Part shown: positions 1-64,000 of the stretch, piece by piece
Numbering within the stretch: position 1 is the stretch's first letter
Layout: each line of letters starts with the position of its first letter
Origin: Synechococcales cyanobacterium S06
GTDB lineage: Bacteria > Cyanobacteriota > Cyanobacteriia > Cyanobacteriales > JAABRE01
Reading direction: 5' to 3'
DNA: 64,000 bases
NCBI GenBank assembly: GCA_011391125.1
Contig: JAABRE010000016.1
Coordinates: forward strand, 1-64,000
Made by a program: the position numbers and the translations under genes
The notes under the pieces: model-generated
Databases searched by the model: none
What the model was told of the DNA's origin: nothing
Seen by the model: the letters and a program-made list of their open reading frames with translations, nothing else

Positions 1-239
1 TTCTTTAATCATGAAGCAGCAATTATCTATTTTATCCTTCATTATAATGAGGAATTACTATCGACTTAATTTTAGTTTCACTACATAAAATACACTACCG
101 CATTTTAGAGTTAGAAACAAACCGTTTAAAACAATTAACAATTCAGAATTATTAATTATTTTTAGCCCTCACCCCCTAACCCCCTCATCCCACAGGGAGA
201 GGGGGAAAAAGAGGCCAAATATCAACTAAAAATGCTATA
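1..239. other. left-edge spacer, mostly non-coding
   Basis: No complete gene lies here. Frame 1 of the plus strand is open from the window edge to a TAA at 67-69, which could be the last 22 codons of a gene starting outside the window, but the peptide is too short to identify. The rest is AT-rich spacer plus the CCC-rich mobile repeat described separately. Confidence 0.3.
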
Positions 240-241
240 TT
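164..241. repeat. CCC-rich TA-flanked MITE-like repeat, left-truncated copy
   Basis: This is a C-run core (CACCCCCTAACCCCCTCATCC) followed by a GGGAGAGGGGG strand and the terminal AAAATGCTATAT. The same layout recurs at 43984-44086, 48546-48651 and, inverted, 53693-53899. The left terminus (TATAGNATTTTCTGATTAA in other copies) is not recognisable here. The right end abuts the arsC stop codon. Confidence 0.7.
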
Positions 242-635
242 AACAATAATTATTAATTAGATTCGTGACTTTCTCCTTAATTTCATCCCGAACTTTTCGG
301 AATATTTCTAAGGATTTACCGTCAGGGTCTTCTAATTGCCAATCTTCAAATATTTCCCTTAATACCCATTCTTGGGGTAAGTTTACACCACAACCACAAA
401 GCGATATTACAATGTCATAATCTTCTGCTTTAAAGTTACTTAAAGGATCAGAAGTTTGCTCATTAATATTAACACCAACTTCTGACATTATTTCAATTGC
501 TTGAGGATGAACTCTTGACGCTTCTAAACCAGAACTTGTCACTTCTATTTTACCTTTTCCTAATTCTTTTGTCCAACCTTCTGCCATTTGTGAACGACAG
601 GAATTTCTCTTACATACAAACATTACTTTTTTCAT
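240..635 (-). CDS. arsC: arsenate reductase ArsC (LMW-PTPase fold)
   Basis: Reduces arsenate to arsenite in the cytoplasm so that the arsenite can be exported. The 131-residue protein starts with the phosphatase-type P-loop CX5R (Cys8 to Arg14, in VCKRNSCRS) and has a further CxC pair at Cys80 and Cys82. Cys8/80/82 is the triad described for Synechocystis ArsC, which has the thioredoxin-class fold but draws electrons from the glutathione/glutaredoxin system; that reductant is inferred by homology. It is the last gene of the arsR-pstS-acr3-arsH-arsC row and begins 39 bases after arsH, so it is probably cotranscribed with acr3 and arsH. The start ATG at 635 follows a purine-rich GAGAG. The 3' end touches a mobile repeat. 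Confidence 0.95.
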   Translation of the reverse strand: MKKVMFVCKRNSCRSQMAEGWTKELGKGKIEVTSSGLEASRVHPQAIEIMSEVGVNINEQTSDPLSNFKAEDYDIVISLCGCGVNLPQEWVLREIFEDWQLEDPDGKSLEIFRKVRDEIKEKVTNLINNYC

Positions 636-674
636 TTTTTCTCTCTAAACTAATAGTAATTAAACCCAAAATCA

Positions 675-1295
675 TTAGGTATTTTGAGTCATTTTTTCCT
701 TTCTTTCACTGTGGCGATCGGTTAAATAATCCACTTGATCCCGCAATAACATGGTAAATTTGTAAAGTTCTTCCATTACGTCAATTACCCGATCGCGATA
801 AGGTGAATCTTTCATCGTGCCATCCTCATTGAACTCTTGGTAAGCTTTGGCCACGGAAGATTGATTAGGAATGGTAAACATTCGCATCCATCTTCCTAAA
901 ATTCGCATCGTGTTAACCGCATTGAAGGATTGTGAACCACCGCTAACCTGCATCACTGCAAGGGTTTTGCCCTGTGTTGGCCGAATTGAACCAATCTCTA
1001 AGGGTATCCAATCAATTTGATTTTTCAAAATACCCGTAACATTGCCGTGCATTTCAGGGGAAGACCAGACTTGACCTTCTGACCAGTGGCAAAGTTCCCG
1101 CAATTCCTGCACTTTTGGGTGCGATTCGTCAACTTGACCCCGTAACGGTAATTCCATGGGATCAAAAAACTTGATTTCGGCACCCATGTCCGTAATAATT
1201 CTTGCGGCTTCTTCCGCCAATAAACGACTATAGGAACGTTCCCTCAACGAACCATAAAGGAATAAAATACGGGGAGGATGAGCGAATTTTGTCAT
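675..1295 (-). CDS. arsH: ArsH, NADPH-dependent FMN reductase / organoarsenical oxidase
   Basis: A flavodoxin-like FMN protein of 206 residues, normal for ArsH. The phosphate-binding motif of the family, GSLRERSYS, lies near residues 15-23. The segment around [19 protein letters not shown] is the conserved flavin/NADPH loop of ArsH and related quinone reductases. Family members oxidise trivalent organoarsenicals and produce or quench H2O2. In cyanobacteria the gene sits in arsBHC operons. Here it begins 33 bases after acr3 and precedes arsC, the same order. ArsR control is inferred from the operator in front of acr3. The C-terminus carries a charged tail (HSERKEK) after the core fold. Confidence 0.93.
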
Positions 1296-1328
1296 TAATA
1301 AAGAGCCCCTTTTTCTGATTAGTAAAAA

Positions 1329-2477
1329 CTATTGCTGATAATTAACACAACGTGGGTCAAATAGGGTTGCTTTTTCTGGTTCTCGTTTAAACCAAAATGC
1401 CGTTTTTTTACAAAATTCCACTAACATTAACATCACTGGAACTTCAATTAATACCCCGACTACTGTCGCTAAAGCTGCTCCCGAATTTAAGCCAAATAAC
1501 ATCACCGCAGTGGCGATCGCAACTTCAAAATGATTACTAGCACCAATTAAGGCAGCTGGTGCGGCATCTTCGTAGGTTAAATCTAGTTTCCAAGCGATTA
1601 CATAACTAATTAAAAAGATAAAATTAGTCTGGATAAATAGAGGAACAGCTATTAACAAAATGTGCAAAGGATTGTTAACAATTAACTCACCTTTAAAGGC
1701 AAAAAGTAGGACTAAAGTTATTAATAAAGCGGCGATGGAAATGGGAGAAAGATAATGTAAAAAATTCTCATCAAACCATTTTCTCCCCTTATTTTTCATA
1801 ATCCATTGACGGCTGTAAACTCCTGCAAATAAAGGAATACCGACATAAATTAGCACAGAAAAAACGATAGTTTGCCAAGGAATAGTTAAGTTACTTGCTG
1901 AGAGTAACCACTTCCCTAAAGGAGCATATAAAAATAACATTGCTAAAGAATTTACTGCCACCATAATTAAAGTATGACCTTGGTTACTATAGGACAAATA
2001 ACCCCACATTAAAACCATGGCTGTACAAGGGGCAATTCCTAATAAAATAGCACCAGCAATATAGGAGTTTGCTAATGTTGTTTCTTGGCCATTAATTAGC
2101 TCTGTTGCTGTTAATAAAGGCTTAAATAAACCGCCTAAAAATACTTGGGCAAATACCACCATGGTAAAAGGTTTTATTAACCAGTTTACTACTAAAGTTA
2201 AGAGTACAGGTTTAGGAGTTTGAGCCGCTTTTTTTACTTGGGTAAAGTCGATTTTTACCATGATGGGATACATCATAAAAAATAGACAAATAGCAATGGG
2301 AATTGACACATTATAAAGACTCATATTGTCTAAAGTTTTTGCCAAGTCGGGAAATAATTTTCCTAAACCAATTCCCCCTAAAATACATAAGAAAACCCAA
2401 ACAGTTAGGTATTTTTCGAAAAAACTCAGATTTCCGCCAGCTTTTACTGCTTTGGCATTACTTGGTGAACTTTCCAT
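1329..2477 (-). CDS. acr3: arsenite efflux permease Acr3
   Basis: An inner-membrane arsenite exporter of the ACR3/BASS family with 382 residues and about ten hydrophobic segments. The conserved permease cysteine lies in [13 protein letters not shown] (Cys151), and the conserved glutamate region is seen as SNHFEVAIA. Exports the As(III) produced by ArsC. It is the first gene of the acr3-arsH-arsC unit. An ArsR operator (ATCAA-N6-TTGAT) lies about 50 bases upstream of the ATG, so arsenite- or antimonite-responsive derepression is likely. In Synechocystis the equivalent gene is called arsB although the protein is Acr3-type. Confidence 0.95.
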
Positions 2478-2525
2478 AAATTATAGTAGCATCAAAATTA
2501 TTTGATATGTCACCTAAAATTATAT

Positions 2526-2541
2526 ATCAAATAATCTTGAT
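2526..2541. promoter_or_regulatory. ArsR operator upstream of acr3
   Basis: A perfect ATCAA-ATAATC-TTGAT match to the ATCAA-N6-TTGAT site reported for Synechocystis ArsR. It lies 49 bases before the acr3 start. A wider imperfect palindrome (ATTATTTGATAT / ATATCAAATAAT) overlaps it. Confidence 0.8.
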
Positions 2542-2575
2542 TGATACAATTTGATCTTAAATAGCAATCGCCCGA

Positions 2576-3583
2576 CTAATAGGTAGCCTGTTTGCGCAAC
2601 AATTCCCCCATGGTGAGGTTAAATGCGGATTTCCCGTCAAAAACTGTGCCTACTTTTCCCCTTTGAAAGTGAATTGTTGCTAATTTGTAACCTTCCTCTG
2701 ATAGGGGAATATAGCCAACTTGACGAACTACTTCCGGAGCTTCTTTTAAATAAAATTCCACAAAGTTTTTGAGAGCGGGGTTTTCTTGGGCAGCTTTAGC
2801 GTTAATATAAATGAACAATGGGCGAGATAGAGGCTGATATTGACCATTATCCACGCTTTCTGGTGAAGGTATGATTCCACCTTGACCATTATCTATTGCT
2901 ATTGCTTTTAATTTGTTTTCATTTTTCTCATAGTAACTGTAGCCGAAATAACCCAAAGCGTTGGGGTCTTGACTAACACCATTAACTAAGGCCAGATCAT
3001 CTTCACTATAAACGTAGTCTTGACGACTTGCGTCAACCTTGCCGTTGACTACTTCGGTAAAATAGTCAAAAGTTCCCGAATCTTTGCCCGGACCAAATAA
3101 ATTTAAGGGTTTATCCGGCCAAGTTTCCCGAATTTGTTTCCATTTTGTCACCTTTTTCTCCCCTTCGGGTTGCCACATTTTCTTTAATTCAGCCATGGTG
3201 ACACTGTCAACCCAGCTATTTTCTTTGTTGACCACTACGGTTAAAGCATCGAAGGCGATCGGAAGTTCAATATAGGCAACTTGATTGTTTTTGCATTCAA
3301 TCATTTCGGCTGCACTAATAGGTCGAGATGCGTTGCTAAGATCTGATTCTCCCTTACAAAAGCTTTTAAAACCGCCACTTGTACCAGAAAAATCAACGGT
3401 AATGGGAGATTTGAGATTCGGATTTGTATTAAATTTTTCTGATATAGCCGAGGTAATGGGATAAACCGTACTTGATCCATCAATTTTAATTGATTTAGGC
3501 TGGGTTGTTTCAGCTTGACTACAACTGCTTAAGGCGACGGTAACAGCAACAATAGCTAATTTCGACAATAAATTTTGACTCAT
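2576..3583 (-). CDS. PstS/SphX-type phosphate-binding lipoprotein in the ars cluster
   Basis: A periplasmic ABC-type oxyanion-binding protein of 335 residues. The N-terminus is a lipoprotein signal with lipobox LSSC (Cys21), so it should be tethered to the membrane. Ligand-loop motifs of PstS are visible: GSSTVYP, SGTSGGFKSFCKGE, NASRPI and PGKDSGTFDYF. No pstCAB genes are present, so it must work with a permease encoded elsewhere or act as a binding protein only. It lies between arsR and acr3 on the same strand and has its own perfect ArsR operator upstream. That suggests an arsenate-stress role, for example selective phosphate uptake when arsenate competes. The ligand is not provable from sequence. 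Confidence 0.85.
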   Translation of the reverse strand: MSQNLLSKLAIVAVTVALSSCSQAETTQPKSIKIDGSSTVYPITSAISEKFNTNPNLKSPITVDFSGTSGGFKSFCKGESDLSNASRPISAAEMIECKNNQVAYIELPIAFDALTVVVNKENSWVDSVTMAELKKMWQPEGEKKVTKWKQIRETWPDKPLNLFGPGKDSGTFDYFTEVVNGKVDASRQDYVYSEDDLALVNGVSQDPNALGYFGYSYYEKNENKLKAIAIDNGQGGIIPSPESVDNGQYQPLSRPLFIYINAKAAQENPALKNFVEFYLKEAPEVVRQVGYIPLSEEGYKLATIHFQRGKVGTVFDGKSAFNLTMGELLRKQATY

Positions 3584-3614
3584 ATTTGCGTTAAATTTAG
3601 CATGATAATCTTAT

Positions 3615-3630
3615 ATCAATTAATATTGAT
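3615..3630. promoter_or_regulatory. ArsR operator upstream of the pstS-like gene
   Basis: A perfect ATCAA-TTAATA-TTGAT, the same consensus as the site before acr3. It starts 32 bases upstream of the pstS-like ATG, within the spacer after arsR. Confidence 0.75.
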
Positions 3631-3678
3631 GATTGACTTTAATTAAGGTTAAAGAAAAGGTTAACTAATGACAAAATT

Positions 3679-3999
3679 TTAGCAATTACGGCCAGGTAAA
3701 ATAGGACTAAAACGGCGATATTCCGCTAAATACTGCTCTAAAACCACAAATTGAGCTAAATTTAAGCGATAATAAATCCAACGGCCTTCTTGACGCGGAA
3801 TGATTAAATTAGCATCTTTAAGATTTTTGAGGTGAAAAGATAATTTAGACTGGGAAACATCTAAAATTTCGCACAATTCACAGACACATAATTCTTTTTC
3901 TCGTAGTAATTCTATCACTTGTAAGCGCAAGGGTTCGCTCATGGCATGAAAACCTGAGATAATTAAATTAGTATCAGTATTTAGGGGAGTAATTGCCAT
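3679..3999 (-). CDS. arsR: ArsR/SmtB-family arsenite-responsive repressor
   Basis: A winged-helix repressor of 106 residues. The metalloid-binding motif ELCVCEL is intact (Cys38, Cys40), with another cysteine at 43, followed by the recognition helix DVSQSKLSFHLKNL and the wing region GRWIYYRL. It binds operator DNA without metalloid and releases it on As(III)/Sb(III) binding. It is the first gene of the ars row, with the pstS-like gene and acr3 downstream, each preceded by an ArsR operator. No ATCAA-N6-TTGAT site is visible directly upstream of arsR itself, so autoregulation is not shown. The divergent neighbour is alkB. Confidence 0.93.
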   Translation of the reverse strand: MAITPLNTDTNLIISGFHAMSEPLRLQVIELLREKELCVCELCEILDVSQSKLSFHLKNLKDANLIIPRQEGRWIYYRLNLAQFVVLEQYLAEYRRFSPILPGRNC

Positions 4000-4057
4000 T
4001 ATTTTTAAGTTAAATATAGATTATTATTAATATAACATTATTTAAAATTTTATCATT

Positions 4058-4684
4058 ATGATTGACCAACAATTTGACCTTTTTAGTGACAATTTAACTG
4101 TAAAACAATTACCGATTGCCCATGCAGATATTAACTATTATCCTAATTTTTTTGATATAAATACCAGTGATTTTTTATATCAAAAATTGTATAAACAGGT
4201 TAAATGGCAACAAGATTATATTACTTTATATGGCCAAACTAATCCAATTCCTCGCTTAACTTCTTGGTATGGAGATGAAGGTAAAATTTACACTTATTCA
4301 AAGATAACTATGCAACCGCACCCGTGGAATGAGCCATTATTAATAATAAAAAATAAGCTAAAAAATATCACCAAAGTTAATTTTAATAGTGTGTTAATTA
4401 ACTTATATAGAGATGGTAAAGATAGCGTTGCTTGGCACAGCGATGATGAACCAGAATTGGGCGAAAATCCCGTCATTGCTTCCGTTAGTTTTGGTGAAAC
4501 TCGACGTTTTATGTTTAAACCAAAGGATAAAAATAATTACGGTAAATCTGAGCTTAATTTAAGTCATGGAAGTGTATTATTAATGGCAGGTGAAGCCCAA
4601 AAATATTGGCTTCATCAAATACCAAAAACCAGTAAACAAGTAGCACCAAGAATTAATTTAACCTTTAGATATATTATTAATTAA
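4058..4684 (+). CDS. alkB: AlkB-type 2-oxoglutarate/Fe(II) dioxygenase
   Basis: Oxidative DNA/RNA dealkylation repair enzyme of 208 residues, of the ALKBH2/3-like branch with a compact N-terminal lid. The iron ligands HxD...H are His127, Asp129 (AWHSDDEPELG) and His186 (YWLHQIPK). The 2-oxoglutarate arginines are in PRINLTFRY (Arg198, Arg204). The substrate-lid motif PRLTSWYGD is present. It is transcribed divergently from arsR across 58 bases. A palindromic hairpin follows the stop codon. Confidence 0.92.
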   Translation: MIDQQFDLFSDNLTVKQLPIAHADINYYPNFFDINTSDFLYQKLYKQVKWQQDYITLYGQTNPIPRLTSWYGDEGKIYTYSKITMQPHPWNEPLLIIKNKLKNITKVNFNSVLINLYRDGKDSVAWHSDDEPELGENPVIASVSFGETRRFMFKPKDKNNYGKSELNLSHGSVLLMAGEAQKYWLHQIPKTSKQVAPRINLTFRYIIN

Positions 4685-4690
4685 AAGCAA

Positions 4691-4748
4691 GGTGGGCAAT
4701 TATTAAGGTTTAAGAAAATACCTGATAATTTGTTATTAATTGCCCACC
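4691..4748. repeat. GGTGGGCAAT inverted-repeat hairpin
   Basis: GGTGGGCAAT at 4691-4700 pairs with ATTGCCCACC at 4739-4748. The same stem sequence recurs at 11740-11799, 14881-14903 and 54859-54918. It lies between the convergent alkB gene and the nuclease pseudogene, where it could terminate both. Confidence 0.7.
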
Positions 4749-4764
4749 CTACTATAGTTTATAT

Positions 4765-5616
4765 CTAATGAGAATCTAACCAATTAACTAAATCAGATTC
4801 TGATTTAAAATCAAATAAAGCTTCGGTTAAATTTTCCAATTCATCTAAAGATAATTGTTTAATTCTCTCGGATAAATTGGGAGAAATTCCTCCGAAATTA
4901 CGATTAATTAAGCGTAAAACTAAGCCTTTTTCTCGCTCAATAGATTGTTGTAAACCTTGTTGAACACCTTTTTGCAAACCTTTTTCAAGAATGCTATTAT
5001 ATACCACCGATTCTTGCATAATATCCTCCCGAAAATAAGTATTAATTAGAGCTAAATCAAACTTAATTCCTGCTAACAATTGTACACAAGTAGAAATATT
5101 AACTTTCTCCCTTCTATTCTCAATTGTATCTATTTTATTTGCAACCTGTTGTAATAAATTTTCTGGATTATTCGTCTTTGCTAAAACTGCCAAAGGTAGC
5201 AACGCAGGATACTTCAATAAATTCTCGGCATTTTCCTCCCAAATTCTAATCACCCGATAACGATGATAGGTATTTTCGCCAATGAACTCATTAATAAAAA
5301 CGTCCCCTGATGAGCTAGGTTTAAGATAAATAACCACTTGTTCAATGGGAGAATTATACTGTCGAGATAATCTGATCCAATAGTCTAACATCCTCAAAGG
5401 AATGGGAGGTTGAGATTAGGGAGAAGTTTGAAACTCCAAATGCAAAATGCGATTTGCGACAGTAAGAAAAAATAAACCATCAACTCGAATTGGCTCTAAA
5501 TTTAACTCCACATTGAGGATTTTTACCTCACTATTAGGGTCAACATTTAATAACCAATGGGCAAAAATTTCGGGGGAATCTTCCACTAAAAATTTTAAAA
5601 TGCTATCATAACTCAT
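4765..5616 (-). pseudogene. Rpn-family PD-(D/E)XK nuclease with C-terminal DUF4351, broken by one in-frame TAA
   Basis: The 5' part (5616 down to 5419) encodes a typical start of the Rpn recombination-promoting nuclease / putative transposase family (MSYDSILKFLVEDSPEIFA) and ends LHLEFQTSP. The next codon is TAA at 5416-5418. The same frame then continues without shift through SQPPIPLRMLDYW and RQYNSPIEQVVIYLK to the DUF4351 tail (RLINRNFGGISPNLSERIKQL) and stops at 4765. In intact relatives the EFQT and RMLDYW segments are joined by a few residues, so the reading is one gene with one nonsense codon. Translation could restart at the TTG at 5397, but that product lacks the catalytic N-terminus. 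Confidence 0.85.
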
Positions 5617-5730
5617 AACAACTAAATTTTCCGTATTTGATGGCTTAAAAATTTAAGTCATTTTTTATCTTATCTCAATAATCTTAAATATGGTAAATTA
5701 TTAGTTATAATAATTTACTAAATCCTACTT

Positions 5731-7740
5731 ATGAATCTTTGGAAAAAATCGCTGTTGAGTTTACCAATAACTTTAATCGTTTGGGAATCAATTAATCCCG
5801 TATTTGCAGCACCTCCTCGTCCCATTGACGAAACGGTCGAATGTGACTTATTGGTAGCTGGATCTGGGTTGTCTGGCTCTGCGACAGCATATGAAGCTTT
5901 ATTAGCGGGAAAAACTGTTTGTTTAACTGAACTCACAGATTGGGTAGGAGGGCAAATTTCCTCCCAAGGAACATCAGCATTGGATGAAAGACCAACACAG
6001 CGAGAAAAGTTATTTTACCCCCGAGGTTATTTAGAATTTAGGGAAAAAATTAATAAATATTATGGCAAATTAAACCCCGGAGATTGTTGGGTAAGTGAGT
6101 CTTGTTATTTACCATCTGATGGCCATAAATTGCTCTTAGATGAGTTAAAAAAGGCGGCTAAAAAAGGGAAAGGAAATTTAAAATGGTATCCTTCAACTGT
6201 TATTAAAGAATTGGAGATAAACGGTTCACAAATTGATAGCAGTATTGCCATTCAACATAGTCCTAAACCTAACACTCCCCAGTTAAATACTGAACCTTTA
6301 TCAGAGATATTTAATGATGCTTATACCTATCAAAATTCTGACCGTTTACAGAAGAAAATTATCAAATTTATTCCCAAGTCTAATAATAAGAAATCCGCTC
6401 AATGGTATGTTATTGACGCAACTGAAACAGGGGAATTAATTGGTTTAGCTGACGTACCCTACAAGCTTGGCATTGACCCTCGCAGCTACGAAGAACCATC
6501 CTCCTCCAGCGCAACTGCTGATCCTTACTGCACTCAGGGGTTTACTTACACCTTCGCAATGGAGAAGACAAAAGAGCCTCAAACCCATGAAATGCCGTCA
6601 TTTTATCCCGAATATGAGCCCTATTACAGCTACGAGTTGCCACGATTGGCAAACTTTGACTTGGTGTTTACCTACAGACGAATTTGGAGTCCCCAAAAAG
6701 GAAAACAAGACGAATTCGGCGGAATTTCCTTTACTTCCCCCACCGTCGGCGATATTTCTATGCAAAACTGGACCTGGGGCAACGATTATCGCCCTGGCAC
6801 ATCCACAGATAACCATATCTATTCCCGAGACCAATTAGAAGCAACAGGCCAACTAGCCTCCGGCGGCTGGATGGGAGGCTTTCGTCAAGATGCCCTCAGA
6901 AAAGCTGAACAAAAAGCCCTAGGTTTTTTTCATTGGTTGGTAGCTGGTACAACAGATTCTCAATTAGGGGAGGGAGTCAAGAAAACTCACCCCGAATATC
7001 GCTTTTTAAAGGGTTTTGACTCCCCCATGGGTACAGCGCATGGCTTGTCTAAATACCCATATATGCGCGAAGGTCGTCGAATTATTGGTCGGCCTTCCTT
7101 GGGTTATCCCGAAGGTTTTATGGTCGCAGAAATTGATATTTCCCGCAATGATTTTCGCAAAGATGACTATCAACAGCTTTTGGGTGAGGAATCTTACGCC
7201 AAAGTGCGATCGGCTTTAGCTGAAGATGAGATTTTGTCAATTATATCGGGTCAAATTACGCCAGAAGAGGCGAAATATCGCACTCGCGCCCAAGTTTTCC
7301 CCGATTCTGTGGGTATTGGTCACTATGCCATCGATGTTCACCCCTGTATGACCTTATCACCAGCGGAAACCCCCGGCAATACGGAACGCGAAGGTGAAAG
7401 AAAAGGTCAAGGTCAAGCTTATCCTTTCCAAATTCCCCTGCGCGCGTTGATTCCCCAGAAACTCGACAATCTCTTGGTTGCAGGGAAAAGCATTGCCACC
7501 AGTCACATTGCTGCAGCAGCCTATCGCGTCCACTCGTTTGAATGGTCAGCAGGTGCAGCAGCGGGAATTACGGCGGTTTTTGCCATGGATAATGACCTTT
7601 TCCCCTATCAATTAGTGGATGATTTACCCAAAACTGAACCTGATTTAAGAAGGTTACAACAATTGCTGAATAATACAGGCAATCCTACCGCTTTCCCTGG
7701 TACTTCAATTTTTAATCAAGATTGGACAAATTGGCGTTAA
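5731..7740 (+). CDS. exported FAD-dependent oxidoreductase (FAD_oxidored family)
   Basis: A 669-residue protein with an N-terminal signal sequence (basic start, hydrophobic stretch, VFAAPP cleavage region near residue 27), so probably periplasmic or thylakoid-lumenal. The Rossmann FAD motif follows at once (CDLLVAGSGLSGSATAYEAL, about residues 38-57), then WVGGQISSQGTSALDE, typical of the FAD_oxidored group. A C-terminal FAD-binding segment is seen at LDNLLVAGKSIATSHIAAAA. The substrate is not known. The gene stands alone between two minus-strand or distant genes and is closed by a perfect 20-bp stem just after the stop. Confidence 0.85.
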   Translation: MNLWKKSLLSLPITLIVWESINPVFAAPPRPIDETVECDLLVAGSGLSGSATAYEALLAGKTVCLTELTDWVGGQISSQGTSALDERPTQREKLFYPRGYLEFREKINKYYGKLNPGDCWVSESCYLPSDGHKLLLDELKKAAKKGKGNLKWYPSTVIKELEINGSQIDSSIAIQHSPKPNTPQLNTEPLSEIFNDAYTYQNSDRLQKKIIKFIPKSNNKKSAQWYVIDATETGELIGLADVPYKLGIDPRSYEEPSSSSATADPYCTQGFTYTFAMEKTKEPQTHEMPSFYPEYEPYYSYELPRLANFDLVFTYRRIWSPQKGKQDEFGGISFTSPTVGDISMQNWTWGNDYRPGTSTDNHIYSRDQLEATGQLASGGWMGGFRQDALRKAEQKALGFFHWLVAGTTDSQLGEGVKKTHPEYRFLKGFDSPMGTAHGLSKYPYMREGRRIIGRPSLGYPEGFMVAEIDISRNDFRKDDYQQLLGEESYAKVRSALAEDEILSIISGQITPEEAKYRTRAQVFPDSVGIGHYAIDVHPCMTLSPAETPGNTEREGERKGQGQAYPFQIPLRALIPQKLDNLLVAGKSIATSHIAAAAYRVHSFEWSAGAAAGITAVFAMDNDLFPYQLVDDLPKTEPDLRRLQQLLNNTGNPTAFPGTSIFNQDWTNWR

Positions 7741-7747
7741 AATGATC

Positions 7748-7790
7748 TTTGAAGAGGAAAATAAAGATTATCTTTATTTTCCTCTTCAAA
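7748..7790 (+). terminator. perfect 20-bp stem hairpin after the FAD oxidoreductase gene
   Basis: The arms at 7748-7767 and 7771-7790 are exact reverse complements with a 3-base loop. It begins 8 bases after the stop codon. No T-run follows directly (the next bases are AAAGAGGTTTTT), so it is either an atypical terminator or an mRNA-stabilising hairpin. Confidence 0.6.
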
Positions 7791-7962
7791 AAAGAGGTTT
7801 TTAGCCAAATTTTTTGGGTAATAAAAGGTATAATTGGATTGCATATTTAAGATAATGGATAATATAATCCATGACTTTCTACTTGCGTAACGAACTTTAT
7901 TACCCACTATTTTTAACTATTGAAAAATCCGCTTTTTTAATAATTACTGGGGACACTTTTTT

Positions 7963-8727
7963 ATGAATGAAGATTTAAAACAAGCACTTTTAGCTTATCA
8001 AATGGCCGCTTTAATGAGTCAATTTAAAACAGGTTTTTTAGCCAGGGTTTCCCATGAATTGCGATCGCCCCTCAGTAGTTTAATCTCTCTACATCAATTA
8101 ATTTTATCAGACTTATGTGAAAGTCGGGCGGAAGAGAGAGAATTTATTAATCAAGCTCATCAATCAAGCTTGAAATTAATGAAATTAATAGACCAGATTA
8201 TCGAGGTTTCAAAAACAGAATATGGGACAAATATTTTAGAGATAAAACAATTAGAATTAAAGGAAATATTAGCAATTGTTTATAATTTAGTCCATTTACA
8301 AGCTGCTCATAAAAATCTAAAATTATCAATAATTTATCCCCAAAAAAACCTTAAAGTCTTAGCAGATGAAAAACGATTAAAACAGGTATTAATTACCTTA
8401 ATAGATACAGGAATTTCTTTAATGGAAAATGGGAATATCAGAGTAGAAACTAATATTTTCGACTCAAACTTATTAGAAATAAACCTTAATTTTGATAGTG
8501 AAAGTAATAAATGGAGTGAGTCAGTGAACTTATTAGAAGAGCAACCAGAAACCACACCAGAAGCAGTTAAAAAATTTAGTCAAAAAATAGAATTTTCCCC
8601 CGGAATGAAACTAATGTTATGTCAAAATTTAATCGAGACAATGGGAGGAAAATTGTTATTAATTAGTCCGCAAAAAAACTTAACGAGAATACAATGTTTC
8701 TTACCGAAGTCGGGTGGGTTAGTCTGA
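7963..8727 (+). CDS. histidine-kinase-like protein with degenerate ATPase domain
   Basis: A 254-residue protein with no sensor domain. The HisKA dimerisation helix is intact, with the phospho-acceptor motif FLARVSHELRSPL (His31). The ATPase half has lost its signatures: where the N-box asparagine should be the sequence reads VLITLIDTGISL, and the G2 box GTGLGL is replaced by SPGMKLMLCQNLIETMGG. It may therefore be a phosphotransfer or dimerisation partner rather than an active kinase. No response regulator lies next to it. The length fits a stand-alone HisKA+HATPase core, so the degeneration is not a truncation. Confidence 0.75.
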   Translation: MNEDLKQALLAYQMAALMSQFKTGFLARVSHELRSPLSSLISLHQLILSDLCESRAEEREFINQAHQSSLKLMKLIDQIIEVSKTEYGTNILEIKQLELKEILAIVYNLVHLQAAHKNLKLSIIYPQKNLKVLADEKRLKQVLITLIDTGISLMENGNIRVETNIFDSNLLEINLNFDSESNKWSESVNLLEEQPETTPEAVKKFSQKIEFSPGMKLMLCQNLIETMGGKLLLISPQKNLTRIQCFLPKSGGLV

Positions 8728-8787
8728 AATAATTTATTAAGCAAAAATTTAGCTGAAAATTCCATAGTTACCCACCATTATTAAACA

Positions 8788-9255
8788 TTAAACTGATATT
8801 ATTTCTTGAATTAAATCGGAGCTTAACAAAGTTTCATTTTCCACCGAATTAAATAACACCATGGTAGTAGTTTTATTTTCCTCAAAACCAATACGTTTAT
8901 AGAAATTTTGTTGATAACTTGTCATCAAATAAACCCGTTCAACCTTAGATAAATGGGGGTGAGTAATCACAGTTTCAACTAATTTTCTCCCTAACCCACA
9001 ACCTTGATAATTCGGGTGAATAATTACATCCCAAATACTAGCACGATAAACACCATCAGAAGTCGCTCTTGCAAAACCGATCATCTTCTGATTATCCCAC
9101 ACAGAAACCACCGGATTACTATTAGTAATAACCGTTTCTAAATCCTCTAAACTGCGATTTTTAGCCCAAAAAGCAGTCAGATTAAATAACTCTTGAAGTT
9201 GGACTAAATCAATATTTGACTTATCCATAGAAAATTGAATATGACGAGCATCCAT
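8788..9255 (-). CDS. GNAT-family N-acetyltransferase
   Basis: A 155-residue acetyl-CoA-dependent acetyltransferase. The acetyl-CoA pyrophosphate loop is present as YQGCGLGRKLVE (QxxGxG), preceded by the beta strand ASIWDVIIHP and followed by the C-terminal FYKRIGFEE motif. The layout resembles the Ycf52/NSI-type GNATs of cyanobacteria and plastids, which acetylate protein lysines or N-termini. That assignment is inference. It is a single gene, convergent with the kinase-like gene upstream. Confidence 0.85.
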   Translation of the reverse strand: MDARHIQFSMDKSNIDLVQLQELFNLTAFWAKNRSLEDLETVITNSNPVVSVWDNQKMIGFARATSDGVYRASIWDVIIHPNYQGCGLGRKLVETVITHPHLSKVERVYLMTSYQQNFYKRIGFEENKTTTMVLFNSVENETLLSSDLIQEIISV

Positions 9256-9904
9256 TGTTATTAATTCCCGTGATTTATACTAAAAAGTTCCCCTACTTGG
9301 TTAAAAATGATTAACTTTGTACTAACCAATAATTTGACAAATTTAATAAAAGTTAATTGTAACTAAACTTACAAACTTAGCAATAATTTTGCTCAAAAAT
9401 TTGTCTAATTTTCTTGACAATTACTCTATCTTATGCGATCGCTATAAAAACTTTGTGATTCGTTTCTCGAACAAGCAAGAAAGATTGGTCAAGCCAACAA
9501 AGAGAATGCTTGTCTCCTAAGAGAATTCCCACTTTATAGCAGTTTTCGCGCTGAATAAACCAGAATTTAAACCTTGAAACCATGCTAATCTTAATACTTT
9601 TGACGAGAGCGCCATGCGCTATAATCCCATTTTTTTGGTCAAGGGAAGTAATTTTATCATAACAGGATTTCTATCCCAGAGCGATCCTAAATGATGGCAT
9701 CCTAAATCAGAAACAAAAATCATAATCAGGTTTTCTCCTCTAACTAGATTAATTATCCAATAGTTGATTTATTGATTTAAGTATCTATTTGACGCTTAAA
9801 CCACCTATCCAAATATGGCCAAGTGAACAGCTTATTTAGAGTATTTTATTAAAGCTAAATCTCGAATTTTTCTATAGTTAAACTGTGAAAAATTGTCAGC
9901 AAAA
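9256..9904. other. 650-base spacer with no recognisable gene
   Basis: The first part is AT-rich. From about 9420 to 9720 the base composition is more balanced and there are several short palindromes (GCGATCGC, TTGG-TCAAG-CCAA, GCGCCATGCGC). The stretch looks like an untranslated RNA or a degraded gene, but it could not be assigned to tRNA, RNase P, tmRNA or SRP RNA. Confidence 0.4.
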
Positions 9905-10411
9905 TTAATTACAATTTTGCCCATTATTCTCTAAACTTTCTAACACTATATCCAAGGAATTATTATCAGTAGGAATCCGCAAACTTAAATTAATTATCAG
10001 TGATTTATTTTCACAGCTAACATTAGTTATATTACAAATTATATTATTTATATTAACTATACTTTTATCATTTATAAAACCATTATCAGACAATTGACAA
10101 CGATAACCCGCAGTTTCTAACCAGTCACAAATACTACGATAACTTTCAATTCTTTCCTCACATTTATCTAGTAAAAGTTTCACATATTTATAAATACTCG
10201 CACATAAATCTGTCTTCACACCATTAGGATTTTTCTCTAACTTTTCCGCAATATCCGCAGGACTATAACCCAATAATAAAGCGCGCAAATGTAACTTTTC
10301 CATGGGTGTTAAAGGCCTACCTTTTGCAACCGATAAATCACTATAAAGAGTCTTTAAATCCCAATATTTTTCTGCTTCGGTAAATTGTTCATCTTTAAAT
10401 TTCATACTCAC
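9905..10411 (-). CDS. small protein with N-terminal helix-turn-helix
   Basis: 168 residues. Residues about 33-90 (LTPMEKLHLRALLLGYSPADIAEKL followed by NPNGVKTDLCASIYKYVKLLL) read as a tetrahelical HTH of the type found at the N-terminus of cyanobacterial NACHT, WD40 and vWA/MoxR-associated conflict proteins. The C-terminal half is asparagine-rich and polar with alternating hydrophobic strands (NIICNITNVSC, LIINLSLRI) and matches nothing I recognise. It therefore looks like the regulatory front end of a larger module standing alone. It neighbours a PIN toxin pair on the same strand. Confidence 0.6.
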   Translation of the reverse strand: MSMKFKDEQFTEAEKYWDLKTLYSDLSVAKGRPLTPMEKLHLRALLLGYSPADIAEKLEKNPNGVKTDLCASIYKYVKLLLDKCEERIESYRSICDWLETAGYRCQLSDNGFINDKSIVNINNIICNITNVSCENKSLIINLSLRIPTDNNSLDIVLESLENNGQNCN

Positions 10412-10445
10412 TTTTAACCTAATTTATCTGAATAAATTTTATTTT

Positions 10446-10859
10446 TTAATTAATTTTTTCCAATAATTTACTTATAGAAAATACGGGAATTGGAGAGCTA
10501 GAAAAACCACGCAAATCACGAGTAACAATAGCATCTAAATTGTCATTAATAGCGCAAAATATTTGTACCGCATCTTCAAAATCATTTAAGTCAAAATTAA
10601 AAGCAGATTCAATAACTTTTCTATTGACCGGACAAATTTCCATGATAGCTAATATTTTGGCGATCGCTTCCTTTGCTAATTGAATATTGCGAGTTTGTTT
10701 ATATGCAATATAAAAAATATCAGTTAAAGTTGTTGCTGTTACATATCCTGTAATTTGTCTCAAGGCGATCGCCATAAATAAGGATTCAGCATCTTCTCTA
10801 AAAGGTTCACGCTCCAGCAAATAATCTAAAATAATATTAGTATCAATTAGGACTTTCAT
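10446..10859 (-). CDS. PIN-domain ribonuclease toxin (VapC-like)
   Basis: 137 residues. The acidic Mg-binding pattern of PIN nucleases is complete: Asp6 in VLIDTNIILDYL, a conserved glutamate in the first third, and the late aspartates in DFEDAVQIF and IVTRDLRGF. It should cleave RNA when not bound by its partner. Its ATG overlaps the 3' end of the upstream small gene by four bases, the usual translational coupling of toxin-antitoxin operons. Confidence 0.88.
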   Translation of the reverse strand: MKVLIDTNIILDYLLEREPFREDAESLFMAIALRQITGYVTATTLTDIFYIAYKQTRNIQLAKEAIAKILAIMEICPVNRKVIESAFNFDLNDFEDAVQIFCAINDNLDAIVTRDLRGFSSSPIPVFSISKLLEKIN

Positions 10860-11086
10860 TTGAGATATTTATTAATTTTATGTTCGGCCAAGATATTCGC
10901 TACTTCCTCATCAGTAGGAGCAGGTTGATCTGTTTTTAATAAACCTTTCATTTGTTTAATAATAGTCACCCGATCTGTTAATTCCTGTGAGTTGGTTTGT
11001 AAAGATTCAATAATATCTTTAACCAGTTCAAGTCGCTCATTTATGGTCAGATTTTGAGCCTGTTTTTTAAGTTCTGTTAATAACAT
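10856..11086 (-). CDS. antitoxin partner of the PIN toxin
   Basis: A 76-residue helical, charged protein (LTELKKQAQNLTINERLELV) ending in a short lysine-rich tail. It directly precedes and overlaps (ATGA-type, 4 bases) the PIN toxin gene. The sequence resembles the small antitoxins paired with cyanobacterial PIN toxins that bind DNA as dimers and block the nuclease with the C-terminal tail. The function comes mainly from position and size. Confidence 0.75.
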   Translation of the reverse strand: MLLTELKKQAQNLTINERLELVKDIIESLQTNSQELTDRVTIIKQMKGLLKTDQPAPTDEEVANILAEHKINKYLK

Positions 11087-11263
11087 AAACTAAGTTAAAA
11101 CTCCTCTTATTTCAAGTTTAGATTAACTTTATTGTGACACAAAATATTTAGTAATTATCGCCTCCCTACTTGATAAATAATACAAAATAGTTACCATTTA
11201 ATTTGCCTAGATTACCAATAGCGAAATATTGATAGTAAATTTCTGACATAATTCTAACTAATT

Positions 11264-11327
11264 GTAGGGTGCATCAGACCGACAAATCTTAACTTGAGAC
11301 AAAAATTAACAATCTGACGCACCCTAC
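11264..11327. repeat. GTAGGGTGCATCAGA inverted repeat
   Basis: GTAGGGTGCATCAGA (11264-11278) pairs with TCTGACGCACCCTAC (11313-11327) with one mismatch, enclosing 34 bases. It is one of the GTAGGGTG-type small palindromic elements in the window. The surrounding 11087-11524 spacer holds no other recognisable feature except a near-repeat of ATCTTAACTTGANACAAAAA at about 11287 and 11362. Confidence 0.65.
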
Positions 11328-11524
11328 TAACTATATCAAAATCAAATTAACCCAAAAAAAAATCTTAACTTGATACAAAAATTAACAAACTCAACAAAAT
11401 TCCTTACCAAATTCTAATCAAATTCCTATAGGTTGTTAGTATTTTTCTAACTTGACTTGGTTTATTATAGATCATAGTTAGAAATTTTGCTAACTATGTT
11501 AAAGATTTTAAAATTGAGGTGCTT

Positions 11525-11728
11525 ATGTCTAAAAAGAAAAATAATGCAGGAGAAGCGGCAACCTATGCAGCAGGTGGAGCTGCTGCTGGTGCAGGTGTAG
11601 CCGCTACCGTCGGTAATATGGGACTTGCTGCTGCTGGTACTGCTGTAAGTGTTGGTGCTGCTCCTGTTGTTGCCGCCGGTGCAATTTTGGGCTTGGCCGC
11701 CTTTGGTCTAAGCAAAATTTTTGACTAA
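11525..11728 (+). CDS. 67-residue Gly/Ala-rich hydrophobic peptide
   Basis: The best start is the ATG at 11525, with GAGGTG four bases upstream; an in-frame GTG at 11519 overlaps this SD. The peptide has a basic head (MSKKKNN), then about 50 residues of Gly/Ala/Val with GxxxG and AxxxA spacing, and ends LAAFGLSKIFD. This glycine-zipper pattern is typical of self-associating membrane helices, pore-forming peptides or bacteriocin-like peptides. No family is recognised. The next gene, on the same strand, carries a similar glycine-rich segment near its N-terminus, suggesting a functional pair. A hairpin lies between them. Confidence 0.7.
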   Translation: MSKKKNNAGEAATYAAGGAAAGAGVAATVGNMGLAAAGTAVSVGAAPVVAAGAILGLAAFGLSKIFD

Positions 11729-11739
11729 AATTATCTGAT

Positions 11740-11799
11740 AAGGTGGGCAAAAAATAACATTAATTAACTTAAAAATTACCTAAAAAGTTTGCCCACCTT
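11740..11799. repeat. GGTGGGCAAA inverted-repeat hairpin
   Basis: AAGGTGGGCAAA (11740-11751) pairs with TTTGCCCACCTT (11788-11799). It belongs to the same family as the hairpins at 4691, 14881 and 54859. Its position after the small peptide gene allows partial termination before the TPR gene. Confidence 0.7.
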
Positions 11800-11841
11800 A
11801 TTAATTAACTTATAAAAATTAGTTATATTTTGGTGGCTAAA

Positions 11842-13548
11842 ATGGAAGAATTAGAATTAGCAATAGAATTAGGTCTAGAAGTTTCCAAAGAATTATCAAA
11901 AAAAATATTAGGAGAAACCTTATCATCTGAAGATTATCACAATAATAAATTAGGAGGCTCTTTAGCAGGTTTGGCCACTGGTGGAGTAGTTGCTAGTTTA
12001 GTTGGTATTACTGCTCCTTTAAGTCTTCCAGCTATTTTGGTTGCTGGTGCAACTGGTGTAGCTCTAGGTTCAAAAGCAGAATCTAATGCCAAGAAAGCTA
12101 CTAATTCTCTTGTTGAACAAGTGGGGGATTTTTTTAATAATGTATTGGATGAGGTGGCGGATTTCTTTGATGATTATGAAGAACACTTATCTGAAGGAAT
12201 ATTAAGTTTAAAAGAAGAAGATTATCAAGAAGCAATTATTAGTTTTAATCGAGCTCTTGAATTAAATCCTGAATGTTTAGAGGCTTATTTTTATAGAGGT
12301 TGTATTTATTCAGATTGCGAGTATTACACAGAAGCAATTGGTGATTTTAGTAAGGTTATTAACTTAAGTCCTCAAATGGTTGAAGCCTATGATTATAGAG
12401 GTCATATTTATGCTTTACAAAAACAATATAATCGGGCAATCAATGATTATAATAAAAGTATTTCTCTTGATGATTCAGACCCAGATATTTATTTTAGAAG
12501 AGCTTATTGTTATCTCCAATTAAAATCATATCAATTAGCGCAACAAGATTTTAATACTGTAATTAATCTGATTCCTGATTGTATTCCTGCTATCTATTGG
12601 CGGGGATGTATTTCCTTAGAGTTTAAAAAATATCAAGAAGCTTTTAACGATTTTGAACTGCTATCAACTCTGGATAATAATGATGAAAATGAAGAAGAAA
12701 TATTTATTTTGAAAATACAAGCATTAACTGGGTTGAAAAAATATGATCAAGCTCTAGTTTATTGTAATAACTTTATTCAAAAAACCAATGACAATGTTGA
12801 GGGTTATTTTATCAGAGCTTCTTTATATATGGAATTAGAGAAATATGAATTAGCAATTAATGATTATTCTCAGATTATTAAAAATAATGGCAAAAATTTA
12901 GAGGCTTATTTATTGCTAAATCGGTGTTTTTTAGCAAAACAAGAATTTATAAATATTATTGATAATCTTAATATAATTGTTAATTTGTTTAATTATTCAG
13001 AATTGGAAGAATATGAAGAAGAGATTTTTAATCTAACAGAATATATCACAGAAACACTTAATGAAATTAAGCCAGATATTAATTTATTTTTAGTTAAATT
13101 TTCTGTGGGACTTACTTTGAAAAAAGATGAATATGTTGTTGATAATATATATCGGTTAATTGATATTTTTTCTTCTGATCAAATCAAGAAATATGAGCTT
13201 AGAATTTTGGATTATATATCCTCTATAGGTAAACATAATAACCAAATTGAATCATGTTTTATGAAAGTTACTTTAAACATGAAACTCAATAAATATGATG
13301 TTGCGATGAAAGATTGTTTTGAAATCATCAATAAGCAACCAGATAATATAAATGTATATCTAATTTTAATGGAAATTTATATGATTCATCAACAATATGA
13401 TGATGCCATAAAAATAGTAAAACAGGGTATCAAGCAGTGTCAAGGTAATTTACAAGTTCACGAAATAAACGAGTTAAAACAGCTTATTAAAGACATAAAA
13501 AAAGAAGAAAACCAGAATGTTCCTTGGTGGAAAAAAAGAGTATTTTAA
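11842..13548 (+). CDS. TPR protein with N-terminal glycine-zipper segment
   Basis: 568 residues from the ATG at 11842, which has GGTGG seven bases upstream; in-frame TTG and GTG codons at 11830 and 11833 are alternatives. Residues about 35-85 form a hydrophobic Gly/Ala segment (GGSLAGLATGGVVASLVGIT, then LPAILVAGATGVALG) like that of the preceding 67-residue peptide. From about residue 105 there are at least six recognisable TPR units with alternating A-x-x-x-Y and A-I-x-D-Y/F patterns. The second half has more divergent helical repeats. The C-terminus is basic and aromatic (VPWWKKRVF). It is probably a membrane-linked scaffold acting with the small peptide. No catalytic domain is visible. 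Its base composition is very AT-rich. Confidence 0.75.
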   Translation: MEELELAIELGLEVSKELSKKILGETLSSEDYHNNKLGGSLAGLATGGVVASLVGITAPLSLPAILVAGATGVALGSKAESNAKKATNSLVEQVGDFFNNVLDEVADFFDDYEEHLSEGILSLKEEDYQEAIISFNRALELNPECLEAYFYRGCIYSDCEYYTEAIGDFSKVINLSPQMVEAYDYRGHIYALQKQYNRAINDYNKSISLDDSDPDIYFRRAYCYLQLKSYQLAQQDFNTVINLIPDCIPAIYWRGCISLEFKKYQEAFNDFELLSTLDNNDENEEEIFILKIQALTGLKKYDQALVYCNNFIQKTNDNVEGYFIRASLYMELEKYELAINDYSQIIKNNGKNLEAYLLLNRCFLAKQEFINIIDNLNIIVNLFNYSELEEYEEEIFNLTEYITETLNEIKPDINLFLVKFSVGLTLKKDEYVVDNIYRLIDIFSSDQIKKYELRILDYISSIGKHNNQIESCFMKVTLNMKLNKYDVAMKDCFEIINKQPDNINVYLILMEIYMIHQQYDDAIKIVKQGIKQCQGNLQVHEINELKQLIKDIKKEENQNVPWWKKRVF

Positions 13549-13627
13549 ATTAAGCTAATATTTTTGAGTAAAATAGTAAGAAATTTTGCTACTATTTAGG
13601 AAAAATTAGTAAGTTTTGAGATTGATT

Positions 13628-13897
13628 ATGTCCAAAGTTCAGAAAATAAGCGTCTCATTGCCAGGGGAAATGACACATTTAATCAATGATGCTGTTCTTT
13701 CTGGAGATTAGGTGAGTAGTAGCGAGGTAATTCGGGAAGCGTTACGCGACTGGAAACAAAAGGGTTTAATACAGTTGCAAAATATTGAGGAAATTCAGCA
13801 ATTATGCCACGAAGGTCTAGAAAGTGATCCAGGTCAACTCAAAAATATTGAGGAAATTAAACAAGAAGCACGCCAACGACTAGAACAACAATCTTAA
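13628..13897 (+). pseudogene. ParD-type antitoxin gene with in-frame TAG
   Basis: From ATG 13628 the frame reads MSKVQKISVSLPGEMTHLI... to LSGD, then TAG (13709-13711), then continues unshifted as VSSSEVIREALRDW to a TAA at 13897. Intact ParD antitoxins have SGDY(A/V)SSSEVIREALRDW, so a tyrosine codon has become a stop. A GTG directly after the stop is preceded by GGAG, so a truncated C-terminal piece could be made by reinitiation, but it would lack the DNA-binding ribbon. No ParE toxin follows. It is an orphan in decay, or its partner was lost. Confidence 0.85.
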
Positions 13898-14093
13898 TCT
13901 CTTAATCCCTTATTTCTCTATTTGATTCCAAAGTTTATATAAGTTTTTCTTATGTATTGAAAAAAAAATCGCTGTTTTTTGGACTTTTTCCAGATTTTTT
14001 ATTTGCTCTCAAAGGTGTATCTTAACACACACACCCATCCTATTCTAATATTAATATTATTATAACCTATAAAGGGGAAAAATATCTTTTTTC

Positions 14094-14130
14094 GTTACAA
14101 TTCTTAACAATGTATATTAAGAATTGTAAC
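14094..14130. promoter_or_regulatory. perfect 14-bp inverted repeat, possible operator
   Basis: GTTACAATTCTTAA (14094-14107) and TTAAGAATTGTAAC (14117-14130) are exact reverse complements around a 9-base spacer. The surrounding spacer 13898-14284 holds no gene. TTGCAT and TATTAT-like boxes at about 14145-14170 could be a promoter, but nothing is encoded immediately downstream. It is either a dyad operator or a small RNA stem. Confidence 0.45.
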
Positions 14131-14182
14131 AAAAATGGTAAAAAGCTTGCATTTTATGTTATTATATGTGTAGGTTGGAAAA

Positions 14183-14213
14183 GGCGCGCGCTAAAATACA
14201 GGTTCTAGCGCCC
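14183..14213 (-). terminator. GC-rich hairpin downstream of the cNMP-fold gene
   Basis: GCGCTA (14188-14193) pairs with TAGCGC (14206-14211), extended by GGC/GCC on the outside. Read on the minus strand the stem is followed by CTTTTCC. It lies about 75 bases past the stop of the minus-strand gene starting at 14827, so a terminator role is plausible but not strong. Confidence 0.35.
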
Positions 14214-14284
14214 AGAAAAAAATCCCGAACTACCAAAAAAAAGGTCGTTTTTTTTTCAATTCATAAGTTTTTTTTATATATCGT

Positions 14285-14827
14285 TTAGCTTACTAAGTTT
14301 TCAAAATGTCGTAAGAGCCAATCATAGCGAGCTTTGGCGAAGGGAACACTTTGTTGTAATTCTGCACCGATTTCGTCTCTATCGATGGAAATTTGTCCTT
14401 GTTTATCATAGTCAATATACTTCATGGTTTTGCGCAAACGACTAGATAGGAAAATCGACATGGCGCGATAGAAACGGGAAGCAAAACCAATATCTTCATT
14501 TAATCTCGTGGCTAATTTTTCCCTAGACACGGACAGGATTTCTGAGTCAATAGAGGTGGTAACAGTGGCCGAAGGTAAAGCAGAATCAATAAACGACATT
14601 TCGCCGAAGATTTCACCGCTACTCAATTCGGCTACATTGGTAGTATGTTCACCATCCGTCACAGAAACTGATACCTGACCTTTTAATAAAATATAAAGAG
14701 AATCTATAGGTTTATTTTGTTCAATTAAAACTGTACCACTGGGAACAATTGCCAATTTACCAGTGGAAATCATCCAATCAATATCATCATCATTGATTTC
14801 TGCAAATAGAAACAGCACTTTCTGCAT
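14285..14827 (-). CDS. cyclic-nucleotide-binding-fold protein (CAP_ED), no HTH
   Basis: 180 residues with a single CAP_ED beta-roll (SGTVLIEQNKPIDSLYILLKG, SSGEIFGEMSFIDSALPSATV) followed by helices. There is no C-terminal winged helix, so it is not a CRP-like transcription factor. The phosphate-binding cassette keeps the Gly-Glu pair (FGEMS) but has Pro-Ser where cAMP binders have the arginine (RxA), so nucleotide binding is doubtful. It may act as a protein-protein module. It lies downstream of groEL on the same strand, separated by a terminator-like hairpin, so it is probably an independent transcript. Confidence 0.75.
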   Translation of the reverse strand: MQKVLFLFAEINDDDIDWMISTGKLAIVPSGTVLIEQNKPIDSLYILLKGQVSVSVTDGEHTTNVAELSSGEIFGEMSFIDSALPSATVTTSIDSEILSVSREKLATRLNEDIGFASRFYRAMSIFLSSRLRKTMKYIDYDKQGQISIDRDEIGAELQQSVPFAKARYDWLLRHFENLVS

Positions 14828-14880
14828 TTTTAGACCCTTTTTTTAAATTTAAAATATAGTGAAATATTATTGTAACAAAA

Positions 14881-14903
14881 TAGGGTGGGCATTGCCCACC
14901 CTA
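14881..14903. terminator. hairpin after groEL
   Basis: TAGGGTGGGC and GCCCACCCTA form a perfect 10-bp stem with a 3-base loop, 25 bases past the groEL stop on the minus strand. This is the same stem family as the dispersed GGTGGGCAA hairpins, here in its most compact form. It probably ends the groESL transcript. Confidence 0.7.
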
Positions 14904-14927
14904 GGATTAGGTTATTCTCTGGGAGAA

Positions 14928-16556
14928 TTAGTAGTCGAAGTCACCACCACCACCAGGAGCAGCAGGAGCTTTGTCTCTTTCGGGTTTGTCAACCACGATA
15001 CACTCGGTAGTTAAAACCATACCAGCGATGGAAGCTGCGTTTTGTAATGCAGAGCGGGTTACTTTGGCTGGGTCAACAATACCCGCTTCAAACATATCCA
15101 CAAACTCGTTATTAGCGGCATTGAAACCGACGTTAAATTCTTTTTCTTTAACTCTTTCAGCGATTACTGCGCCGTTTTGACCAGCGTTTTCGGCAATACG
15201 TTTCAGAGGTGCGGTTAAAGCGCGAGCGACAATTAAAGCTCCGGTTAAACCTTCCTGAGTGAGGTTAGCATTAGCCCATGTTTCTAAACCAGGTGCTAAA
15301 TGAGCGTAGGTTGTACCACCACCGGGTACGATACCTTCTTCAACAGCTGCTTTGGTGGCGTTAATTGCGTCTTCTAAACGTAATTTACGGTCTTTCATTT
15401 CGGTTTCGGTTGCTGCGCCAACTTTAACCACAGCAACTCCACCAGATAATTTAGCTAAACGCTCTTGTAATTTTTCTTTGTCGTAAGAAGACTCAGTTTC
15501 TTCCATTTGACGACGGATTTGCTCACAACGGTTTTTAACTGCAACTTCGTTACCTTCAGCCACAATGGTGGTGCTGTCTTTGGTAATGTTGATACGACGC
15601 GCTCTACCAAGTTGCTCTACTTTGGTGTTTTCGAGTTTTAAACCTGCGTCTTCGGTAATTAATTGACCACCGGTTAAAACGGCGATGTCTTCTAACATTT
15701 GTTTGCGGCGATCGCCAAATCCAGGTGCTTTGATGGCTGCAACGTTTAAAACACCACGTAAACGGTTAACAACTAAGGTTGCTAAAGCTTCTTTTTCGAT
15801 GTCTTCAGCAATGATTACCAAAGGCTTGCCTTGACGGGCAACTTGCTCAAGAACAGGAACTAAATCTTGAACTAAAGTGATTTTTTTATCGGTGATGAGA
15901 ATGAATGGGTCTTCAAAAACCGCTTCCATGCGTTCGGTATCGGTTACAAAGTAAGGAGAAGTATAACCCTTATCGAAACGCATACCTTCAGTAATTTCTA
16001 ACTCGGTAGTCATGGACTTACCTTCTTCTAAAGAGATAACGCCTTCCTTGCCTACTTTGTCCATCGCAGCCGCAATCATTGCGCCAACTTCTTCGTCGTT
16101 ACCAGCAGAGATAGTACCAACTTGAGCAATAGCTTTAGAATCTTCCACAGGTCTAGCGTGGGATTTGATTTGTTCTACCAAATACTCAGTAGCTTTGTCA
16201 ATACCACGTTTGAGGGCGATGGGGTTAGCACCGGCAGCCAAGTTGCGGAGACCTTCTTTAACGATCGCATGAGCTAAAACAGTAGCGGTAGTAGTACCAT
16301 CACCAGCCACGTCATTGGTTTTAGAAGCCGCCTGACGAATTAAAGCAACGCCAGTATTTTCGATGTGGTCTTCTAATTCAATTTCCTTAGCAATGGTGAC
16401 ACCGTCATTAACGATTTGAGGTGCGCCAAATTTTTTCTCTAAAACGACATTACGGCCTTTAGGACCAAGGGTAACAGCTACAGCTTCTGCTAAAATGTCA
16501 ATACCTTTTTCGAGTGCGCGACGTGCTTCGTCATTATAGATAATAGATTTAGCCAT
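14928..16556 (-). CDS. groL: chaperonin GroEL (GroEL1 type)
   Basis: A cytosolic 60-kDa chaperonin subunit of 542 residues and standard length. The nucleotide-binding motifs are intact ([34 protein letters not shown]), as are the apical-domain segment [14 protein letters not shown] and the equatorial [13 protein letters not shown]. The C-terminus is GGGGDFDY rather than a GGM repeat, as in the GroEL1 copies of cyanobacterial groESL operons. It is transcribed after groES with a 105-base spacer that holds a hairpin. Expression should follow HrcA through the CIRCE element upstream of groES. Confidence 0.98.
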
Positions 16557-16603
16557 TATTAATCTTCTCCTAATTGTTGTGAATTACCGAAAATTTGGGG
16601 TTT

Positions 16604-16641
16604 GTAGTTGCCATTTGCAGTAGGACGCGCAGTCCAACTAC
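16604..16641. repeat. hairpin between groES and groEL
   Basis: GTAGTTG (16604-16610) pairs with CAACTAC (16635-16641), with an inner GGAC/GTCC stem. The right arm CAACTACGAACC is also found in the 128-bp elements at 37965 and 60844, so this looks like a fossil of a related repeat. It could adjust the groES:groEL ratio by attenuation or RNA processing. Confidence 0.5.
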
Positions 16642-16661
16642 GAACCGAAATTGAAAATTGA

Positions 16662-16973
16662 TTAAGCAACTTTAGCGAGAATATCTTTTTCTGAGAGAAG
16701 GATATACTCATCGCCACCTAATTTGATGTCTGTACCAGCATATTTAGAATACAGAACTTGATCGCCAACTTTAACATCCACAGGAGAGCGACTTCCATCA
16801 TCGTTGCGTTTACCTTCACCAACTGCAACTACTTCACCAACTTGGGGTTTTTCTTTTGCGTTGTCGGGTAAATAAATACCGCCGGCGGTTTTTTCTTCAG
16901 ATGCGCTGACTTTTACGAAAACGCGATCGCCTAAAGGGGTAACGGTGGAAACGTTAATACTAATAGCAGCCAT
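16662..16973 (-). CDS. groES: co-chaperonin GroES
   Basis: A 103-residue heptameric lid of GroEL. The start of the fold [11 protein letters not shown], the mobile loop region [13 protein letters not shown], and the C-terminal [23 protein letters not shown] are all as in the family. It is the first gene of the groESL operon, and a perfect CIRCE element lies 63 bases upstream of its ATG. Confidence 0.98.
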
Positions 16974-17035
16974 AGAATATCCTCGGTGATAATTTAGGTT
17001 ATGATTATATGTAGCGGTAGAGCTTCAGATTAAAC

Positions 17036-17062
17036 TTAGCACTCTTCCTTACTGAGTGCTAA
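17036..17062. promoter_or_regulatory. CIRCE operator (HrcA binding site) of groESL
   Basis: TTAGCACTC, nine bases, then GAGTGCTAA: an exact match to the CIRCE consensus. It is upstream of groES on the minus strand and predicts HrcA repression relieved by heat. Confidence 0.97.
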
Positions 17063-17131
17063 TGTAGCGAAATTTAAGTAGTTCGCGCAATTACTGTTAA
17101 TGTAGTGAATACCGAACTTTTGAGGTAGTGA

Positions 17132-17302
17132 GGTTTTCTGTTGGTTTCCTAGTCTTGGACTTTTGTCTCACGCAAAGGCGCAAAGCCGCAAAGAAGAGCG
17201 CTAAGTGGTTTTCTGTTGGTTTCCTAGACTTTGGTTATTATTTCACGCAAAGGCGCAAAGCCGCAAAGAAGAGCGCTAAGGGGTTTTCTGTTGGTTTCCT
17301 AA
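17132..17302. repeat. 75-bp tandem repeat, two full units and a partial third
   Basis: The unit starts GGTTTTCTGTTGGTTTCCTA at 17132, 17207 and 17282, a constant spacing of 75. Each full unit contains the dispersed CACGCAAAGGCGCAAAG sequence, also seen at 39641, 43610, 47017 (inverted) and 48469. The array is open in one frame for 73 codons but has no credible start and no protein-like character. The spacer 17063-17472 holds nothing else recognisable. Confidence 0.85.
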
Positions 17303-17472
17303 GTTGTTTTAAGAAATTGGATTTTTGCCTATTTCTTTTACTATTTTAACTGTTTCTAAGCTAATTGTTACTATTTTGCCGATTAATTCTAATATAGATT
17401 GTTCGTTTTCTAAGTTGTTTGGATTATTTATTGTTGTGCTCCTTTTATCGGTTTTTATTTGATATTGGTCAA

Positions 17473-17820
17473 TTACCCCAATAAAATGTTATTTTTTGAA
17501 TAATTTTGGGCAAATTTCTTGCTAACTTCCACTTGCTAATTAGAGGAATTACCCTTAGCTTCCCAAAAACCGTGTTTAAGAGTATCTTGACGAATAATAA
17601 CCCCATCAGGGCCAATAACTTTCTGATTAAACTTAACAGATTGCTCCGCAACATAAGTCCAACCCAACTGACTAGAACAAACAGATAAAACATCCTCAAA
17701 AGCGCGTTTTACAGATAACTCCTGCTTAATCTGTAAATTGTCAAGCTTTTGTAATAAATTGTAATAATTAATAATAGATTTATGGGTAGATTGAAGATTT
17801 AACAATGACATAAAATACAC
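17473..17820 (-). pseudogene. N-terminal fragment of a type ISP restriction-modification enzyme
   Basis: The first 94 codons (LLQKLDNLQIKQELSVKRAF, then FEDVLSVCSSQLGWTYVAEQ and QDTLKHGFWEAKG) match the start of the nuclease region of large single-chain type ISP enzymes, including the E-x-K of GFWEAKG. A TAG follows at 17536-17538. The same frame then continues with recognisable sequence (VSKKFAQNYSKNNILLG) and ends at TAA 17473. The remaining several hundred residues (helicase, methylase, target recognition) are absent. This is a truncated, nonsense-bearing remnant. Confidence 0.75.
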
Positions 17821-17840
17821 TTAAAAATAATAAAATGTAG

Positions 17841-18009
17841 GGTGTGTTAGCGACAGCGTAACACACCAAGTTTCAAAATAAATTGGTGCGTTACATTTTT
17901 ATTAACACAGCAAGAGGTGCGTTACATTTTTATTAACACAGCAAGAGGTGCGTTACATTTTTATTAACACAGCAAGAGGTGCGTTACATTTTCATTAACA
18001 CACCCTACA
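17841..18009. repeat. GGTGTGTTA hairpin plus four-unit 31-bp tandem repeat
   Basis: GGTGTGTTA (17841-17849) pairs with TAACACACC (17859-17867). Then units beginning GGTGCGTTACATTTT start at 17885, 17916, 17947 and 17978, exactly 31 bases apart. The array closes with TTAACACACCCTAC, the inverse of the opening GTAGGGTGTGTTA. There are no unique spacers, so it is not a CRISPR array. It appears to be a palindromic element whose inner part was amplified. Confidence 0.8.
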
Positions 18010-18073
18010 AAATAAATTGGTGCGTTACATTTTTATGTAAGCACCAACACAATTATATTCAAATTGTTAATTA

Positions 18074-19537
18074 TTAACGGTTAATGACTGCTTTACCACG
18101 GTTAAACAGTTCCCTTGCATAATCAGTCCAAGTACCTTGACCCCAGTAACGGAAGCAACTGGTTTGGACTAACATATTGTAAAGTAAAGCTTCCTGATAA
18201 TCAGCGCTTTGGGTGACGGTGGGATCAGCAGCGACGAGGGGATCATATTTTTTGTGGAATAAGGCGCTAAGTTCATTCATGGGCTCTAAAACGTTTTCAT
18301 AGCCTTGAACCCAACTTAAATTATCTGTCCAAGATGCACCGTCCATGTGGAAGCGATAGTCATTAGCTGTCAGTTCTTTAATGGCTTTTTCCACAGCTTC
18401 GGGAGTCGAGTTTTTAGGGTCAACATGATTCCAGATTTTGTGTTGCTGAACACCTTGGCAAGTAGGATAATCGGCTTCGGTAATACCGGCTGCGTCTAAA
18501 AGTTCTAGGTATTCTGTGCCGTTAAAACCAACGGTGCTGGGATCGCCTTTGATTTGATGCCATGCGGGGTTGAATCCACCGGGGAATTCGTTCATCATTA
18601 CGCCGCCGTTTTCGCCGTCAGCAATTTGGCTTACTAAGCAAGGAACTTCTTTGTTACCTAGTTTTTGTCTGCCTCTGCTTTTTGCTTCATAATAAGGCTG
18701 CATTTGTGCCACTAATTTGGTGTCTGAGCCTTGGGTTTTGATTAATGCAGTAATGCTGATGGTTTCGCCTTTGGAGTTGCGCGCAATTAAACGATTCGGT
18801 AGGTATTTATCGTCATGGTGCAATCCTGAGCCGTCTAAACGTTCCACTGAGCCTTCTTGGACCAATAACCAACGATAGCCGCATTCTTTTAGGGCTTTGA
18901 TGTATTCATACAGGGTGTCGGGGTGGTTGGGAAGGTGCATTTCCGGTGGGGAGAAACCTTTAACTCGCGACAGCGCTTCTTCTCCGAAAATGGAGGCGAA
19001 GTAGTGTTGCCAAGCAACTATTTGTAATTTTACATCAGGGATGGGGGTTGAAGGGACCACCGCATGACTCCACATTGTACCTAACCATTCTACATAAGGT
19101 TGGTAGGTGCGATCGCAGGTAATTTTTTTCAAGTTGTCAATCACATCATTGCGCCCCATTTGGACTAATCCCCAGAGCAAATTGCCTGAGTAATCCAACA
19201 TAATGCGGGGGTTACAACCTTGACTTACTAAATCAGGGACAAAATCAGCGATTCGACTATAGCACCAAGCGAAAACACTGGCGTTGTGGTTATCGCCTTC
19301 GCCTTGGTGTTCAAACATATGTTGGAGGTTGCAGATTAATTCGCCATTATGTCCTGCGGGAATGGTGGGTTGGTGCATGTGTAATGCACAAGCAAAACCG
19401 GATTTAATATTATCGAGGGTAAGATTTGTTCTGGGTAAAAATACTGGATTATTGTGATTAACTATTTTGCTAATTTCTTTTTCTTGACCAGAAATACTAG
19501 GTAATCCTGTGGTGTTTCTCTGTGCTACTGCAGTCAT
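18074..19537 (-). CDS. glycoside hydrolase family 57 protein
   Basis: A 487-residue cytoplasmic alpha-glucan-acting enzyme of the GH57 (beta/alpha)7 family. The N-terminal HMHQP signature of GH57 (CALHMHQPTIPAG) is present. GFSPPEMHLPNH carries the candidate nucleophile glutamate, and GENGGVMMNEFPGGFNPAW is a further conserved block. It is likely active on glycogen or maltooligosaccharides; the exact specificity (amylase, 4-alpha-glucanotransferase) cannot be told from sequence. It is a single gene with no close neighbours. The first 40 residues are polar and variable. Confidence 0.85.
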   Translation of the reverse strand: MTAVAQRNTTGLPSISGQEKEISKIVNHNNPVFLPRTNLTLDNIKSGFACALHMHQPTIPAGHNGELICNLQHMFEHQGEGDNHNASVFAWCYSRIADFVPDLVSQGCNPRIMLDYSGNLLWGLVQMGRNDVIDNLKKITCDRTYQPYVEWLGTMWSHAVVPSTPIPDVKLQIVAWQHYFASIFGEEALSRVKGFSPPEMHLPNHPDTLYEYIKALKECGYRWLLVQEGSVERLDGSGLHHDDKYLPNRLIARNSKGETISITALIKTQGSDTKLVAQMQPYYEAKSRGRQKLGNKEVPCLVSQIADGENGGVMMNEFPGGFNPAWHQIKGDPSTVGFNGTEYLELLDAAGITEADYPTCQGVQQHKIWNHVDPKNSTPEAVEKAIKELTANDYRFHMDGASWTDNLSWVQGYENVLEPMNELSALFHKKYDPLVAADPTVTQSADYQEALLYNMLVQTSCFRYWGQGTWTDYARELFNRGKAVINR

Positions 19538-19811
19538 ATTTTAGTCCTTAATGTTGGTTGTGTGTTTTTTATTTCTCATCACACTCTCACTGTGATTAAT
19601 CATAACCCATGAACCTACTTTCTGAGCTTTAAGTTTTAATAAGTATTGTTAATTAAATTTTACTTTTATTTACATTTTTTAAAACAAATTGTCAAATTTT
19701 CTTGACACTTTTGCTAATTTAGGTAATTGTACTGGATTCTTTTTTTGACCAGAAAAAGCTGTGTAAAGCTTCTCCTTTCAAGGGGAAGAAAATAATGATG
19801 TACCCCCCTAC

Positions 19812-19829
19812 CCCCCCTCGCGAGGGGGG
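19812..19829. repeat. perfect 18-bp GC palindrome
   Basis: CCCCCCTCGCGAGGGGGG is an exact palindrome in an otherwise AT-rich spacer (19538-19987). The rest of the spacer holds AACGGCCGTT and short repeats (GATAACTGGTAACTGATAA) but no gene. It resembles C/G-run palindromic repeats common in cyanobacterial genomes. Confidence 0.6.
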
Positions 19830-19987
19830 AAGTAATAAAAATATTCCTTATTTCAAGCTACAGTTTTTAGGTGGTATATGGTTAACGGCCGTTAACTCCT
19901 ACTGATAACTGGTAACTGATAAATCTCCCGAATCTTCTGGGTTGTAAATTCAGAAGATTGGGTAACTAATTGCTGAGTTACTATTAA

Positions 19988-21448
19988 TTAGTTGTCTCTG
20001 AGTGCTTCGTTTCTACTTCCTACTATTCCTTGAAAATTTCTCAGATTTTCCGGGGAAGCAAAGTAATTCTCATCCATGGCTAAAATAGTTTCTTTATAGA
20101 TGTTTAAACAGCGAGTTTCTAAGTCATTTTCCTCGTTACTAATGAGGGAATAAACGTTATCTTTAAAGGAAATTATGGGCTGTTTTTTTTCATCTAAAAA
20201 GCAGCCACTTTGCAATAAGACATTGATAATATCTTGGATTTTATTGTTAGAAATATCTGTTAATTTGTCAGAGATTTCTTTCTTGATTTCGATGAGGGTT
20301 TGGGGTAATTTCACTTCTTGTATTTCGGTAATTATCAGGGTTCTAATTTCTGGTAAGGGACGAATTCCCGCTTTTTTAAAAATGGTACTTAATTCCGTGG
20401 TTTGGTTAACTATGGAGTTATTTTTAGATAGTTTTTTGGGAATTTCTCCTTTGAGTAGCAATTCGATATAGTCTAAGAAATTGTTTTCATTTAAAACAGT
20501 AATTTCATAGAGTTGGGTTAATTTTTGGGTCAGGTGAGTGGGTAATCCTAAAATGATTAAACAGGAGTTTTCTTTCCCGATCGATAAATGTTTTTTAAAG
20601 TCGGAATACTTAACAATATAAGCTTGATAATCTCCGGTTTTGCATTCTAACCACAAGGGATTATCGTTAATTAAAAAGAGAATATCTAATTCAAAATTAT
20701 TACCATTAGATAAGCTAATTTGGGGGTTAACTACACAGGAAAATTTAAGGTTATTTTCCTGTAGTAAGCTAATAATTTTTTGAAAAATATATTTCTCAAA
20801 CCAACCCCCATTTAAAAAGTTAATTAATCGACCTTGTTGAGGGGGAGAAGCATAAATTATTTTAGTTGCGTTATTGTAATTATAGGTATTTAGAAAGGCA
20901 TAATTGCTTAATTTTGTACAAAATTGAGTCGCAATGGAAATTTCCATTTCTGTTTTAGATGCTAAATGAACTTGAAAAGATGTCCCTTTAGGAATGTTTC
21001 TTTTTAGTTGTTCATATACTGGTTGAATTAAGTTATATTTGTCTCCTAAAAATAGGGAGATTTCGTTAAAAATATGGTCACTTTCTTCGGGTTGATAATA
21101 TTTTTTTACTTCGATTTCTTGTTTTTCTAACCAGTTAATTGCTGGGACAGAATTAAGTTCTTTTAAGCTGACACTTTTAGCAGATTCAACTTTTTTTTTA
21201 GCAACAAGTTGTCCATTTGTAAGAGTATTTAATTTGGAACTATTCCCTTGATTCGGTTGAGAAAGATTCTCTATTTTTTCCTCTAATGACTTTTTAATTC
21301 TGAAAATAGAAACTCCCGTAGTTAAACCAGTAGTTCCACCACATAAAGCCGCTGGAATTCTTGCTTGAGGCGCTAAGAAACTGGCTGTTGCTGCCGCACT
21401 CAGGGTCAGTACACTAATTAAAAGAGTATCAATAATTTGGATTTTCAT
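19988..21448 (-). CDS. membrane-anchored PD-(D/E)xK nuclease, DUF1887/Card1-like catalytic core
   Basis: 486 residues. Residues about 8-48 contain one or two hydrophobic stretches (LLISVLTLSAAATASFLAP and a Gly-rich ALCGGTTGLTTG), then a charged linker. Residues about 205-285 show the catalytic layout of the DUF1887 group: FLNGGWFEKYIFQKI (Glu218), FELDILFLIN (Asp255), PLWLECKTG (Glu268, Lys270). A Rossmann-like segment (SCLIILGLPTHL) follows. The C-terminal 150 residues are helical and end in a segment (NYFASPENLRNFQGIVGSR) that may be a small winged or helical domain. No CARF ligand domain and no CRISPR genes are present. The function is unknown: possibly a membrane-associated defence or DNA/RNA-processing nuclease. 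Confidence 0.7.
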   Translation of the reverse strand: MKIQIIDTLLISVLTLSAAATASFLAPQARIPAALCGGTTGLTTGVSIFRIKKSLEEKIENLSQPNQGNSSKLNTLTNGQLVAKKKVESAKSVSLKELNSVPAINWLEKQEIEVKKYYQPEESDHIFNEISLFLGDKYNLIQPVYEQLKRNIPKGTSFQVHLASKTEMEISIATQFCTKLSNYAFLNTYNYNNATKIIYASPPQQGRLINFLNGGWFEKYIFQKIISLLQENNLKFSCVVNPQISLSNGNNFELDILFLINDNPLWLECKTGDYQAYIVKYSDFKKHLSIGKENSCLIILGLPTHLTQKLTQLYEITVLNENNFLDYIELLLKGEIPKKLSKNNSIVNQTTELSTIFKKAGIRPLPEIRTLIITEIQEVKLPQTLIEIKKEISDKLTDISNNKIQDIINVLLQSGCFLDEKKQPIISFKDNVYSLISNEENDLETRCLNIYKETILAMDENYFASPENLRNFQGIVGSRNEALRDN

Positions 21449-21621
21449 TGTGATGGTTATTTTGAAATAAAAGCATTTATATAAAGGTAATTATCTAATT
21501 ATAGGGTACAATCAGCAAAGCTTCTCTAACATGGGCGCAAAAAAAAACCAGAAAAATTTAACCATAAATAATATAAAAACATTTTAATATAATCAGCAGA
21601 GTTAAATTTATATTATCAGTC

Positions 21622-22701
21622 ATGAGTGGAAAAAAAAATCAGGCAGGAAGCAATGAACCAGCAATTTATCGTATCTTAGATGCTAATCTCGATAGAGCCA
21701 GGGAAGGGTTAAGAATCATCGAGGAATGGTGTCGTTTTGCTCTTAATAATAGCGAATGGGCCGAAGAATGTAAAAACATGAGACAGGAGTTGGCCAGTTG
21801 GCATAGTCCTGAATTACGCGCTGCTAGGGATACCATGGGAGATGTTGGTACGGAATTATCCCACCCTCGCGAAGAAGTCCGTCAAGATGTGGAACAATTG
21901 TTGCAAGCTAATATTTGTCGGGTTGAGGAAGCTTTACGGGTTTTGGAAGAATACGGCAAACTATACAATCCAGAAATGGCCAAAGCTTGTAAACAAATGC
22001 GTTATCGTGTTTATACCATTGAGAATAATCTCTTAGCTTATCAACAGGGCAAACAATTAGGCAATGCTTTTTTATGTTTAATCACCACTCCCTCGGAAAA
22101 TTTATTAGCTATAGTTGAAGCTGCTTTGCAAGGTGGCTTGAGTTTAGTTCAATATCGTGATAAAAATAGTGATGATTTGTTACGCTTAACTTATGCCTAT
22201 AAATTAAAGGAGTTATGTCATCGTTATGATGCCTTACTTATGGTTAATGATAGAGTAGATTTGGCTTTGGCTATTGATGCGGATGGTGTTCATTTAGGCC
22301 AACAAGATTTTCCCGTCGGTTTGGCCAGAGATATTTTAGGCAAGAAAAAAATTATTGGTTGTTCGACTACCAATCCCGAGGAAATGGAAAGGGCCATTAA
22401 TGATGGTGCTGATTATATCGGCGTGGGACCAGTTTATGCAACCCCGAATAAACAGGGGAAAACCCCTTCTGGTTTAGAATACGTTAAATATGCCGCTCAA
22501 AATTGCCCCATTCCTTGGTATGCCATCGGGGGTATTGATACAAAAAACATTAATGAAGTTTTAAGCGCAGGAGCTGACAGAGTGGCGGTAGTTCGTGGTA
22601 TTATGCAAGCAGAACAACCGACTTTGGTTACTCAGTATTTAATCTCTCAATTAAGCAAAAAACAAACGATACGTCGTGTGGAAAGTAAAAAAGGAACTTA
22701 A
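21622..22701 (+). CDS. thiE: thiamine-phosphate synthase ThiE with N-terminal ThiD2-like domain
   Basis: Joins HMP-PP and the thiazole phosphate to thiamine monophosphate. The 359-residue protein is a cyanobacterial two-domain type. Residues about 10-135 are the helical ThiD2-type domain (YRILDANLDRAREGLRIIEE). Residues about 145-345 are the ThiE TIM barrel, with QYRDKNSDD, MVNDRVDLALAIDADGVHLG, GCSTTN, GADYIGVGPVYATPNK and WYAIGGID as substrate-binding motifs. thiS follows after 5 bases, forming a thiamine operon. No TPP riboswitch (THI box) is visible in the leader. Confidence 0.95.
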   Translation: MSGKKNQAGSNEPAIYRILDANLDRAREGLRIIEEWCRFALNNSEWAEECKNMRQELASWHSPELRAARDTMGDVGTELSHPREEVRQDVEQLLQANICRVEEALRVLEEYGKLYNPEMAKACKQMRYRVYTIENNLLAYQQGKQLGNAFLCLITTPSENLLAIVEAALQGGLSLVQYRDKNSDDLLRLTYAYKLKELCHRYDALLMVNDRVDLALAIDADGVHLGQQDFPVGLARDILGKKKIIGCSTTNPEEMERAINDGADYIGVGPVYATPNKQGKTPSGLEYVKYAAQNCPIPWYAIGGIDTKNINEVLSAGADRVAVVRGIMQAEQPTLVTQYLISQLSKKQTIRRVESKKGT

Positions 22702-22706
22702 AAGTT

Positions 22707-22916
22707 ATGACAGAAATTAATTTAAAAGTTAATGGTAAAAATGTTAATACTACTGCCCATATTTTACTGCCAAATTTGTTAACAGAATTAGGTTTAAATC
22801 CCCGTTTAATTGCTGTCGAATATAACGGGGAAATTTTGCATCGTCAATTTTGGGACACTACTCAACTTCATGATGGTGATTACTTAGAAGTTGTTACCAT
22901 TGTCGGAGGAGGGTAG
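22707..22916 (+). CDS. thiS: sulfur carrier protein ThiS
   Basis: A 69-residue ubiquitin-fold carrier that delivers sulfur as a thiocarboxylate to thiazole synthase. The family ending Gly-Gly is present (VTIVGGG), preceded by the typical HDGDYLEVV. It begins 5 bases after the thiE stop, so it is cotranscribed. It ends with TAG, which shows that TAG is a working stop codon in this genome. Confidence 0.95.
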   Translation: MTEINLKVNGKNVNTTAHILLPNLLTELGLNPRLIAVEYNGEILHRQFWDTTQLHDGDYLEVVTIVGGG

Positions 22917-22920
22917 GGGA

Positions 22921-22980
22921 AGTAAGAAGTAATAAGTAATAAGTAATAAGTAATAAGTAAGAGGTTTTTTAGGTAATAAG
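22921..22980. repeat. GTAATAA heptanucleotide tandem repeat (STRR)
   Basis: Successive 7-base units of GTAATAA and GTAAGAG variants start just after thiS. The run is interrupted by the MITE at 22983-23196 and resumes to about 23310. Similar heptad runs occur at 26640, 30535, 36425, 37925 and 39670. Confidence 0.85.
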
Positions 22981-22982
22981 TA

Positions 22983-23196
22983 GGGTTTGCTTTCTAAATG
23001 GCTGGTGAGGGCGAGTTGATAGTTGATAGTTGATAGTTGATAGTTTGACCGCGTCTTTTGACGAGCAAAAATCTTGATTAATCCCAGTAAATGTAAGGTT
23101 TTTTACTATTATTTGTTGAAATCCTTGCACTTAATTCAAGTCCAACCAACTTGAAAATCTTGATCTACATAGCTTTCAGCTTTTTTCCGTAAACCC
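22983..23196. mobile_element. MITE-A copy 1 with 6-bp target duplication
   Basis: The ends GGGTTTGC and GTAAACCC are inverted (7 of 8). The element is 214 bp, has no ORF, and is flanked on both sides by TAAGTA (22977-22982 and 23197-23202). It sits inside a GTAATAA repeat tract. Internally it carries four TTGATAG heptads, whereas the copy at 37520 carries three. The second copy is about 95 percent identical. Confidence 0.9.
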
Positions 23197-23496
23197 TAAG
23201 TAATAAGTAATAGGTAAAAGGTGAGAGGTAAGAAGTAATAAGTAATAAGTAAGAGGTAAGAGGTAAGAAGTAAGAGGTGAGAGGTAATAGGTTTTTAGGT
23301 AATAGGTGAGAATATCTTGCTGAGAAGAATAACTCAATAAATTACCAGTTAAACCTGAAAAATTGATTGCTGATTGTTTACTGTTATCAATTGTCACAAA
23401 TTGTTATGTTTTTGGTTAGAGGTCAAAATTTATGCTAATCTTAAGGTAAAGAACAAATTAAGTTCTTAGTTGAATTTTCCCCAGGAGGAAACAACC

Positions 23497-23610
23497 ATGA
23501 TGCACAGTTTTTTATTTCCCGATGGCATCATGTACCTAGTAGTTAAATTTACCGTACTATTCTTGGTTTTGATGCTGTGGTTGGCAAGTATATCTTCTCC
23601 CGCTGTTTGA
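23497..23610 (+). CDS. 37-residue single-span membrane peptide
   Basis: ATG at 23497 is preceded at 7 bases by a strong AGGAGG, unusually good for this genome. The peptide begins MMHSFLFPDG and then has a hydrophobic span of about 20 residues (YLVVKFTVLFLVLMLWLA) and a short polar tail ending SSPAV. Size and shape are those of the small subunits that stabilise photosynthetic or respiratory complexes, but it does not match PetN, PetM, PsbM, PsaM, PsbX or Ycf12 as I know them. TATGCT at about 23430 could be the -10 box. It stands between repeats and the FHA gene. Confidence 0.65.
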   Translation: MMHSFLFPDGIMYLVVKFTVLFLVLMLWLASISSPAV

Positions 23611-23708
23611 AATGTTTTAATATCAATAAGGTAGTGATAATTAATGAATGCTAGTAATAATTCATTAATTGTCACTACAAATTTAATTTTTGGGTAATTT
23701 GACCTTTT

Positions 23709-24263
23709 ATGTCAGAAAATCTCTATATTCAACTAATTTGGGAAGATCCGATTACCAGTGAACTAAATCAACCACTCCTGATTCCTCCGATTGTAATTGG
23801 TAGAGAAAAAAACGAAATGCCTGAAAATTTAGGTTCTCATCAAGTTTCCCAAGTGGAGTTAATTCATAAACAAGTATCCCGTTTTCATGCTTTAATTACT
23901 GTTGCCAATGAGCAAATGTATATTACTGATAAAAGTTCCAATGGTACACATCTTAATGGTAGGCAAATTCCGAAAGGAAGTCAACCTTTTTCCAGTAAAG
24001 ATACCATTAGAATTGGTCCTTATAAAATAACAGCAATTTTAGTTACCGATAAACAAAAAAATAACACCGAGATTAATCGGGAAGTAAATAATCCTAGTGG
24101 TGCTGTAAATCACGTTAAAAAAAATACTATTTTTCTGTGGATTATTGGTGCAGTAACCATGTTTTTATTGGCCACAGGAGTGGGGTTTTCAGTTAAAAGT
24201 ATCTTGGATAATTTGCGCCCACAACTGCCAGAAAGACCATTAAATAGTGAGAATAATTCATGA
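23709..24263 (+). CDS. FHA-domain protein with C-terminal membrane helix
   Basis: 184 residues. The FHA phosphothreonine-recognition fold spans about residues 20-120, with the key motifs IVIGREK, SRFHA and SSNGTHLNG. A single transmembrane helix follows (TIFLWIIGAVTMFLLATGVGF, about residues 139-160) and a short proline-rich tail. This places the FHA domain in the cytoplasm at the membrane. The MscS-type channel gene begins 33 bases later on the same strand, so the two are probably cotranscribed and may act together under Ser/Thr kinase control. No kinase gene is adjacent. Confidence 0.88.
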   Translation: MSENLYIQLIWEDPITSELNQPLLIPPIVIGREKNEMPENLGSHQVSQVELIHKQVSRFHALITVANEQMYITDKSSNGTHLNGRQIPKGSQPFSSKDTIRIGPYKITAILVTDKQKNNTEINREVNNPSGAVNHVKKNTIFLWIIGAVTMFLLATGVGFSVKSILDNLRPQLPERPLNSENNS

Positions 24264-24296
24264 TTTATATCGACCAGAAAAATCTCAAATGCACTC

Positions 24297-26195
24297 ATGA
24301 AAACCTTTTTAAATTTTAAAATAATTAAACTTTTTTGCCTGGCTATTTTAACTTTTAGTTTAACTTTTATACCGACTATTACTTTAGCTCAAATCAATCA
24401 AAAAGCACCTATAGTGATTAATGGTCAAGAAATATTTATAATTGGCGGTTTAGAAAATTTTACCGCATTCGAAAGGGCCAAAATAATTAATGAAAGTTTA
24501 GTAAAAGAACTTGATTCTCCTCAATTTTCTCAACTAGAAATAATCCAAACTAATCAAGAAACAGTGATTAGAAGTAAAACCACGGAGCGTCATTTACTTA
24601 CTGTTACTAAAAATGATGTTCTAGAAGCTCCCTCAATTTTTAATCAAGCTCTGATTTGGCAAGAAAAATTAGCTTCTGCTTTAACAAAAGCAAAATTGGA
24701 AAGATCTCCTGCCTATTTACGTCAAGCATGGTTATATATTCTTATCGTTATTATTACTGCTATTGCCCTTCATTTTGTTTTTGAACTACCCAAAAAATAT
24801 CTCAATAGTCAAATATTAATTATCCTCGAAAATAATCCTAATTTACATCCTTGGCAACAACAGTTTCAATTATTATTAAAAATGACAATTTTAGCCATGC
24901 AAAGTGGTTTATGGCTGGCTATTTTTTATTATATTACAGATATATTGCCCAATATTCGTAGTTGGCGTTACACCTTAATTAACTTCCTGAGTGCCCCTAT
25001 TTTTAGCTTAGGAAAAAGCGAATATTCCGCCCTTGGTTTAGTTTTATTATGTGGTTTTACCATCGTAATTTGGTTTATTTCTAAAGCGATTACCGAACTT
25101 TTTAAAGGTTATTTATTAATACAAACTGGCGTTGACCCCAGAGCGCAAGAAGTTATAGGTGTTATTAGCCAATATGTGATTACTTTTTTCAGTCTCATTA
25201 TTTTATGGCAACTTTGGGGTTTGGACGTTGCCTCTATCACCATTGTGGCCAGTGTTCTTGGTGTGGGTATTGGTTTTGGACTGCAAAATATCACCAATGA
25301 TTTTATCAGTGGTGTCATCATCACTCTTGAAAGACCGATTCAATTAACCGATTTTGTTCAAGTTGGGGAATTATTGGGTACAGTGGAGCGCATTGGTGCA
25401 AGAAGCACTGAAATTAGAACCTTGGATCATGTGTCAATTATTGTTCCGAATTCGCGTTTTTTAGTGAATCAAGTGATTAATTGGACGCATAATGACCCGA
25501 TTTCCCGCATTAAAATTCCTGTTGGGGTGGCCTACGGTTCGGACGTAGAAAGGGTGAAAATAGCCCTCTTAGAGGCAGCTAGAAGCCATCCTGATGTGTT
25601 ATTAAGACCGCGCCCGCAAGTGTGGTTTCAAGAATTTGCCGAAAGTGCCATGAAGTTTGAGCTTTTGGTCTGGACTGGAGAGCCAAAAAAGCAATTTATT
25701 CTCAAAAGCGATCTCAATTACCTGATCGAAAAAGCCCTCCGTCGTCATCAAGTACAAGTACCATTTCCCCAAAGAGATTTACATTTCCGATCGCCTAATT
25801 TAGACTTATTAATAACAACATTATTGCAACAATATGGCGCAAAACCAACTGAAAATTCACCAGAAAAAGCTCCCGAATTACCAAAATTATCTCCATCTTT
25901 TCAGACGATTCCTAACTTATCATTAGCCACATTAAACGCAGAAGAATTAGAGAAAATAATCGGGTTAATGAGGGAAGAATTAGAGATAAAACAGCGTCGT
26001 TATCGTTTTAAAAATTATGATAATTGTTGGATTAGTTCCGAAGCAATTGACTGGTTAATGGAAAGTCAAAATTGGACCAGAGAAGAAGCGATCGAGTTGG
26101 GACAAATGTTAATAGACAGGGGAATTATTAAAAATATAACAGACAATCAGAATTTTGAAGATGGTTATTATTTGTATAGTTTTATTGACGAATGA
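24297..26195 (+). CDS. MscS-family mechanosensitive channel with C-terminal DEP domain
   Basis: 632 residues. There is a signal-like N-terminus (residues 1-32), a periplasmic region to about 145, then three or four hydrophobic segments and the MscS pore helix and beta domain (VASVLGVGIGFGLQNITNDF, LERPIQLTDFVQVGELLGTV, VPNSRFLVNQVINWTH). After a proline-rich linker (about 510-540) the last 70 residues form a DEP domain (RYRFKNYDNCWISSEAIDWL and RGIIKNITD). DEP domains anchor or regulate signalling proteins, so this channel may be gated or localised by a partner. The upstream FHA-TM protein is the obvious candidate. The fusion is an inference from clear motifs. Confidence 0.88.
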   Translation: MKTFLNFKIIKLFCLAILTFSLTFIPTITLAQINQKAPIVINGQEIFIIGGLENFTAFERAKIINESLVKELDSPQFSQLEIIQTNQETVIRSKTTERHLLTVTKNDVLEAPSIFNQALIWQEKLASALTKAKLERSPAYLRQAWLYILIVIITAIALHFVFELPKKYLNSQILIILENNPNLHPWQQQFQLLLKMTILAMQSGLWLAIFYYITDILPNIRSWRYTLINFLSAPIFSLGKSEYSALGLVLLCGFTIVIWFISKAITELFKGYLLIQTGVDPRAQEVIGVISQYVITFFSLIILWQLWGLDVASITIVASVLGVGIGFGLQNITNDFISGVIITLERPIQLTDFVQVGELLGTVERIGARSTEIRTLDHVSIIVPNSRFLVNQVINWTHNDPISRIKIPVGVAYGSDVERVKIALLEAARSHPDVLLRPRPQVWFQEFAESAMKFELLVWTGEPKKQFILKSDLNYLIEKALRRHQVQVPFPQRDLHFRSPNLDLLITTLLQQYGAKPTENSPEKAPELPKLSPSFQTIPNLSLATLNAEELEKIIGLMREELEIKQRRYRFKNYDNCWISSEAIDWLMESQNWTREEAIELGQMLIDRGIIKNITDNQNFEDGYYLYSFIDE

Positions 26196-26214
26196 GGAGT
26201 AAGAAGTAGGAAAG

Positions 26215-26583
26215 TTATTTTTTGTTTTTTAAAGTGTTAATAGTAGCGACAAGAATACGAATAATTTGATGGTTTTCATTAAGCAAAAGAGCAAATTTTT
26301 CAGAGGAAATAAGTCCTGACTCGATAATTAGTTCAATCCAATATTGTGTTTATAGTGCTTCTTTTAGAGCAAGAGAATATTTAGAAATAAAATCATTATT
26401 TGATTGTGCAAAAAAAGCTTCAGCGCAATTTGCACCAATACTTGTTCCTGCGCGTAAAAACTGCTTTGATAATATTTTTCCAGCATCATCAAAATTTCTT
26501 TTGTTTAATTCGGTATAAGCTTTAATAACTCTAATTGCAAAATTTTTAGTTCTATCTTGAATAGAAATATTATAATTAGTCAT
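26215..26583 (-). pseudogene. four-helix-bundle (23S rRNA IVP family) gene with in-frame TAA
   Basis: The 5' part encodes a standard four-helix-bundle start (RTKNFAIRVIKAY, FLRAGTSIGANCAEA, YSLALKEAL), stopped by TAA at 26350-26352. The same frame continues with the missing last helices (TQYWIELIIESGLISSEKFA and LLLNENHQIIRILVATI) to a TAA at 26215. Relatives read KEA-x-E-T-x-YW, so a GAA codon became TAA. No insertion or frameshift is present. The function of the family is unclear (variable small proteins, also found in rRNA intervening sequences). Confidence 0.85.
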
Positions 26584-26639
26584 AAATTTTACTTAATTCA
26601 CTTAAATTACCTTCTACTTTCAACATCTTAGTTTATGAT

Positions 26640-26700
26640 ACTTATAATTTCTTACTTATTTCTTATTTCTTACTTATTACTTATTACTTATTACTTATTA
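26640..26700. repeat. TTACTTA heptad repeat reaching the mlaE stop codon
   Basis: Units of TTACTTA/TTTCTTA on the plus strand (the reverse complement of the GTAATAA family) run up to and include the TAA of the minus-strand permease gene. Confidence 0.8.
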
Positions 26701-27489
26701 CTTCATTAAAGCGCTTCCTGCACCTTGGAACATCAGCCAAGAAAGGAAAAAATTAGAAATAAAAATAGCTAATAAAGAGATCACCACCGCCGCCGTGGTT
26801 GATTGTCCAACTCCCTTAGCGCCTCCCGTAGTAGTAAGACCCCAACTGCAACCAATCACAGCGATTAAACCACCAAAAACCATGGCCTTAAGGGCTGCAC
26901 TGACTAAATCCCACAAGCCTAAAAAATTGCGAGCGGAGTCAAGGAACACCGATTGAGGAATATTATATAAAGACGTAGCGATTAACAAACCTCCAGCCAT
27001 GCCCATAATTAAAGATAAAATCGTTAAAATCGGGAGCATAATACAACAGGCCAACACCCGAGGAATTACCAAATAGTCAATGGGATCAGTTTTTAAAATA
27101 TAAAGAGCGTCAATTTGTTCGGTAACGCGCATTGTGCCGATTTCGGCCGCAAAAGCCGAACCAACCCTTCCAGCTAAAACCACCGCAGTTAAAACTGGAG
27201 CTAACTCCCTAGTTAAAGCTAAACCTAACACCCCACCCACAGCAGTTCCAGCGCCAAAATAGATAAATTCCCGCGCCACTTGAATGGTAAACACCATACC
27301 GACAAAACTAGCCGTAACCAGGGCAATAATGAGAGAATCAGGACCCACCGAAGCCATTTGTTCCATGGTATTGCGACGATTAATTCTTACGAGGAGCACA
27401 TGGACCAAAACTTGTCCCCCTAATAAAAAAGCGGCCAACACGCGTTGTAACCAGATGGGAACATAGTTTTTCTTAATTTTATTGGTCAT
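26698..27489 (-). CDS. mlaE: MlaE/YrbE-family ABC transporter permease
   Basis: A 263-residue integral membrane permease of the Mla/TGD1 lipid transport family, with five or six hydrophobic spans and the conserved block VGSAFAAEIGTMRVTEQIDAL characteristic of MlaE. It should work with an MlaF-type ATPase and an MCE-domain lipid binder, neither of which is in the window. It follows pilJ on the same strand by 80 bases, matching the slr1044-slr1045 order in Synechocystis. Its link to motility, if any, is inferred from this conserved order only. Confidence 0.92.
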   Translation of the reverse strand: MTNKIKKNYVPIWLQRVLAAFLLGGQVLVHVLLVRINRRNTMEQMASVGPDSLIIALVTASFVGMVFTIQVAREFIYFGAGTAVGGVLGLALTRELAPVLTAVVLAGRVGSAFAAEIGTMRVTEQIDALYILKTDPIDYLVIPRVLACCIMLPILTILSLIMGMAGGLLIATSLYNIPQSVFLDSARNFLGLWDLVSAALKAMVFGGLIAVIGCSWGLTTTGGAKGVGQSTTAAVVISLLAIFISNFFLSWLMFQGAGSALMK

Positions 27490-27569
27490 AATTTAGTGTG
27501 AGGATAAGGCCGAGATGAGAATAAGTATAAATTCTCACAATAACAGAGGAGCAAAACTAATCGTGATCT

Positions 27570-30368
27570 TTAATCAGAAGATTCCACCCGGAAACGTTCT
27601 ACGGAGGCAATTAAATCCCTCGCAATGGTCACCAAATTTTGCAGTGAACCGGCAACTCGTTGGGATTCTTGGGAGGTTTCTTGGGCGGTTAATTCCACTG
27701 ACTGCATAACCTGAGTTACCGTGTGGGCATTTTCCCTTTGTTCGACGGTATCGGCGGTAATGGAACGGACTAAAGTATCAATGCGATTAGATACGTCGAT
27801 GATATCTTCGAGGGAGCGCTTCGCTTGTTCAGCCCGTTTTGTACCTTCAATAACCTGTTGAATCCCCTCTTCCATCGCTGTCATAACCCCGCTGGTCTCA
27901 CTTTGAATCTGCATTACGATTTGTTCGATTTCTTTCAAAGCTTTCGCTGACCGATCCGCCAATTGTCTGACTTCATCCGCAACGATCGCAAAACCCCGGC
28001 CCGCTTCACCCGCTCTGGCTGCCTCAATGGAAGCATTCAGCGCCAATAAGTTAGTTCGAGAGGCGATCGTTGAAATTACGGCCACAATCTTAGAAATTTC
28101 CTGAGAAGCTTCCGCCAAACGTTTTACCTTACGAGCGGTTTCCGATACCGTTTCTCGGATTTGCAAAATACCCGCCACCGTACTTTCCACCGCTTCACCA
28201 CCTCGAAGGGCACTAGAAGAAGCCGTACGAGCAACTTGTTCAGCTTCCCGGGCATTATCAGCAACCCGTTTAATCGCTTCCGTCATCATTTGGACCGAAT
28301 TCAGGGTAACAGCAAGTTCCTCCGCTTGTCGCCAAGCATCAGCAGACAAACTGCGAGCAAAAGATTCACTATCGGTAGAGTTTTGGTTTACCTGATGGGC
28401 GGCTTTTTTTACCTGTTGTACAATTTGACGCAAATTTTGAATAGTCAAGTTAAAAGCATCGGCCACCGCACCTAAAACGTCAGCAGTCACCTCCGCTTGT
28501 ACCGTTAAATCACCTCGTGCCGAACCTTCCACATCATCCAGGAGGCGAATTACCTGACGTTGTAAATCTTCCCTCGCTTGTTCAGTTTCTTCGGCCCGTC
28601 TTTGTGCTTCACTGGTAGTCGTTAAAATCACCTTCGCCATTTGGTTAAAACTAGCGGACAATTGGCCAAACTCATCCTCCGCAAAAACCGTCGCCTTCAC
28701 GTTCAGATTACCTTGGCAAACAGCATCAAATTGAGTTTGTAAATCGTTCATGGAGCGTTTCACCTGATTGGCCGTCACACCACCTAAAAAGACCGTACTA
28801 CCAAAACCCGCCGCTCCAGCGATTAAAGTCATTAAAGCACTGGTATTGCGTAAGTATTTGATGACTTGTGGTTTATTATCTTTGGCTGCGAGATTCGCCG
28901 AAGTAAAACTAACTACCGCCACCGCTAAAGCAGAAGTAATACCAGCTGCGGCAGCCGTTAACCATTGTTTTTTCCTTAAAGGTGAATTTTCAAAAGCCGC
29001 CAGAATCCCTTGTTCAACTTCCACATTAGTTTCCACCGTTGTCGATGAATTATTTAGAAAATCAGTCGCCGTTGAACTGTCTTTCTCACCAATGCTAAAC
29101 AAGGAATCATCAATACTGCTACTTTCATCAAGAGTCAGGTCTAATTGACTGGTTAAATTTTCATTGCCCTGTTCAAAAAATCCCGAATCAGCTAACTCCT
29201 GATCCACATCCCCCATGTCAAAATTGGGAATACTGTCTAAATCATCTTCATTAAAAACGTCAAATTCTTCTAAAAAGCCGTTACCAAGATTTAAGTCATC
29301 TTCAGACATTTCTTCTACAGATTGTCCAAAATTATTCTGGGTTAAAGACTCGTCTTTTTCTTCAATTTCCAAATCATCTAAATTGAAGTCACCCTCCATG
29401 TTATTAGACTCGTCATCATCCGCCATCTGATAATTATCCTCGGAATAGTAAGAATTATCATCCTCAAAGTTGTGGGGCTGATCCGCATTCATCAATAAAG
29501 TTTCAGAAGCATCTTGCTCCATCTCATACTGTTCCTCACTAAGGTTAATTCCTGGCGGTGCTAAATCTAATAAAGAATTAATTTCAATCTCTTCTTGAAA
29601 ATCGTCAAAATCTTCCTGATGATCTAAGATTTCTGGCTCTTGATTATTAAAATAATTCTTCTGATTAAATTCAGAGGAACTGTTTTTCGATGTTACCACA
29701 AAAGTTTTTTCATGATCATCCACAAAATCATTAAAGTTTTCGTCGTCTTCTAAATCTCCTAAATCAATATTTTCTGGAAAAGCAAAATCCTCATCGTCAT
29801 CTTCGCTTTCACCAAAAGGATCATCGTAATTATTATTACTCCCCTGGTGTTGAGCTTGTTCCTTGCCCGCAAAAGGATTGGCAAAAGGATTATCGTCTCC
29901 ACCATTGACCGTCAAATCAGTGCCGTATTCTTCGTCTTCGTCAATCAGGTTACCGAACTCGAATTCGTCTTCTTGCCAATCTTGCTCCTGTTCTTCTTGA
30001 GTCCATTGGCTTTTTTGATCCTGAGCATCCCAGTTTTGATTACTACTCATGACCTCCGTGTCGCCGACATCGTCATCATCCGCCGGATGGGCCGAAAATT
30101 GCTGCACTTGTTCAATACCATTATGGGCATAATCAACTAATTCTGGTTCTTCGGTTAATTGCAGCACGGATTCGTATTGAATTCTCGCCATGTCATATTG
30201 CTGAAGTCCGTAGCAATAAATATGCCCCCTTAATAATAAAATACTGGGTTCTTCGGGATATTCCATGGCCATATTGTCAATAATTTTGGCCGCATCTTGA
30301 TAATTTCCTTGTAAATAGGCTTGTTGTGCTTTTCCATATTCTTGTGTATAATCAGTCCCCGATTTCAT
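27570..30368 (-). CDS. pilJ: PilJ-type methyl-accepting chemotaxis protein
   Basis: 932 residues. An N-terminal TPR-like region (about 5-95) is followed by a long acidic low-complexity linker (about 110-450, rich in D, E, N), two hydrophobic spans ([17 protein letters not shown] and [19 protein letters not shown]) with almost no periplasmic loop, HAMP (about 540-590) and the signalling hairpin ([20 protein letters not shown]). The missing periplasmic domain means input probably comes from the cytoplasmic N-terminal part. It is the receptor of the pilus chemotaxis-like system controlling twitching motility and competence in Synechocystis (slr1044). It is encoded downstream of pilI. Confidence 0.93.
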
Positions 30369-30534
30369 TTAGCTCCCTCCAGGATCATTTAATAAATAAC
30401 ATATTGGTTAGATTTAGAGCAATTCTCTCTGACTTTATACTTTACTTTTATTGTAAATAGAAAACCAGACTCTCGAATTTTAGACATTTTCCCCAAAACT
30501 AATTTGATAATTTTTTTACCAATTACGAATTACT

Positions 30535-30643
30535 TCTCACTTCTAATCTTCCCACTTCTGATCTTCTCACTTCTGAATCTTCTCACTTCTGATCTTCTCA
30601 CTTATTACTTATTACTTATTACTTCTTACTTCTTACTTCTCTT
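30535..30643. repeat. heptad/octad repeat tract between pilJ and pilI
   Basis: Repeated (T)CTCACTTCTGAT and TTACTTA units run up to the pilI stop codon at 30642. They belong to the same STRR class as the other tracts. Confidence 0.75.
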
Positions 30644-31172
30644 AAGCTGCCCATCGTGCTGAACGCAAAATCGACCGATGATCCAACAGTCTGATCACTT
30701 GTTCAGTTTCTTCATTTAATAACCATTCCCCTAAAACAAAAAGCTCCATTTGTTCGGCCGTGTGGGTTGGCTTTTCTATTTGTTCTATGTCTCGCCAATC
30801 CATTTGACCTAATTTATCAATGGCCAATCCTAAAATAATATCCTCCGCTTCAATGGCAATAATCGGAATTTCTTGTCTCTGGGTGTTAAGATTTTTGCTA
30901 TCTCCTAGAAATTGACCCAGATCCGCTACCCACATTACTTGACCTCGCAGGTTGATCGTTCCCAATAATAACGGCGAACTATTGGGGATTGGCGTAATCC
31001 GATCTGGTGCTTGTTGCATAACTTCCCGAATTGAGATCGCCGGGAGAGCAAATTCTTCACCCGAAGCCACATAAAACCGTAAATAAAGTTCACCTTCACG
31101 ACTTTCTAATTCTTGAAGTTCGGATGATAGTTCTTCCTCATTGTCACTCACAAAATCTGAATTATCAATCAT
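30642..31172 (-). CDS. pilI: CheW-like coupling protein PilI
   Basis: A 176-residue CheW fold (FALPAISIREVMQQAP, LLLGTINLRGQVMWVADLG, LGLAIDKLG). It couples the PilJ receptor to a CheA kinase. It lies between pilH and pilJ in the pilG-H-I-J row on the minus strand and is likely cotranscribed. No cheA follows in the window; in Synechocystis the partner kinase PilL is unlinked. An acidic N-terminal extension of about 20 residues precedes the fold. Confidence 0.92.
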   Translation of the reverse strand: MIDNSDFVSDNEEELSSELQELESREGELYLRFYVASGEEFALPAISIREVMQQAPDRITPIPNSSPLLLGTINLRGQVMWVADLGQFLGDSKNLNTQRQEIPIIAIEAEDIILGLAIDKLGQMDWRDIEQIEKPTHTAEQMELFVLGEWLLNEETEQVIRLLDHRSILRSARWAA

Positions 31173-31390
31173 ATTTTTGCCTCTTTTTTGCTGCTTGTTT
31201 CACCTTAATTCCCTTGTCTTGATTCGTTTACAAAAACCCTTGATTCTCCTTCTCAGTTTATCAGCTCAATTTTTAATGCTTTAGCAATGGGAACGGGCAT
31301 TTTGCTCTTAAGTTCATCTATTGCTAGCTTCACCCCCTGATGGTTTTACTTTCAATAATTAAATTAAATATCTATAAAACACCTAACCAC

Positions 31391-31756
31391 TTATCCCCTT
31401 AATAATTGTTTGATTGTGCCAATTAATTCCACCGGTTCAAAGGGTTTGGCTATGTAGGCATCAGCACCCTGTTTCATACCCCAATAACGATCAAATTCTT
31501 CGCCTTTAGAAGAACACATCACCACCGGAATATTTTGGGTTTTAGGATCAGTTTTAATGCGCCGACAGACTTCATAACCATTCATTCGAGGCATTACAAT
31601 ATCCAAAACCACCAGATCTGGCTTCTGTTGGTCAAATTTTTCAAGTGCCTCGACACCATCATTGGCCACCGAAACCGTTAAACCACTCTTGGTCAGCAAT
31701 TCGTAAATCATCTGTCGTTGTGCTAGGCTATCTTCTACTACTAAAATTTTACTCAT
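31391..31756 (-). CDS. pilH: single-domain response regulator PilH (CheY-like)
   Basis: A 121-residue stand-alone receiver. The acid pocket (VVEDS), phosphorylation site (LVVLDIVMPRMNGYE) and switch residues (CSSKGEE and the KPFEP lysine) are intact. It should take phosphate from the CheA of this system and modulate pilus retraction. It lies 149 bases after pilG and 218 bases before pilI. Confidence 0.93.
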   Translation of the reverse strand: MSKILVVEDSLAQRQMIYELLTKSGLTVSVANDGVEALEKFDQQKPDLVVLDIVMPRMNGYEVCRRIKTDPKTQNIPVVMCSSKGEEFDRYWGMKQGADAYIAKPFEPVELIGTIKQLLRG

Positions 31757-31905
31757 GATTAATTAACTACCTTGATCTTGATTGTACAAATTTAAGTTAA
31801 ACCTCAGTTTAACCAAATTAAGTTACGATTAATTAATTTAATGATTAAATTATCTCAGAAGCGCCGTAATTTAACCAATTAAAGCGCTATTTTCGGTTCG
31901 GGAGC

Positions 31906-33162
31906 TTACTGTTTATTAGTTCTGTCCTGAAGGTGAAGATATTTTTCTACTAGGGTTAATAATTCACTTTTGCCAAAGGGTTTAGTCAGATAATCTGTAG
32001 CTCCTAAAAGATTGGCTTGAACCCGATCCATATAGCTATTTTTACCAGTAAGAATCAGAATCGGAATTTGCCTAAATAATGAAGAACCTCTTAACATGGC
32101 ACAAATTTCATAACCATCTAAATTTGGCATCGCTAAATCACATAAAATTAATTCTGGTTTCAGTTTAAATATTTCGCTAATGGCGTTCAATGGTTCTGTC
32201 ATGATGGTAATACCATAACCCTCTTGAAGTAAAATAAGTTCCACGGTTTTGACAATGGTCAAATCATCATCAAGACATAAAATATTACCTTTAATGCTGG
32301 TCTTTTTAGCGCGAGAATCGGTTTCTCCTAATAAGTCTGTGCTCGCAATGGTTAATAATTGAACCCATCCTTTTTGTAAATAGGGATAAATCGCTTTGCT
32401 AATGGTTAACACATCTCGATTTAGGTATCTTGATAATTGACGCAAAGAAGTTCCACCATCGCAGAAACGTTCTAAACCTTGATAGGTATTAGCTGGTAAA
32501 GCTTGTTTTAATTGCTCTTTATTGGTAATTATGGGACATTGGGAATGATATTGAATTTCCGGATGTAATTGCTTCCATTGCTGCAATTGTTTCATAATTG
32601 TACTTACTAAAGGCGTAATTTCTAAGCTTATTAATTGAGGTGCTAAAGGTGTACTTTTATGAAAAATAAATGAGCCTTGATGAAGACTAAATAAATCAAA
32701 AATAATTTCTTGAATCATATTTTCTAAAATTTTACGCCCTTGGGAAGCAATTAAAAATTTTTTCTCTAATAACAACCATAAATAAGCATATTCAGGAGCA
32801 TTATCATCAGAAATTTCGCCTTGTGGTGGTAAATTATTAAGAGCGGTTTTACTTTGATAAGGATATAAATAATCCTTTAATCTTGATAAATTATGATGAT
32901 TTATTTCGGTGGCGTAAGCAATTTTTCCATTCACAAAAAAAACAATCCAAGCTAATTTACGGGGATAATTTTGAAGCCCTTTTTTGACGACCAAATTACT
33001 CTCGGAGGAGCTGTGATTTCTTTGCGCCTGAAAATACCGATTATAGCTAGGATGATAGGATTCTACTAATAATTCTCCCGTACGTTGACCTAGCTCTATT
33101 AATTGGAGAATACTCCTAATATCAATTTCATTTAAAGTTCCCTGCATTGTCTTTACTCGCAA
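31906..33162 (-). CDS. pilG: PatA-type response regulator PilG (PATAN + REC)
   Basis: 418 residues. The N-terminal DUF4388/PATAN domain (LNEIDIRSILQLIELGQRTG) and a central helical region are followed by a C-terminal receiver (about 295-410) with the phosphorylation site ELILCDLAMPNLDGYE and the lysine loop ATDYLTKPFGKS. This layout is that of PilG/PixG/PatA. It is the first gene of the pilGHIJ row and is divergent from hmpF across 526 bases. PATAN proteins set the location of pilus extension in phototactic cyanobacteria. Confidence 0.92.
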   Translation of the reverse strand: MRVKTMQGTLNEIDIRSILQLIELGQRTGELLVESYHPSYNRYFQAQRNHSSSESNLVVKKGLQNYPRKLAWIVFFVNGKIAYATEINHHNLSRLKDYLYPYQSKTALNNLPPQGEISDDNAPEYAYLWLLLEKKFLIASQGRKILENMIQEIIFDLFSLHQGSFIFHKSTPLAPQLISLEITPLVSTIMKQLQQWKQLHPEIQYHSQCPIITNKEQLKQALPANTYQGLERFCDGGTSLRQLSRYLNRDVLTISKAIYPYLQKGWVQLLTIASTDLLGETDSRAKKTSIKGNILCLDDDLTIVKTVELILLQEGYGITIMTEPLNAISEIFKLKPELILCDLAMPNLDGYEICAMLRGSSLFRQIPILILTGKNSYMDRVQANLLGATDYLTKPFGKSELLTLVEKYLHLQDRTNKQ

Positions 33163-33688
33163 ATTGGATTATTTTAATCTTCCTAAGTCTAAACTCAATT
33201 CAGTTTCAATAATATACTGATCAATTTGTGGCCCACCACACAGTTCAACGAAGAAGTATCCCACGGAAAAATCTCTCACTGATTAAGCTAATCATCTGGA
33301 GCGGTTTTAAGTTTATTTGTTACCCCTCTGATTTTTTAGGCTGGTAGTTTGCTACTTATCGCCAAGCTGTTAAATTGTGGTAATTTTCTCTCCTCATTGA
33401 GAATCTGAATCTGGCCTACTATCTTTATTCTCTCATATTTGTTTCCAATTTCCTGTCTTCTAAGTCTCTGTGATGACTTATAATTATCACATAATTAGCT
33501 TACCTAAATTGGTACAATTAAAATTAACACCATTCTTAGTTCTTTGACAAATCTGATGATTTAATGATTTTAAAATCCCACGAAAAATCAGCTCTAATGT
33601 CATCAGAAGTCTTGCTTAGTCTAAACTAGGAATTGAATGTCAGTTTAAATATTATTAGAAACAGTATCTAGTCAAGAGGAAGAGCGAA
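33163..33688. other. divergent promoter region between pilG and hmpF
   Basis: A 526-base AT-rich spacer that must carry the promoters of both motility transcripts. No clear sigma-factor box, operator or RNA gene could be assigned. GAGGAAGAGC before 33689 supplies the ribosome site for hmpF. Confidence 0.5.
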
Positions 33689-35446
33689 GTGCTATACCTA
33701 GGTGAAGTTAAAAAGCAAAGTAAAGGATTTATCGGCGGAGTTGAAACTAAATTGAAATTATTGGCTTTTCAGCGCAATGATCAAAGTTGGTCTGCTGTTC
33801 CAGGTGACGAAATGACTAACTGCGAAGCAGCCAGTGCTTTTGGTGAGGGAACTTTGTTATTGGTAACCTTAGCAGGGAATCGGCAAGTTCAAGGCGCTCC
33901 GACTTTAGCCGGTCCGCGGATTGTAACAATGTTACAAAATTTTTCCAGGGTTTTGGACAAATCTAAAGGCCAAGAAGAAGAAATTGAGCAGTGGAAACAG
34001 TCTTTGACCTACCAAAGTCAAGAGTTAACCCGTCGAGAAATGGAAATGGAGTCTCGTCTTGAAGAAATAGAGCAGAAGGAGGAAGAGTTACAACTTTTAG
34101 CACAACAAAAACAAGAGATTGAAAGATCAAAGATAGAGGCGGAACAAATACAACTTGACTGTGAACATCAGTTAGAGGAGGTCAATCGAGCTTGGGATGG
34201 ATTAAGAAGCGAACAAGCTAAAATTGAGGCCGCTAAAAAAGAACTGGAAAAAACTTCGGTTTTAGATGACGTTCAAGCTAATAAAATTCGGGAATTAATT
34301 GACCGTTTAGATGAGGTTTTACCCATTGATTCTCTTCAAGAACAAATTACTTCAGCTTGGTCTGCTGTTAATACTCAGCAGGAGATTTTAGAGTATCATT
34401 GGCAACAATTAGAAACACAAAAAGTACAAGCTCAAGAATACCAAGAAAAACTTAGTCAGCAACAACAGGAATTAGAAAGTCGTCGAGAACAATTACAACA
34501 GGAATTAGTTTCTCTCGAACAAGCTAAAGAAGATTTAGAAACTCAGCAAAATTTATTACAAAATAAGCAAGAGATCGTTAAAATTGTTAAATATAATCTC
34601 CATACCATAAATGATTTATATAAAAATGTCTCCGCTTTAGCGATGCAGTCGGGTGATTTTCAATTGGAAAATAAGGTGGACATTAAGGCCTTAGAAAAGA
34701 TGCCTTTAGGAGAATTGGAATCCGTGGTCAAAAATCAACAAGCCGAATTAGAAAAATTTGTTCGTTTTGTTAAGGACCAAGAAGATGAATTAACGATGCA
34801 GTATGAAGAAATTCAAGAATTAAAAGACAAGTTACAAAATCTTAATCCTTTTGATAGTCTCAGTTTTGAAACGGATTTGACCGAAGCTGAGGAACAATAT
34901 CAAATCTTAGATGAATCTTTGATTGGTTCTCGTCGTAATCTTCGAGAAAGACAAGAATCTCTAAAATTATATTTGCGGATTTTACGCAATCGTCAAGGTG
35001 TGGTGGATCTTGAAAATGATGTTAATAATATTGATCTTAAACCTATTTTGGGTAAGTTAGATCAACAAAGAAAAGAACAGCAACAAGCCCAGGAAAATTT
35101 ATTGTCACAAGTACAGCAAATTGACAGTGCTTTTAAGCAACTTCAGGCCTTGCTTAATAGTCAAAATCGCAGTTATCAAGAACATGAACAAGAAGTTAAA
35201 GCACTAGAAAAAGACTATCAGGAAGCTCAAATTTCTTGCAATTCTCTTCTCTCTAGTCTCAACCTTTATGAGGAAATCTTGCATCCTTTACAGGAAACTC
35301 TTAATCAACTTAAGGATAAATTACAACAGATTGAGGACTTTCCCAGCCAGTTATTAGACACTCAACAAGAACAATCTCAAGTTTTAGGCGAAATGGAAGG
35401 TATTCTTAATGTTTTAACTGGAGGTTCTTCAATTCAAATGGCTTAA
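33689..35446 (+). CDS. hmpF: pilus motility taxis protein HmpF
   Basis: 585 residues with a GTG start at 33689 supported by GAGGAAGAGC. The N-terminal 95 residues are the conserved HmpF head (MLYLGEVKKQSKGFIGG, SWSAVPGDEM, TLAGNRQVQGAPTLAGPRI). The rest is one long coiled coil (about 100-560) rich in E, Q and K, broken by a short non-coiled segment near 210-225. HmpF is needed for type IV pilus motility and phototaxis and localises dynamically to cell poles or junctions. Its position divergent to pilGHIJ ties it to that system. Confidence 0.92.
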   Translation: MLYLGEVKKQSKGFIGGVETKLKLLAFQRNDQSWSAVPGDEMTNCEAASAFGEGTLLLVTLAGNRQVQGAPTLAGPRIVTMLQNFSRVLDKSKGQEEEIEQWKQSLTYQSQELTRREMEMESRLEEIEQKEEELQLLAQQKQEIERSKIEAEQIQLDCEHQLEEVNRAWDGLRSEQAKIEAAKKELEKTSVLDDVQANKIRELIDRLDEVLPIDSLQEQITSAWSAVNTQQEILEYHWQQLETQKVQAQEYQEKLSQQQQELESRREQLQQELVSLEQAKEDLETQQNLLQNKQEIVKIVKYNLHTINDLYKNVSALAMQSGDFQLENKVDIKALEKMPLGELESVVKNQQAELEKFVRFVKDQEDELTMQYEEIQELKDKLQNLNPFDSLSFETDLTEAEEQYQILDESLIGSRRNLRERQESLKLYLRILRNRQGVVDLENDVNNIDLKPILGKLDQQRKEQQQAQENLLSQVQQIDSAFKQLQALLNSQNRSYQEHEQEVKALEKDYQEAQISCNSLLSSLNLYEEILHPLQETLNQLKDKLQQIEDFPSQLLDTQQEQSQVLGEMEGILNVLTGGSSIQMA

Positions 35447-35464
35447 AAATCTGGCTTGACAAGG

Positions 35465-36424
35465 TTACGATAATGTGATAGATGAATCTTGAACTTGGGC
35501 TCGGACACCTCCTGGTAAAGAAGAGGTGCTGCTTTTGTTAGGAGCATTGATTAAGGCCGTTACTGCTTCTATTTGCGCAAAATTAGGCATTTTGGGCAGT
35601 AAAGACAGTAAAAACAGGCGAATAACTCGCCTTTGTAAGGCTAAAGGATATTTTTGTAAAATTGAGCGATCTAAAGCCCGTTTATCGGCGGCGATCGCCT
35701 GTTCAAATATTTCCGTAGTTAAATTTTGTAAAAACCGGACTTCTTCGCTTAATAATTCAGCAGTTTGGGCGAAGTTTTGTTCTACTTGGGGGTGAAAATT
35801 AGCTTTCAGGTAGGGGAAAACCACCTGACGGAGACGATTACGAGCGTAGCGGAGGTTTTCATTGGCGAGATCCTCCCAAACAGAAAGCTGAAACTGCTGA
35901 CAAAAATCGCCGGTTTCCTGACGAGAAACATTGAGTAAAGGGCGAACTAGGGTAAGTTCTTCAGTTAGAGGACGTTGCCAAGTCAGGGAAACTAAACCAT
36001 CACTACCGGAACCGCGCATTAAATTGTAGAGTAGAGTTTCAGCGCGATCGCTGCTAGTATGGCCAGTGACAATAAAGGAAAATCCGTATTCCTGGGCAAT
36101 TTCCGTGAGAGCGTAATAACGCCATTGTCGAGCGTTGGCTTCCGATTCTTTCCCCGGAGAGGGGTTAATTTTTAGATAGAAAGGAAGTCCAAAATCCCTA
36201 GCAATTTGTTGCACATGGTTCGCAATTCCCTCATCTGTTGACCAAAGATGATCACAGTGGGCGATCGCCAAGGTCCAGTGAAATTTAGATTGTAAATCAA
36301 ACAATAACTTGAGTAAACAGAGGGAATCTTGGCCACCGGAAACTGCGACTAAAACAGGGGTATGAGGGGGCAAAAGTTGTTGGTGACGCAGATGTGAGTG
36401 TAACCTAGCATGGAGAGGAGTCAT
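35465..36424 (-). CDS. tilS: tRNA(Ile)-lysidine synthetase TilS
   Basis: Modifies C34 of the CAU-anticodon isoleucine tRNA to lysidine. I chose the ATG at 36424 (MTPLHARLHSHLRHQQ), giving 319 residues. The upstream in-frame extension to 36580 is a translated heptad repeat (YYLLPLT units) and not protein. The N-type ATP pyrophosphatase P-loop SGGQDS, the HCDHLW block and the TGHTSSDRAET motif are intact. It is short compared with E. coli TilS, lacking the C-terminal domain, as is usual in cyanobacteria. It is convergent with hmpF. Confidence 0.93.
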   Translation of the reverse strand: MTPLHARLHSHLRHQQLLPPHTPVLVAVSGGQDSLCLLKLLFDLQSKFHWTLAIAHCDHLWSTDEGIANHVQQIARDFGLPFYLKINPSPGKESEANARQWRYYALTEIAQEYGFSFIVTGHTSSDRAETLLYNLMRGSGSDGLVSLTWQRPLTEELTLVRPLLNVSRQETGDFCQQFQLSVWEDLANENLRYARNRLRQVVFPYLKANFHPQVEQNFAQTAELLSEEVRFLQNLTTEIFEQAIAADKRALDRSILQKYPLALQRRVIRLFLLSLLPKMPNFAQIEAVTALINAPNKSSTSSLPGGVRAQVQDSSITLS

Positions 36425-36686
36425 TTTAGGAAGTAATAAGTAATAAGTAATAAGTAATAAGTAATAAGTTTTTAGGTAAGAGGTAAGAGGTAATAGGTAA
36501 GAGGTAAGAGGTAATAGGTAATAGGTAAGAGGTAATAGGTAATAGGTAAGAGGTAATAGGTAATAGGTAATAACTATCAACTGTCAACTGTCAACTATCA
36601 ACTATCAACTATCAACTGTCAACTATTAACTATCAACTGTCAACTATTAACTATCAACTGTCAACTATCAACTATCAACTATCAAC
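36425..36686. repeat. double heptad tract (GTAATAA then CAACTAT families)
   Basis: From 36425 to about 36570 the units are GTAATAA/GTAAGAG/GTAATAG; from about 36571 to 36686 they are CAACTAT/CAACTGT. All phases are multiples of seven. CAACTAT is the reverse complement (rotated) of the TTGATAG units inside MITE-A. Confidence 0.9.
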
Positions 36687-36688
36687 TG

Positions 36689-37423
36689 CTATAAATCTTG
36701 CCAAACACTATCAAAATCTGAATTTTCTTCCTCATCGGATTCTTCATCTAACCCCAACTCACCGAAGCCAAAATTATCATCGGAATCCGGAAAATCATCA
36801 TCAGTATCGCCAAAAGGGTCATTATCTGCCTCGCCGAAAGGATCATCCTCTTCGTCCGTGACTGTATTTAATTCATCTTCAATACTTTGAGTAAGAATAT
36901 CGGCGTCAACTTCTTCCCTTGGAACAGGTTGTTTCCTTGTGGTAGCTAGGGATTCGGGTTTACTAAATTCTAGTACAGTAGCACTATCAGCGATAAAATC
37001 CAGTTCGGGATCTAAGGAAAAATCATCAAAGGGAAAATCGTTATCACTAGAAGCATAATTAGAGGAAGGGAGGGATGGGCGCTTAATTTCCTCAGAAACC
37101 CCCTCAGCCGTATCGTTTTCGTAGTCATCATCCGCTGAATAACCGTTTTCGGAGTCATCGGGACAAAACTCAATTTTGAGCCTTAATTTGCCCTTTTGCC
37201 AACCAGGAGCGCCAAATTTAAGGACAGCACAATCGCTACCTTGAGGAGATAACCATCCTAAATCGGCTTCCGTGACACCATAACCACTATATTTAATTAA
37301 CTCCTGTTTAAGTGCGTCGGCCAATTCACTGACGCGGAAAGTATTATGGGGGCAGACGAATTGAACTGGATTAGCGACACAAATTACCTCGCCGCTTTTT
37401 AAGGGCTGAAATTTATTTTTCAT
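36689..37423 (-). CDS. KGK-domain protein with acidic tail
   Basis: 244 residues. The N-terminal KGK domain (about 1-100) is recognised by GEVICV, HNTFRVSELADAL, and FGAPGWQKGKLRLKIEFCPD near its end. The remaining 140 residues are highly acidic and disordered, with repeated DPFG motifs (EDDPFGEADNDPFGDTDDD). The KGK family is cyanobacterial and of unknown function. The same DPFGE motif occurs in the acidic linker of PilJ. It is a single gene, bounded by a repeat tract and a MITE. Confidence 0.8.
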   Translation of the reverse strand: MKNKFQPLKSGEVICVANPVQFVCPHNTFRVSELADALKQELIKYSGYGVTEADLGWLSPQGSDCAVLKFGAPGWQKGKLRLKIEFCPDDSENGYSADDDYENDTAEGVSEEIKRPSLPSSNYASSDNDFPFDDFSLDPELDFIADSATVLEFSKPESLATTRKQPVPREEVDADILTQSIEDELNTVTDEEDDPFGEADNDPFGDTDDDFPDSDDNFGFGELGLDEESDEEENSDFDSVWQDL

Positions 37424-37519
37424 AATTTTTGACTCCTATTTAAAATAGGCCACCTGTGTTCAAGTGGCGGTTTCACAGTAAAATTTGATATTTTTGTAAC
37501 CCTTACCTAATGCTATTTA

Positions 37520-37726
37520 GGGTTTGCTGAATAAATGGCTGGTGAGGGCGAGTTGATAGTTGATAGTTGATAGTTTGACCGCGTCTTTTGACGAGCAAAA
37601 ATCTTGATTAATCCCCGTAAATGTAAGGTTTTTTACTATTATTTGTTAAAATCCTTGCACTTAATTCAAGTCCCACCAACTTAAAAGTATTGATCTACAT
37701 AGCTTTCAGCTTTTTTCCGTAAACCC
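37520..37726. mobile_element. MITE-A copy 2 with 6-bp target duplication
   Basis: 207 bp from GGGTTTGC to GTAAACCC, flanked by TATTTA on both sides (37514-37519 and 37727-37732). About 95 percent identical to 22983-23196. The 7-bp length difference is one TTGATAG unit. The wider spacer 37424-38321 holds only this, a CAAAAGT tract, the 128-bp element and low-complexity sequence. Confidence 0.9.
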
Positions 37727-37924
37727 TATTTAATTGCCTGTTATTTATAAAAAACAGAGTTTCTAATCAAAAGAAATCTTCCTCTTCATTAGAGCAGGGA
37801 AACTGTTTCAAAGTAAATTTTTCTATTTTTGAAATCTTTGCCTAATATGAGTTTAAAGACGTTTTTCATAATATTTAAAACCTGTTTTTTAAATATTATG
37901 AACTATGCTCCCCTCGCCCCAATA

Positions 37925-37964
37925 CAAGTCAAAAGTCAAAAGTCAAAAGTCAAAAGTCAAAAGT
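37925..37964. repeat. CAAAAGT heptad repeat
   Basis: About five consecutive CAAAAGT units. The 128-bp MITE-B starts directly after it, and related AAAGTTAAAAGT sequence resumes beyond it, so the element seems to have entered the tract. Confidence 0.85.
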
Positions 37965-38092
37965 TATAGTAATTCCAAATAAAAATTAAACAAAAGTTTT
38001 TAGTTTGTTGTTGGACTTTAGTCCTAAAAAGCGCTAAAGCGCAACTACGAACCTATTTTTCAACTGTTTTAATCTTAATTGGAATCACTATA
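37965..38092. mobile_element. MITE-B copy 1 (128 bp)
   Basis: The ends are inverted: TATAGTAATTCCAA and TTGGAATCACTATA. It contains GGACTTTAGTCC and GCGCTAAAGCGC hairpins and no ORF. The copy at 60844-60971 is identical except for one base. TA at both ends fits a TA-target (IS630/mariner-like) origin. Confidence 0.9.
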
Positions 38093-38321
38093 AAAGTTAA
38101 AAGTATTTTTTTCCTTCTCTTTTTTCTTCTCAAAAATCTAAAGCTCTGAGGCCTGTTATTTTGCCTTTTGCCCTTTGCCTTGATTCTGGGGGGTGGGGGT
38201 GAGGGTCTTCAAATTTTGAGCTTGACTTTGAAACAATCCGGCGTAGGATCAGGGTTGGAGCCCTTAAAATTGGCTTCCGAGGCCTGATTCCGCGCCCGAA
38301 AGGGGGAAGGAAAGCTTAATT

Positions 38322-39326
38322 TTAGAAAAACCAGCCGTAGGAATGTAATCCCTTGCCCAATAAATTTACCCCAAGATAGCAAACCCAGACTACCACAAAG
38401 CCGCAGGAGGCTAATAGGGCGGGTTTTCGTCCTTGCCAACCTTTGGTAATGCGGGAGTGGAGGTAAGCTGCAAAAACCAGCCATGTAATTAAAGCCCAAG
38501 TTTCCTTGGGATCCCAACTCCAGTAAGAGCCCCATGCTTCATTCGCCCACACTCCACCGGAAATAATCCCAATCGTTAGCAGGGGAAAACCAAGGCCAAT
38601 AATACGATAGCTCATATTGTCCAAAATATCGGCGAGGTTGAGACGTTGGGGAGACAGGCTAACGGTTTCTGTCAGGTTAAAATTAGGGGTAATTACCGCC
38701 GTATTACCAGTAAAACCAGTTTCTGACAAAGAAATCGGATTAACTGTCAGATTAGGATTGGTTACTTTGGGTCGATCTTGACGATAACTTCCTGTGCCAA
38801 CGGAACTGCCTCGTAGTTCAATTTTTTGCCCACCGGTGACAATCAGAAAGGCGATCGCCATTAGTGAACCTACCAACAATGCGGAATAACTGAGCATCAT
38901 GACACTGACGTGCATCATCAACCAATTAGATTTTAAAGCTGGTACTAAAGGAGCAGAGGCCTGCATTTCCACTGGTAAAGAGATGGTCGCAAAAGCGGTA
39001 ATTCCCATGGCAATGGGAGTGGTAACTGCTCCCACTAAACGACTACCACTGACATATTCAGCAAATAAATGAACCGCAGTAATCCCCCAAGTCAGGAAAA
39101 ATAGGGATTCATAAAGGTTACTCAGGGGAAAATAGCCCGCATCAAGCCATCTCGCACCTAGTAATGCTGCTATACAGAGGTTGGCGATCGCCACCCCTGT
39201 TGTGGCAAAAACTGGCAAATAAGGCAGTTTTGGAAAGGCTACTCCGACCCAATAAAGGAGCATGGTCAGAAATAGAATTAAAAATGAGAGATTATCTAGG
39301 GAATTTTGGAGTGCGACTAAATTCAT
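38322..39326 (-). CDS. ccsB: cytochrome c biogenesis protein CcsB (heme handling, system II)
   Basis: A 334-residue thylakoid/plasma membrane protein with about eight hydrophobic spans, of the CcsA/ResC (chloroplast ycf5) family. The lumenal heme-binding tryptophan-rich motif is clear: [18 protein letters not shown]. Conserved histidines are seen in [11 protein letters not shown] and in the final [11 protein letters not shown]. With CcdA and Ccs1 it attaches heme to apocytochromes f and c6. A cytoplasmic loop of about 60 residues (about 175-235) is polar. The gene stands alone. Confidence 0.93.
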
Positions 39327-39854
39327 AAGCTGTTTTCAAGTAAAATTTTTGTTTGTACTAAATTAAAAAGATACTAATATCCTACAATTGACTGCACTTT
39401 TTAGGTAGTTAAGCAATTAACAAGGAACAATTATTGTATTGGCTTTCTCAACTTTTTTGGTAAAATGTATAATTGGATACAATATTTCCAATGGTGGGTT
39501 ACGCTGCGAATCAAAACTCTCTAGTTTTTCCTCAAAATTAATCTCGCTGCTAACCCACCCTACAAAATATAAGTGTTTTTGCCAACCAAGAGTACGGGAA
39601 ACCCCAATTATTTTTGTAATGAAGCGGCCATAATTGATTGTCTCACGCAAAGGCGCAAAGACGCAAAGGGGGGTTTAGGAAGTAAGAAGTAAGAAGTAAT
39701 AAGTAATAAGTAATAAGTAATAAGTAAGAGGTAATGGGTAAGAGGTAAAAAGTAATGGGTAAGAGGTAATGGGTAAGAGGTAAGAGGTAAAAACAATTAG
39801 CAGACAATTATCAACTATCAATGGTCAATTGTCAATTATTTAAGGGAGAATCTG
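39327..39854. other. repeat-filled spacer upstream of cph2
   Basis: It holds a GGTGGGTTA/TAACCCACC hairpin (39493-39501 with 39551-39559), a copy of the CTCACGCAAAGGCGCAAAG sequence (39641-39669) and a GTAATAA/GTAAGAG heptad tract (about 39670-39795). No gene is credible. AAGGGAGAA before 39855 is the ribosome site of cph2. Confidence 0.7.
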
Positions 39855-42800
39855 ATGTCAACTCAAAAAGCAAATCAAGAATATCTATTAGAAACGATTA
39901 CAAATTTTGTACATGATTGTCACGATTTGAAGCAAATTTTACAGAAAATAGCGACAGAAACCCGTATTTTTTTAGGAGTAGATCGGGTAAAAATTTATCA
40001 GTTTGCTGAGGATGGTAGTGGTGAAGTTGTCGCTGAATCGCTGTTAACTGAACGTCTCCCCTCCTTAAAAGGTCTGCATTTTCCGGCTACGGATATTCCT
40101 GTTGTAGCTAGACAACAATTTAAGGAAAGTGTTCATGGCATAATTATTGATGTTACTGCTAAACGAAAAATGGTTAATGTTAAACAGCATCAGCAGACAA
40201 CTGGTAGAGATTCCTTTTATCAATCTGTAGATGATTGTCATTTACAGTATTTGTTGACCATGGGGGTACTTTCTTCTATGTCCATTCCGATTTTATATTG
40301 GGATGAATTATGGGGTTTATTGGTGGCCCATCATAGTGAACCAAAACGCTTTACCCCTCAGCAATTACAAACTGTTGAATTAATTTCTAAGCAAATTTCC
40401 CTCGCTTTAGCACAAAAAATCCTTGTTAGCCAAGTACAACAACAACGTCAACAAGAACAAGTAATTGCTCGCATTGAACAATTATTAGACAAAATTCAGC
40501 TCGAATCAGAGGTTTGGATTACTATTATTGAAGAAGTTGTAAAAAGTTTATCAGCAGATGGAGGTTATCTTTATTTAACCCCACCATTGACGGGTGAAGC
40601 AGCCCAAATTTATACCTTTGGGATTCAACCTGAGTTTGAGGAGGGAGACAATAATAACCCATGGCAAGAATTTCTCAAAGGTCGAGAAATCATACCCCTG
40701 AAAAAAACATCCTTACCAGAAGAAGACCATTTTCAGTTTAAAATTGTCCCTCTTGTTTATGCTTTAAACGATTTTGAACCAGAATCCGCCATTAGACTTG
40801 CTTTAAGTCGAAAATCTTTACAGTCTTTATTGTTGATTCCCCTACGATCTCGTAATCAATGGATTGGCTGTTTAAGCTTATTTCGTCAGGAGCAAGAATG
40901 GGAAAAGCTTTGGGCAGGTCATCAAGAAAACGATGATCGAAATCAACTTCCACGACAATCTTTTCAGACTTGGTGTGAAATTCAAAAATATGCCCCGGTT
41001 TGGACGGAAGGGGAATTGAATTTGGCGCAAAATTTAGGCAATCATTTATATGTAGCTGTTACCCAAAAACGGTTAACTAGATTAATTTCTCATCAGGCTT
41101 CTTATGATGTTTTAACCCAACTTCCGAACCCAATTTTATTTAATCAGCGACTTTCCTTGGCTTTAGCTGACAGCAAATATCGGGGAGAAATGCTAACTTT
41201 AATGATGTTGGGACTAGATCAATTTAAACGAATTAATGATGCTTTGGGTCATAGTATCGGCGATTATTTGCTGAGGGAAGTAACAGAAAGATTACAAAAC
41301 ATTTTAGAAAAAGAGAATTTAACTAATGTTTTATTAGCACGATGGCATGGAGATGTTTTTAACATCTTAGTTCACAATTTATCTTATACTGATGAAGCCA
41401 TAATGTTATCTCAAAAGCTCTTAAATTGTTTTAAAGAGACTTTTTATGTCCACAGTCAAACGATTAATTTAACTGCGAGTATTGGCATTGCTTTTGCCCC
41501 TTATGATGGAGATAATGGGGAAACTTTGTTAAAAAATGTGGAAACTGCGATGTATGCAGCTAAAAAACAGGGGAAAAATAATTATCAACTTTATACCCCG
41601 GAAATGAATCTCCATAACATTAATAAATTAGCTTTGGAAATCGATTTATCTAAAGCAATTGAACGCAACGAATTACTGCTTTACTATCAACCTCAAGTGG
41701 AAATGTTGACAGGAAAAATTATCGGTGTCGAAGCTTTAATTCGCTGGCAACATCCCCGTTTAGGTTTAGTTCCACCCAATGATTTTATTTCCCTGGCCGA
41801 AGAAACTGGTTTAATTCATGAGATTGGGGAATGGGTCTTGAAAACAGCTTGTCAACAACTTAATAGTTGGCAATTAGCTAATTTACCTCCCCTAAAAATT
41901 AGTGTTAATTTATCACCCCTGCAATTAAAAGAGCCCAATTTAAAACAGAGGATTACTCAGATTATTAATGATAGTAATATTAATCCTACTTCTTTATGTT
42001 TAGAATTAACCGAAACTGCTGTTATGCAAGATGTGGAAAAGGCGATCGCCTTTTTAAGGTATGTAAAACAACTCGGTATCTCCATTGCTTTAGATGACTT
42101 TGGTACAGGTTATTCTTCTTTAAGTGTTTTAAAACATTTTCCCGTGGATGTGTTAAAAATTGACAAATCTTTTGTCCAAGATTTAATGATTGATCCTAGT
42201 AATGCGGGTTTATGTCAAGGTATTGTCACCTTGGCAAAAGCCTTGAATTTAAAGGTTTTAGCCGAAGGAATTGAAAATAGCGAACAGTGGTCTTTTTTAC
42301 ATTCCATTAATTGCGATCAAGCACAAGGTTATTTAATCAGTCGGCCGATACCTGCCGAAACTTTAATTAGTTTTCTGCTTAAATATCTGCCAATTTCTGT
42401 TAGTTATACTGAACCTAAATCTAGCTATAATTTACAACAACTCTCCCCGAAAATAACAACAACTTCTCATCAGAATCAAAACGAAAAGATAATTAATCAG
42501 GCAGAAATTGAACATAAATTATTAGAATATATCAAAATAAAAGAGGATTTAAAACAACAGGAATTAAGAGAAAAGATTGTCATGAATATCGCGCATAAAA
42601 TTCGTCAGTCTTTAAAGTTAAGCGATATTCTCAATACAACGGTCACGGAAGTGCGTCATTTAATCAACGCTGATCGAGTATTTTTATTCCGTTTTGATGA
42701 ACATTGGTTCGGTGAAGTGGTGGTGGAATCGGTGATTAATCCTGATTTTTCCATTTTAGGTGAATGGATTGATGAACCTTGTTTTCGCGAAAAATATGTT

Positions 42801-43598
42801 AAATTCTATCGTCAAGGTAGAGTCAAAGCGACCAATAATATTATGACTGCTGAATTAGCTCCCTGTCACCGAGACTTGTTGCAGAAATATCAGGTCAAAT
42901 CTAATTTGGTTTTACCGGTAGTCTATGAAGATAAACTCTGGGGGTTGATGATTGCTCACCAATGTCAAGATTTAAAGGAATGGAAAGCCCATGAAGTCAC
43001 TTTGCTTAGTCAAATTGCTACCCAGGCCGCCATTGCCATTCATCAAGGTGAACTTTACGATCAACTTAGTAATGCCAATTTAGAGTTGCAAAAACTTTCC
43101 TCTATTGACGGATTAACTCAAATTTCCAATCGTTACCGTTTTGACACTTATTTTGAACAAGAATGGCAACGAGCAATTCGTGGTCGAGAACATCTATCCC
43201 TGATTTTAGGCGATGTGGACCACTTTAAATGGTACAACGATACTTATGGTCACCAAGCAGGCGATCGCTGTTTACAGCAAGTAGCAGCCACCATGAGTAA
43301 AATGGTACAACGTCCGGCGGATTTAGTCGCCCGTTATGGGGGTGAAGAATTTGTAATCATTTTGCCCCAGACGAATCAAGAAGGAGCTTTGCATATCGCT
43401 GAAAAAGTCCGCCAAGAAATCCAATCTTTGGCGATACCACACATCAAATCACCCTTAAAATCTGTCACTGTCAGTTTGGGATTAGCAACTTTCTTGCCGA
43501 ATGCTTCCATGTCCTCCCATGCTTTACTTCATGCTGCTGACGAGGCACTCTACCAAGCGAAGGCCCAAGGGAGAAATCAGGTGGTGGTTTACAATTAA
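39855..43598 (+). CDS. cph2: Cph2-type phytochrome / c-di-GMP enzyme
   Basis: 1247 residues, close to the 1276 of Synechocystis Cph2 and with the same order: bilin GAF1 (10-190, FPATDIPVVAR and DDCHLQYL with Cys128), PHY-like GAF2 (about 205-405, LPRQSFQTW), GGDEF1 (about 410-580) degenerate as WHGDVF, EAL (about 590-845) intact (EALIRW, DDFGTGYSS), CBCR GAF3 (about 905-1065) and GGDEF2 with GGEEF (1162-1166) and an RPAD inhibitory site. GAF3 has a canonical Cys1004-His and a second cysteine at 976 in EPCF, 28 residues earlier as in TePixJ. It should degrade and make c-di-GMP under light control and so affect phototaxis. Oddity: Glu replaces Asp in the DXCF motif. Confidence 0.92.
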   Translation: MSTQKANQEYLLETITNFVHDCHDLKQILQKIATETRIFLGVDRVKIYQFAEDGSGEVVAESLLTERLPSLKGLHFPATDIPVVARQQFKESVHGIIIDVTAKRKMVNVKQHQQTTGRDSFYQSVDDCHLQYLLTMGVLSSMSIPILYWDELWGLLVAHHSEPKRFTPQQLQTVELISKQISLALAQKILVSQVQQQRQQEQVIARIEQLLDKIQLESEVWITIIEEVVKSLSADGGYLYLTPPLTGEAAQIYTFGIQPEFEEGDNNNPWQEFLKGREIIPLKKTSLPEEDHFQFKIVPLVYALNDFEPESAIRLALSRKSLQSLLLIPLRSRNQWIGCLSLFRQEQEWEKLWAGHQENDDRNQLPRQSFQTWCEIQKYAPVWTEGELNLAQNLGNHLYVAVTQKRLTRLISHQASYDVLTQLPNPILFNQRLSLALADSKYRGEMLTLMMLGLDQFKRINDALGHSIGDYLLREVTERLQNILEKENLTNVLLARWHGDVFNILVHNLSYTDEAIMLSQKLLNCFKETFYVHSQTINLTASIGIAFAPYDGDNGETLLKNVETAMYAAKKQGKNNYQLYTPEMNLHNINKLALEIDLSKAIERNELLLYYQPQVEMLTGKIIGVEALIRWQHPRLGLVPPNDFISLAEETGLIHEIGEWVLKTACQQLNSWQLANLPPLKISVNLSPLQLKEPNLKQRITQIINDSNINPTSLCLELTETAVMQDVEKAIAFLRYVKQLGISIALDDFGTGYSSLSVLKHFPVDVLKIDKSFVQDLMIDPSNAGLCQGIVTLAKALNLKVLAEGIENSEQWSFLHSINCDQAQGYLISRPIPAETLISFLLKYLPISVSYTEPKSSYNLQQLSPKITTTSHQNQNEKIINQAEIEHKLLEYIKIKEDLKQQELREKIVMNIAHKIRQSLKLSDILNTTVTEVRHLINADRVFLFRFDEHWFGEVVVESVINPDFSILGEWIDEPCFREKYVKFYRQGRVKATNNIMTAELAPCHRDLLQKYQVKSNLVLPVVYEDKLWGLMIAHQCQDLKEWKAHEVTLLSQIATQAAIAIHQGELYDQLSNANLELQKLSSIDGLTQISNRYRFDTYFEQEWQRAIRGREHLSLILGDVDHFKWYNDTYGHQAGDRCLQQVAATMSKMVQRPADLVARYGGEEFVIILPQTNQEGALHIAEKVRQEIQSLAIPHIKSPLKSVTVSLGLATFLPNASMSSHALLHAADEALYQAKAQGRNQVVVYN

Positions 43599-43609
43599 TC
43601 ATTATTATC

Positions 43610-43637
43610 TCACGCAAAGACGCAAAGGCGCAAAGGA
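43610..43637. repeat. CTCACGCAAAGACGCAAAGG dispersed repeat
   Basis: One of the dispersed CACGCAAAGNCGCAAAG copies (17169, 17244, 39641, 47017 inverted, 48469). It lies between cph2 and the cryptochrome remnant. Confidence 0.7.
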
Positions 43638-43654
43638 AGACGCAAATTGCTGAT

Positions 43655-43958
43655 TTATTGCTTTGAAAAAAGCTCCAAAGCTTTTTTGTATTTTTCTTCG
43701 TTGATGTGGACGGATTTTTCTAAATCGACGATGGGATGAGGATAATCTGCTCCTATTATTACACTATATTTTTTCTGTTCTTCTAATGTTAATTGCCACG
43801 GTTGATGTACTTTTTTGGCGGGAATTTTGGCTAGTTCCTTTAACCAATGTTTGACATATTTTCCCTCACTATTGATTTTTAACAGCTTTATAAAGCAATT
43901 CATGATCGTGGATTCTTAAATCATTGCGATACCAGATTAAAATTTTTTCCTGATTCAT
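43655..43958 (-). pseudogene. Cry-DASH/photolyase gene reduced to its two ends
   Basis: On the minus strand ATG 43958 opens with a photolyase N-terminus (MNQEKILIWYRNDLRIHDHE, LLYKAV) that stops after about 29 codons. Overlapping it in another frame is the C-terminal end of a Cry-DASH protein (GKYVKHWLKELAKIPAKKVH, QPWQLTLEEQKKY, ADYPHPIVD) running to 43655. About 400 internal residues, including the photolyase antenna-binding and FAD-binding domains, are missing, and the join is out of frame. The C-terminal 82-codon piece can look like an intact small gene, but its best match is the end of Synechocystis-type Cry-DASH. It is a non-functional deletion derivative. Confidence 0.85.
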
Positions 43959-43983
43959 TTGAGTTATTAACACTTTTGGATTA

Positions 43984-44086
43984 TATAGTTTTCTGATTAA
44001 ATGTTATCTACCCCTCACCCCCCTACCCCCCTCATCCCAAAGGGAGAGGGGGAAAGAGAGGTAAAATGTCAACTAAAAATGCTATA
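43984..44086. mobile_element. CCC-rich TA-flanked MITE-like element
   Basis: The ends TATAGTTTTCTGATTAA and AAAATGCTATA are imperfect inverted repeats around a C-run/G-run core (CCCCCTACCCCCCTCATCCC ... GGGAGAGGGGG). 103 bp and no ORF. It is near-identical in structure to 48546-48651. Confidence 0.8.
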
Positions 44087-44223
44087 TCTAGTTTTCTACG
44101 ATTAGAGATGAATAATTATTATTTATTAATTTTAAAAGATTTTTTGGAAAAAACTGCATAATCCCAAACTCTCGACAGGATATGTAATTGAATCACTACC
44201 CTATCAAGGGGGGAAACAAAAAA

Positions 44224-45606
44224 ATGGAATCTCGTAAAAAAACTTTGGATAAATTTTCGACTTTTTTGGTACTGATTAATTCAGAATCATATACGACTAG
44301 GTGGCAAACTGACCTTAAACTCAAAAAAAACATGGAACGAATTTTATTGCAACATGAAATGGAAGCGGAATTTTTGGCGCGTCGATTTCTGTCGCTAATA
44401 AAACGAGAGAAAGAATTGGTTTGTAGTTTACATCTAACAGCCTATTTGCAGGAGATTAGTTATAAAACTTCTCTACAAGTTTTTAACAAATTTGGCGGTT
44501 TGACTAAGGGTTTAACCTGGCAAGATTATTTTGGTTTTGCGACGGAAAGAATAGCACAACCAGAATTATTACTTTGTAATTACGATGAAAATAAAGGAGC
44601 ACAAATTATTACTTATGTGAGGGCCATATTGCAGGGAAAAATTGCCAATGACGCTTACGCAAATTTGGGTTGGAAACTTTGTTCAGATTGGGGACTTTTG
44701 CGAAAAATGACAAAAAAAACTCGTAAAAAAGCTTTACAAAAAATAAGTGGTTTAGCCAATAATCAGTTAGAACAATATTTGATTGTCTGGCAATGTTTTG
44801 AGCTTATATATACGCCAATTGAGCGCAAAAAAAGCAGAGAATTACCTGCTCCCACTCCTGAGCAATTTCAGAAGATGACTGAGCAATATAATCTAATGAT
44901 GGCGACGAAAATTAACACAGAAACTTTTCGAGAAATGTTAGAATTTTGTATAGAAGCAGCGCGAAAATATCAGAATCCTCAGACGGTTGCTTATCCCGAA
45001 AATTTTGATTTTATTGATGAAAATCAAAATCCAATTATAAACTTAGAAAAGGAAGAAAAACAAGAAAAATTAACTAAAATTCAAGCTCTTTTAGCCGAAG
45101 CTATTAATACTTTAAATAAGGAAGAGCAAATTATGTTGGCAATGTGGAAAGGGTTAAAAATTACTCAAAAAGATATCGCTACACTTTTGACGGAAAATTA
45201 TGCTGGTTTTACGGAGCAACAATATGAGATTTCTCGTCAGATTGAGAGATGTCGAAAAAGGATTTTAAAATATTTACTTAAGAACAACTTAAATAATAAC
45301 TCGAAGTTAACTCAGACAAAACTGCAAGAATTAAAAGCACCTTTTGAGGAATCTTTGACTAATTATTTTCAAAATTTGGTGAATAATTTTTTAGAACAAT
45401 CATACCATGATTTTTACAAACTTCAAGCAGTAAAAAAGCTTGAAACTGTTAATACACAAAACTTAAATAGTTACTTAATCTCAAAGTTCAAGTCATTTTT
45501 GATGACTAAATGGAATTTAAAATCTGATAATTACCATTTTTTAGACTTCGCCATCACTAATTTAATTGAAACTTGGATCGAAGACAATAATTACTTAAAT
45601 AAATAA
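44224..45606 (+). CDS. divergent sigma-70-like factor, paired with DUF1822
   Basis: 460 residues from ATG 44224, preceded by AAGGGGGGAAAC; an in-frame TTG at 44188 is less likely. It does not look like group 1-3 sigma factors. The recognisable part is a region-4-type HTH at about 310-365 (EEQIMLAMWKGLKITQKDIA, then YEISRQIERCRKRILKYL). The earlier helices (about 95-200, including TWQDYFGFATERIAQPELLL) are lysine-rich and could be a divergent region 2/3. The C-terminal 90 residues are extra. The next gene, 26 bases on, is DUF1822. This pair recurs in cyanobacteria, often near CHAT or CHASE2 genes. The target promoters are unknown. Confidence 0.7.
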   Translation: MESRKKTLDKFSTFLVLINSESYTTRWQTDLKLKKNMERILLQHEMEAEFLARRFLSLIKREKELVCSLHLTAYLQEISYKTSLQVFNKFGGLTKGLTWQDYFGFATERIAQPELLLCNYDENKGAQIITYVRAILQGKIANDAYANLGWKLCSDWGLLRKMTKKTRKKALQKISGLANNQLEQYLIVWQCFELIYTPIERKKSRELPAPTPEQFQKMTEQYNLMMATKINTETFREMLEFCIEAARKYQNPQTVAYPENFDFIDENQNPIINLEKEEKQEKLTKIQALLAEAINTLNKEEQIMLAMWKGLKITQKDIATLLTENYAGFTEQQYEISRQIERCRKRILKYLLKNNLNNNSKLTQTKLQELKAPFEESLTNYFQNLVNNFLEQSYHDFYKLQAVKKLETVNTQNLNSYLISKFKSFLMTKWNLKSDNYHFLDFAITNLIETWIEDNNYLNK

Positions 45607-45632
45607 AAATTAAATAAGGGAGATAAAAAACG

Positions 45633-47006
45633 ATGACTGTACAAAATTTAACGGATTTTAACCAAGAACAAGTTGGGTTACATATTGAGCATAATATCCA
45701 AGAAGAATGCTGGCAAATTGCCAAAAATAATGCTCCGAATATTAGCAGATGGGCCACTTATTTAAACCTAATGACCCTCAAGACTATTTTACCTTGGTTC
45801 ACTGAAATATCAGAAGAACAAATCAGCCTAAAAAGTGAAACTGAGTTATTAGAAATGTGGGATTTTGTTAATGGTTTTGCCCTTAATATTGGCAAAATTA
45901 GATTAATTATCATTCCTTCTGAATATGAAGATTTAGGGGAAATTTGTGTGCCCCAAGAATGGGTAGATATTCCCTCTTTAGCGGGTGATTATTATTTAGG
46001 AGTGCAGATAAATCCTGATGATGGCTGGTTAAGAATCTGGGGTTATTGTAATTATGAACAGTTAAAAAATGAGGCGGAATATGATGCTTTTACTCGCAGT
46101 TATAGTTTAGAAGAAGATCAATTAGAAACTGATATCATGTTTATGTTAGTAACAGCAGAATATCAAGAAAAACAGCATCCATTTATTCCGGAATTAGGAA
46201 TGTTATCTCAGCAAAAAGCCAGAGAATTGTTAACCCAATTAAAACAACTCAAAGATTATGCTCCCCGATTAATTATTCCCTTTCAAGAATGGTGCTTAAT
46301 TTTTATTAATGACCAATGGCGCAAAGAATTATTTGAAGCCAGAAAACCAATTAATTTAACCGCTTGGATGCATTATAATTTTCAACAAGCAATCTTAACC
46401 GGATGGCAAACCGTAGAAAGTTTAGACTTAAGCTTAGGACTTCACACAAATGGTACAAATGGTTTTGCCATGCGCTCAGGTTCTATGAATATTGCCACAA
46501 TTTATCATTGTGAAAATCAAAATCAAAGAAAAATCGCCATTGAAGCAGTCGGCAAAATGAATCCCCATACGGGAGAAGCTCAAAGTGCGATCGCCGCCTT
46601 AACCCATGTCTTAAGGAGTTGCGAAGACGATGACACCCGTTGGCTTGCTGAACTTTCCCTCAGAAATTTAGATCCTGATAATCTTGCTTTAGGAATTTGG
46701 CGGGGAAAAATCATCGACTTAGGAATCGACTTAGCCAAACACAAGGTAGCCCTCGTCATTGGCACATTGCCCAAAAATAAAACAAAAACCAGTATTTTTG
46801 TGAGATTATATTCAAGAGAGGAAGAAAGATTACCAGAAAATCTAATTTTAAGCATTATGGATGAAACCGGCAGGGAATTTCAGAAACTTGTCAGTCGCAG
46901 TGTTGATAATATCTTGCAATACAAATTCTGGGGCAATCCGGGAGAGCAATTCAGTCTCAACTTAAGTTTAGGCAATGCTCAAATAACCGAAACCTTTGTG
47001 ATTTAA
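45633..47006 (+). CDS. DUF1822 family protein
   Basis: A 457-residue soluble protein without signal or membrane span. The DUF1822 region covers about residues 20-340, with typical WATYLNLMTLKTILPWF, PQEWVDIPSLAGDYYLGVQI and DDGWLRIWGY. The C-terminal 100 residues (about 355-457, beginning KVALVIGTLPKNKTKTSI) form a beta-rich extension. It is transcribed with the sigma-like gene 26 bases upstream; GGGAG precedes the ATG. The function is unknown. The fixed pairing suggests a regulator (anti-sigma-like or sensor) of the neighbouring factor, which is inference only. Confidence 0.8.
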   Translation: MTVQNLTDFNQEQVGLHIEHNIQEECWQIAKNNAPNISRWATYLNLMTLKTILPWFTEISEEQISLKSETELLEMWDFVNGFALNIGKIRLIIIPSEYEDLGEICVPQEWVDIPSLAGDYYLGVQINPDDGWLRIWGYCNYEQLKNEAEYDAFTRSYSLEEDQLETDIMFMLVTAEYQEKQHPFIPELGMLSQQKARELLTQLKQLKDYAPRLIIPFQEWCLIFINDQWRKELFEARKPINLTAWMHYNFQQAILTGWQTVESLDLSLGLHTNGTNGFAMRSGSMNIATIYHCENQNQRKIAIEAVGKMNPHTGEAQSAIAALTHVLRSCEDDDTRWLAELSLRNLDPDNLALGIWRGKIIDLGIDLAKHKVALVIGTLPKNKTKTSIFVRLYSREEERLPENLILSIMDETGREFQKLVSRSVDNILQYKFWGNPGEQFSLNLSLGNAQITETFVI

Positions 47007-47016
47007 GCCAATATAT

Positions 47017-47045
47017 CCTTTGTGCCTTTGCGTCTTTGCGTGAGA
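47017..47045. repeat. CTTTGCGTCTTTGCGTGAG dispersed repeat, inverted
   Basis: The reverse complement of the CTCACGCAAAGACGCAAAG repeat. It lies between the convergent DUF1822 and hemL genes. Confidence 0.7.
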
Positions 47046-47099
47046 TTCTTTAATCTATACAGAGGGAACAGGCAAGCAGCCTGTTCTACAATTGTTCTA

Positions 47100-48395
47100 C
47101 TAGAGGCTAGAAAGGACTTCCTCAGCAATGGCTAAAGTGCGATCGATATCAGCGTCAGTGTGAGCTAAAGAGGTAAAACCAGCTTCAAACTGAGAAGGAG
47201 CGAGGTAAACACCTTTTTCCAACATTCCCCGATGAAAACGGCTAAATTTAGCTAAATCTGACTTTTTCGCATCCTCGTAATTTCTCACCGTTTCGCCGGT
47301 GAAAAACATCCCAAACATGGCGCTGATTTGCCCTCCCGTGACTTGATGGCCAGCTTTACGGGCGACTTCCAACAAACCTTGACTGAGTTTCGCGGTAATT
47401 CTGTCTAAATACTCGTAACTGCCTGGTTTTTGCAGTAATTCGAGGGTTTTAATCCCAGCTGTCATGGCCAAAGGATTACCCGAAAGTGTGCCCGCTTGAT
47501 ACATTGGTCCAGCAGGAGCTACCATTGACATAATGTCCTTACGTCCGCCGTAAGCGCCAACAGGTAAACCGCCGCCAATCACTTTACCCAAAGTGGTTAA
47601 GTCGGGGGTAATGCCAAATTTGGATTGTGCACCACCGTAGGCAATGCGGAAGCCGGTCATAACTTCATCAAAGACCAATAAAGCGCCATTTTCTTGGGTT
47701 AAAATTCGTAAACCTTCCAAGAATCCCGCATCCGGGGGAATAAAACCGGCGTTGCCGACTACCGGTTCAAGGATTACACCCGCAATTTCGTCTTTGTGTG
47801 CCGCAAATAAGGCTTTAACCGCTTCTAAATCATTGTAGGGAGCGGTTAAAGTGCTGGCTGTGGTACTTTTCGGCACGCCGGGAGAGTCAGGAAGGCCCAG
47901 GGTAGCAACACCAGAGCCGGCTTTGACGAGAAACATATCAGCATGACCGTGGTAGCAACCCTCAAACTTGATGATTAATTCCCGTCCCGTGAAGGCCCGC
48001 ATTAAACGCAATACTGACATACAAGCTTCTGTACCGGAGTTGACAAAACGTACCATTTCAATGCTGGGTACGGCATCAATGACCATTTCTGCAAGCACGT
48101 TTTCCTGTGCGCAGGGTGCGCCAAAACTTGTCCCTTTCTCCATGGTTTCGTGCAGCGCTGCGATTACGTCAGGATGCGCGTGCCCACAAATTGCTGGTCC
48201 CCATGAGCCGACATAATCAATGTATTGGTTGTTGTCCACATCCCACACATAAGCGCCCTTGACTCGATCAAATACTATGGGCTGCCCGCCAACGGATTTG
48301 AAGGCGCGCACGGGTGAGCTGACTCCCCCTGGCATTAGTTTTTGTGCCTCGGCAAATATTTCTTCTGATTTGCTGGTGTTAAATTTTGTACTCAA
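47100..48395 (-). CDS. hemL: glutamate-1-semialdehyde 2,1-aminomutase HemL
   Basis: A PLP enzyme of 431 residues making 5-aminolevulinate from glutamate-1-semialdehyde, the first committed precursor of heme, chlorophyll and bilins. The PLP-lysine motif [17 protein letters not shown], the [18 protein letters not shown] block and the N-terminal [13 protein letters not shown] are all intact. It is a single gene, convergent with DUF1822. It ends with TAG, another example of normal TAG use. Confidence 0.97.
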
Positions 48396-48468
48396 TTTAA
48401 GCTCCTTTTTTTACTCGGTGATTGTCTATTATCCTATGGTTATTGTTTGTTGTCACAATTGGTTTTTT

Positions 48469-48497
48469 CTCACGCAAAGACGCTAAGGCGCTAAGGA
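48469..48497. repeat. CTCACGCAAAGACGCTAAGG dispersed repeat
   Basis: A diverged copy of the CACGCAAAG repeat, 75 bases upstream of hemL. Confidence 0.6.
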
Positions 48498-48545
48498 GTT
48501 GATCTGTTTCGCTATTTAGTTGGCTCTTTCTCACGCCAAGTTTAC

Positions 48546-48651
48546 TATAGTATTTTCTGATTAAGTGTTATAGACCCCCTCACCCCCCTACCCCCCTCAT
48601 CCCAAAGGGAGATGGGGAAAGAGAGGCCAAATATCAACTAAAAATGCTATA
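48546..48651. mobile_element. CCC-rich TA-flanked MITE-like element
   Basis: 106 bp from TATAGTATTTTCTGATTAA to AAAATGCTATA with the C-run/G-run core and no ORF. It closes the spacer between hemL and the acyltransferase operon. Confidence 0.85.
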
Positions 48652-48675
48652 TCATTAACTATTAATAAATATATG

Positions 48676-49761
48676 TTATTTTTTTGAGGACAAAATTATT
48701 CTTGGCAATTTATTTAAGTTAATAAATAATAATACATATATCCATAAGAAAAATATCGTTAAAATTAGAGAAGTTAATAATTGAATATATGAATTTATTT
48801 TGAGATTCATGGTTAACCAAGGCAGTAATACAAAATATAAAGGTTGATGTATTAAATACAATTCGTAGGAATGTTTACCCAATTGAGTTAAAATTGAACT
48901 AATAGAGTTATTAAATAAATTACCAATCCCATAACATATTAAAAAGAAAAAAGGAGTAAATAATAGATCAAAACCTAACATATAAATGATGTCAATTCCT
49001 TGCCAAGATATTGCTAAATAACCAATAATACCCACTGTAAAGATAATAAGAGTTAGATATATATCTATTTTTCTGAATTTTTTATACTCGAAATATATAT
49101 ATCCCCAATAAATTCCTAAACAAAATTGGAAAACGTAACTAGAAAATAAGTTATTTTGTAATAATACATAAAATAGATTTGGATTATTAATTAGTAATAA
49201 GCCGATAATTTTATTTAATATTCCTCCTATAATACCTACCCATAAAATTATCAAGGGTTTATATTTACTGGTTTTAAATAGTAGGGGAGTAAGTATCATA
49301 AACTGAACAAATACAGAAAAAAACCAAAATCCAGGATTGATTAGTTTAAAATTTTTATAAGAGGTAATACCTGATATTAAACTTAGCAAATCAGGGACTG
49401 AATTAATCTTGATTGGGTAAGAAAATAAGAGATATAAAACTATGGTTAATAAAAAGGCTAACCAATAATTTGGATATAATCTAAATAGTCTTTTCTTTAA
49501 CCACATAAACCAAGATAATTCACCATAATCATTTGCTTTTTGTGCTAAAGAATAACCGATGTTAAATCCACTAATCATGAAAAATATATCTACGGCTGCA
49601 TAACCAATTTTTGCACCATTTCTATTTAAAAGATGAACTAAATTAAGTTGACTAGGAAAGTTTTGAAAAAAATGGAAAATTACCACTCCTAATATAGCAA
49701 GTCCTTTGCTTTGATCAATCCATTCTAGTCGCTTTTTTTCTGAATATTTTTGGTTTGACAT
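48676..49761 (-). CDS. acyltransferase 3 family membrane protein
   Basis: 361 residues with about ten hydrophobic spans. The N-terminal family motif with the catalytic histidine is clear (WIDQSKGLAILGVVIFHFFQ), followed by AAVDIFFMISGFNIGYSL. These proteins O-acylate sugars of exported polysaccharides. It is the last gene of the hpsL-GT2-GT4-acyltransferase row, 16 bases after GT4, so it probably modifies the polysaccharide built by that operon. The base composition is distinctly AT-rich. Confidence 0.88.
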   Translation of the reverse strand: MSNQKYSEKKRLEWIDQSKGLAILGVVIFHFFQNFPSQLNLVHLLNRNGAKIGYAAVDIFFMISGFNIGYSLAQKANDYGELSWFMWLKKRLFRLYPNYWLAFLLTIVLYLLFSYPIKINSVPDLLSLISGITSYKNFKLINPGFWFFSVFVQFMILTPLLFKTSKYKPLIILWVGIIGGILNKIIGLLLINNPNLFYVLLQNNLFSSYVFQFCLGIYWGYIYFEYKKFRKIDIYLTLIIFTVGIIGYLAISWQGIDIIYMLGFDLLFTPFFFLICYGIGNLFNNSISSILTQLGKHSYELYLIHQPLYFVLLPWLTMNLKINSYIQLLTSLILTIFFLWIYVLLFINLNKLPRIILSSKK

Positions 49762-49777
49762 GATTTTTTATATTACG

Positions 49778-50941
49778 TTATAACTGTTGATAAAATTTAA
49801 GTTGTTGCAATGCTAATGCTTTATTTGTGTATTCTTTTAGGCACTTTTCATAGCCTAATTGTCCTAGGTTTTCTCTTAATTTTGGTTGTTTTATTAGTTG
49901 AGTTAAACTCTTTTCTAGGGCGGAAATATTACTTTCAGGGAAAATTAATCCTGTGTCTCCTATTACGTGGGGAATTTCACCGGAATCTGACCCTATTACT
50001 GCTATTTTACAGGCCATTGCTTCTATTAAGACATGACCAAATTGCTCTTTCCATCCTACTGAAGTTAGGGTTTTAAATTTATAGGTTGTTTCAGATGGCA
50101 ATACTAATGTATCCATTAAGTTAATATATTGGGCTACTTCTTGATGTGGTACACTTTCTACCATGATTATTCTGTTTTCTAGGCTGTTTTCTGACGCTAT
50201 TTTTCTGATTTCTGGTTCTAATTCTCCTCTTCCTAATAGGAGTAATTTCCAAGGTAATTCTTTTAGATTAGTTAAGGCTTTTAGCAGGGTTAATATGCCT
50301 TTTTCTGGCACAAATCTTCCCACAAATCCCACCACGAAATTACCAGAATTTATCCCGAACTTGGCAGCTAATTCTGGCTGTTTTTGCGGATAAAAAAGGG
50401 TTTCATCTACTCCTAATTGGGGTAAGATTATGGCTTCTTTTTTATAACCATGCTCCTTTAAAATATCTAATCCGTCTTGATTTCCTGCGATTAATCCATC
50501 GGTGTTATTTAGGTTATATTTTTCTAACCAATTAACCGGAAATTTGTTTTGATAGGGTAAATTCCACCAAGTGAAAAAGACGTTTTTTGCTTTTAAATTT
50601 AGCAGTTTGTTAATGGTAATTAATTGAGCATAAGCTAGGGATTTAACTCCTTGTTCGACTTGGATAATATCAGGTTTAAAGTTTTTAATTATCTCTAATA
50701 TTTGGTAATTAAATGTTAATAATCCCTGATTATTTTTACTGAAATTATCGACGGGAATTACTCGAAAATTACCTTCTTTAAAAGGCTTACTTTCAATAAT
50801 TTTGTTTTGTATTCCTCCGGGTTGCCAAATTTTCGGCACAATAATTGTTACCTGAATCTTCTCATCTAATTTGGCCAATTCCCTCAGTTTTTCCCGATTT
50901 AATTCGACGATATAGGTATGACTTACTACTAATATTCTCAT
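49778..50941 (-). CDS. GT4 glycosyltransferase of the polysaccharide operon
   Basis: A 387-residue GT-B fold enzyme. The donor-site block KEQFGHVLIEAMACKIAVIG (EX7E-type) and the FVGRFVPEKGILTLLKAL and GRGELEPEI segments mark family GT4. It adds a sugar from a nucleotide donor in polysaccharide assembly. It starts 5 bases after the GT2 gene, so it is translationally close. It resembles the HpsO/HpsP-type transferases of hormogonium polysaccharide loci, but the exact counterpart cannot be fixed. Confidence 0.88.
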   Translation of the reverse strand: MRILVVSHTYIVELNREKLRELAKLDEKIQVTIIVPKIWQPGGIQNKIIESKPFKEGNFRVIPVDNFSKNNQGLLTFNYQILEIIKNFKPDIIQVEQGVKSLAYAQLITINKLLNLKAKNVFFTWWNLPYQNKFPVNWLEKYNLNNTDGLIAGNQDGLDILKEHGYKKEAIILPQLGVDETLFYPQKQPELAAKFGINSGNFVVGFVGRFVPEKGILTLLKALTNLKELPWKLLLLGRGELEPEIRKIASENSLENRIIMVESVPHQEVAQYINLMDTLVLPSETTYKFKTLTSVGWKEQFGHVLIEAMACKIAVIGSDSGEIPHVIGDTGLIFPESNISALEKSLTQLIKQPKLRENLGQLGYEKCLKEYTNKALALQQLKFYQQL

Positions 50942-50946
50942 GGTTT

Positions 50947-51924
50947 TTAATCTAATTTTGTATATATTTGTCCATTATTACCTAATGATTTAATCATGGT
51001 AATTGTAGCATCTAAAAATCCTAAAAGATAAAAACATCCTCGCACAAATATTTTAATCGGTGAACCACTTTTATTACAAGGTGGATTACCTAAAACATGA
51101 CAATCAAATAATTTTCCATATAGTCTTATTTGTTGTGTCAAGGTAAGGTTTTTTAAGGCCATTAAAAAGTGATTATGATAAAATGTTAATTGATATTTGA
51201 GGGATTTTGTGTTAATGTCGTGACACCCTCCGGTTTCTTCTCCTAAGTGAATTAAATGAGCTTCTGGATCATACCAAATTTTATAGGGTGTACTTCTCAA
51301 TCTTAAGCAAAAATCTGATTCTTCCCTTACTGCACTACCTCTAAATCTTTCATCAAACCAGATATTATATTTAGTAAATATTTCTTGACGAAATGACATA
51401 TTACAACCCCTCACTGAAATTACTTGCTGAGGTTTAATGGTATGTACTAAGTCGATATAATACCATGCTATACCAGGGTCCATGGCTTCCGGTGGTAAAT
51501 ATTCGATGGTATATTCCCCTTGATATTCTCTTTGAGAATCTGATAGTTTCATGCGATCAAAAACTCGTCCGGCCACTGCTCCAATTTCGGGATTATTATA
51601 ATTATTAGCATGATTTTGTAAGTATCCGGCTGGTAATTGTACATCATCATCAATGAATAAGATGATTTCGCCTTTAGCCCGTCTTACCCCATAATTTCTC
51701 GCTCCCGGAAGACTAGCCCAATTTACTTTAAACCAGTTTATTTTACCGGTTTTTTCTAATTGTTCTAAGTAATTTTTGATGCTTTCTGTATGTTCTAAAG
51801 TTTGATCAATTACGATGATTTCCAAGTTAGGATAATCTTGTTTTAAGACATCTTCTAAGCTGTCTTTTAGTGGTTCTTCTCGTTGATAAGTGGGAATAAT
51901 TACGGAAATTAAGGGATTATTCAT
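50947..51924 (-). CDS. GT2 glycosyltransferase of the polysaccharide operon
   Basis: 325 residues, GT-A fold. ISVIIPTYQREEPLKDSLED opens the nucleotide-binding domain, ILFIDDDVQLPAGYL gives the DxD metal site, and the acceptor region includes NMSFRQEIF and EESDFCLRL. It lies 13 bases after hpsL and is probably cotranscribed. It is perhaps the HpsN-type enzyme of such loci (inference). The C-terminal hydrophobic patch (FVRGCFYLLGFLDA) may associate with the membrane. Confidence 0.88.
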   Translation of the reverse strand: MNNPLISVIIPTYQREEPLKDSLEDVLKQDYPNLEIIVIDQTLEHTESIKNYLEQLEKTGKINWFKVNWASLPGARNYGVRRAKGEIILFIDDDVQLPAGYLQNHANNYNNPEIGAVAGRVFDRMKLSDSQREYQGEYTIEYLPPEAMDPGIAWYYIDLVHTIKPQQVISVRGCNMSFRQEIFTKYNIWFDERFRGSAVREESDFCLRLRSTPYKIWYDPEAHLIHLGEETGGCHDINTKSLKYQLTFYHNHFLMALKNLTLTQQIRLYGKLFDCHVLGNPPCNKSGSPIKIFVRGCFYLLGFLDATITMIKSLGNNGQIYTKLD

Positions 51925-51937
51925 AATAACAATTAAG

Positions 51938-53668
51938 TTAAGTTTGTTCCTCTAGTGTAACTGTTTTTCGGCGCGAAAATCTTTTTTTATTCGTGGTTTT
52001 ACCTTCATTTTCTTGTTTTAATTTTTTATTTTCCTCCCTTTCAATCACTGGTAATTTGAAAATTACTCCGGCTAATAACCAATAATACACAGAGACTGGA
52101 TCAGTGTCCAAAGGATACCAATAGGGAAAATAACTAATAATCAAAATAAATACCCAAAAAGAGGAGGCAAAACTGCGCAAAGTTTTATCTTTTAAGGATA
52201 AATAATCCCCTAAAGCAACTATCACTAAATGGGTGACAAAGATCATAAAAGCTCCTAAACCAACAAGGCCAACTTCATAAATTAATTTAGGATGAAAAGT
52301 CTCGAGTAAAGCTGTACCTCCAAATACTCGCGCTGAATTGGTAGCCGTTCCTAAACCGTTACCTAAAATACTTTTAGTCGCTTTAAGTGACCATTTAAAC
52401 TGCTCTTCAATAAAAGCAGTCGGAGAGGCAACTTCCCATCGTCCAATTAAACTATTAACCCGTTCTTGCACAATATCTGGGTTCTTAATTACCGCAATTC
52501 CTATCAGTAAACCTAGTCCTATCGCAATGGGTAAAAAGCGTTTTAAGTTCGTTATTTGTCCTGTTAAAACTAATAGAATAACAATCACTATTGGCACTAA
52601 AGCTAGGGCAATTCTTTGACCACAAATGATGGCATTTAACATTACTAAAGCCATCCCCACTAAACCACTAAAACGCCAAAACCAAGAAGAATCACTGAAT
52701 GCTGTCGTAAATGTCAATGCTGCATTTGCTATTAAAAACCAAGCCCAGTGCCAAGGTGAAACAAAGGTACCAGGTAAGCGAATTACCCCTTGAGATGGAC
52801 TAAAAAGCAGTGATCCTCCTACTAAACATTTGGCCTCCAAAGTCGCTTTAAAAAGCGCGTCAGCAACCTTATCCCGAGTACCTTGACATCTCCCCGTATC
52901 AAGTAACCAATATTGCACTAAACCTAAGAGACAACAAATAATCGCAATAACGACAAAAGTTCGCCCTAAAAATAACAATTGTTTTCGATCTTCAATTAAG
53001 TAATAAGCACAAAAAATTAAGGGTATATAACCAATAAAAACTTTTAATCCTAACAGGCCTTGTAAAAAAGGTTGTCCGTCTTTACAAGGAACACTCACCG
53101 CATCACCATAACCCCTTAAAATAAATCTTTGACTTTCTGGTATATCTTTACAATAAGGTAAAAATTCATTTAAACCATTTACTACTAATAAAACAATAAT
53201 ACTAACTACTATTAAAATAAAGAAGGTTGGCATTAATTTTTTTTGTACTAAAATAGGTTTTTGTTTTTTTATACACTGAATAGTTAAGGCAATAACTGCT
53301 GGAATGTAGAAAACATCTTTTGATAATTGAAATAAAGCATTTCCGCCACCTATCCAGTAAGTTACTGTACCACTAAAGGGCATATAAAATAGGAAAAACC
53401 ACAGCGCTAAACGGGGATAAGCAAATGAGACAATAAAGGCCGGTATTCCCACACCAATTGCCACACCAATTTTAGGATTAAGTAACAGTGCGATGGGTAA
53501 ACCAATTGCTAATGCAAATAACAAACAAACGCTAATTGTCGTGATTAATTTGATTCTGGATTCTTTAATTCTTCGTTTTTCTGCTAATTTTTCTTTGATA
53601 CTTAAAGTCGGTTTTTCTACTTGAGTATCTGACTTATTTTGGCGATTTTTTGAGTTAGATTTAACCAT
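51938..53668 (-). CDS. hpsL: HpsL-like O-antigen ligase/polymerase-type membrane protein
   Basis: 576 residues with about eleven hydrophobic spans, a basic N-terminal tail and a basic C-terminal tail (KKRFSRRKTVTL). A large loop with TFVSPWHWAWFL and the later GNGLGTATNSARVFGG and HPKLIYEVGLVG are the Wzy/WaaL-type polymerase/ligase segments. It is closest in layout to HpsL of hormogonium polysaccharide clusters, which supports gliding driven by type IV pili. It is the first gene of a four-gene minus-strand operon with GT2, GT4 and an acyltransferase. The symbol is by resemblance. Confidence 0.8.
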   Translation of the reverse strand: MVKSNSKNRQNKSDTQVEKPTLSIKEKLAEKRRIKESRIKLITTISVCLLFALAIGLPIALLLNPKIGVAIGVGIPAFIVSFAYPRLALWFFLFYMPFSGTVTYWIGGGNALFQLSKDVFYIPAVIALTIQCIKKQKPILVQKKLMPTFFILIVVSIIVLLVVNGLNEFLPYCKDIPESQRFILRGYGDAVSVPCKDGQPFLQGLLGLKVFIGYIPLIFCAYYLIEDRKQLLFLGRTFVVIAIICCLLGLVQYWLLDTGRCQGTRDKVADALFKATLEAKCLVGGSLLFSPSQGVIRLPGTFVSPWHWAWFLIANAALTFTTAFSDSSWFWRFSGLVGMALVMLNAIICGQRIALALVPIVIVILLVLTGQITNLKRFLPIAIGLGLLIGIAVIKNPDIVQERVNSLIGRWEVASPTAFIEEQFKWSLKATKSILGNGLGTATNSARVFGGTALLETFHPKLIYEVGLVGLGAFMIFVTHLVIVALGDYLSLKDKTLRSFASSFWVFILIISYFPYWYPLDTDPVSVYYWLLAGVIFKLPVIEREENKKLKQENEGKTTNKKRFSRRKTVTLEEQT

Positions 53669-53692
53669 GATTTTTGTTAGTAATTAATTTAA

Positions 53693-53899
53693 TATAGCAC
53701 TTCCCAAATTTATGAGGACTCTTTTCCCCCCTCTCCCTTTGGGATGAGGGGGGTAGGGGGGTGAGGGGTTGTATCTCATTTAATCTGAAAATGCTATATA
53801 TAGCATTTTCATTTGATATTTTTCCTCTTTTTTCCCCTCCCTTTGGGATGAGGGGGGAAGGGGGTGAAGGTATATAACAGTTAATCAGAAAATGCTATA
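53693..53899. mobile_element. two CCC-rich MITE-like elements in tandem
   Basis: Two copies in the same orientation (inverse to those at 43984 and 48546) meet at TATATA near 53797-53802. The first runs 53693-53798, the second 53799-53899, each ending TATAGCAnnnn / AAAATGCTATA. They fill the spacer between hpsL and the Uma2 gene. Confidence 0.85.
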
Positions 53900-53940
53900 A
53901 TTTTCCCCTTTCTTAAGGAGGAATAAGGGGAAATTAAACC

Positions 53941-54582
53941 TCAGTTTTTAAATTGTTCAAATAGCCGGAAACTGACTTCTGTATGATTAGTTTCACGACT
54001 CATTTTTAAGGCTTCGTTTAACACGCTAATTTTTAATCGGGTTAACAATTGGGATTCGGTGATTCGATAACTACCATTATTTTCCATTTTAAAGGCAATT
54101 ATTTCAGGTTTATTAACATCAATTACCCAATATTCTTGTACTCCTAAATCTTCATACAAAAGCCTTTTATTTCCTAAATCATCTCCTAAACTGCTATTCG
54201 CAACTTCTATTACTAAATTTGGAGCAGGATATTCCTCTAAATTAATCATATTAATTGAGTAGGGAATACTATCAGCATTATCCCCAATATAAAAGGACAA
54301 ATCTGGTTGAGCTTCTTGAGATTTTCCCTTTCTATAAGTACAATTATCGTGACCATCAAGAGCAATTTTATTGAAGGTAGCAAATAAATTAAGTGCAAAA
54401 GTAATGAGATAGTGATCTCTTGAATGATAATTTCCTAATGGTGACATTTCTATTTTTCCTTTTCCTTGATAATAATAAAATTTAGCTTTATTATATTCTG
54501 GTTTTTCTGTTAAGTTTAGATACTCTGACCAGGTTAAATATATCCAAGTATCTGTGATTATTTTAGTTTCTGTAATTGTCAT
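53941..54582 (-). CDS. Uma2 family PD-(D/E)xK endonuclease-like protein
   Basis: 213 residues. The restriction-endonuclease-like core is visible: QPDLSFYIGD (Asp), APNLVIEVANSSLGDD (Glu), then NKRLLYEDLGVQEYWVID. Uma2 genes are extremely numerous in cyanobacteria and of unknown biological role. It lies in a row of small accessory genes on the minus strand, 24 bases after the HicB-like gene. Confidence 0.88.
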   Translation of the reverse strand: MTITETKIITDTWIYLTWSEYLNLTEKPEYNKAKFYYYQGKGKIEMSPLGNYHSRDHYLITFALNLFATFNKIALDGHDNCTYRKGKSQEAQPDLSFYIGDNADSIPYSINMINLEEYPAPNLVIEVANSSLGDDLGNKRLLYEDLGVQEYWVIDVNKPEIIAFKMENNGSYRITESQLLTRLKISVLNEALKMSRETNHTEVSFRLFEQFKN

Positions 54583-54606
54583 AAATTTAAAACTCCTAAT
54601 CTTAAT

Positions 54607-54837
54607 TTAAGCTACTAAAAATTGTTGACCATAATTAAAGGGTTTTGGTAATTCTTTTTGATCTTCTTGATAAATATTAATTAATATTTCTAGCATTTCT
54701 TGAGCATTTTTCGCAGCTTCTTCATAAGTATCTCCGTGAGTTACAGGTTGGGTAACTTCGGTAAATTCTGGTAATGTTACCACAAAACATTCATCTTCTT
54801 CTGACCATTGAATGATAATACTATAATTAAGAGTCAT
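54607..54837 (-). CDS. HicB-family antitoxin-like protein
   Basis: 76 residues from the ATG at 54837 (MTLNYSIIIQWSEEDECFVV), preceded by AGAGG; an upstream in-frame start would run through a repeat hairpin and is not used. It has the partial RNase-H-like HicB fold (ECFVVTLPEFTEVTQPVTHG, then EEAAKNAQEMLEI). No HicA toxin lies next to it and no DNA-binding tail is present, as in many solitary cyanobacterial HicB-like proteins. Confidence 0.82.
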   Translation of the reverse strand: MTLNYSIIIQWSEEDECFVVTLPEFTEVTQPVTHGDTYEEAAKNAQEMLEILINIYQEDQKELPKPFNYGQQFLVA

Positions 54838-54858
54838 TTTAATATTTACCTCTAAAAG

Positions 54859-54918
54859 TAGGGTGGGCAATATTTATTACAATTTAGTAGTTTATTCTCT
54901 TTAACATTGCCCACCCTA
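54859..54918. repeat. TAGGGTGGGCAAT inverted-repeat hairpin
   Basis: TAGGGTGGGCAAT (54859-54871) pairs with ATTGCCCACCCTA (54906-54918), a perfect 13-bp stem. It is the best-preserved member of the GGTGGGCAA family in the window. Confidence 0.75.
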
Positions 54919-54970
54919 AAGTTTAACTTAAAATTTACTCAATAATACAATAAGTAAGTGATCGCCTTTT

Positions 54971-55228
54971 TTAGATATATTCTTCAGCCCATAATCTACC
55001 ATCTACTTTTTCGTATTCATCTTCTGTTAACCATGAATGAACCTCCTCATAATTAGAACTGGAAAAAATTACTTGATTATTCTGGGCTATATCATAGATA
55101 TTAAATTGATTATTTTCTATTTTAACTACCATTAATATAGTCGGTGGAAACACAATTGGATCAATCCATAATTCTAAAAAATCCCATTGATTAATTTGTT
55201 TTTCGAGGTTTAGTTCTGGGGATAACAT
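54971..55228 (-). CDS. small hypothetical protein
   Basis: An 85-residue acidic, aromatic-rich protein (QWDFLELWIDPIVFPPTILM, then EEVHSWLTEDEYEKV). No family is recognised. It is likely a real gene: the codon pattern is even, there is a start with GGAGAA nearby (54971 stop, ATG at 55228), and it sits in a row of similarly spaced small minus-strand genes. No hint of function. Confidence 0.55.
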   Translation of the reverse strand: MLSPELNLEKQINQWDFLELWIDPIVFPPTILMVVKIENNQFNIYDIAQNNQVIFSSSNYEEVHSWLTEDEYEKVDGRLWAEEYI

Positions 55229-55365
55229 GATAAAAATTTTCTCCTTTAATTATTTTTATTTCTGCGTAATAAAGAAGGATTTTACTACCATCTATTTTAA
55301 TTAAATATCTTTAAGGGAAGTTTTTCCTCATTAAAAAGTGAGAAATTCCCTCCCCAAAAATATTA

Positions 55366-55647
55366 TTAAAAATTACCTGTTAATAAAACTTCTGCATTTA
55401 TTTTTTCCATTAAATAAATTGTATTTAAGTTATTTTGAGCAATTAAATAACCTTGTTTTGCTGATTTATGATACCATTTTATCGCTTCTTTAATATTTGG
55501 TTCAACTCCTAATCCTAAATGATAAATATTACCTAAAATACATTGTGCTTCTGAATGACCATTTTCTGCTAAAGGTTTTAGTAAGATTAAGGTTTCAGAG
55601 TAATTTTGTTGTTCAAAAGCAAGTAGGCCTTTTTCTAAATTAGACAT
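55366..55647 (-). CDS. Sel1-like repeat protein
   Basis: A 93-residue helical repeat protein. One clear Sel1 unit (AQCILGNIYHLGLGVEPNIK, then EAIKWYHKSAKQGYLIAQNNL) is preceded by a TPR-like helix pair. Proteins of this sort act as protein-binding adaptors. The C-terminal 20 residues depart from the repeat (IYLMEKINAEVLLTGNF), so the protein may be a shortened relative of longer Sel1 proteins. Confidence 0.75.
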   Translation of the reverse strand: MSNLEKGLLAFEQQNYSETLILLKPLAENGHSEAQCILGNIYHLGLGVEPNIKEAIKWYHKSAKQGYLIAQNNLNTIYLMEKINAEVLLTGNF

Positions 55648-55673
55648 TTTATATTCTCCTATAATTATAAATT

Positions 55674-55883
55674 TTAACGACTTGGAAAATTACCATCAAA
55701 AGACGAAGGACAAGGTTTATTTTTATCCCAAGGAAAAGTAGCTAATGCATTATAACCTTTACATTTATAAGCACATACTTTTAAGGGATTATTATGATTA
55801 GAAGAGAAAAATTCTCCCATATATTCACATCTTTTACAAGGAAAAGAATTATCTTTATTTTGATTTTTATCTTTTGATGTCAT
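55674..55883 (-). CDS. small cysteine-containing hypothetical protein
   Basis: 69 residues with five cysteines (CKRCEYMG, KVCAYKCKGY, PCPSSF), a pattern suggesting a small metal-binding or redox protein. The N-terminus is charged and disordered. Not recognised. It lies between ileS and the Sel1 gene on the same strand, 26 bases before the latter's start. Confidence 0.5.
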   Translation of the reverse strand: MTSKDKNQNKDNSFPCKRCEYMGEFFSSNHNNPLKVCAYKCKGYNALATFPWDKNKPCPSSFDGNFPSR

Positions 55884-55970
55884 TGCTAATTTTTAAAGAA
55901 TAAAATAGAAAAAATGGAGAAATTTTTACTACTTTTATCTTAGTTCATTTCTCCATTTTAACCTAAAAAT

Positions 55971-58874
55971 TTAAAATTCCCCAACTAAAGCTGAATTACA
56001 GCGATCGCAAATGGTAGGATCATCGGTAAATGTACCAACTTTAGTGGAATAATTCCAGCAGCGATCGCACTTTTCACCATCAGCTTTTTGGATTCCAACT
56101 GTTACTAATTCTGACTTTCCATGATATTCTAATTGAGTAATTAACTCCTCATTCTCAACTAATTCCACCTGAGAAGTTAAGAAGAAATAACGCAATTCAT
56201 CCACACGATTTCCCGTTAAACTATCAGTAACATTAAAAGCAGTTAACTGTTTTTTAAGTTCATTATCTCCCAGATAAAGTAACACCTTACTATCCAAAGA
56301 TGAGCCAATCATTTTTTGATTGCGAGCCAATTCCATGACCTTATTAACTTCATTTCTAATTGCTCTAATTTGATGCCAAAATGTCACTAATTCTGGCTTT
56401 TTCCAGTCCTCTTTAATGATTACCCAACCTGCTTCAAAGACCGATTTATAGTTAGTTTGATAGGGGATAAATTGCCAAATATCTTCCGCTAAATGGCATA
56501 AAACCGGGGCGATCGCCTTCGCCAAGTTTTCTAAAGCAACAGCTAAAACTGTCTGACAACTACGACGACGGAGAGCATCAGAATGAGAAATATATAACCG
56601 ATCTTTGGCAATATCCAGATAGAAATTAGACAAATCTACGACACAAAAATTCTGAATAGTCTGGAAGAAACGGAAAAATTGATAATTTTCAAAAGCATCA
56701 GTTACATCAGTAAAAACTTCAGTAATCCGGTGTAACATATACTGATCCAACTCCGGCAAATCCTCATATTTCACAGCATCTTTAGTAGGATCAAAATCAG
56801 CTAAATTACCCAGCAAAAAGCGGGCAGTATTTCTGATCTTGCGGTAAACATCAGACAACTGTTTGAGCATATTTTGACCAATGGGTACATCAGTCGTATA
56901 ATCCACAGAAGAAACCCACAACCTTAAAACATCAGCACCATAAGGAGGTTCTTTTTTCTGATTATTTCCGCCGTTAATAATAATAGCAGGATCGACCACA
57001 TTTCCCAAGGATTTACTCATTTTGCGGCCATTTTCATCTAATACAAAACCGTGGGTCAATACCGTTTTATAGGGAGCAATCCCATTACTTGCCACACTTG
57101 TCAATAAACTTGATTGAAACCAACCACGATGTTGATCTGAGCCTTCTAAGTACATATCCGCTGGATATTTCAATTCCTTTCGTTGATTAGCAACCGCAGC
57201 CCAAGATGAACCGGAGTCGAACCATACGTCCATAGTATCCGTACCTTTGCGATAGGTGCGGCCATTATTGCGGTATGTTTCAGGCAACAATTCCGCTACA
57301 GATAACTCCCACCAAGCATCTGAGCCTTTTTCAGCGATAATATTCTTGACATAATTGATGCTTTCTTCCGTTAACAAAGCCTCACCGTTTTCTTCATCAT
57401 AAAACACGGGAATCGGCACACCCCAGTTTCTTTGACGAGAAATACACCAGTCGGAACGGTCTGCAACCATTGGTGTAATGCGGTTTTCACCTTGGGAGGG
57501 AATCCAGTTGACGGTTTTAATCGCTGCCAAAGCTGCGTCCCTGAAACCTTCAACGGAAGCGAACCATTGTTCAGTCGCCCGAAAAATCGTAGGTTTTTTT
57601 GTCCGCCAATCGTAGGGGTACTTATGTTGGTAAGCTTCTTCTTTCAATAAAGCCTGTTTTTCGCTTAATTTCTTAATAATCGCTTCATTTGCGTCTTTTA
57701 GCACATTTAAACCCGCAAATTCGCCCGCTTCCTCGGTCATATTCCCGTAAGCATCCACAGGAGAGAGAATGGGAAGACCATATTTCTGCCCGACGATGTA
57801 ATCTTCTTGACCATGTCCCGGTGCTGTATGCACCAACCCCGTACCAGATTCGGTGGTGATGTAATCTCCGCCAATTACCACGGGACTTTCCCGATCAAAT
57901 AATGGGTGATGATAGGTGCAATGTTCTAAATCTTTGCCTAAAATATGGGCTTTAATAGTTAATTGAAAGCCAAAAGTTTCTATCAGTTTATCGACTAAAT
58001 CTTGGGCAACAATGAGGTATTTTGATCCCCCCCAATCCCCCGTATTAAGGGGGGAGTCAGCTGGAGATGTCTCAACTACTACATATTTAAGGTCAGGATT
58101 AACGGCAACCGCTAAATTTCCGGGTAAAGTCCAAGGGGTTGTTGTCCAAATTGCCACAGCTAAATTTGGCAAAAATGGCGTTAAAAGTTCCCTCGCATTT
58201 TCACTAACTTTACTAACAGGAAATGCCACATAAATACTCCTAGAAGTGTGCCCTTCGGGATACTCTAATTCGGCTTCAGCTAAGGCTGTTTGTGAAGATG
58301 GACTCCAATGCACCGGTTTTAAACCACGGTAAATATACCCTTTGAGCGCCATTTTACCGAATACTTCAATTTGCGCCGCTTCATAATCCGGTGTCAGGGT
58401 TAAATAGGGTTCAGACCAGTTTCCCCAGACTCCGAACCGTTTAAAACCTTCAGCCTGCTCTTTTTGCGTTTTAAGGGCAAAATCTCGTGCTTTGTGACGC
58501 AATTTGAGAGGGGTTAAACCTTCCCTTTCTTTTTGCTTCATGCTTTGCAATACTTTTAATTCAATCGGCAAACCATGACAATCCCATCCCGGCACATAAC
58601 GCACCTGATAGCCTTGTAATAATTTATACTTGTTAATAATATCCTTAAGAATTTTGTTTAATGCGTGCCCCATGTGCAGTGCACCGTTGGCATAAGGAGG
58701 ACCATCATGCAAAATAAATGTATCTTTAGTCGGTTTTTGTGACTGGTTTTCGTAAATTTGGTTGTCTTGCCAAAATTGTTGAATTTCCGGCTCACGATTA
58801 ACGGCATTTGCACGCATTGAAAAATCAGTCTGAGGCAAACTGACGGTATCTTTGTAACTTTTTGCTTCTGTCAC
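55971..58874 (-). CDS. ileS: isoleucyl-tRNA synthetase
   Basis: A class I aminoacyl-tRNA synthetase of 967 residues (E. coli 938). The HIGH-type motif is in PPYANGALHMGHALNK, the KMSKS loop in GRKMSKSLGNVVDP, and the C-terminal zinc finger in CDRCWNYS and CDRCNSALVG. The editing domain is present (GTGLVHTAPGHGQEDY). An extra segment of about 16 residues (TSPADSPLNTGDWGGS) lies between VVVE and KYLIV in the editing domain and is encoded by a palindromic repeat, see the entry at 58024. Single gene. Confidence 0.97.
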   Translation of the reverse strand: MTEAKSYKDTVSLPQTDFSMRANAVNREPEIQQFWQDNQIYENQSQKPTKDTFILHDGPPYANGALHMGHALNKILKDIINKYKLLQGYQVRYVPGWDCHGLPIELKVLQSMKQKEREGLTPLKLRHKARDFALKTQKEQAEGFKRFGVWGNWSEPYLTLTPDYEAAQIEVFGKMALKGYIYRGLKPVHWSPSSQTALAEAELEYPEGHTSRSIYVAFPVSKVSENARELLTPFLPNLAVAIWTTTPWTLPGNLAVAVNPDLKYVVVETSPADSPLNTGDWGGSKYLIVAQDLVDKLIETFGFQLTIKAHILGKDLEHCTYHHPLFDRESPVVIGGDYITTESGTGLVHTAPGHGQEDYIVGQKYGLPILSPVDAYGNMTEEAGEFAGLNVLKDANEAIIKKLSEKQALLKEEAYQHKYPYDWRTKKPTIFRATEQWFASVEGFRDAALAAIKTVNWIPSQGENRITPMVADRSDWCISRQRNWGVPIPVFYDEENGEALLTEESINYVKNIIAEKGSDAWWELSVAELLPETYRNNGRTYRKGTDTMDVWFDSGSSWAAVANQRKELKYPADMYLEGSDQHRGWFQSSLLTSVASNGIAPYKTVLTHGFVLDENGRKMSKSLGNVVDPAIIINGGNNQKKEPPYGADVLRLWVSSVDYTTDVPIGQNMLKQLSDVYRKIRNTARFLLGNLADFDPTKDAVKYEDLPELDQYMLHRITEVFTDVTDAFENYQFFRFFQTIQNFCVVDLSNFYLDIAKDRLYISHSDALRRRSCQTVLAVALENLAKAIAPVLCHLAEDIWQFIPYQTNYKSVFEAGWVIIKEDWKKPELVTFWHQIRAIRNEVNKVMELARNQKMIGSSLDSKVLLYLGDNELKKQLTAFNVTDSLTGNRVDELRYFFLTSQVELVENEELITQLEYHGKSELVTVGIQKADGEKCDRCWNYSTKVGTFTDDPTICDRCNSALVGEF
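58024..58071. repeat. palindromic repeat inserted in frame within ileS
   Basis: The plus strand reads GATCCCCCCCAATCCCCC, then GTATTAAGGGGGGAGTC: a C-run/G-run palindrome of the type common as an intergenic repeat in cyanobacteria. It adds about 48 bases without shifting the frame and without a stop. The encoded residues are absent from the conserved VVE-KYLIVA junction of other IleS proteins as I know them. Confidence 0.7.
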
Positions 58875-58973
58875 GGTGGTTTTTCTATCTTTTCACTAAT
58901 TGACTGTTTTCTATTTTACAGTTATCAGTTATCACTTATTAATTGTTAATAATTAATAATTAATTATTAATTA

Positions 58974-60353
58974 TTACAAGTCATTGATGTAGCACATCGG
59001 TTGATTTCCTCCGGGGCGATGGTATGCTGATTTCTTCCCACAAACGCCCCCCGCTTTGTCAAAATCATAAGGGCACTCACACAATCCTTGGTAGGGTTTT
59101 CGTGTCGGTTTAGGCTGACTAATATTTTTCCCCAAAACAAGGGATATTAAAGCAACAAGAATTAAGACACTAATTATAATGTTAAATGGTGAGTTTTTTT
59201 CGGGCGGTTTTTTTGGTGGTTCATTTTGGAAATTTAATTGGGTAGTGGTGGAATTTTGCCGAATTAAATCTTGCCAACTTGGGGGTAATACGCCTAAATT
59301 TTGATAAATTACGGGTAGTAAAGTTACTCCTGGTGCTTCATCTTCTAAATGGGATAATTCTTGTAGTTTAGCTTTGGCTTCTTTGACGGAATTATATAAA
59401 CTTTGTCCACGAGAATATAAGCTTAAAAAGTGTTTTAAAAATTCCTGTGCTACTAAGTCTGGCACTGGTTCGCGCATGACGATAATATTCGGTATATTTA
59501 ATTCGGCTAAATTGTAGGCTAATCCTAAGCCATCACAGGAGTTAAATATGGCCAGTTTTAAACCGTTGGAGATCGCCTTTGTTAAAGTATTTCTTAATTG
59601 GTTAATATTTAGGGTTTCCTTGGGATTAATAAATATTACCCCTGTTTTTCCATTATTTTCAGTATAACTATGTCCAGCAAAAAAAAGAATTTGCCAATCT
59701 TTCTCCCATAATATCTCAAATTCTTTTCTTTTTGGCTCTTCTAAAAAAGCGATATTTACTTGAGGAATTTTAGTTAAATATTGACGATCTTTTGTCACAT
59801 CAATATTGGTACTATCACCTAAAATTGCTAAGATTTTAACGGGTAAATTCGGCACTTTTTTTTTCGGGTTGATGGGGGTAGAAAAATTTAATCTACTTAA
59901 GGCAATTTCGGCTAAGGGATAACTTTCAAAAAAAGTCCATAAAGACCAAGGTAATTGCCATAATTTCCAGTCATCCGTTTGAATAATAAGCTGGATTTCA
60001 TCGGTTTTATTTAAGTTTTGAAATAAATCGAAAAGAATTTTTTGAAAGTCTTTGTCAGCCGAAGTCAACCACTGATTAATTTCTTGTTTTAATTCATCAG
60101 CAAATTCTCGACATTGGGTAACTGAAATATTGGTAATTTGAGATTGAGGAGCTCCTAAACGTAAAGTTGGGGCTAAATTACGATAACTGGACTGCCAACG
60201 AGTGAAAAGTTGGTATAATTTCGGAGCAGGAGCAAGTTTTCCCTCAGTTTCTGAGGAAAATTGTTTGGCTTGTGCTTGAGCTATTCTGAGACATACAGGG
60301 AATCCTGTCTCAAAATTCCCTTCTCCGATTCTCAGGATGACTAATTTAACCAA
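58974..60353 (-). CDS. CHAT-domain (caspase-like) membrane protein with Cys-rich tail
   Basis: 459 residues. An N-terminal region (about 1-165) is typical of cyanobacterial CHAT proteins (FADELKQEINQWL, LPWSLWTFFESYPLAEIALS). The protease-like CHAT core follows, with the His-Cys dyad at FFAGHSY (His228) and IFNSCDGLGLA (Cys273). A membrane span comes after (about 388-405, NIIISVLILVALISLVLG) and then a short tail with four cysteines (425, 427, 438, 454) in CECPYD, CGKKSAYHRPGG and MCY. That tail matches a small module seen at the end of secreted nucleases and other exported proteins. The tail should lie outside and the protease inside. It is a single gene downstream of repeat-filled sequence. 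Confidence 0.85.
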   Translation of the reverse strand: MVKLVILRIGEGNFETGFPVCLRIAQAQAKQFSSETEGKLAPAPKLYQLFTRWQSSYRNLAPTLRLGAPQSQITNISVTQCREFADELKQEINQWLTSADKDFQKILFDLFQNLNKTDEIQLIIQTDDWKLWQLPWSLWTFFESYPLAEIALSRLNFSTPINPKKKVPNLPVKILAILGDSTNIDVTKDRQYLTKIPQVNIAFLEEPKRKEFEILWEKDWQILFFAGHSYTENNGKTGVIFINPKETLNINQLRNTLTKAISNGLKLAIFNSCDGLGLAYNLAELNIPNIIVMREPVPDLVAQEFLKHFLSLYSRGQSLYNSVKEAKAKLQELSHLEDEAPGVTLLPVIYQNLGVLPPSWQDLIRQNSTTTQLNFQNEPPKKPPEKNSPFNIIISVLILVALISLVLGKNISQPKPTRKPYQGLCECPYDFDKAGGVCGKKSAYHRPGGNQPMCYINDL

Positions 60354-60517
60354 AATTTATCTTTAATCCTTTTCAAAAATGGATAGTTTAATCAAATATT
60401 TTCTTTTCACACTAACTCTTTAATTTTATCAGTTTGAGAACAAAATTTTGTTAGCTTAAAACGTCAAAAAAAGGAGCGGTTTATGGTTGAGGGAAACATT
60501 ATTGTTATCCTCGTTTT

Positions 60518-60674
60518 TTGGCGTTGCATAGTTGTGAGATGATTTGATATTTATTCTCAATGTAGGGGTAGGGCTTGTCCCTACCCGATCAGGGTTTCGG
60601 GGGCAACCACGTAGGGGTAGGTCTTGTGCCTACCCTGCCCCTACAATTTCATCTTAGAGTTATGCAACGCCCGT
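60518..60674. mobile_element. GGCGTTGCATA-ended element with nested TAGGGGTAGG repeats
   Basis: The outer inverted ends are TTTTTTGGCGTTGCATA ... AGATGAT and ATCTTAGAGTTATGCAACGCC. Between them are two GTAGGGGTAGG / CCTACCC hairpins (60562-60588 and 60611-60645). No ORF. The GGCGTTGCATA ends resemble those of ISAs1-type insertion sequences, so it may be a non-autonomous relative. The whole spacer 60354-61112 contains no gene. Confidence 0.65.
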
Positions 60675-60843
60675 TTTTTGACCTGAAATTGTCGTAGTTT
60701 GTGGATGATGGAATCTAAAATGGAGTATTTTGTCTATTATATCAATTTAATAGCCAATTTTGTGGTTTATAAGAGCAGAATAAATTAGAGCAGCAGTGAA
60801 GATTTCTATAATAATGGCTAAGGATTTTTGGGCTGGTGAAGCT

Positions 60844-60971
60844 TATAGTAATTCCAAATAAAAATTAAACAAAAGTTTTTAGTTTGTTGTTGGACTTTAG
60901 TCCTAAGAAGCGCTAAAGCGCAACTACGAACCTATTTTTCAACTGTTTTAATCTTAATTGGAATCACTATA
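60844..60971. mobile_element. MITE-B copy 2 (128 bp)
   Basis: Identical to 37965-38092 except AAGAAG for AAAAAG beside the GCGCTAAAGCGC hairpin. TA-bounded inverted ends TATAGTAATTCCAA and TTGGAATCACTATA. Confidence 0.9.
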
Positions 60972-61112
60972 AAATTGGGAACAAAAATAGAGGCGATCGC
61001 CAGCAAAATTATGAGGTTTACTGGACTAAATTTAGCTAATTTTCAGATATTTTTTGAGTTATTTTTTAAGTTTAAAAAATAAGATAATTTCTCTAAATTC
61101 TGAAGAGCCTAA

Positions 61113-62225
61113 TTATAATTTATCAAGTAACCAATAAGTAGTCATTTCTCCTTTACCTTTAATGGATATATTACCCCTTTTTTCAAAAATATATTGATGT
61201 TTTAATTTTTCAAAAGTGGTTTCACTGACTTGAATTTTGCCGGCTTCTCCAGAGGATTCCATTCGGGAAGCGACATTTACGGAATCACCCCAGAGGTCAT
61301 AACTAAATTTTTTCATCCCAATTACTCCGGCAATTACTGAACCGGTATTAATACCAATTCTTAATTGAAAAGATTGGTTTTCATTGCGTTTAAAATTACT
61401 AATACTTTTCTGTATATCTAAAGCAAAATTAGCCACCATTTCTCCATGATTGTCTTTTAAATTTGGTAATCCTGCTACTCCCATATAAGCGTCACCAATA
61501 GTTTTAATTTTTTCAATTCCATGGTATTCAGCTATTTTATCAAAAGTGGAAAAAATTTGGTTCAGTAAACTGATCAAATCCTTTGGTTCAATATTCGATG
61601 AATAAGAAGTAAAATTAACTAAATCGGCAAAAATAATAGTAACTTCTTCAAAATTTTCGGCGATGGAATTGTGACTATTTTTCAGTTTATGGGCAATTTT
61701 TTTGGGTAGAATATTAAACAGTAGTATTTCTGTCTTATTTTTTTCCATTTTTAAGGCTTTTTCTATTTCTTTTCGGTATAAAATTTCCCGTTGTAACTGT
61801 TCATTTTTATCCTGAATTTTTTGCTGTAATTTTCTTAAGGTTAAATGGGTTTTGATCCTCATCAAAACTTCTTCTGCTTGAAAAGGTTTAGTAATATAAT
61901 CGACACCACCAACTTGAAAACCTTTTACCTTATCTAAAACATCATCTAAAGCACTAATAAAAATAATGGGAATGGCTGCTGTTTTCTGGTCTTGTTTTAA
62001 TTTTTCACATACTTGATAACCATTAAAATCGGGCATATTTATATCCAATAAAATTAAATCTGGAGGCAGGGCTGTGGCTGACATAATTGCCATTTTTCCA
62101 TTTAAAGCTGTTCTAATTTTATAGTTATTATCTATCAATAATTTAGACAATAATCGCAAATTATCGGGATTATCATCTACCAAAAAAATATCGCCATTAT
62201 GAGTGTTATTTTGAGTTGTATTCAT
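61113..62225 (-). CDS. response regulator with adenylate cyclase output (REC-coil-CYC)
   Basis: 370 residues. The receiver (about 12-128) has the phosphorylation site LILLDINMPDFNGY (Asp61) and the KPF lysine loop. A coiled coil (about 130-165) leads to a class III cyclase. Metal aspartates are FADLVNFT (Asp201) and TIGDAYMG (Asp245). The purine-specifying pair Lys241 (EKIKTIGD) and Asp310 (YDLWGDSVN) indicates ATP, and the transition-state Asn317/Arg321 are in NVASRMES. So it should make cAMP when phosphorylated. It begins 6 bases after the hybrid kinase gene, which is probably its phosphodonor. Confidence 0.92.
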   Translation of the reverse strand: MNTTQNNTHNGDIFLVDDNPDNLRLLSKLLIDNNYKIRTALNGKMAIMSATALPPDLILLDINMPDFNGYQVCEKLKQDQKTAAIPIIFISALDDVLDKVKGFQVGGVDYITKPFQAEEVLMRIKTHLTLRKLQQKIQDKNEQLQREILYRKEIEKALKMEKNKTEILLFNILPKKIAHKLKNSHNSIAENFEEVTIIFADLVNFTSYSSNIEPKDLISLLNQIFSTFDKIAEYHGIEKIKTIGDAYMGVAGLPNLKDNHGEMVANFALDIQKSISNFKRNENQSFQLRIGINTGSVIAGVIGMKKFSYDLWGDSVNVASRMESSGEAGKIQVSETTFEKLKHQYIFEKRGNISIKGKGEMTTYWLLDKL

Positions 62226-62231
62226 ATTTAT

Positions 62232-64000
62232 TTAGTGAGAATATCCGGCGGTTAGTTCGACAATAATATCAAAGGAAAAATTGTTAGTTAAATAACTTAA
62301 ATACTGTTTTAATTCAGAATATTCTTCGGGAATTTCTGAGAGAATCGGGGTAATTTCATCAGCGCTACATTGTAAAGCTGCCAGTTGTAATTGTTTAATC
62401 CATTCTGAGGAAAAGTTACTTAAAGTTTGTTTAATTTTAGAGGGATTATGTTGATAATCTAACTCAGGAGTAGCCGGAGGATGACTAATTAAGTCTTCGT
62501 AAATATATTCGATATCTAAATATTCTTTAATTTTATTAAGTAATACTTCAGTGCGAAAAGGTTTACGAACAAAATCGTCACAACCTAGAGCTAAAACTTC
62601 TGATTTTTGTTCTTCAAAAGCACTAGCAGTAAGAGCAATAATAATTGTTTTTAGTTCCTGATTCTGTTTCTTTTTCTGATGTTTTTTTTCTTGATGTCTA
62701 ATTTTTTTTGTTGCTTGTAATCCATCCATAATGGGCATTTTTAGATCCATCCAAATTAAATGAGGTTGCCATTGATTCCATAACGCAATTGCTTCTTTTC
62801 CATTTCTAGCTTCCTGAACCGAAAAACCGACATCTAATAGTATTTTCATCAAAAGTTGTCTATTTTCATTATTATCTTCTACTACTAAAATACGATATTC
62901 AGGTTGATCGGGTGCAAGATACATAATTTTATTCTGATAATTCGTCATTTCTGTTGGTATAGAAAGACAAGGAGCAGTATAAATATAAAAACTAAAAATA
63001 GAACCTTGATTAACTTTACTTTGAATAGAAATTTCACCTCCCATCATTTCCGTAAATTGACGACTAATGGCCAAACCTAAACCAGTTCCTTGAGAAGATT
63101 GTGTCCCTATTTTTGTTTGTACAAATGGTTTAAATAATAAAGAAATATCTTCGGGATCAATACCAGGGCCAGTGTCTTCTATTTCAAAATGTATTTGATG
63201 GGTATAATTCAAATGATCGGCTATTTCGATCGCCTTAACTCGCAAAATTACGTGGCCTTGATTGGTAAATTTAATGGCATTACTAATAATATTAATTAAC
63301 ACTTGTCTTAATTTGCTTTCATCAGTTTGGACATAGTGGGGAACCGTATTATTGGTCAGAAAAATAAGTTCAATATTTTTCGATTTAGCTTTTAATTTAA
63401 ACATATTTTCAAGATTATTTAAAAGGGCAAATAAATCAAAATCATTTTGGGTAAATTTAGTGCGGCCAGCTTCAATTTTTGACATTTCTAAAACGTCATT
63501 AATTAAATTTAATAAGTGTTCACCACTACGATTAATAATACTTAAATGTTCTTGGTGTTCTGGTTTTAAAGAAAGATCACGACTCATGACTTGAGCAAAA
63601 CCCAAAATAGCATTTAAAGGAGTTCTTAATTCGTGACTCATACTAGCCAAAAATTGACTTTTAGCTAGATTGGCACTTTCGGCAGTTTCCTTGGCTTTTT
63701 GTAAGGCAGTGGAAGTATAATGACGTTCTATTGCAACACTGGCTAAATGAATGGTTTTATCAATTAATTGATCATCGATTAAAAGAGAAGAATAATGGTG
63801 GGGAAAATAGATCAGAAAAAGACCTAAAATTTTATGTTGGGAAGAAAATATTTCTTTACATAAATAATGTGTTAAACCAACTTTATGAGCTAAAGGTTTA
63901 ATTAATTCTAAAAAATTTTCCAGTATCAGTGATTTATTCTCATAAGTAATTGCTGGTAATAAGTCAAGGTTAAGTTGATTTATTTGCTCATTATAGGAAT
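62232..64000 (-). CDS. hybrid sensor histidine kinase, partial (GAF-HisKA-HATPase-REC), start outside window
   Basis: The frame is open from the right edge; the TTG at 63650 is only an internal leucine codon of FLASMSHELRTPLNA. Visible in order: the end of a GAF domain (ILGLFLIYFPHHYSSLL, TIHLASVAIERHYTSTALQK), HisKA with the phospho-histidine in SMSHELRTPL, a complete ATPase (QVLINIISNAIKFTNQG, DTGPGIDPED, GTGLGLAISRQFTEMMGG), a receiver (RILVVEDNNENRQLL, IWMDLKMPIMDG) and a helical C-terminus of about 80 residues. It lies 6 bases upstream of the response-regulator cyclase on the same strand, forming a two-component cAMP unit. Confidence 0.92.
   Translation of the reverse strand, partial: SYNEQINQLNLDLLPAITYENKSLILENFLELIKPLAHKVGLTHYLCKEIFSSQHKILGLFLIYFPHHYSSLLIDDQLIDKTIHLASVAIERHYTSTALQKAKETAESANLAKSQFLASMSHELRTPLNAILGFAQVMSRDLSLKPEHQEHLSIINRSGEHLLNLINDVLEMSKIEAGRTKFTQNDFDLFALLNNLENMFKLKAKSKNIELIFLTNNTVPHYVQTDESKLRQVLINIISNAIKFTNQGHVILRVKAIEIADHLNYTHQIHFEIEDTGPGIDPEDISLLFKPFVQTKIGTQSSQGTGLGLAISRQFTEMMGGEISIQSKVNQGSIFSFYIYTAPCLSIPTEMTNYQNKIMYLAPDQPEYRILVVEDNNENRQLLMKILLDVGFSVQEARNGKEAIALWNQWQPHLIWMDLKMPIMDGLQATKKIRHQEKKHQKKKQNQELKTIIIALTASAFEEQKSEVLALGCDDFVRKPFRTEVLLNKIKEYLDIEYIYEDLISHPPATPELDYQHNPSKIKQTLSNFSSEWIKQLQLAALQCSADEITPILSEIPEEYSELKQYLSYLTNNFSFDIIVELTAGYSH

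Follow-up and report, generated by a model that had tools for sequence, protein, structure and literature searches.

To our knowledge, there are very few systems in which the activation of a bacterial caspase-like protease and its targets are understood. Kaur et al. 2021 (PMC8195603) described proteins in which a constant EACC2 module and a caspase are followed by highly variable C-termini, some of them extracellular (CHASE2, for example), and read these C-termini as sensory. The EACC2-caspase systems came to light when bacteria were searched for immunity and apoptosis-like systems, and those neighborhoods that have no TRADD-N gene mostly contain an ECF sigma factor and DUF1822. The proposal in that study was that a stimulus induces autopeptidase activation, with a transcriptional output. 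Additionally, in the Craspase system the protease Csx29 (TPR-CHAT) has as its target Csx30, which it cuts and which inhibits an ECF-like sigma factor (PMC10028731). HetF, a CHAT protein with a single span, works at the division site (PMC8406250), and DdvS, the sigma partner of DdvA, controls a CBASS/CRISPR defense island (PMC12288465).

The window analysed here (the whole 64,000-nucleotide stretch of DNA) contains a gene for a CHAT protein with one membrane span and a four-cysteine C-terminal tail, called CHAT-tail below, and a separate pair of genes that are its probable partners. The features discussed are the following.

58974-60353, minus strand: CHAT-tail gene, 459 aa, TTG start with AAAGGA before it; Pfam CHAT match, 10 orthologues
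59994-60353, minus strand: conserved N-terminal module, residues 1-120, beta3-alpha3 by AF2 secondary structure; common to the CHASE2- and PBP-bearing paralogues
59298-59993, minus strand: caspase-like CHAT domain, residues 121-352; Pfam match, Foldseek matches to Csx29, separase and SAVED-CHAT
59670-59672, minus strand: codon of His228, predicted catalytic dyad; invariant in alignments A1 and A3
59535-59537, minus strand: codon of Cys273, predicted catalytic dyad; invariant in alignments A1 and A3
59130-59189, minus strand: single membrane helix, residues 389-408; hydropathy and AF2 helix
58986-59102, minus strand: four-cysteine tail (C425, C427, C438, C454), residues 418-456; conserved in orthologues and on exported proteins, without a Pfam model
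44188-45606, plus strand: sigma-70/ECF-like protein, start more likely the ATG at 44224, probable partner of CHAT-tail; weak TIGR02937 and Foldseek matches, orthologues come first in the CHAT-tail operon of genomes G184 and G159
45633-47006, plus strand: DUF1822 protein (PF08852, E = 7.8e-81), probable partner of CHAT-tail; sister to the DUF1822 clade that contains the copies operonic with CHAT-tail

Residues 121-336 of the protein match the Pfam CHAT profile (PF12770) with an E value of 8.6e-13 and 48.8 bits against a cut-off of 24. An earlier note on this DNA had described an intact His228/Cys273 dyad, and both residues are found at those positions, in the contexts AGHS and NSCDG, and are invariant in alignments of the 11 CHAT-tail orthologues and of 37 homologues with other C-termini. 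The profile and the dyad place the protein in the CHAT protease family, and proteolysis is the predicted activity. The AF2 model (mean pLDDT 81, pTM 0.77) consists of the beta3-alpha3 module over residues 1-120 followed by a caspase-like domain, and its best Foldseek matches in the PDB were Csx29 of the type III-E CRISPR caspase complex (E = 3e-10), separase and SAVED-CHAT. DdvA, a transmembrane anti-sigma factor from Myxococcus (PDB 8rot), also matched the model, with an E value of 6.5e-6. Searches of PDB sequences with the protein or a profile gave nothing useful.

The single span proposed in the same note is likewise supported. Only one stretch of the protein is strongly hydrophobic (19 residues at about 390-408, mean Kyte-Doolittle 2.80, next best 1.09), and it coincides with the AF2 helix at 389-408. 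Beyond it is the four-cysteine tail, CECPYDFDKAGGVCGKKSAYHRPGGNQPMCY, with the pattern C425-x-C427-P-Y-D ... C438 ... C454. The tail has a pLDDT below 50 and no confident fold in the AF2 model, and no Pfam model matches it convincingly. The Excalibur calcium-binding domain was considered and rejected: none of 14 tails matched it in Pfam, and the second Asp of its pattern is not conserved. Upstream of the gene, the 760-bp gap contains GGGTAGGGACAAGCCCTACCCCTAC-type repeats at 60540-60660. Elsewhere in the window, positions 240-3999 hold a cluster that resembles an arsenic-resistance operon (ArsC, ArsH-like, Acr3-like, a PstS-like phosphate-binding protein and ArsR), named by eye from the sequence.

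With the single CHAT-tail protein as query, a genome-wide scan turned up no more than a distant Microcystis relative, and the searches were therefore made at family level. When the 38-residue tail was used as a query against 293 genomes of the same order, 30 genomes gave matches, and in 11 of these, the window's own included, the tail ends a CHAT protein (an open frame of 454-503 aa with a membrane helix between). The search for other CHAT proteins with this tail, which had been put forward as a check, thus yielded 10 further genomes. All but one of the 11 belong to a single cyanobacterial family, f13 (15 genomes in the sample), and identity to the window protein is 46-51% among the orthologues. 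A tree of 50 CHAT modules groups the 11 that bear the tail in one clade (support 100/99), most simply explained by a single origin of the fusion. Mean pairwise identity among the orthologues is 66% in the tail, 23-26% in the linkers and 22% in the membrane helix. All four tail cysteines are kept, barring one copy truncated at a contig end, and all pairs that allowed an estimate of Ka/Ks in the tail gave values below 1. As judged from these comparisons, the architecture is not a chance fusion, because it recurs in 10 further genomes and because the tail is far better conserved than its surroundings.

The tail had also been associated with exported nucleases, and this association holds. Its other hosts are NUC-type endonucleases that begin with a lipoprotein or signal peptide, and SNase nucleases and small proteins (about 95-120 aa) that carry signal peptides. 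When the N-termini of the 23 non-CHAT hosts were screened by simple hydropathy, 22 showed a signal, lipobox or membrane segment and the remaining one was a 56-residue frame, so that almost all proteins other than CHAT proteins that carry the CxCPYD...C...C tail are exported. The four-cysteine tail also ends another membrane protein (locus L126, genome G379), which is about 374 aa long and has two N-terminal hydrophobic stretches. Two paralogues in the window's genome have the same N-terminal module, CHAT domain and helix, followed by CHASE2 (E = 3e-60) in one and a periplasmic-binding/ANF-receptor domain in the other. Both kinds of domain are normally extracytoplasmic. The positive-inside rule favors neither orientation of the helix, and we infer the orientation from these associations: since the other tail hosts are exported and this position in the paralogues is taken by extracytoplasmic domains, the tail very probably lies outside the cell. 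As far as sequence shows, neither observation named in the earlier note as a refutation is borne out: the dyad does not vary among the orthologues, and export is the rule for the tail's other hosts.

The sigma-like and DUF1822 genes of the window (44188-47006) are located 12 kb from the CHAT-tail gene and on the opposite strand. In genomes G184 and G159, however, a sigma-like gene (product of about 480 aa), a DUF1822 gene and, third, the CHAT-tail gene follow one another on the same strand, separated by 32-41 bp and 148-188 bp. The window's sigma-like and DUF1822 proteins are 31% and 35% identical to their G159 counterparts. In a tree of DUF1822 proteins the window protein is sister (97/94) to a clade with support of 100/100, which holds both operonic copies and also one copy from each other CHAT-tail genome. 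The tree leaves out the copy from genome G204 (contig C28, 15977-17335), a DUF1822 gene of clade-X type in a CHAT-tail genome that carries two in-frame stops. The N-terminal resemblance of the sigma-like protein had raised a different assignment, to a CHAT-less clade next to aroA, but the DUF1822 tree put the window protein with the CHAT-tail clade. Because its orthologues head the CHAT-tail operon in two relatives, and because of its placement in the tree, the separated pair is probably the cognate partner of CHAT-tail. A link to the sigma and DUF1822 proteins, which the earlier note had touched on in naming candidate substrates, is thereby substantiated. It should be said that the pair is not beside the CHAT gene in most CHAT-tail genomes, so the pairing rests on two operons and on phylogeny.

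Beyond the tail-bearing proteins, the same association is seen across the class. Among the 150 matches listed from 80 genomes of the order, at least 76 CHAT genes of this class have a DUF1822 gene directly upstream on the same strand (median gap 54 bp), and one other pair has the two genes close together in another arrangement. Each of the two further CHAT genes of the class in the window's genome directly follows a DUF1822 gene. Additionally, three near-complete genomes of family f13 have neither CHAT-tail nor its DUF1822. Between genomes, pairwise distances for CHAT-tail track those for its DUF1822 with a rho of 0.96, but little weight is given to this value because shared species history alone would yield it. 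On the genomic evidence, CHAT-tail is highly likely to belong to a three-gene system of sigma-like factor, DUF1822 and CHAT protein. Sigma/DUF1822 pairs can also exist without a CHAT gene, as a second pair (clade Y) has no CHAT gene adjoining it at nine loci in family f13; in several genomes of the family this pair is followed by an apparent aroA (EPSP synthase). The window's genome has a fourth DUF1822 match (contig C146, 34192-34497), which is partial (profile positions 269-370, in a 214-aa frame) and is possibly a pseudogene, with the N-terminal part apparently in another frame.

The gene at 44188-45606 probably encodes a sigma factor, to judge from distant profile and fold matches. No Pfam family matches the protein. 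The NCBIfam model TIGR02937 gives it 21.8 bits (E = 1.1e-4), below the cut-off of 42.9, and it matches 11 of 14 scanned members of this sigma-like family weakly, the best at E = 1.1e-7. Foldseek with a moderate AF2 model (pLDDT 68) returned sigma-32, sigma-28 and sigma-70 among the top hits, with a best E value of 0.038. The neighborhood gene is an ECF sigma factor in the main-text description by Kaur et al. (PMC8195603).

The reading favored here, with a probability of roughly 55%, is that CHAT-tail acts as the protease and receptor of a relay of sigma-like factor, DUF1822 and CHAT protein that leads from a signal outside the cell to sigma release. The N-terminal module and the CHAT protease would be in the cytoplasm, one helix would cross the membrane, and the four-cysteine tail would be outside, where it may bind or sense something in the envelope. 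Binding, or an altered disulfide state of the tail, would rearrange the CHAT domain, and the activated protease would cut a cytoplasmic partner, most likely a DUF1822 protein that holds the sigma-like factor. The sigma-like factor, once set free, would switch genes on. Surface damage or phage contact, the triggers suggested in the earlier note, find no support in these data. The sequences themselves show the architecture, its conservation, the tie of the tail to export, the linkage of the three genes and the common descent of the separated and operonic pairs. Catalysis, substrate and the direction of signaling are what we infer for this relay: the outside-signal half follows from topology by association, and the sigma-release half from the linkage of the genes and the precedent of Craspase. 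That DUF1822 is the substrate or the sigma inhibitor is put at a little short of even odds. More tentative, and on balance doubtful, is the full version in which the tail is a periplasmic redox or ligand sensor that controls the cytoplasmic caspase-like protease, which cuts DUF1822 and frees a dedicated sigma factor. If true, this would be a membrane-receptor counterpart of Craspase signaling, in which a single protease module takes different outside sensors (tail, CHASE2, binding protein) interchangeably. Since the protein is compact and single-span, the outside module has 39 residues and the partner pair was identified phylogenetically, the relay is directly testable with three genes.

The main rival to this relay is that the tail only localizes or stabilizes the protein, placing it in the envelope as it would hold secreted nucleases, while the trigger is cytoplasmic and acts through the N-terminal module or DUF1822. 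The same tail is found on NUC and SNase nucleases, which have no known signaling role, and on small secreted proteins; it is short and has no confident AF2 fold in CHAT-tail, and HetF is a precedent for a single-span CHAT protein that works at a particular place, the division site (PMC8406250). However, other proteins of this CHAT class have CHASE2 or periplasmic-binding domains at this C-terminal position, domains that act as sensors elsewhere, and the main text of PMC8195603 treats the C-termini of EACC2 proteins as sensory. A tail that is an envelope-binding or stabilizing module and no sensor is therefore considered rather unlikely. Even the side of the membrane could be otherwise: the tail could be cytoplasmic, with its four cysteines binding a metal such as zinc, if the hydrophobic stretch is something other than a simple N-in/C-out span. 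The CxC...C...C pattern could bind metal and the charge rule leans neither way, but nearly all other tail hosts are exported and the paralogues have extracytoplasmic domains at the same place, which makes a metal-binding cytoplasmic tail very improbable.

A further explanation concerns the output and not the tail. CHAT-tail could be a cell-death or anti-phage effector whose cleavage of host proteins kills the cell or arrests it, the sigma-like gene being a side branch. The origin of the EACC2-caspase systems in a search for immunity and apoptosis-like systems (PMC8195603, main text) is consistent with this, as are the fold matches to SAVED-CHAT and Craspase. However, no PADLOC family matched, no defense genes were recognized beside the CHAT-tail gene in the window, and the gene is linked to sigma-like and DUF1822 genes, not to toxins. 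An effector role is thus improbable, and the sigma-release relay remains the preferred reading.

Compared with other described CHAT proteins, CHAT-tail resembles HetF (CHAT, one membrane span, TPR; PMC8406250) as a cyanobacterial single-span CHAT protein with a weak NCBIfam match at the dyad region. The layout differs, however, and the HetF equivalog NF045509 gives the window protein 23.1 bits against a cut-off of 1200. DdvA reportedly has a periplasmic CHAT-like domain, whose active site is incomplete, together with a cytoplasmic anti-sigma domain of its own, an arrangement that is the reverse of the one proposed for CHAT-tail. The CHAT-CHASE2 paralogue in the window's genome (L016) is 44-46% identical over residues 1-367 and directly follows a DUF1822 gene, but has a CHASE2 sensor behind the helix where the window protein has the four-cysteine tail. 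A short distance from the CHAT-CHASE2 gene on that contig (C99), a TPR-type CHAT gene (L006) faces it on the opposite strand.

Craspase (Csx29, Csx30, CASP-sigma; PMC10028731) shares with the present system a CHAT protease, a sigma-like factor and a third protein, and Csx29 is the closest solved fold. The likeness suggests, by analogy, the order protease, then sigma inhibitor, then transcription. DUF1822 is set beside Csx30 here by its proposed role in the system and not by relatedness. Also, RNA acting through Cas7-11 triggers Craspase, which is soluble, whereas the window protein is membrane-bound and has no CRISPR parts.

The closest likeness is to the EACC2-caspase systems as set out in the main text of PMC8195603: a putatively equivalent N-terminal alpha+beta module, a caspase-like domain, a variable C-terminus behind a helix, linkage to sigma and DUF1822 genes, and occurrence in cyanobacteria. 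Residues 1-120 are taken as the EACC2 constant domain, a likeness drawn from the published description and not from an alignment. The variable, sometimes extracytoplasmic C-terminus is seen within one genome as CHASE2, a periplasmic-binding/ANF domain and the four-cysteine tail, and the sigma/DUF1822 linkage is seen in the operons of G184 and G159 and in the at least 76 DUF1822-adjoining homologues. The claim of a new kind of CHAT receptor therefore finds no support as worded, because that main text describes the design of variable C-termini on CHAT/caspase proteins near ECF sigma and DUF1822 genes, and because two paralogues in the same genome are of such a type; what is new in it is the tail as a C-terminal module. 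No earlier mention of this tail was found in the main text of PMC8195603 or in the literature searched. Two differences from the EACC2-caspase systems of that account stand out: the C-terminal module of the window protein is the four-cysteine tail of exported nucleases, and its gene is separated from its sigma/DUF1822 pair. The general design is thus published, and the new elements are this tail, a small conserved module without a Pfam model that is common to secreted nucleases and a signaling protease, and the evidence for a separated cognate sigma-like/DUF1822 pair.
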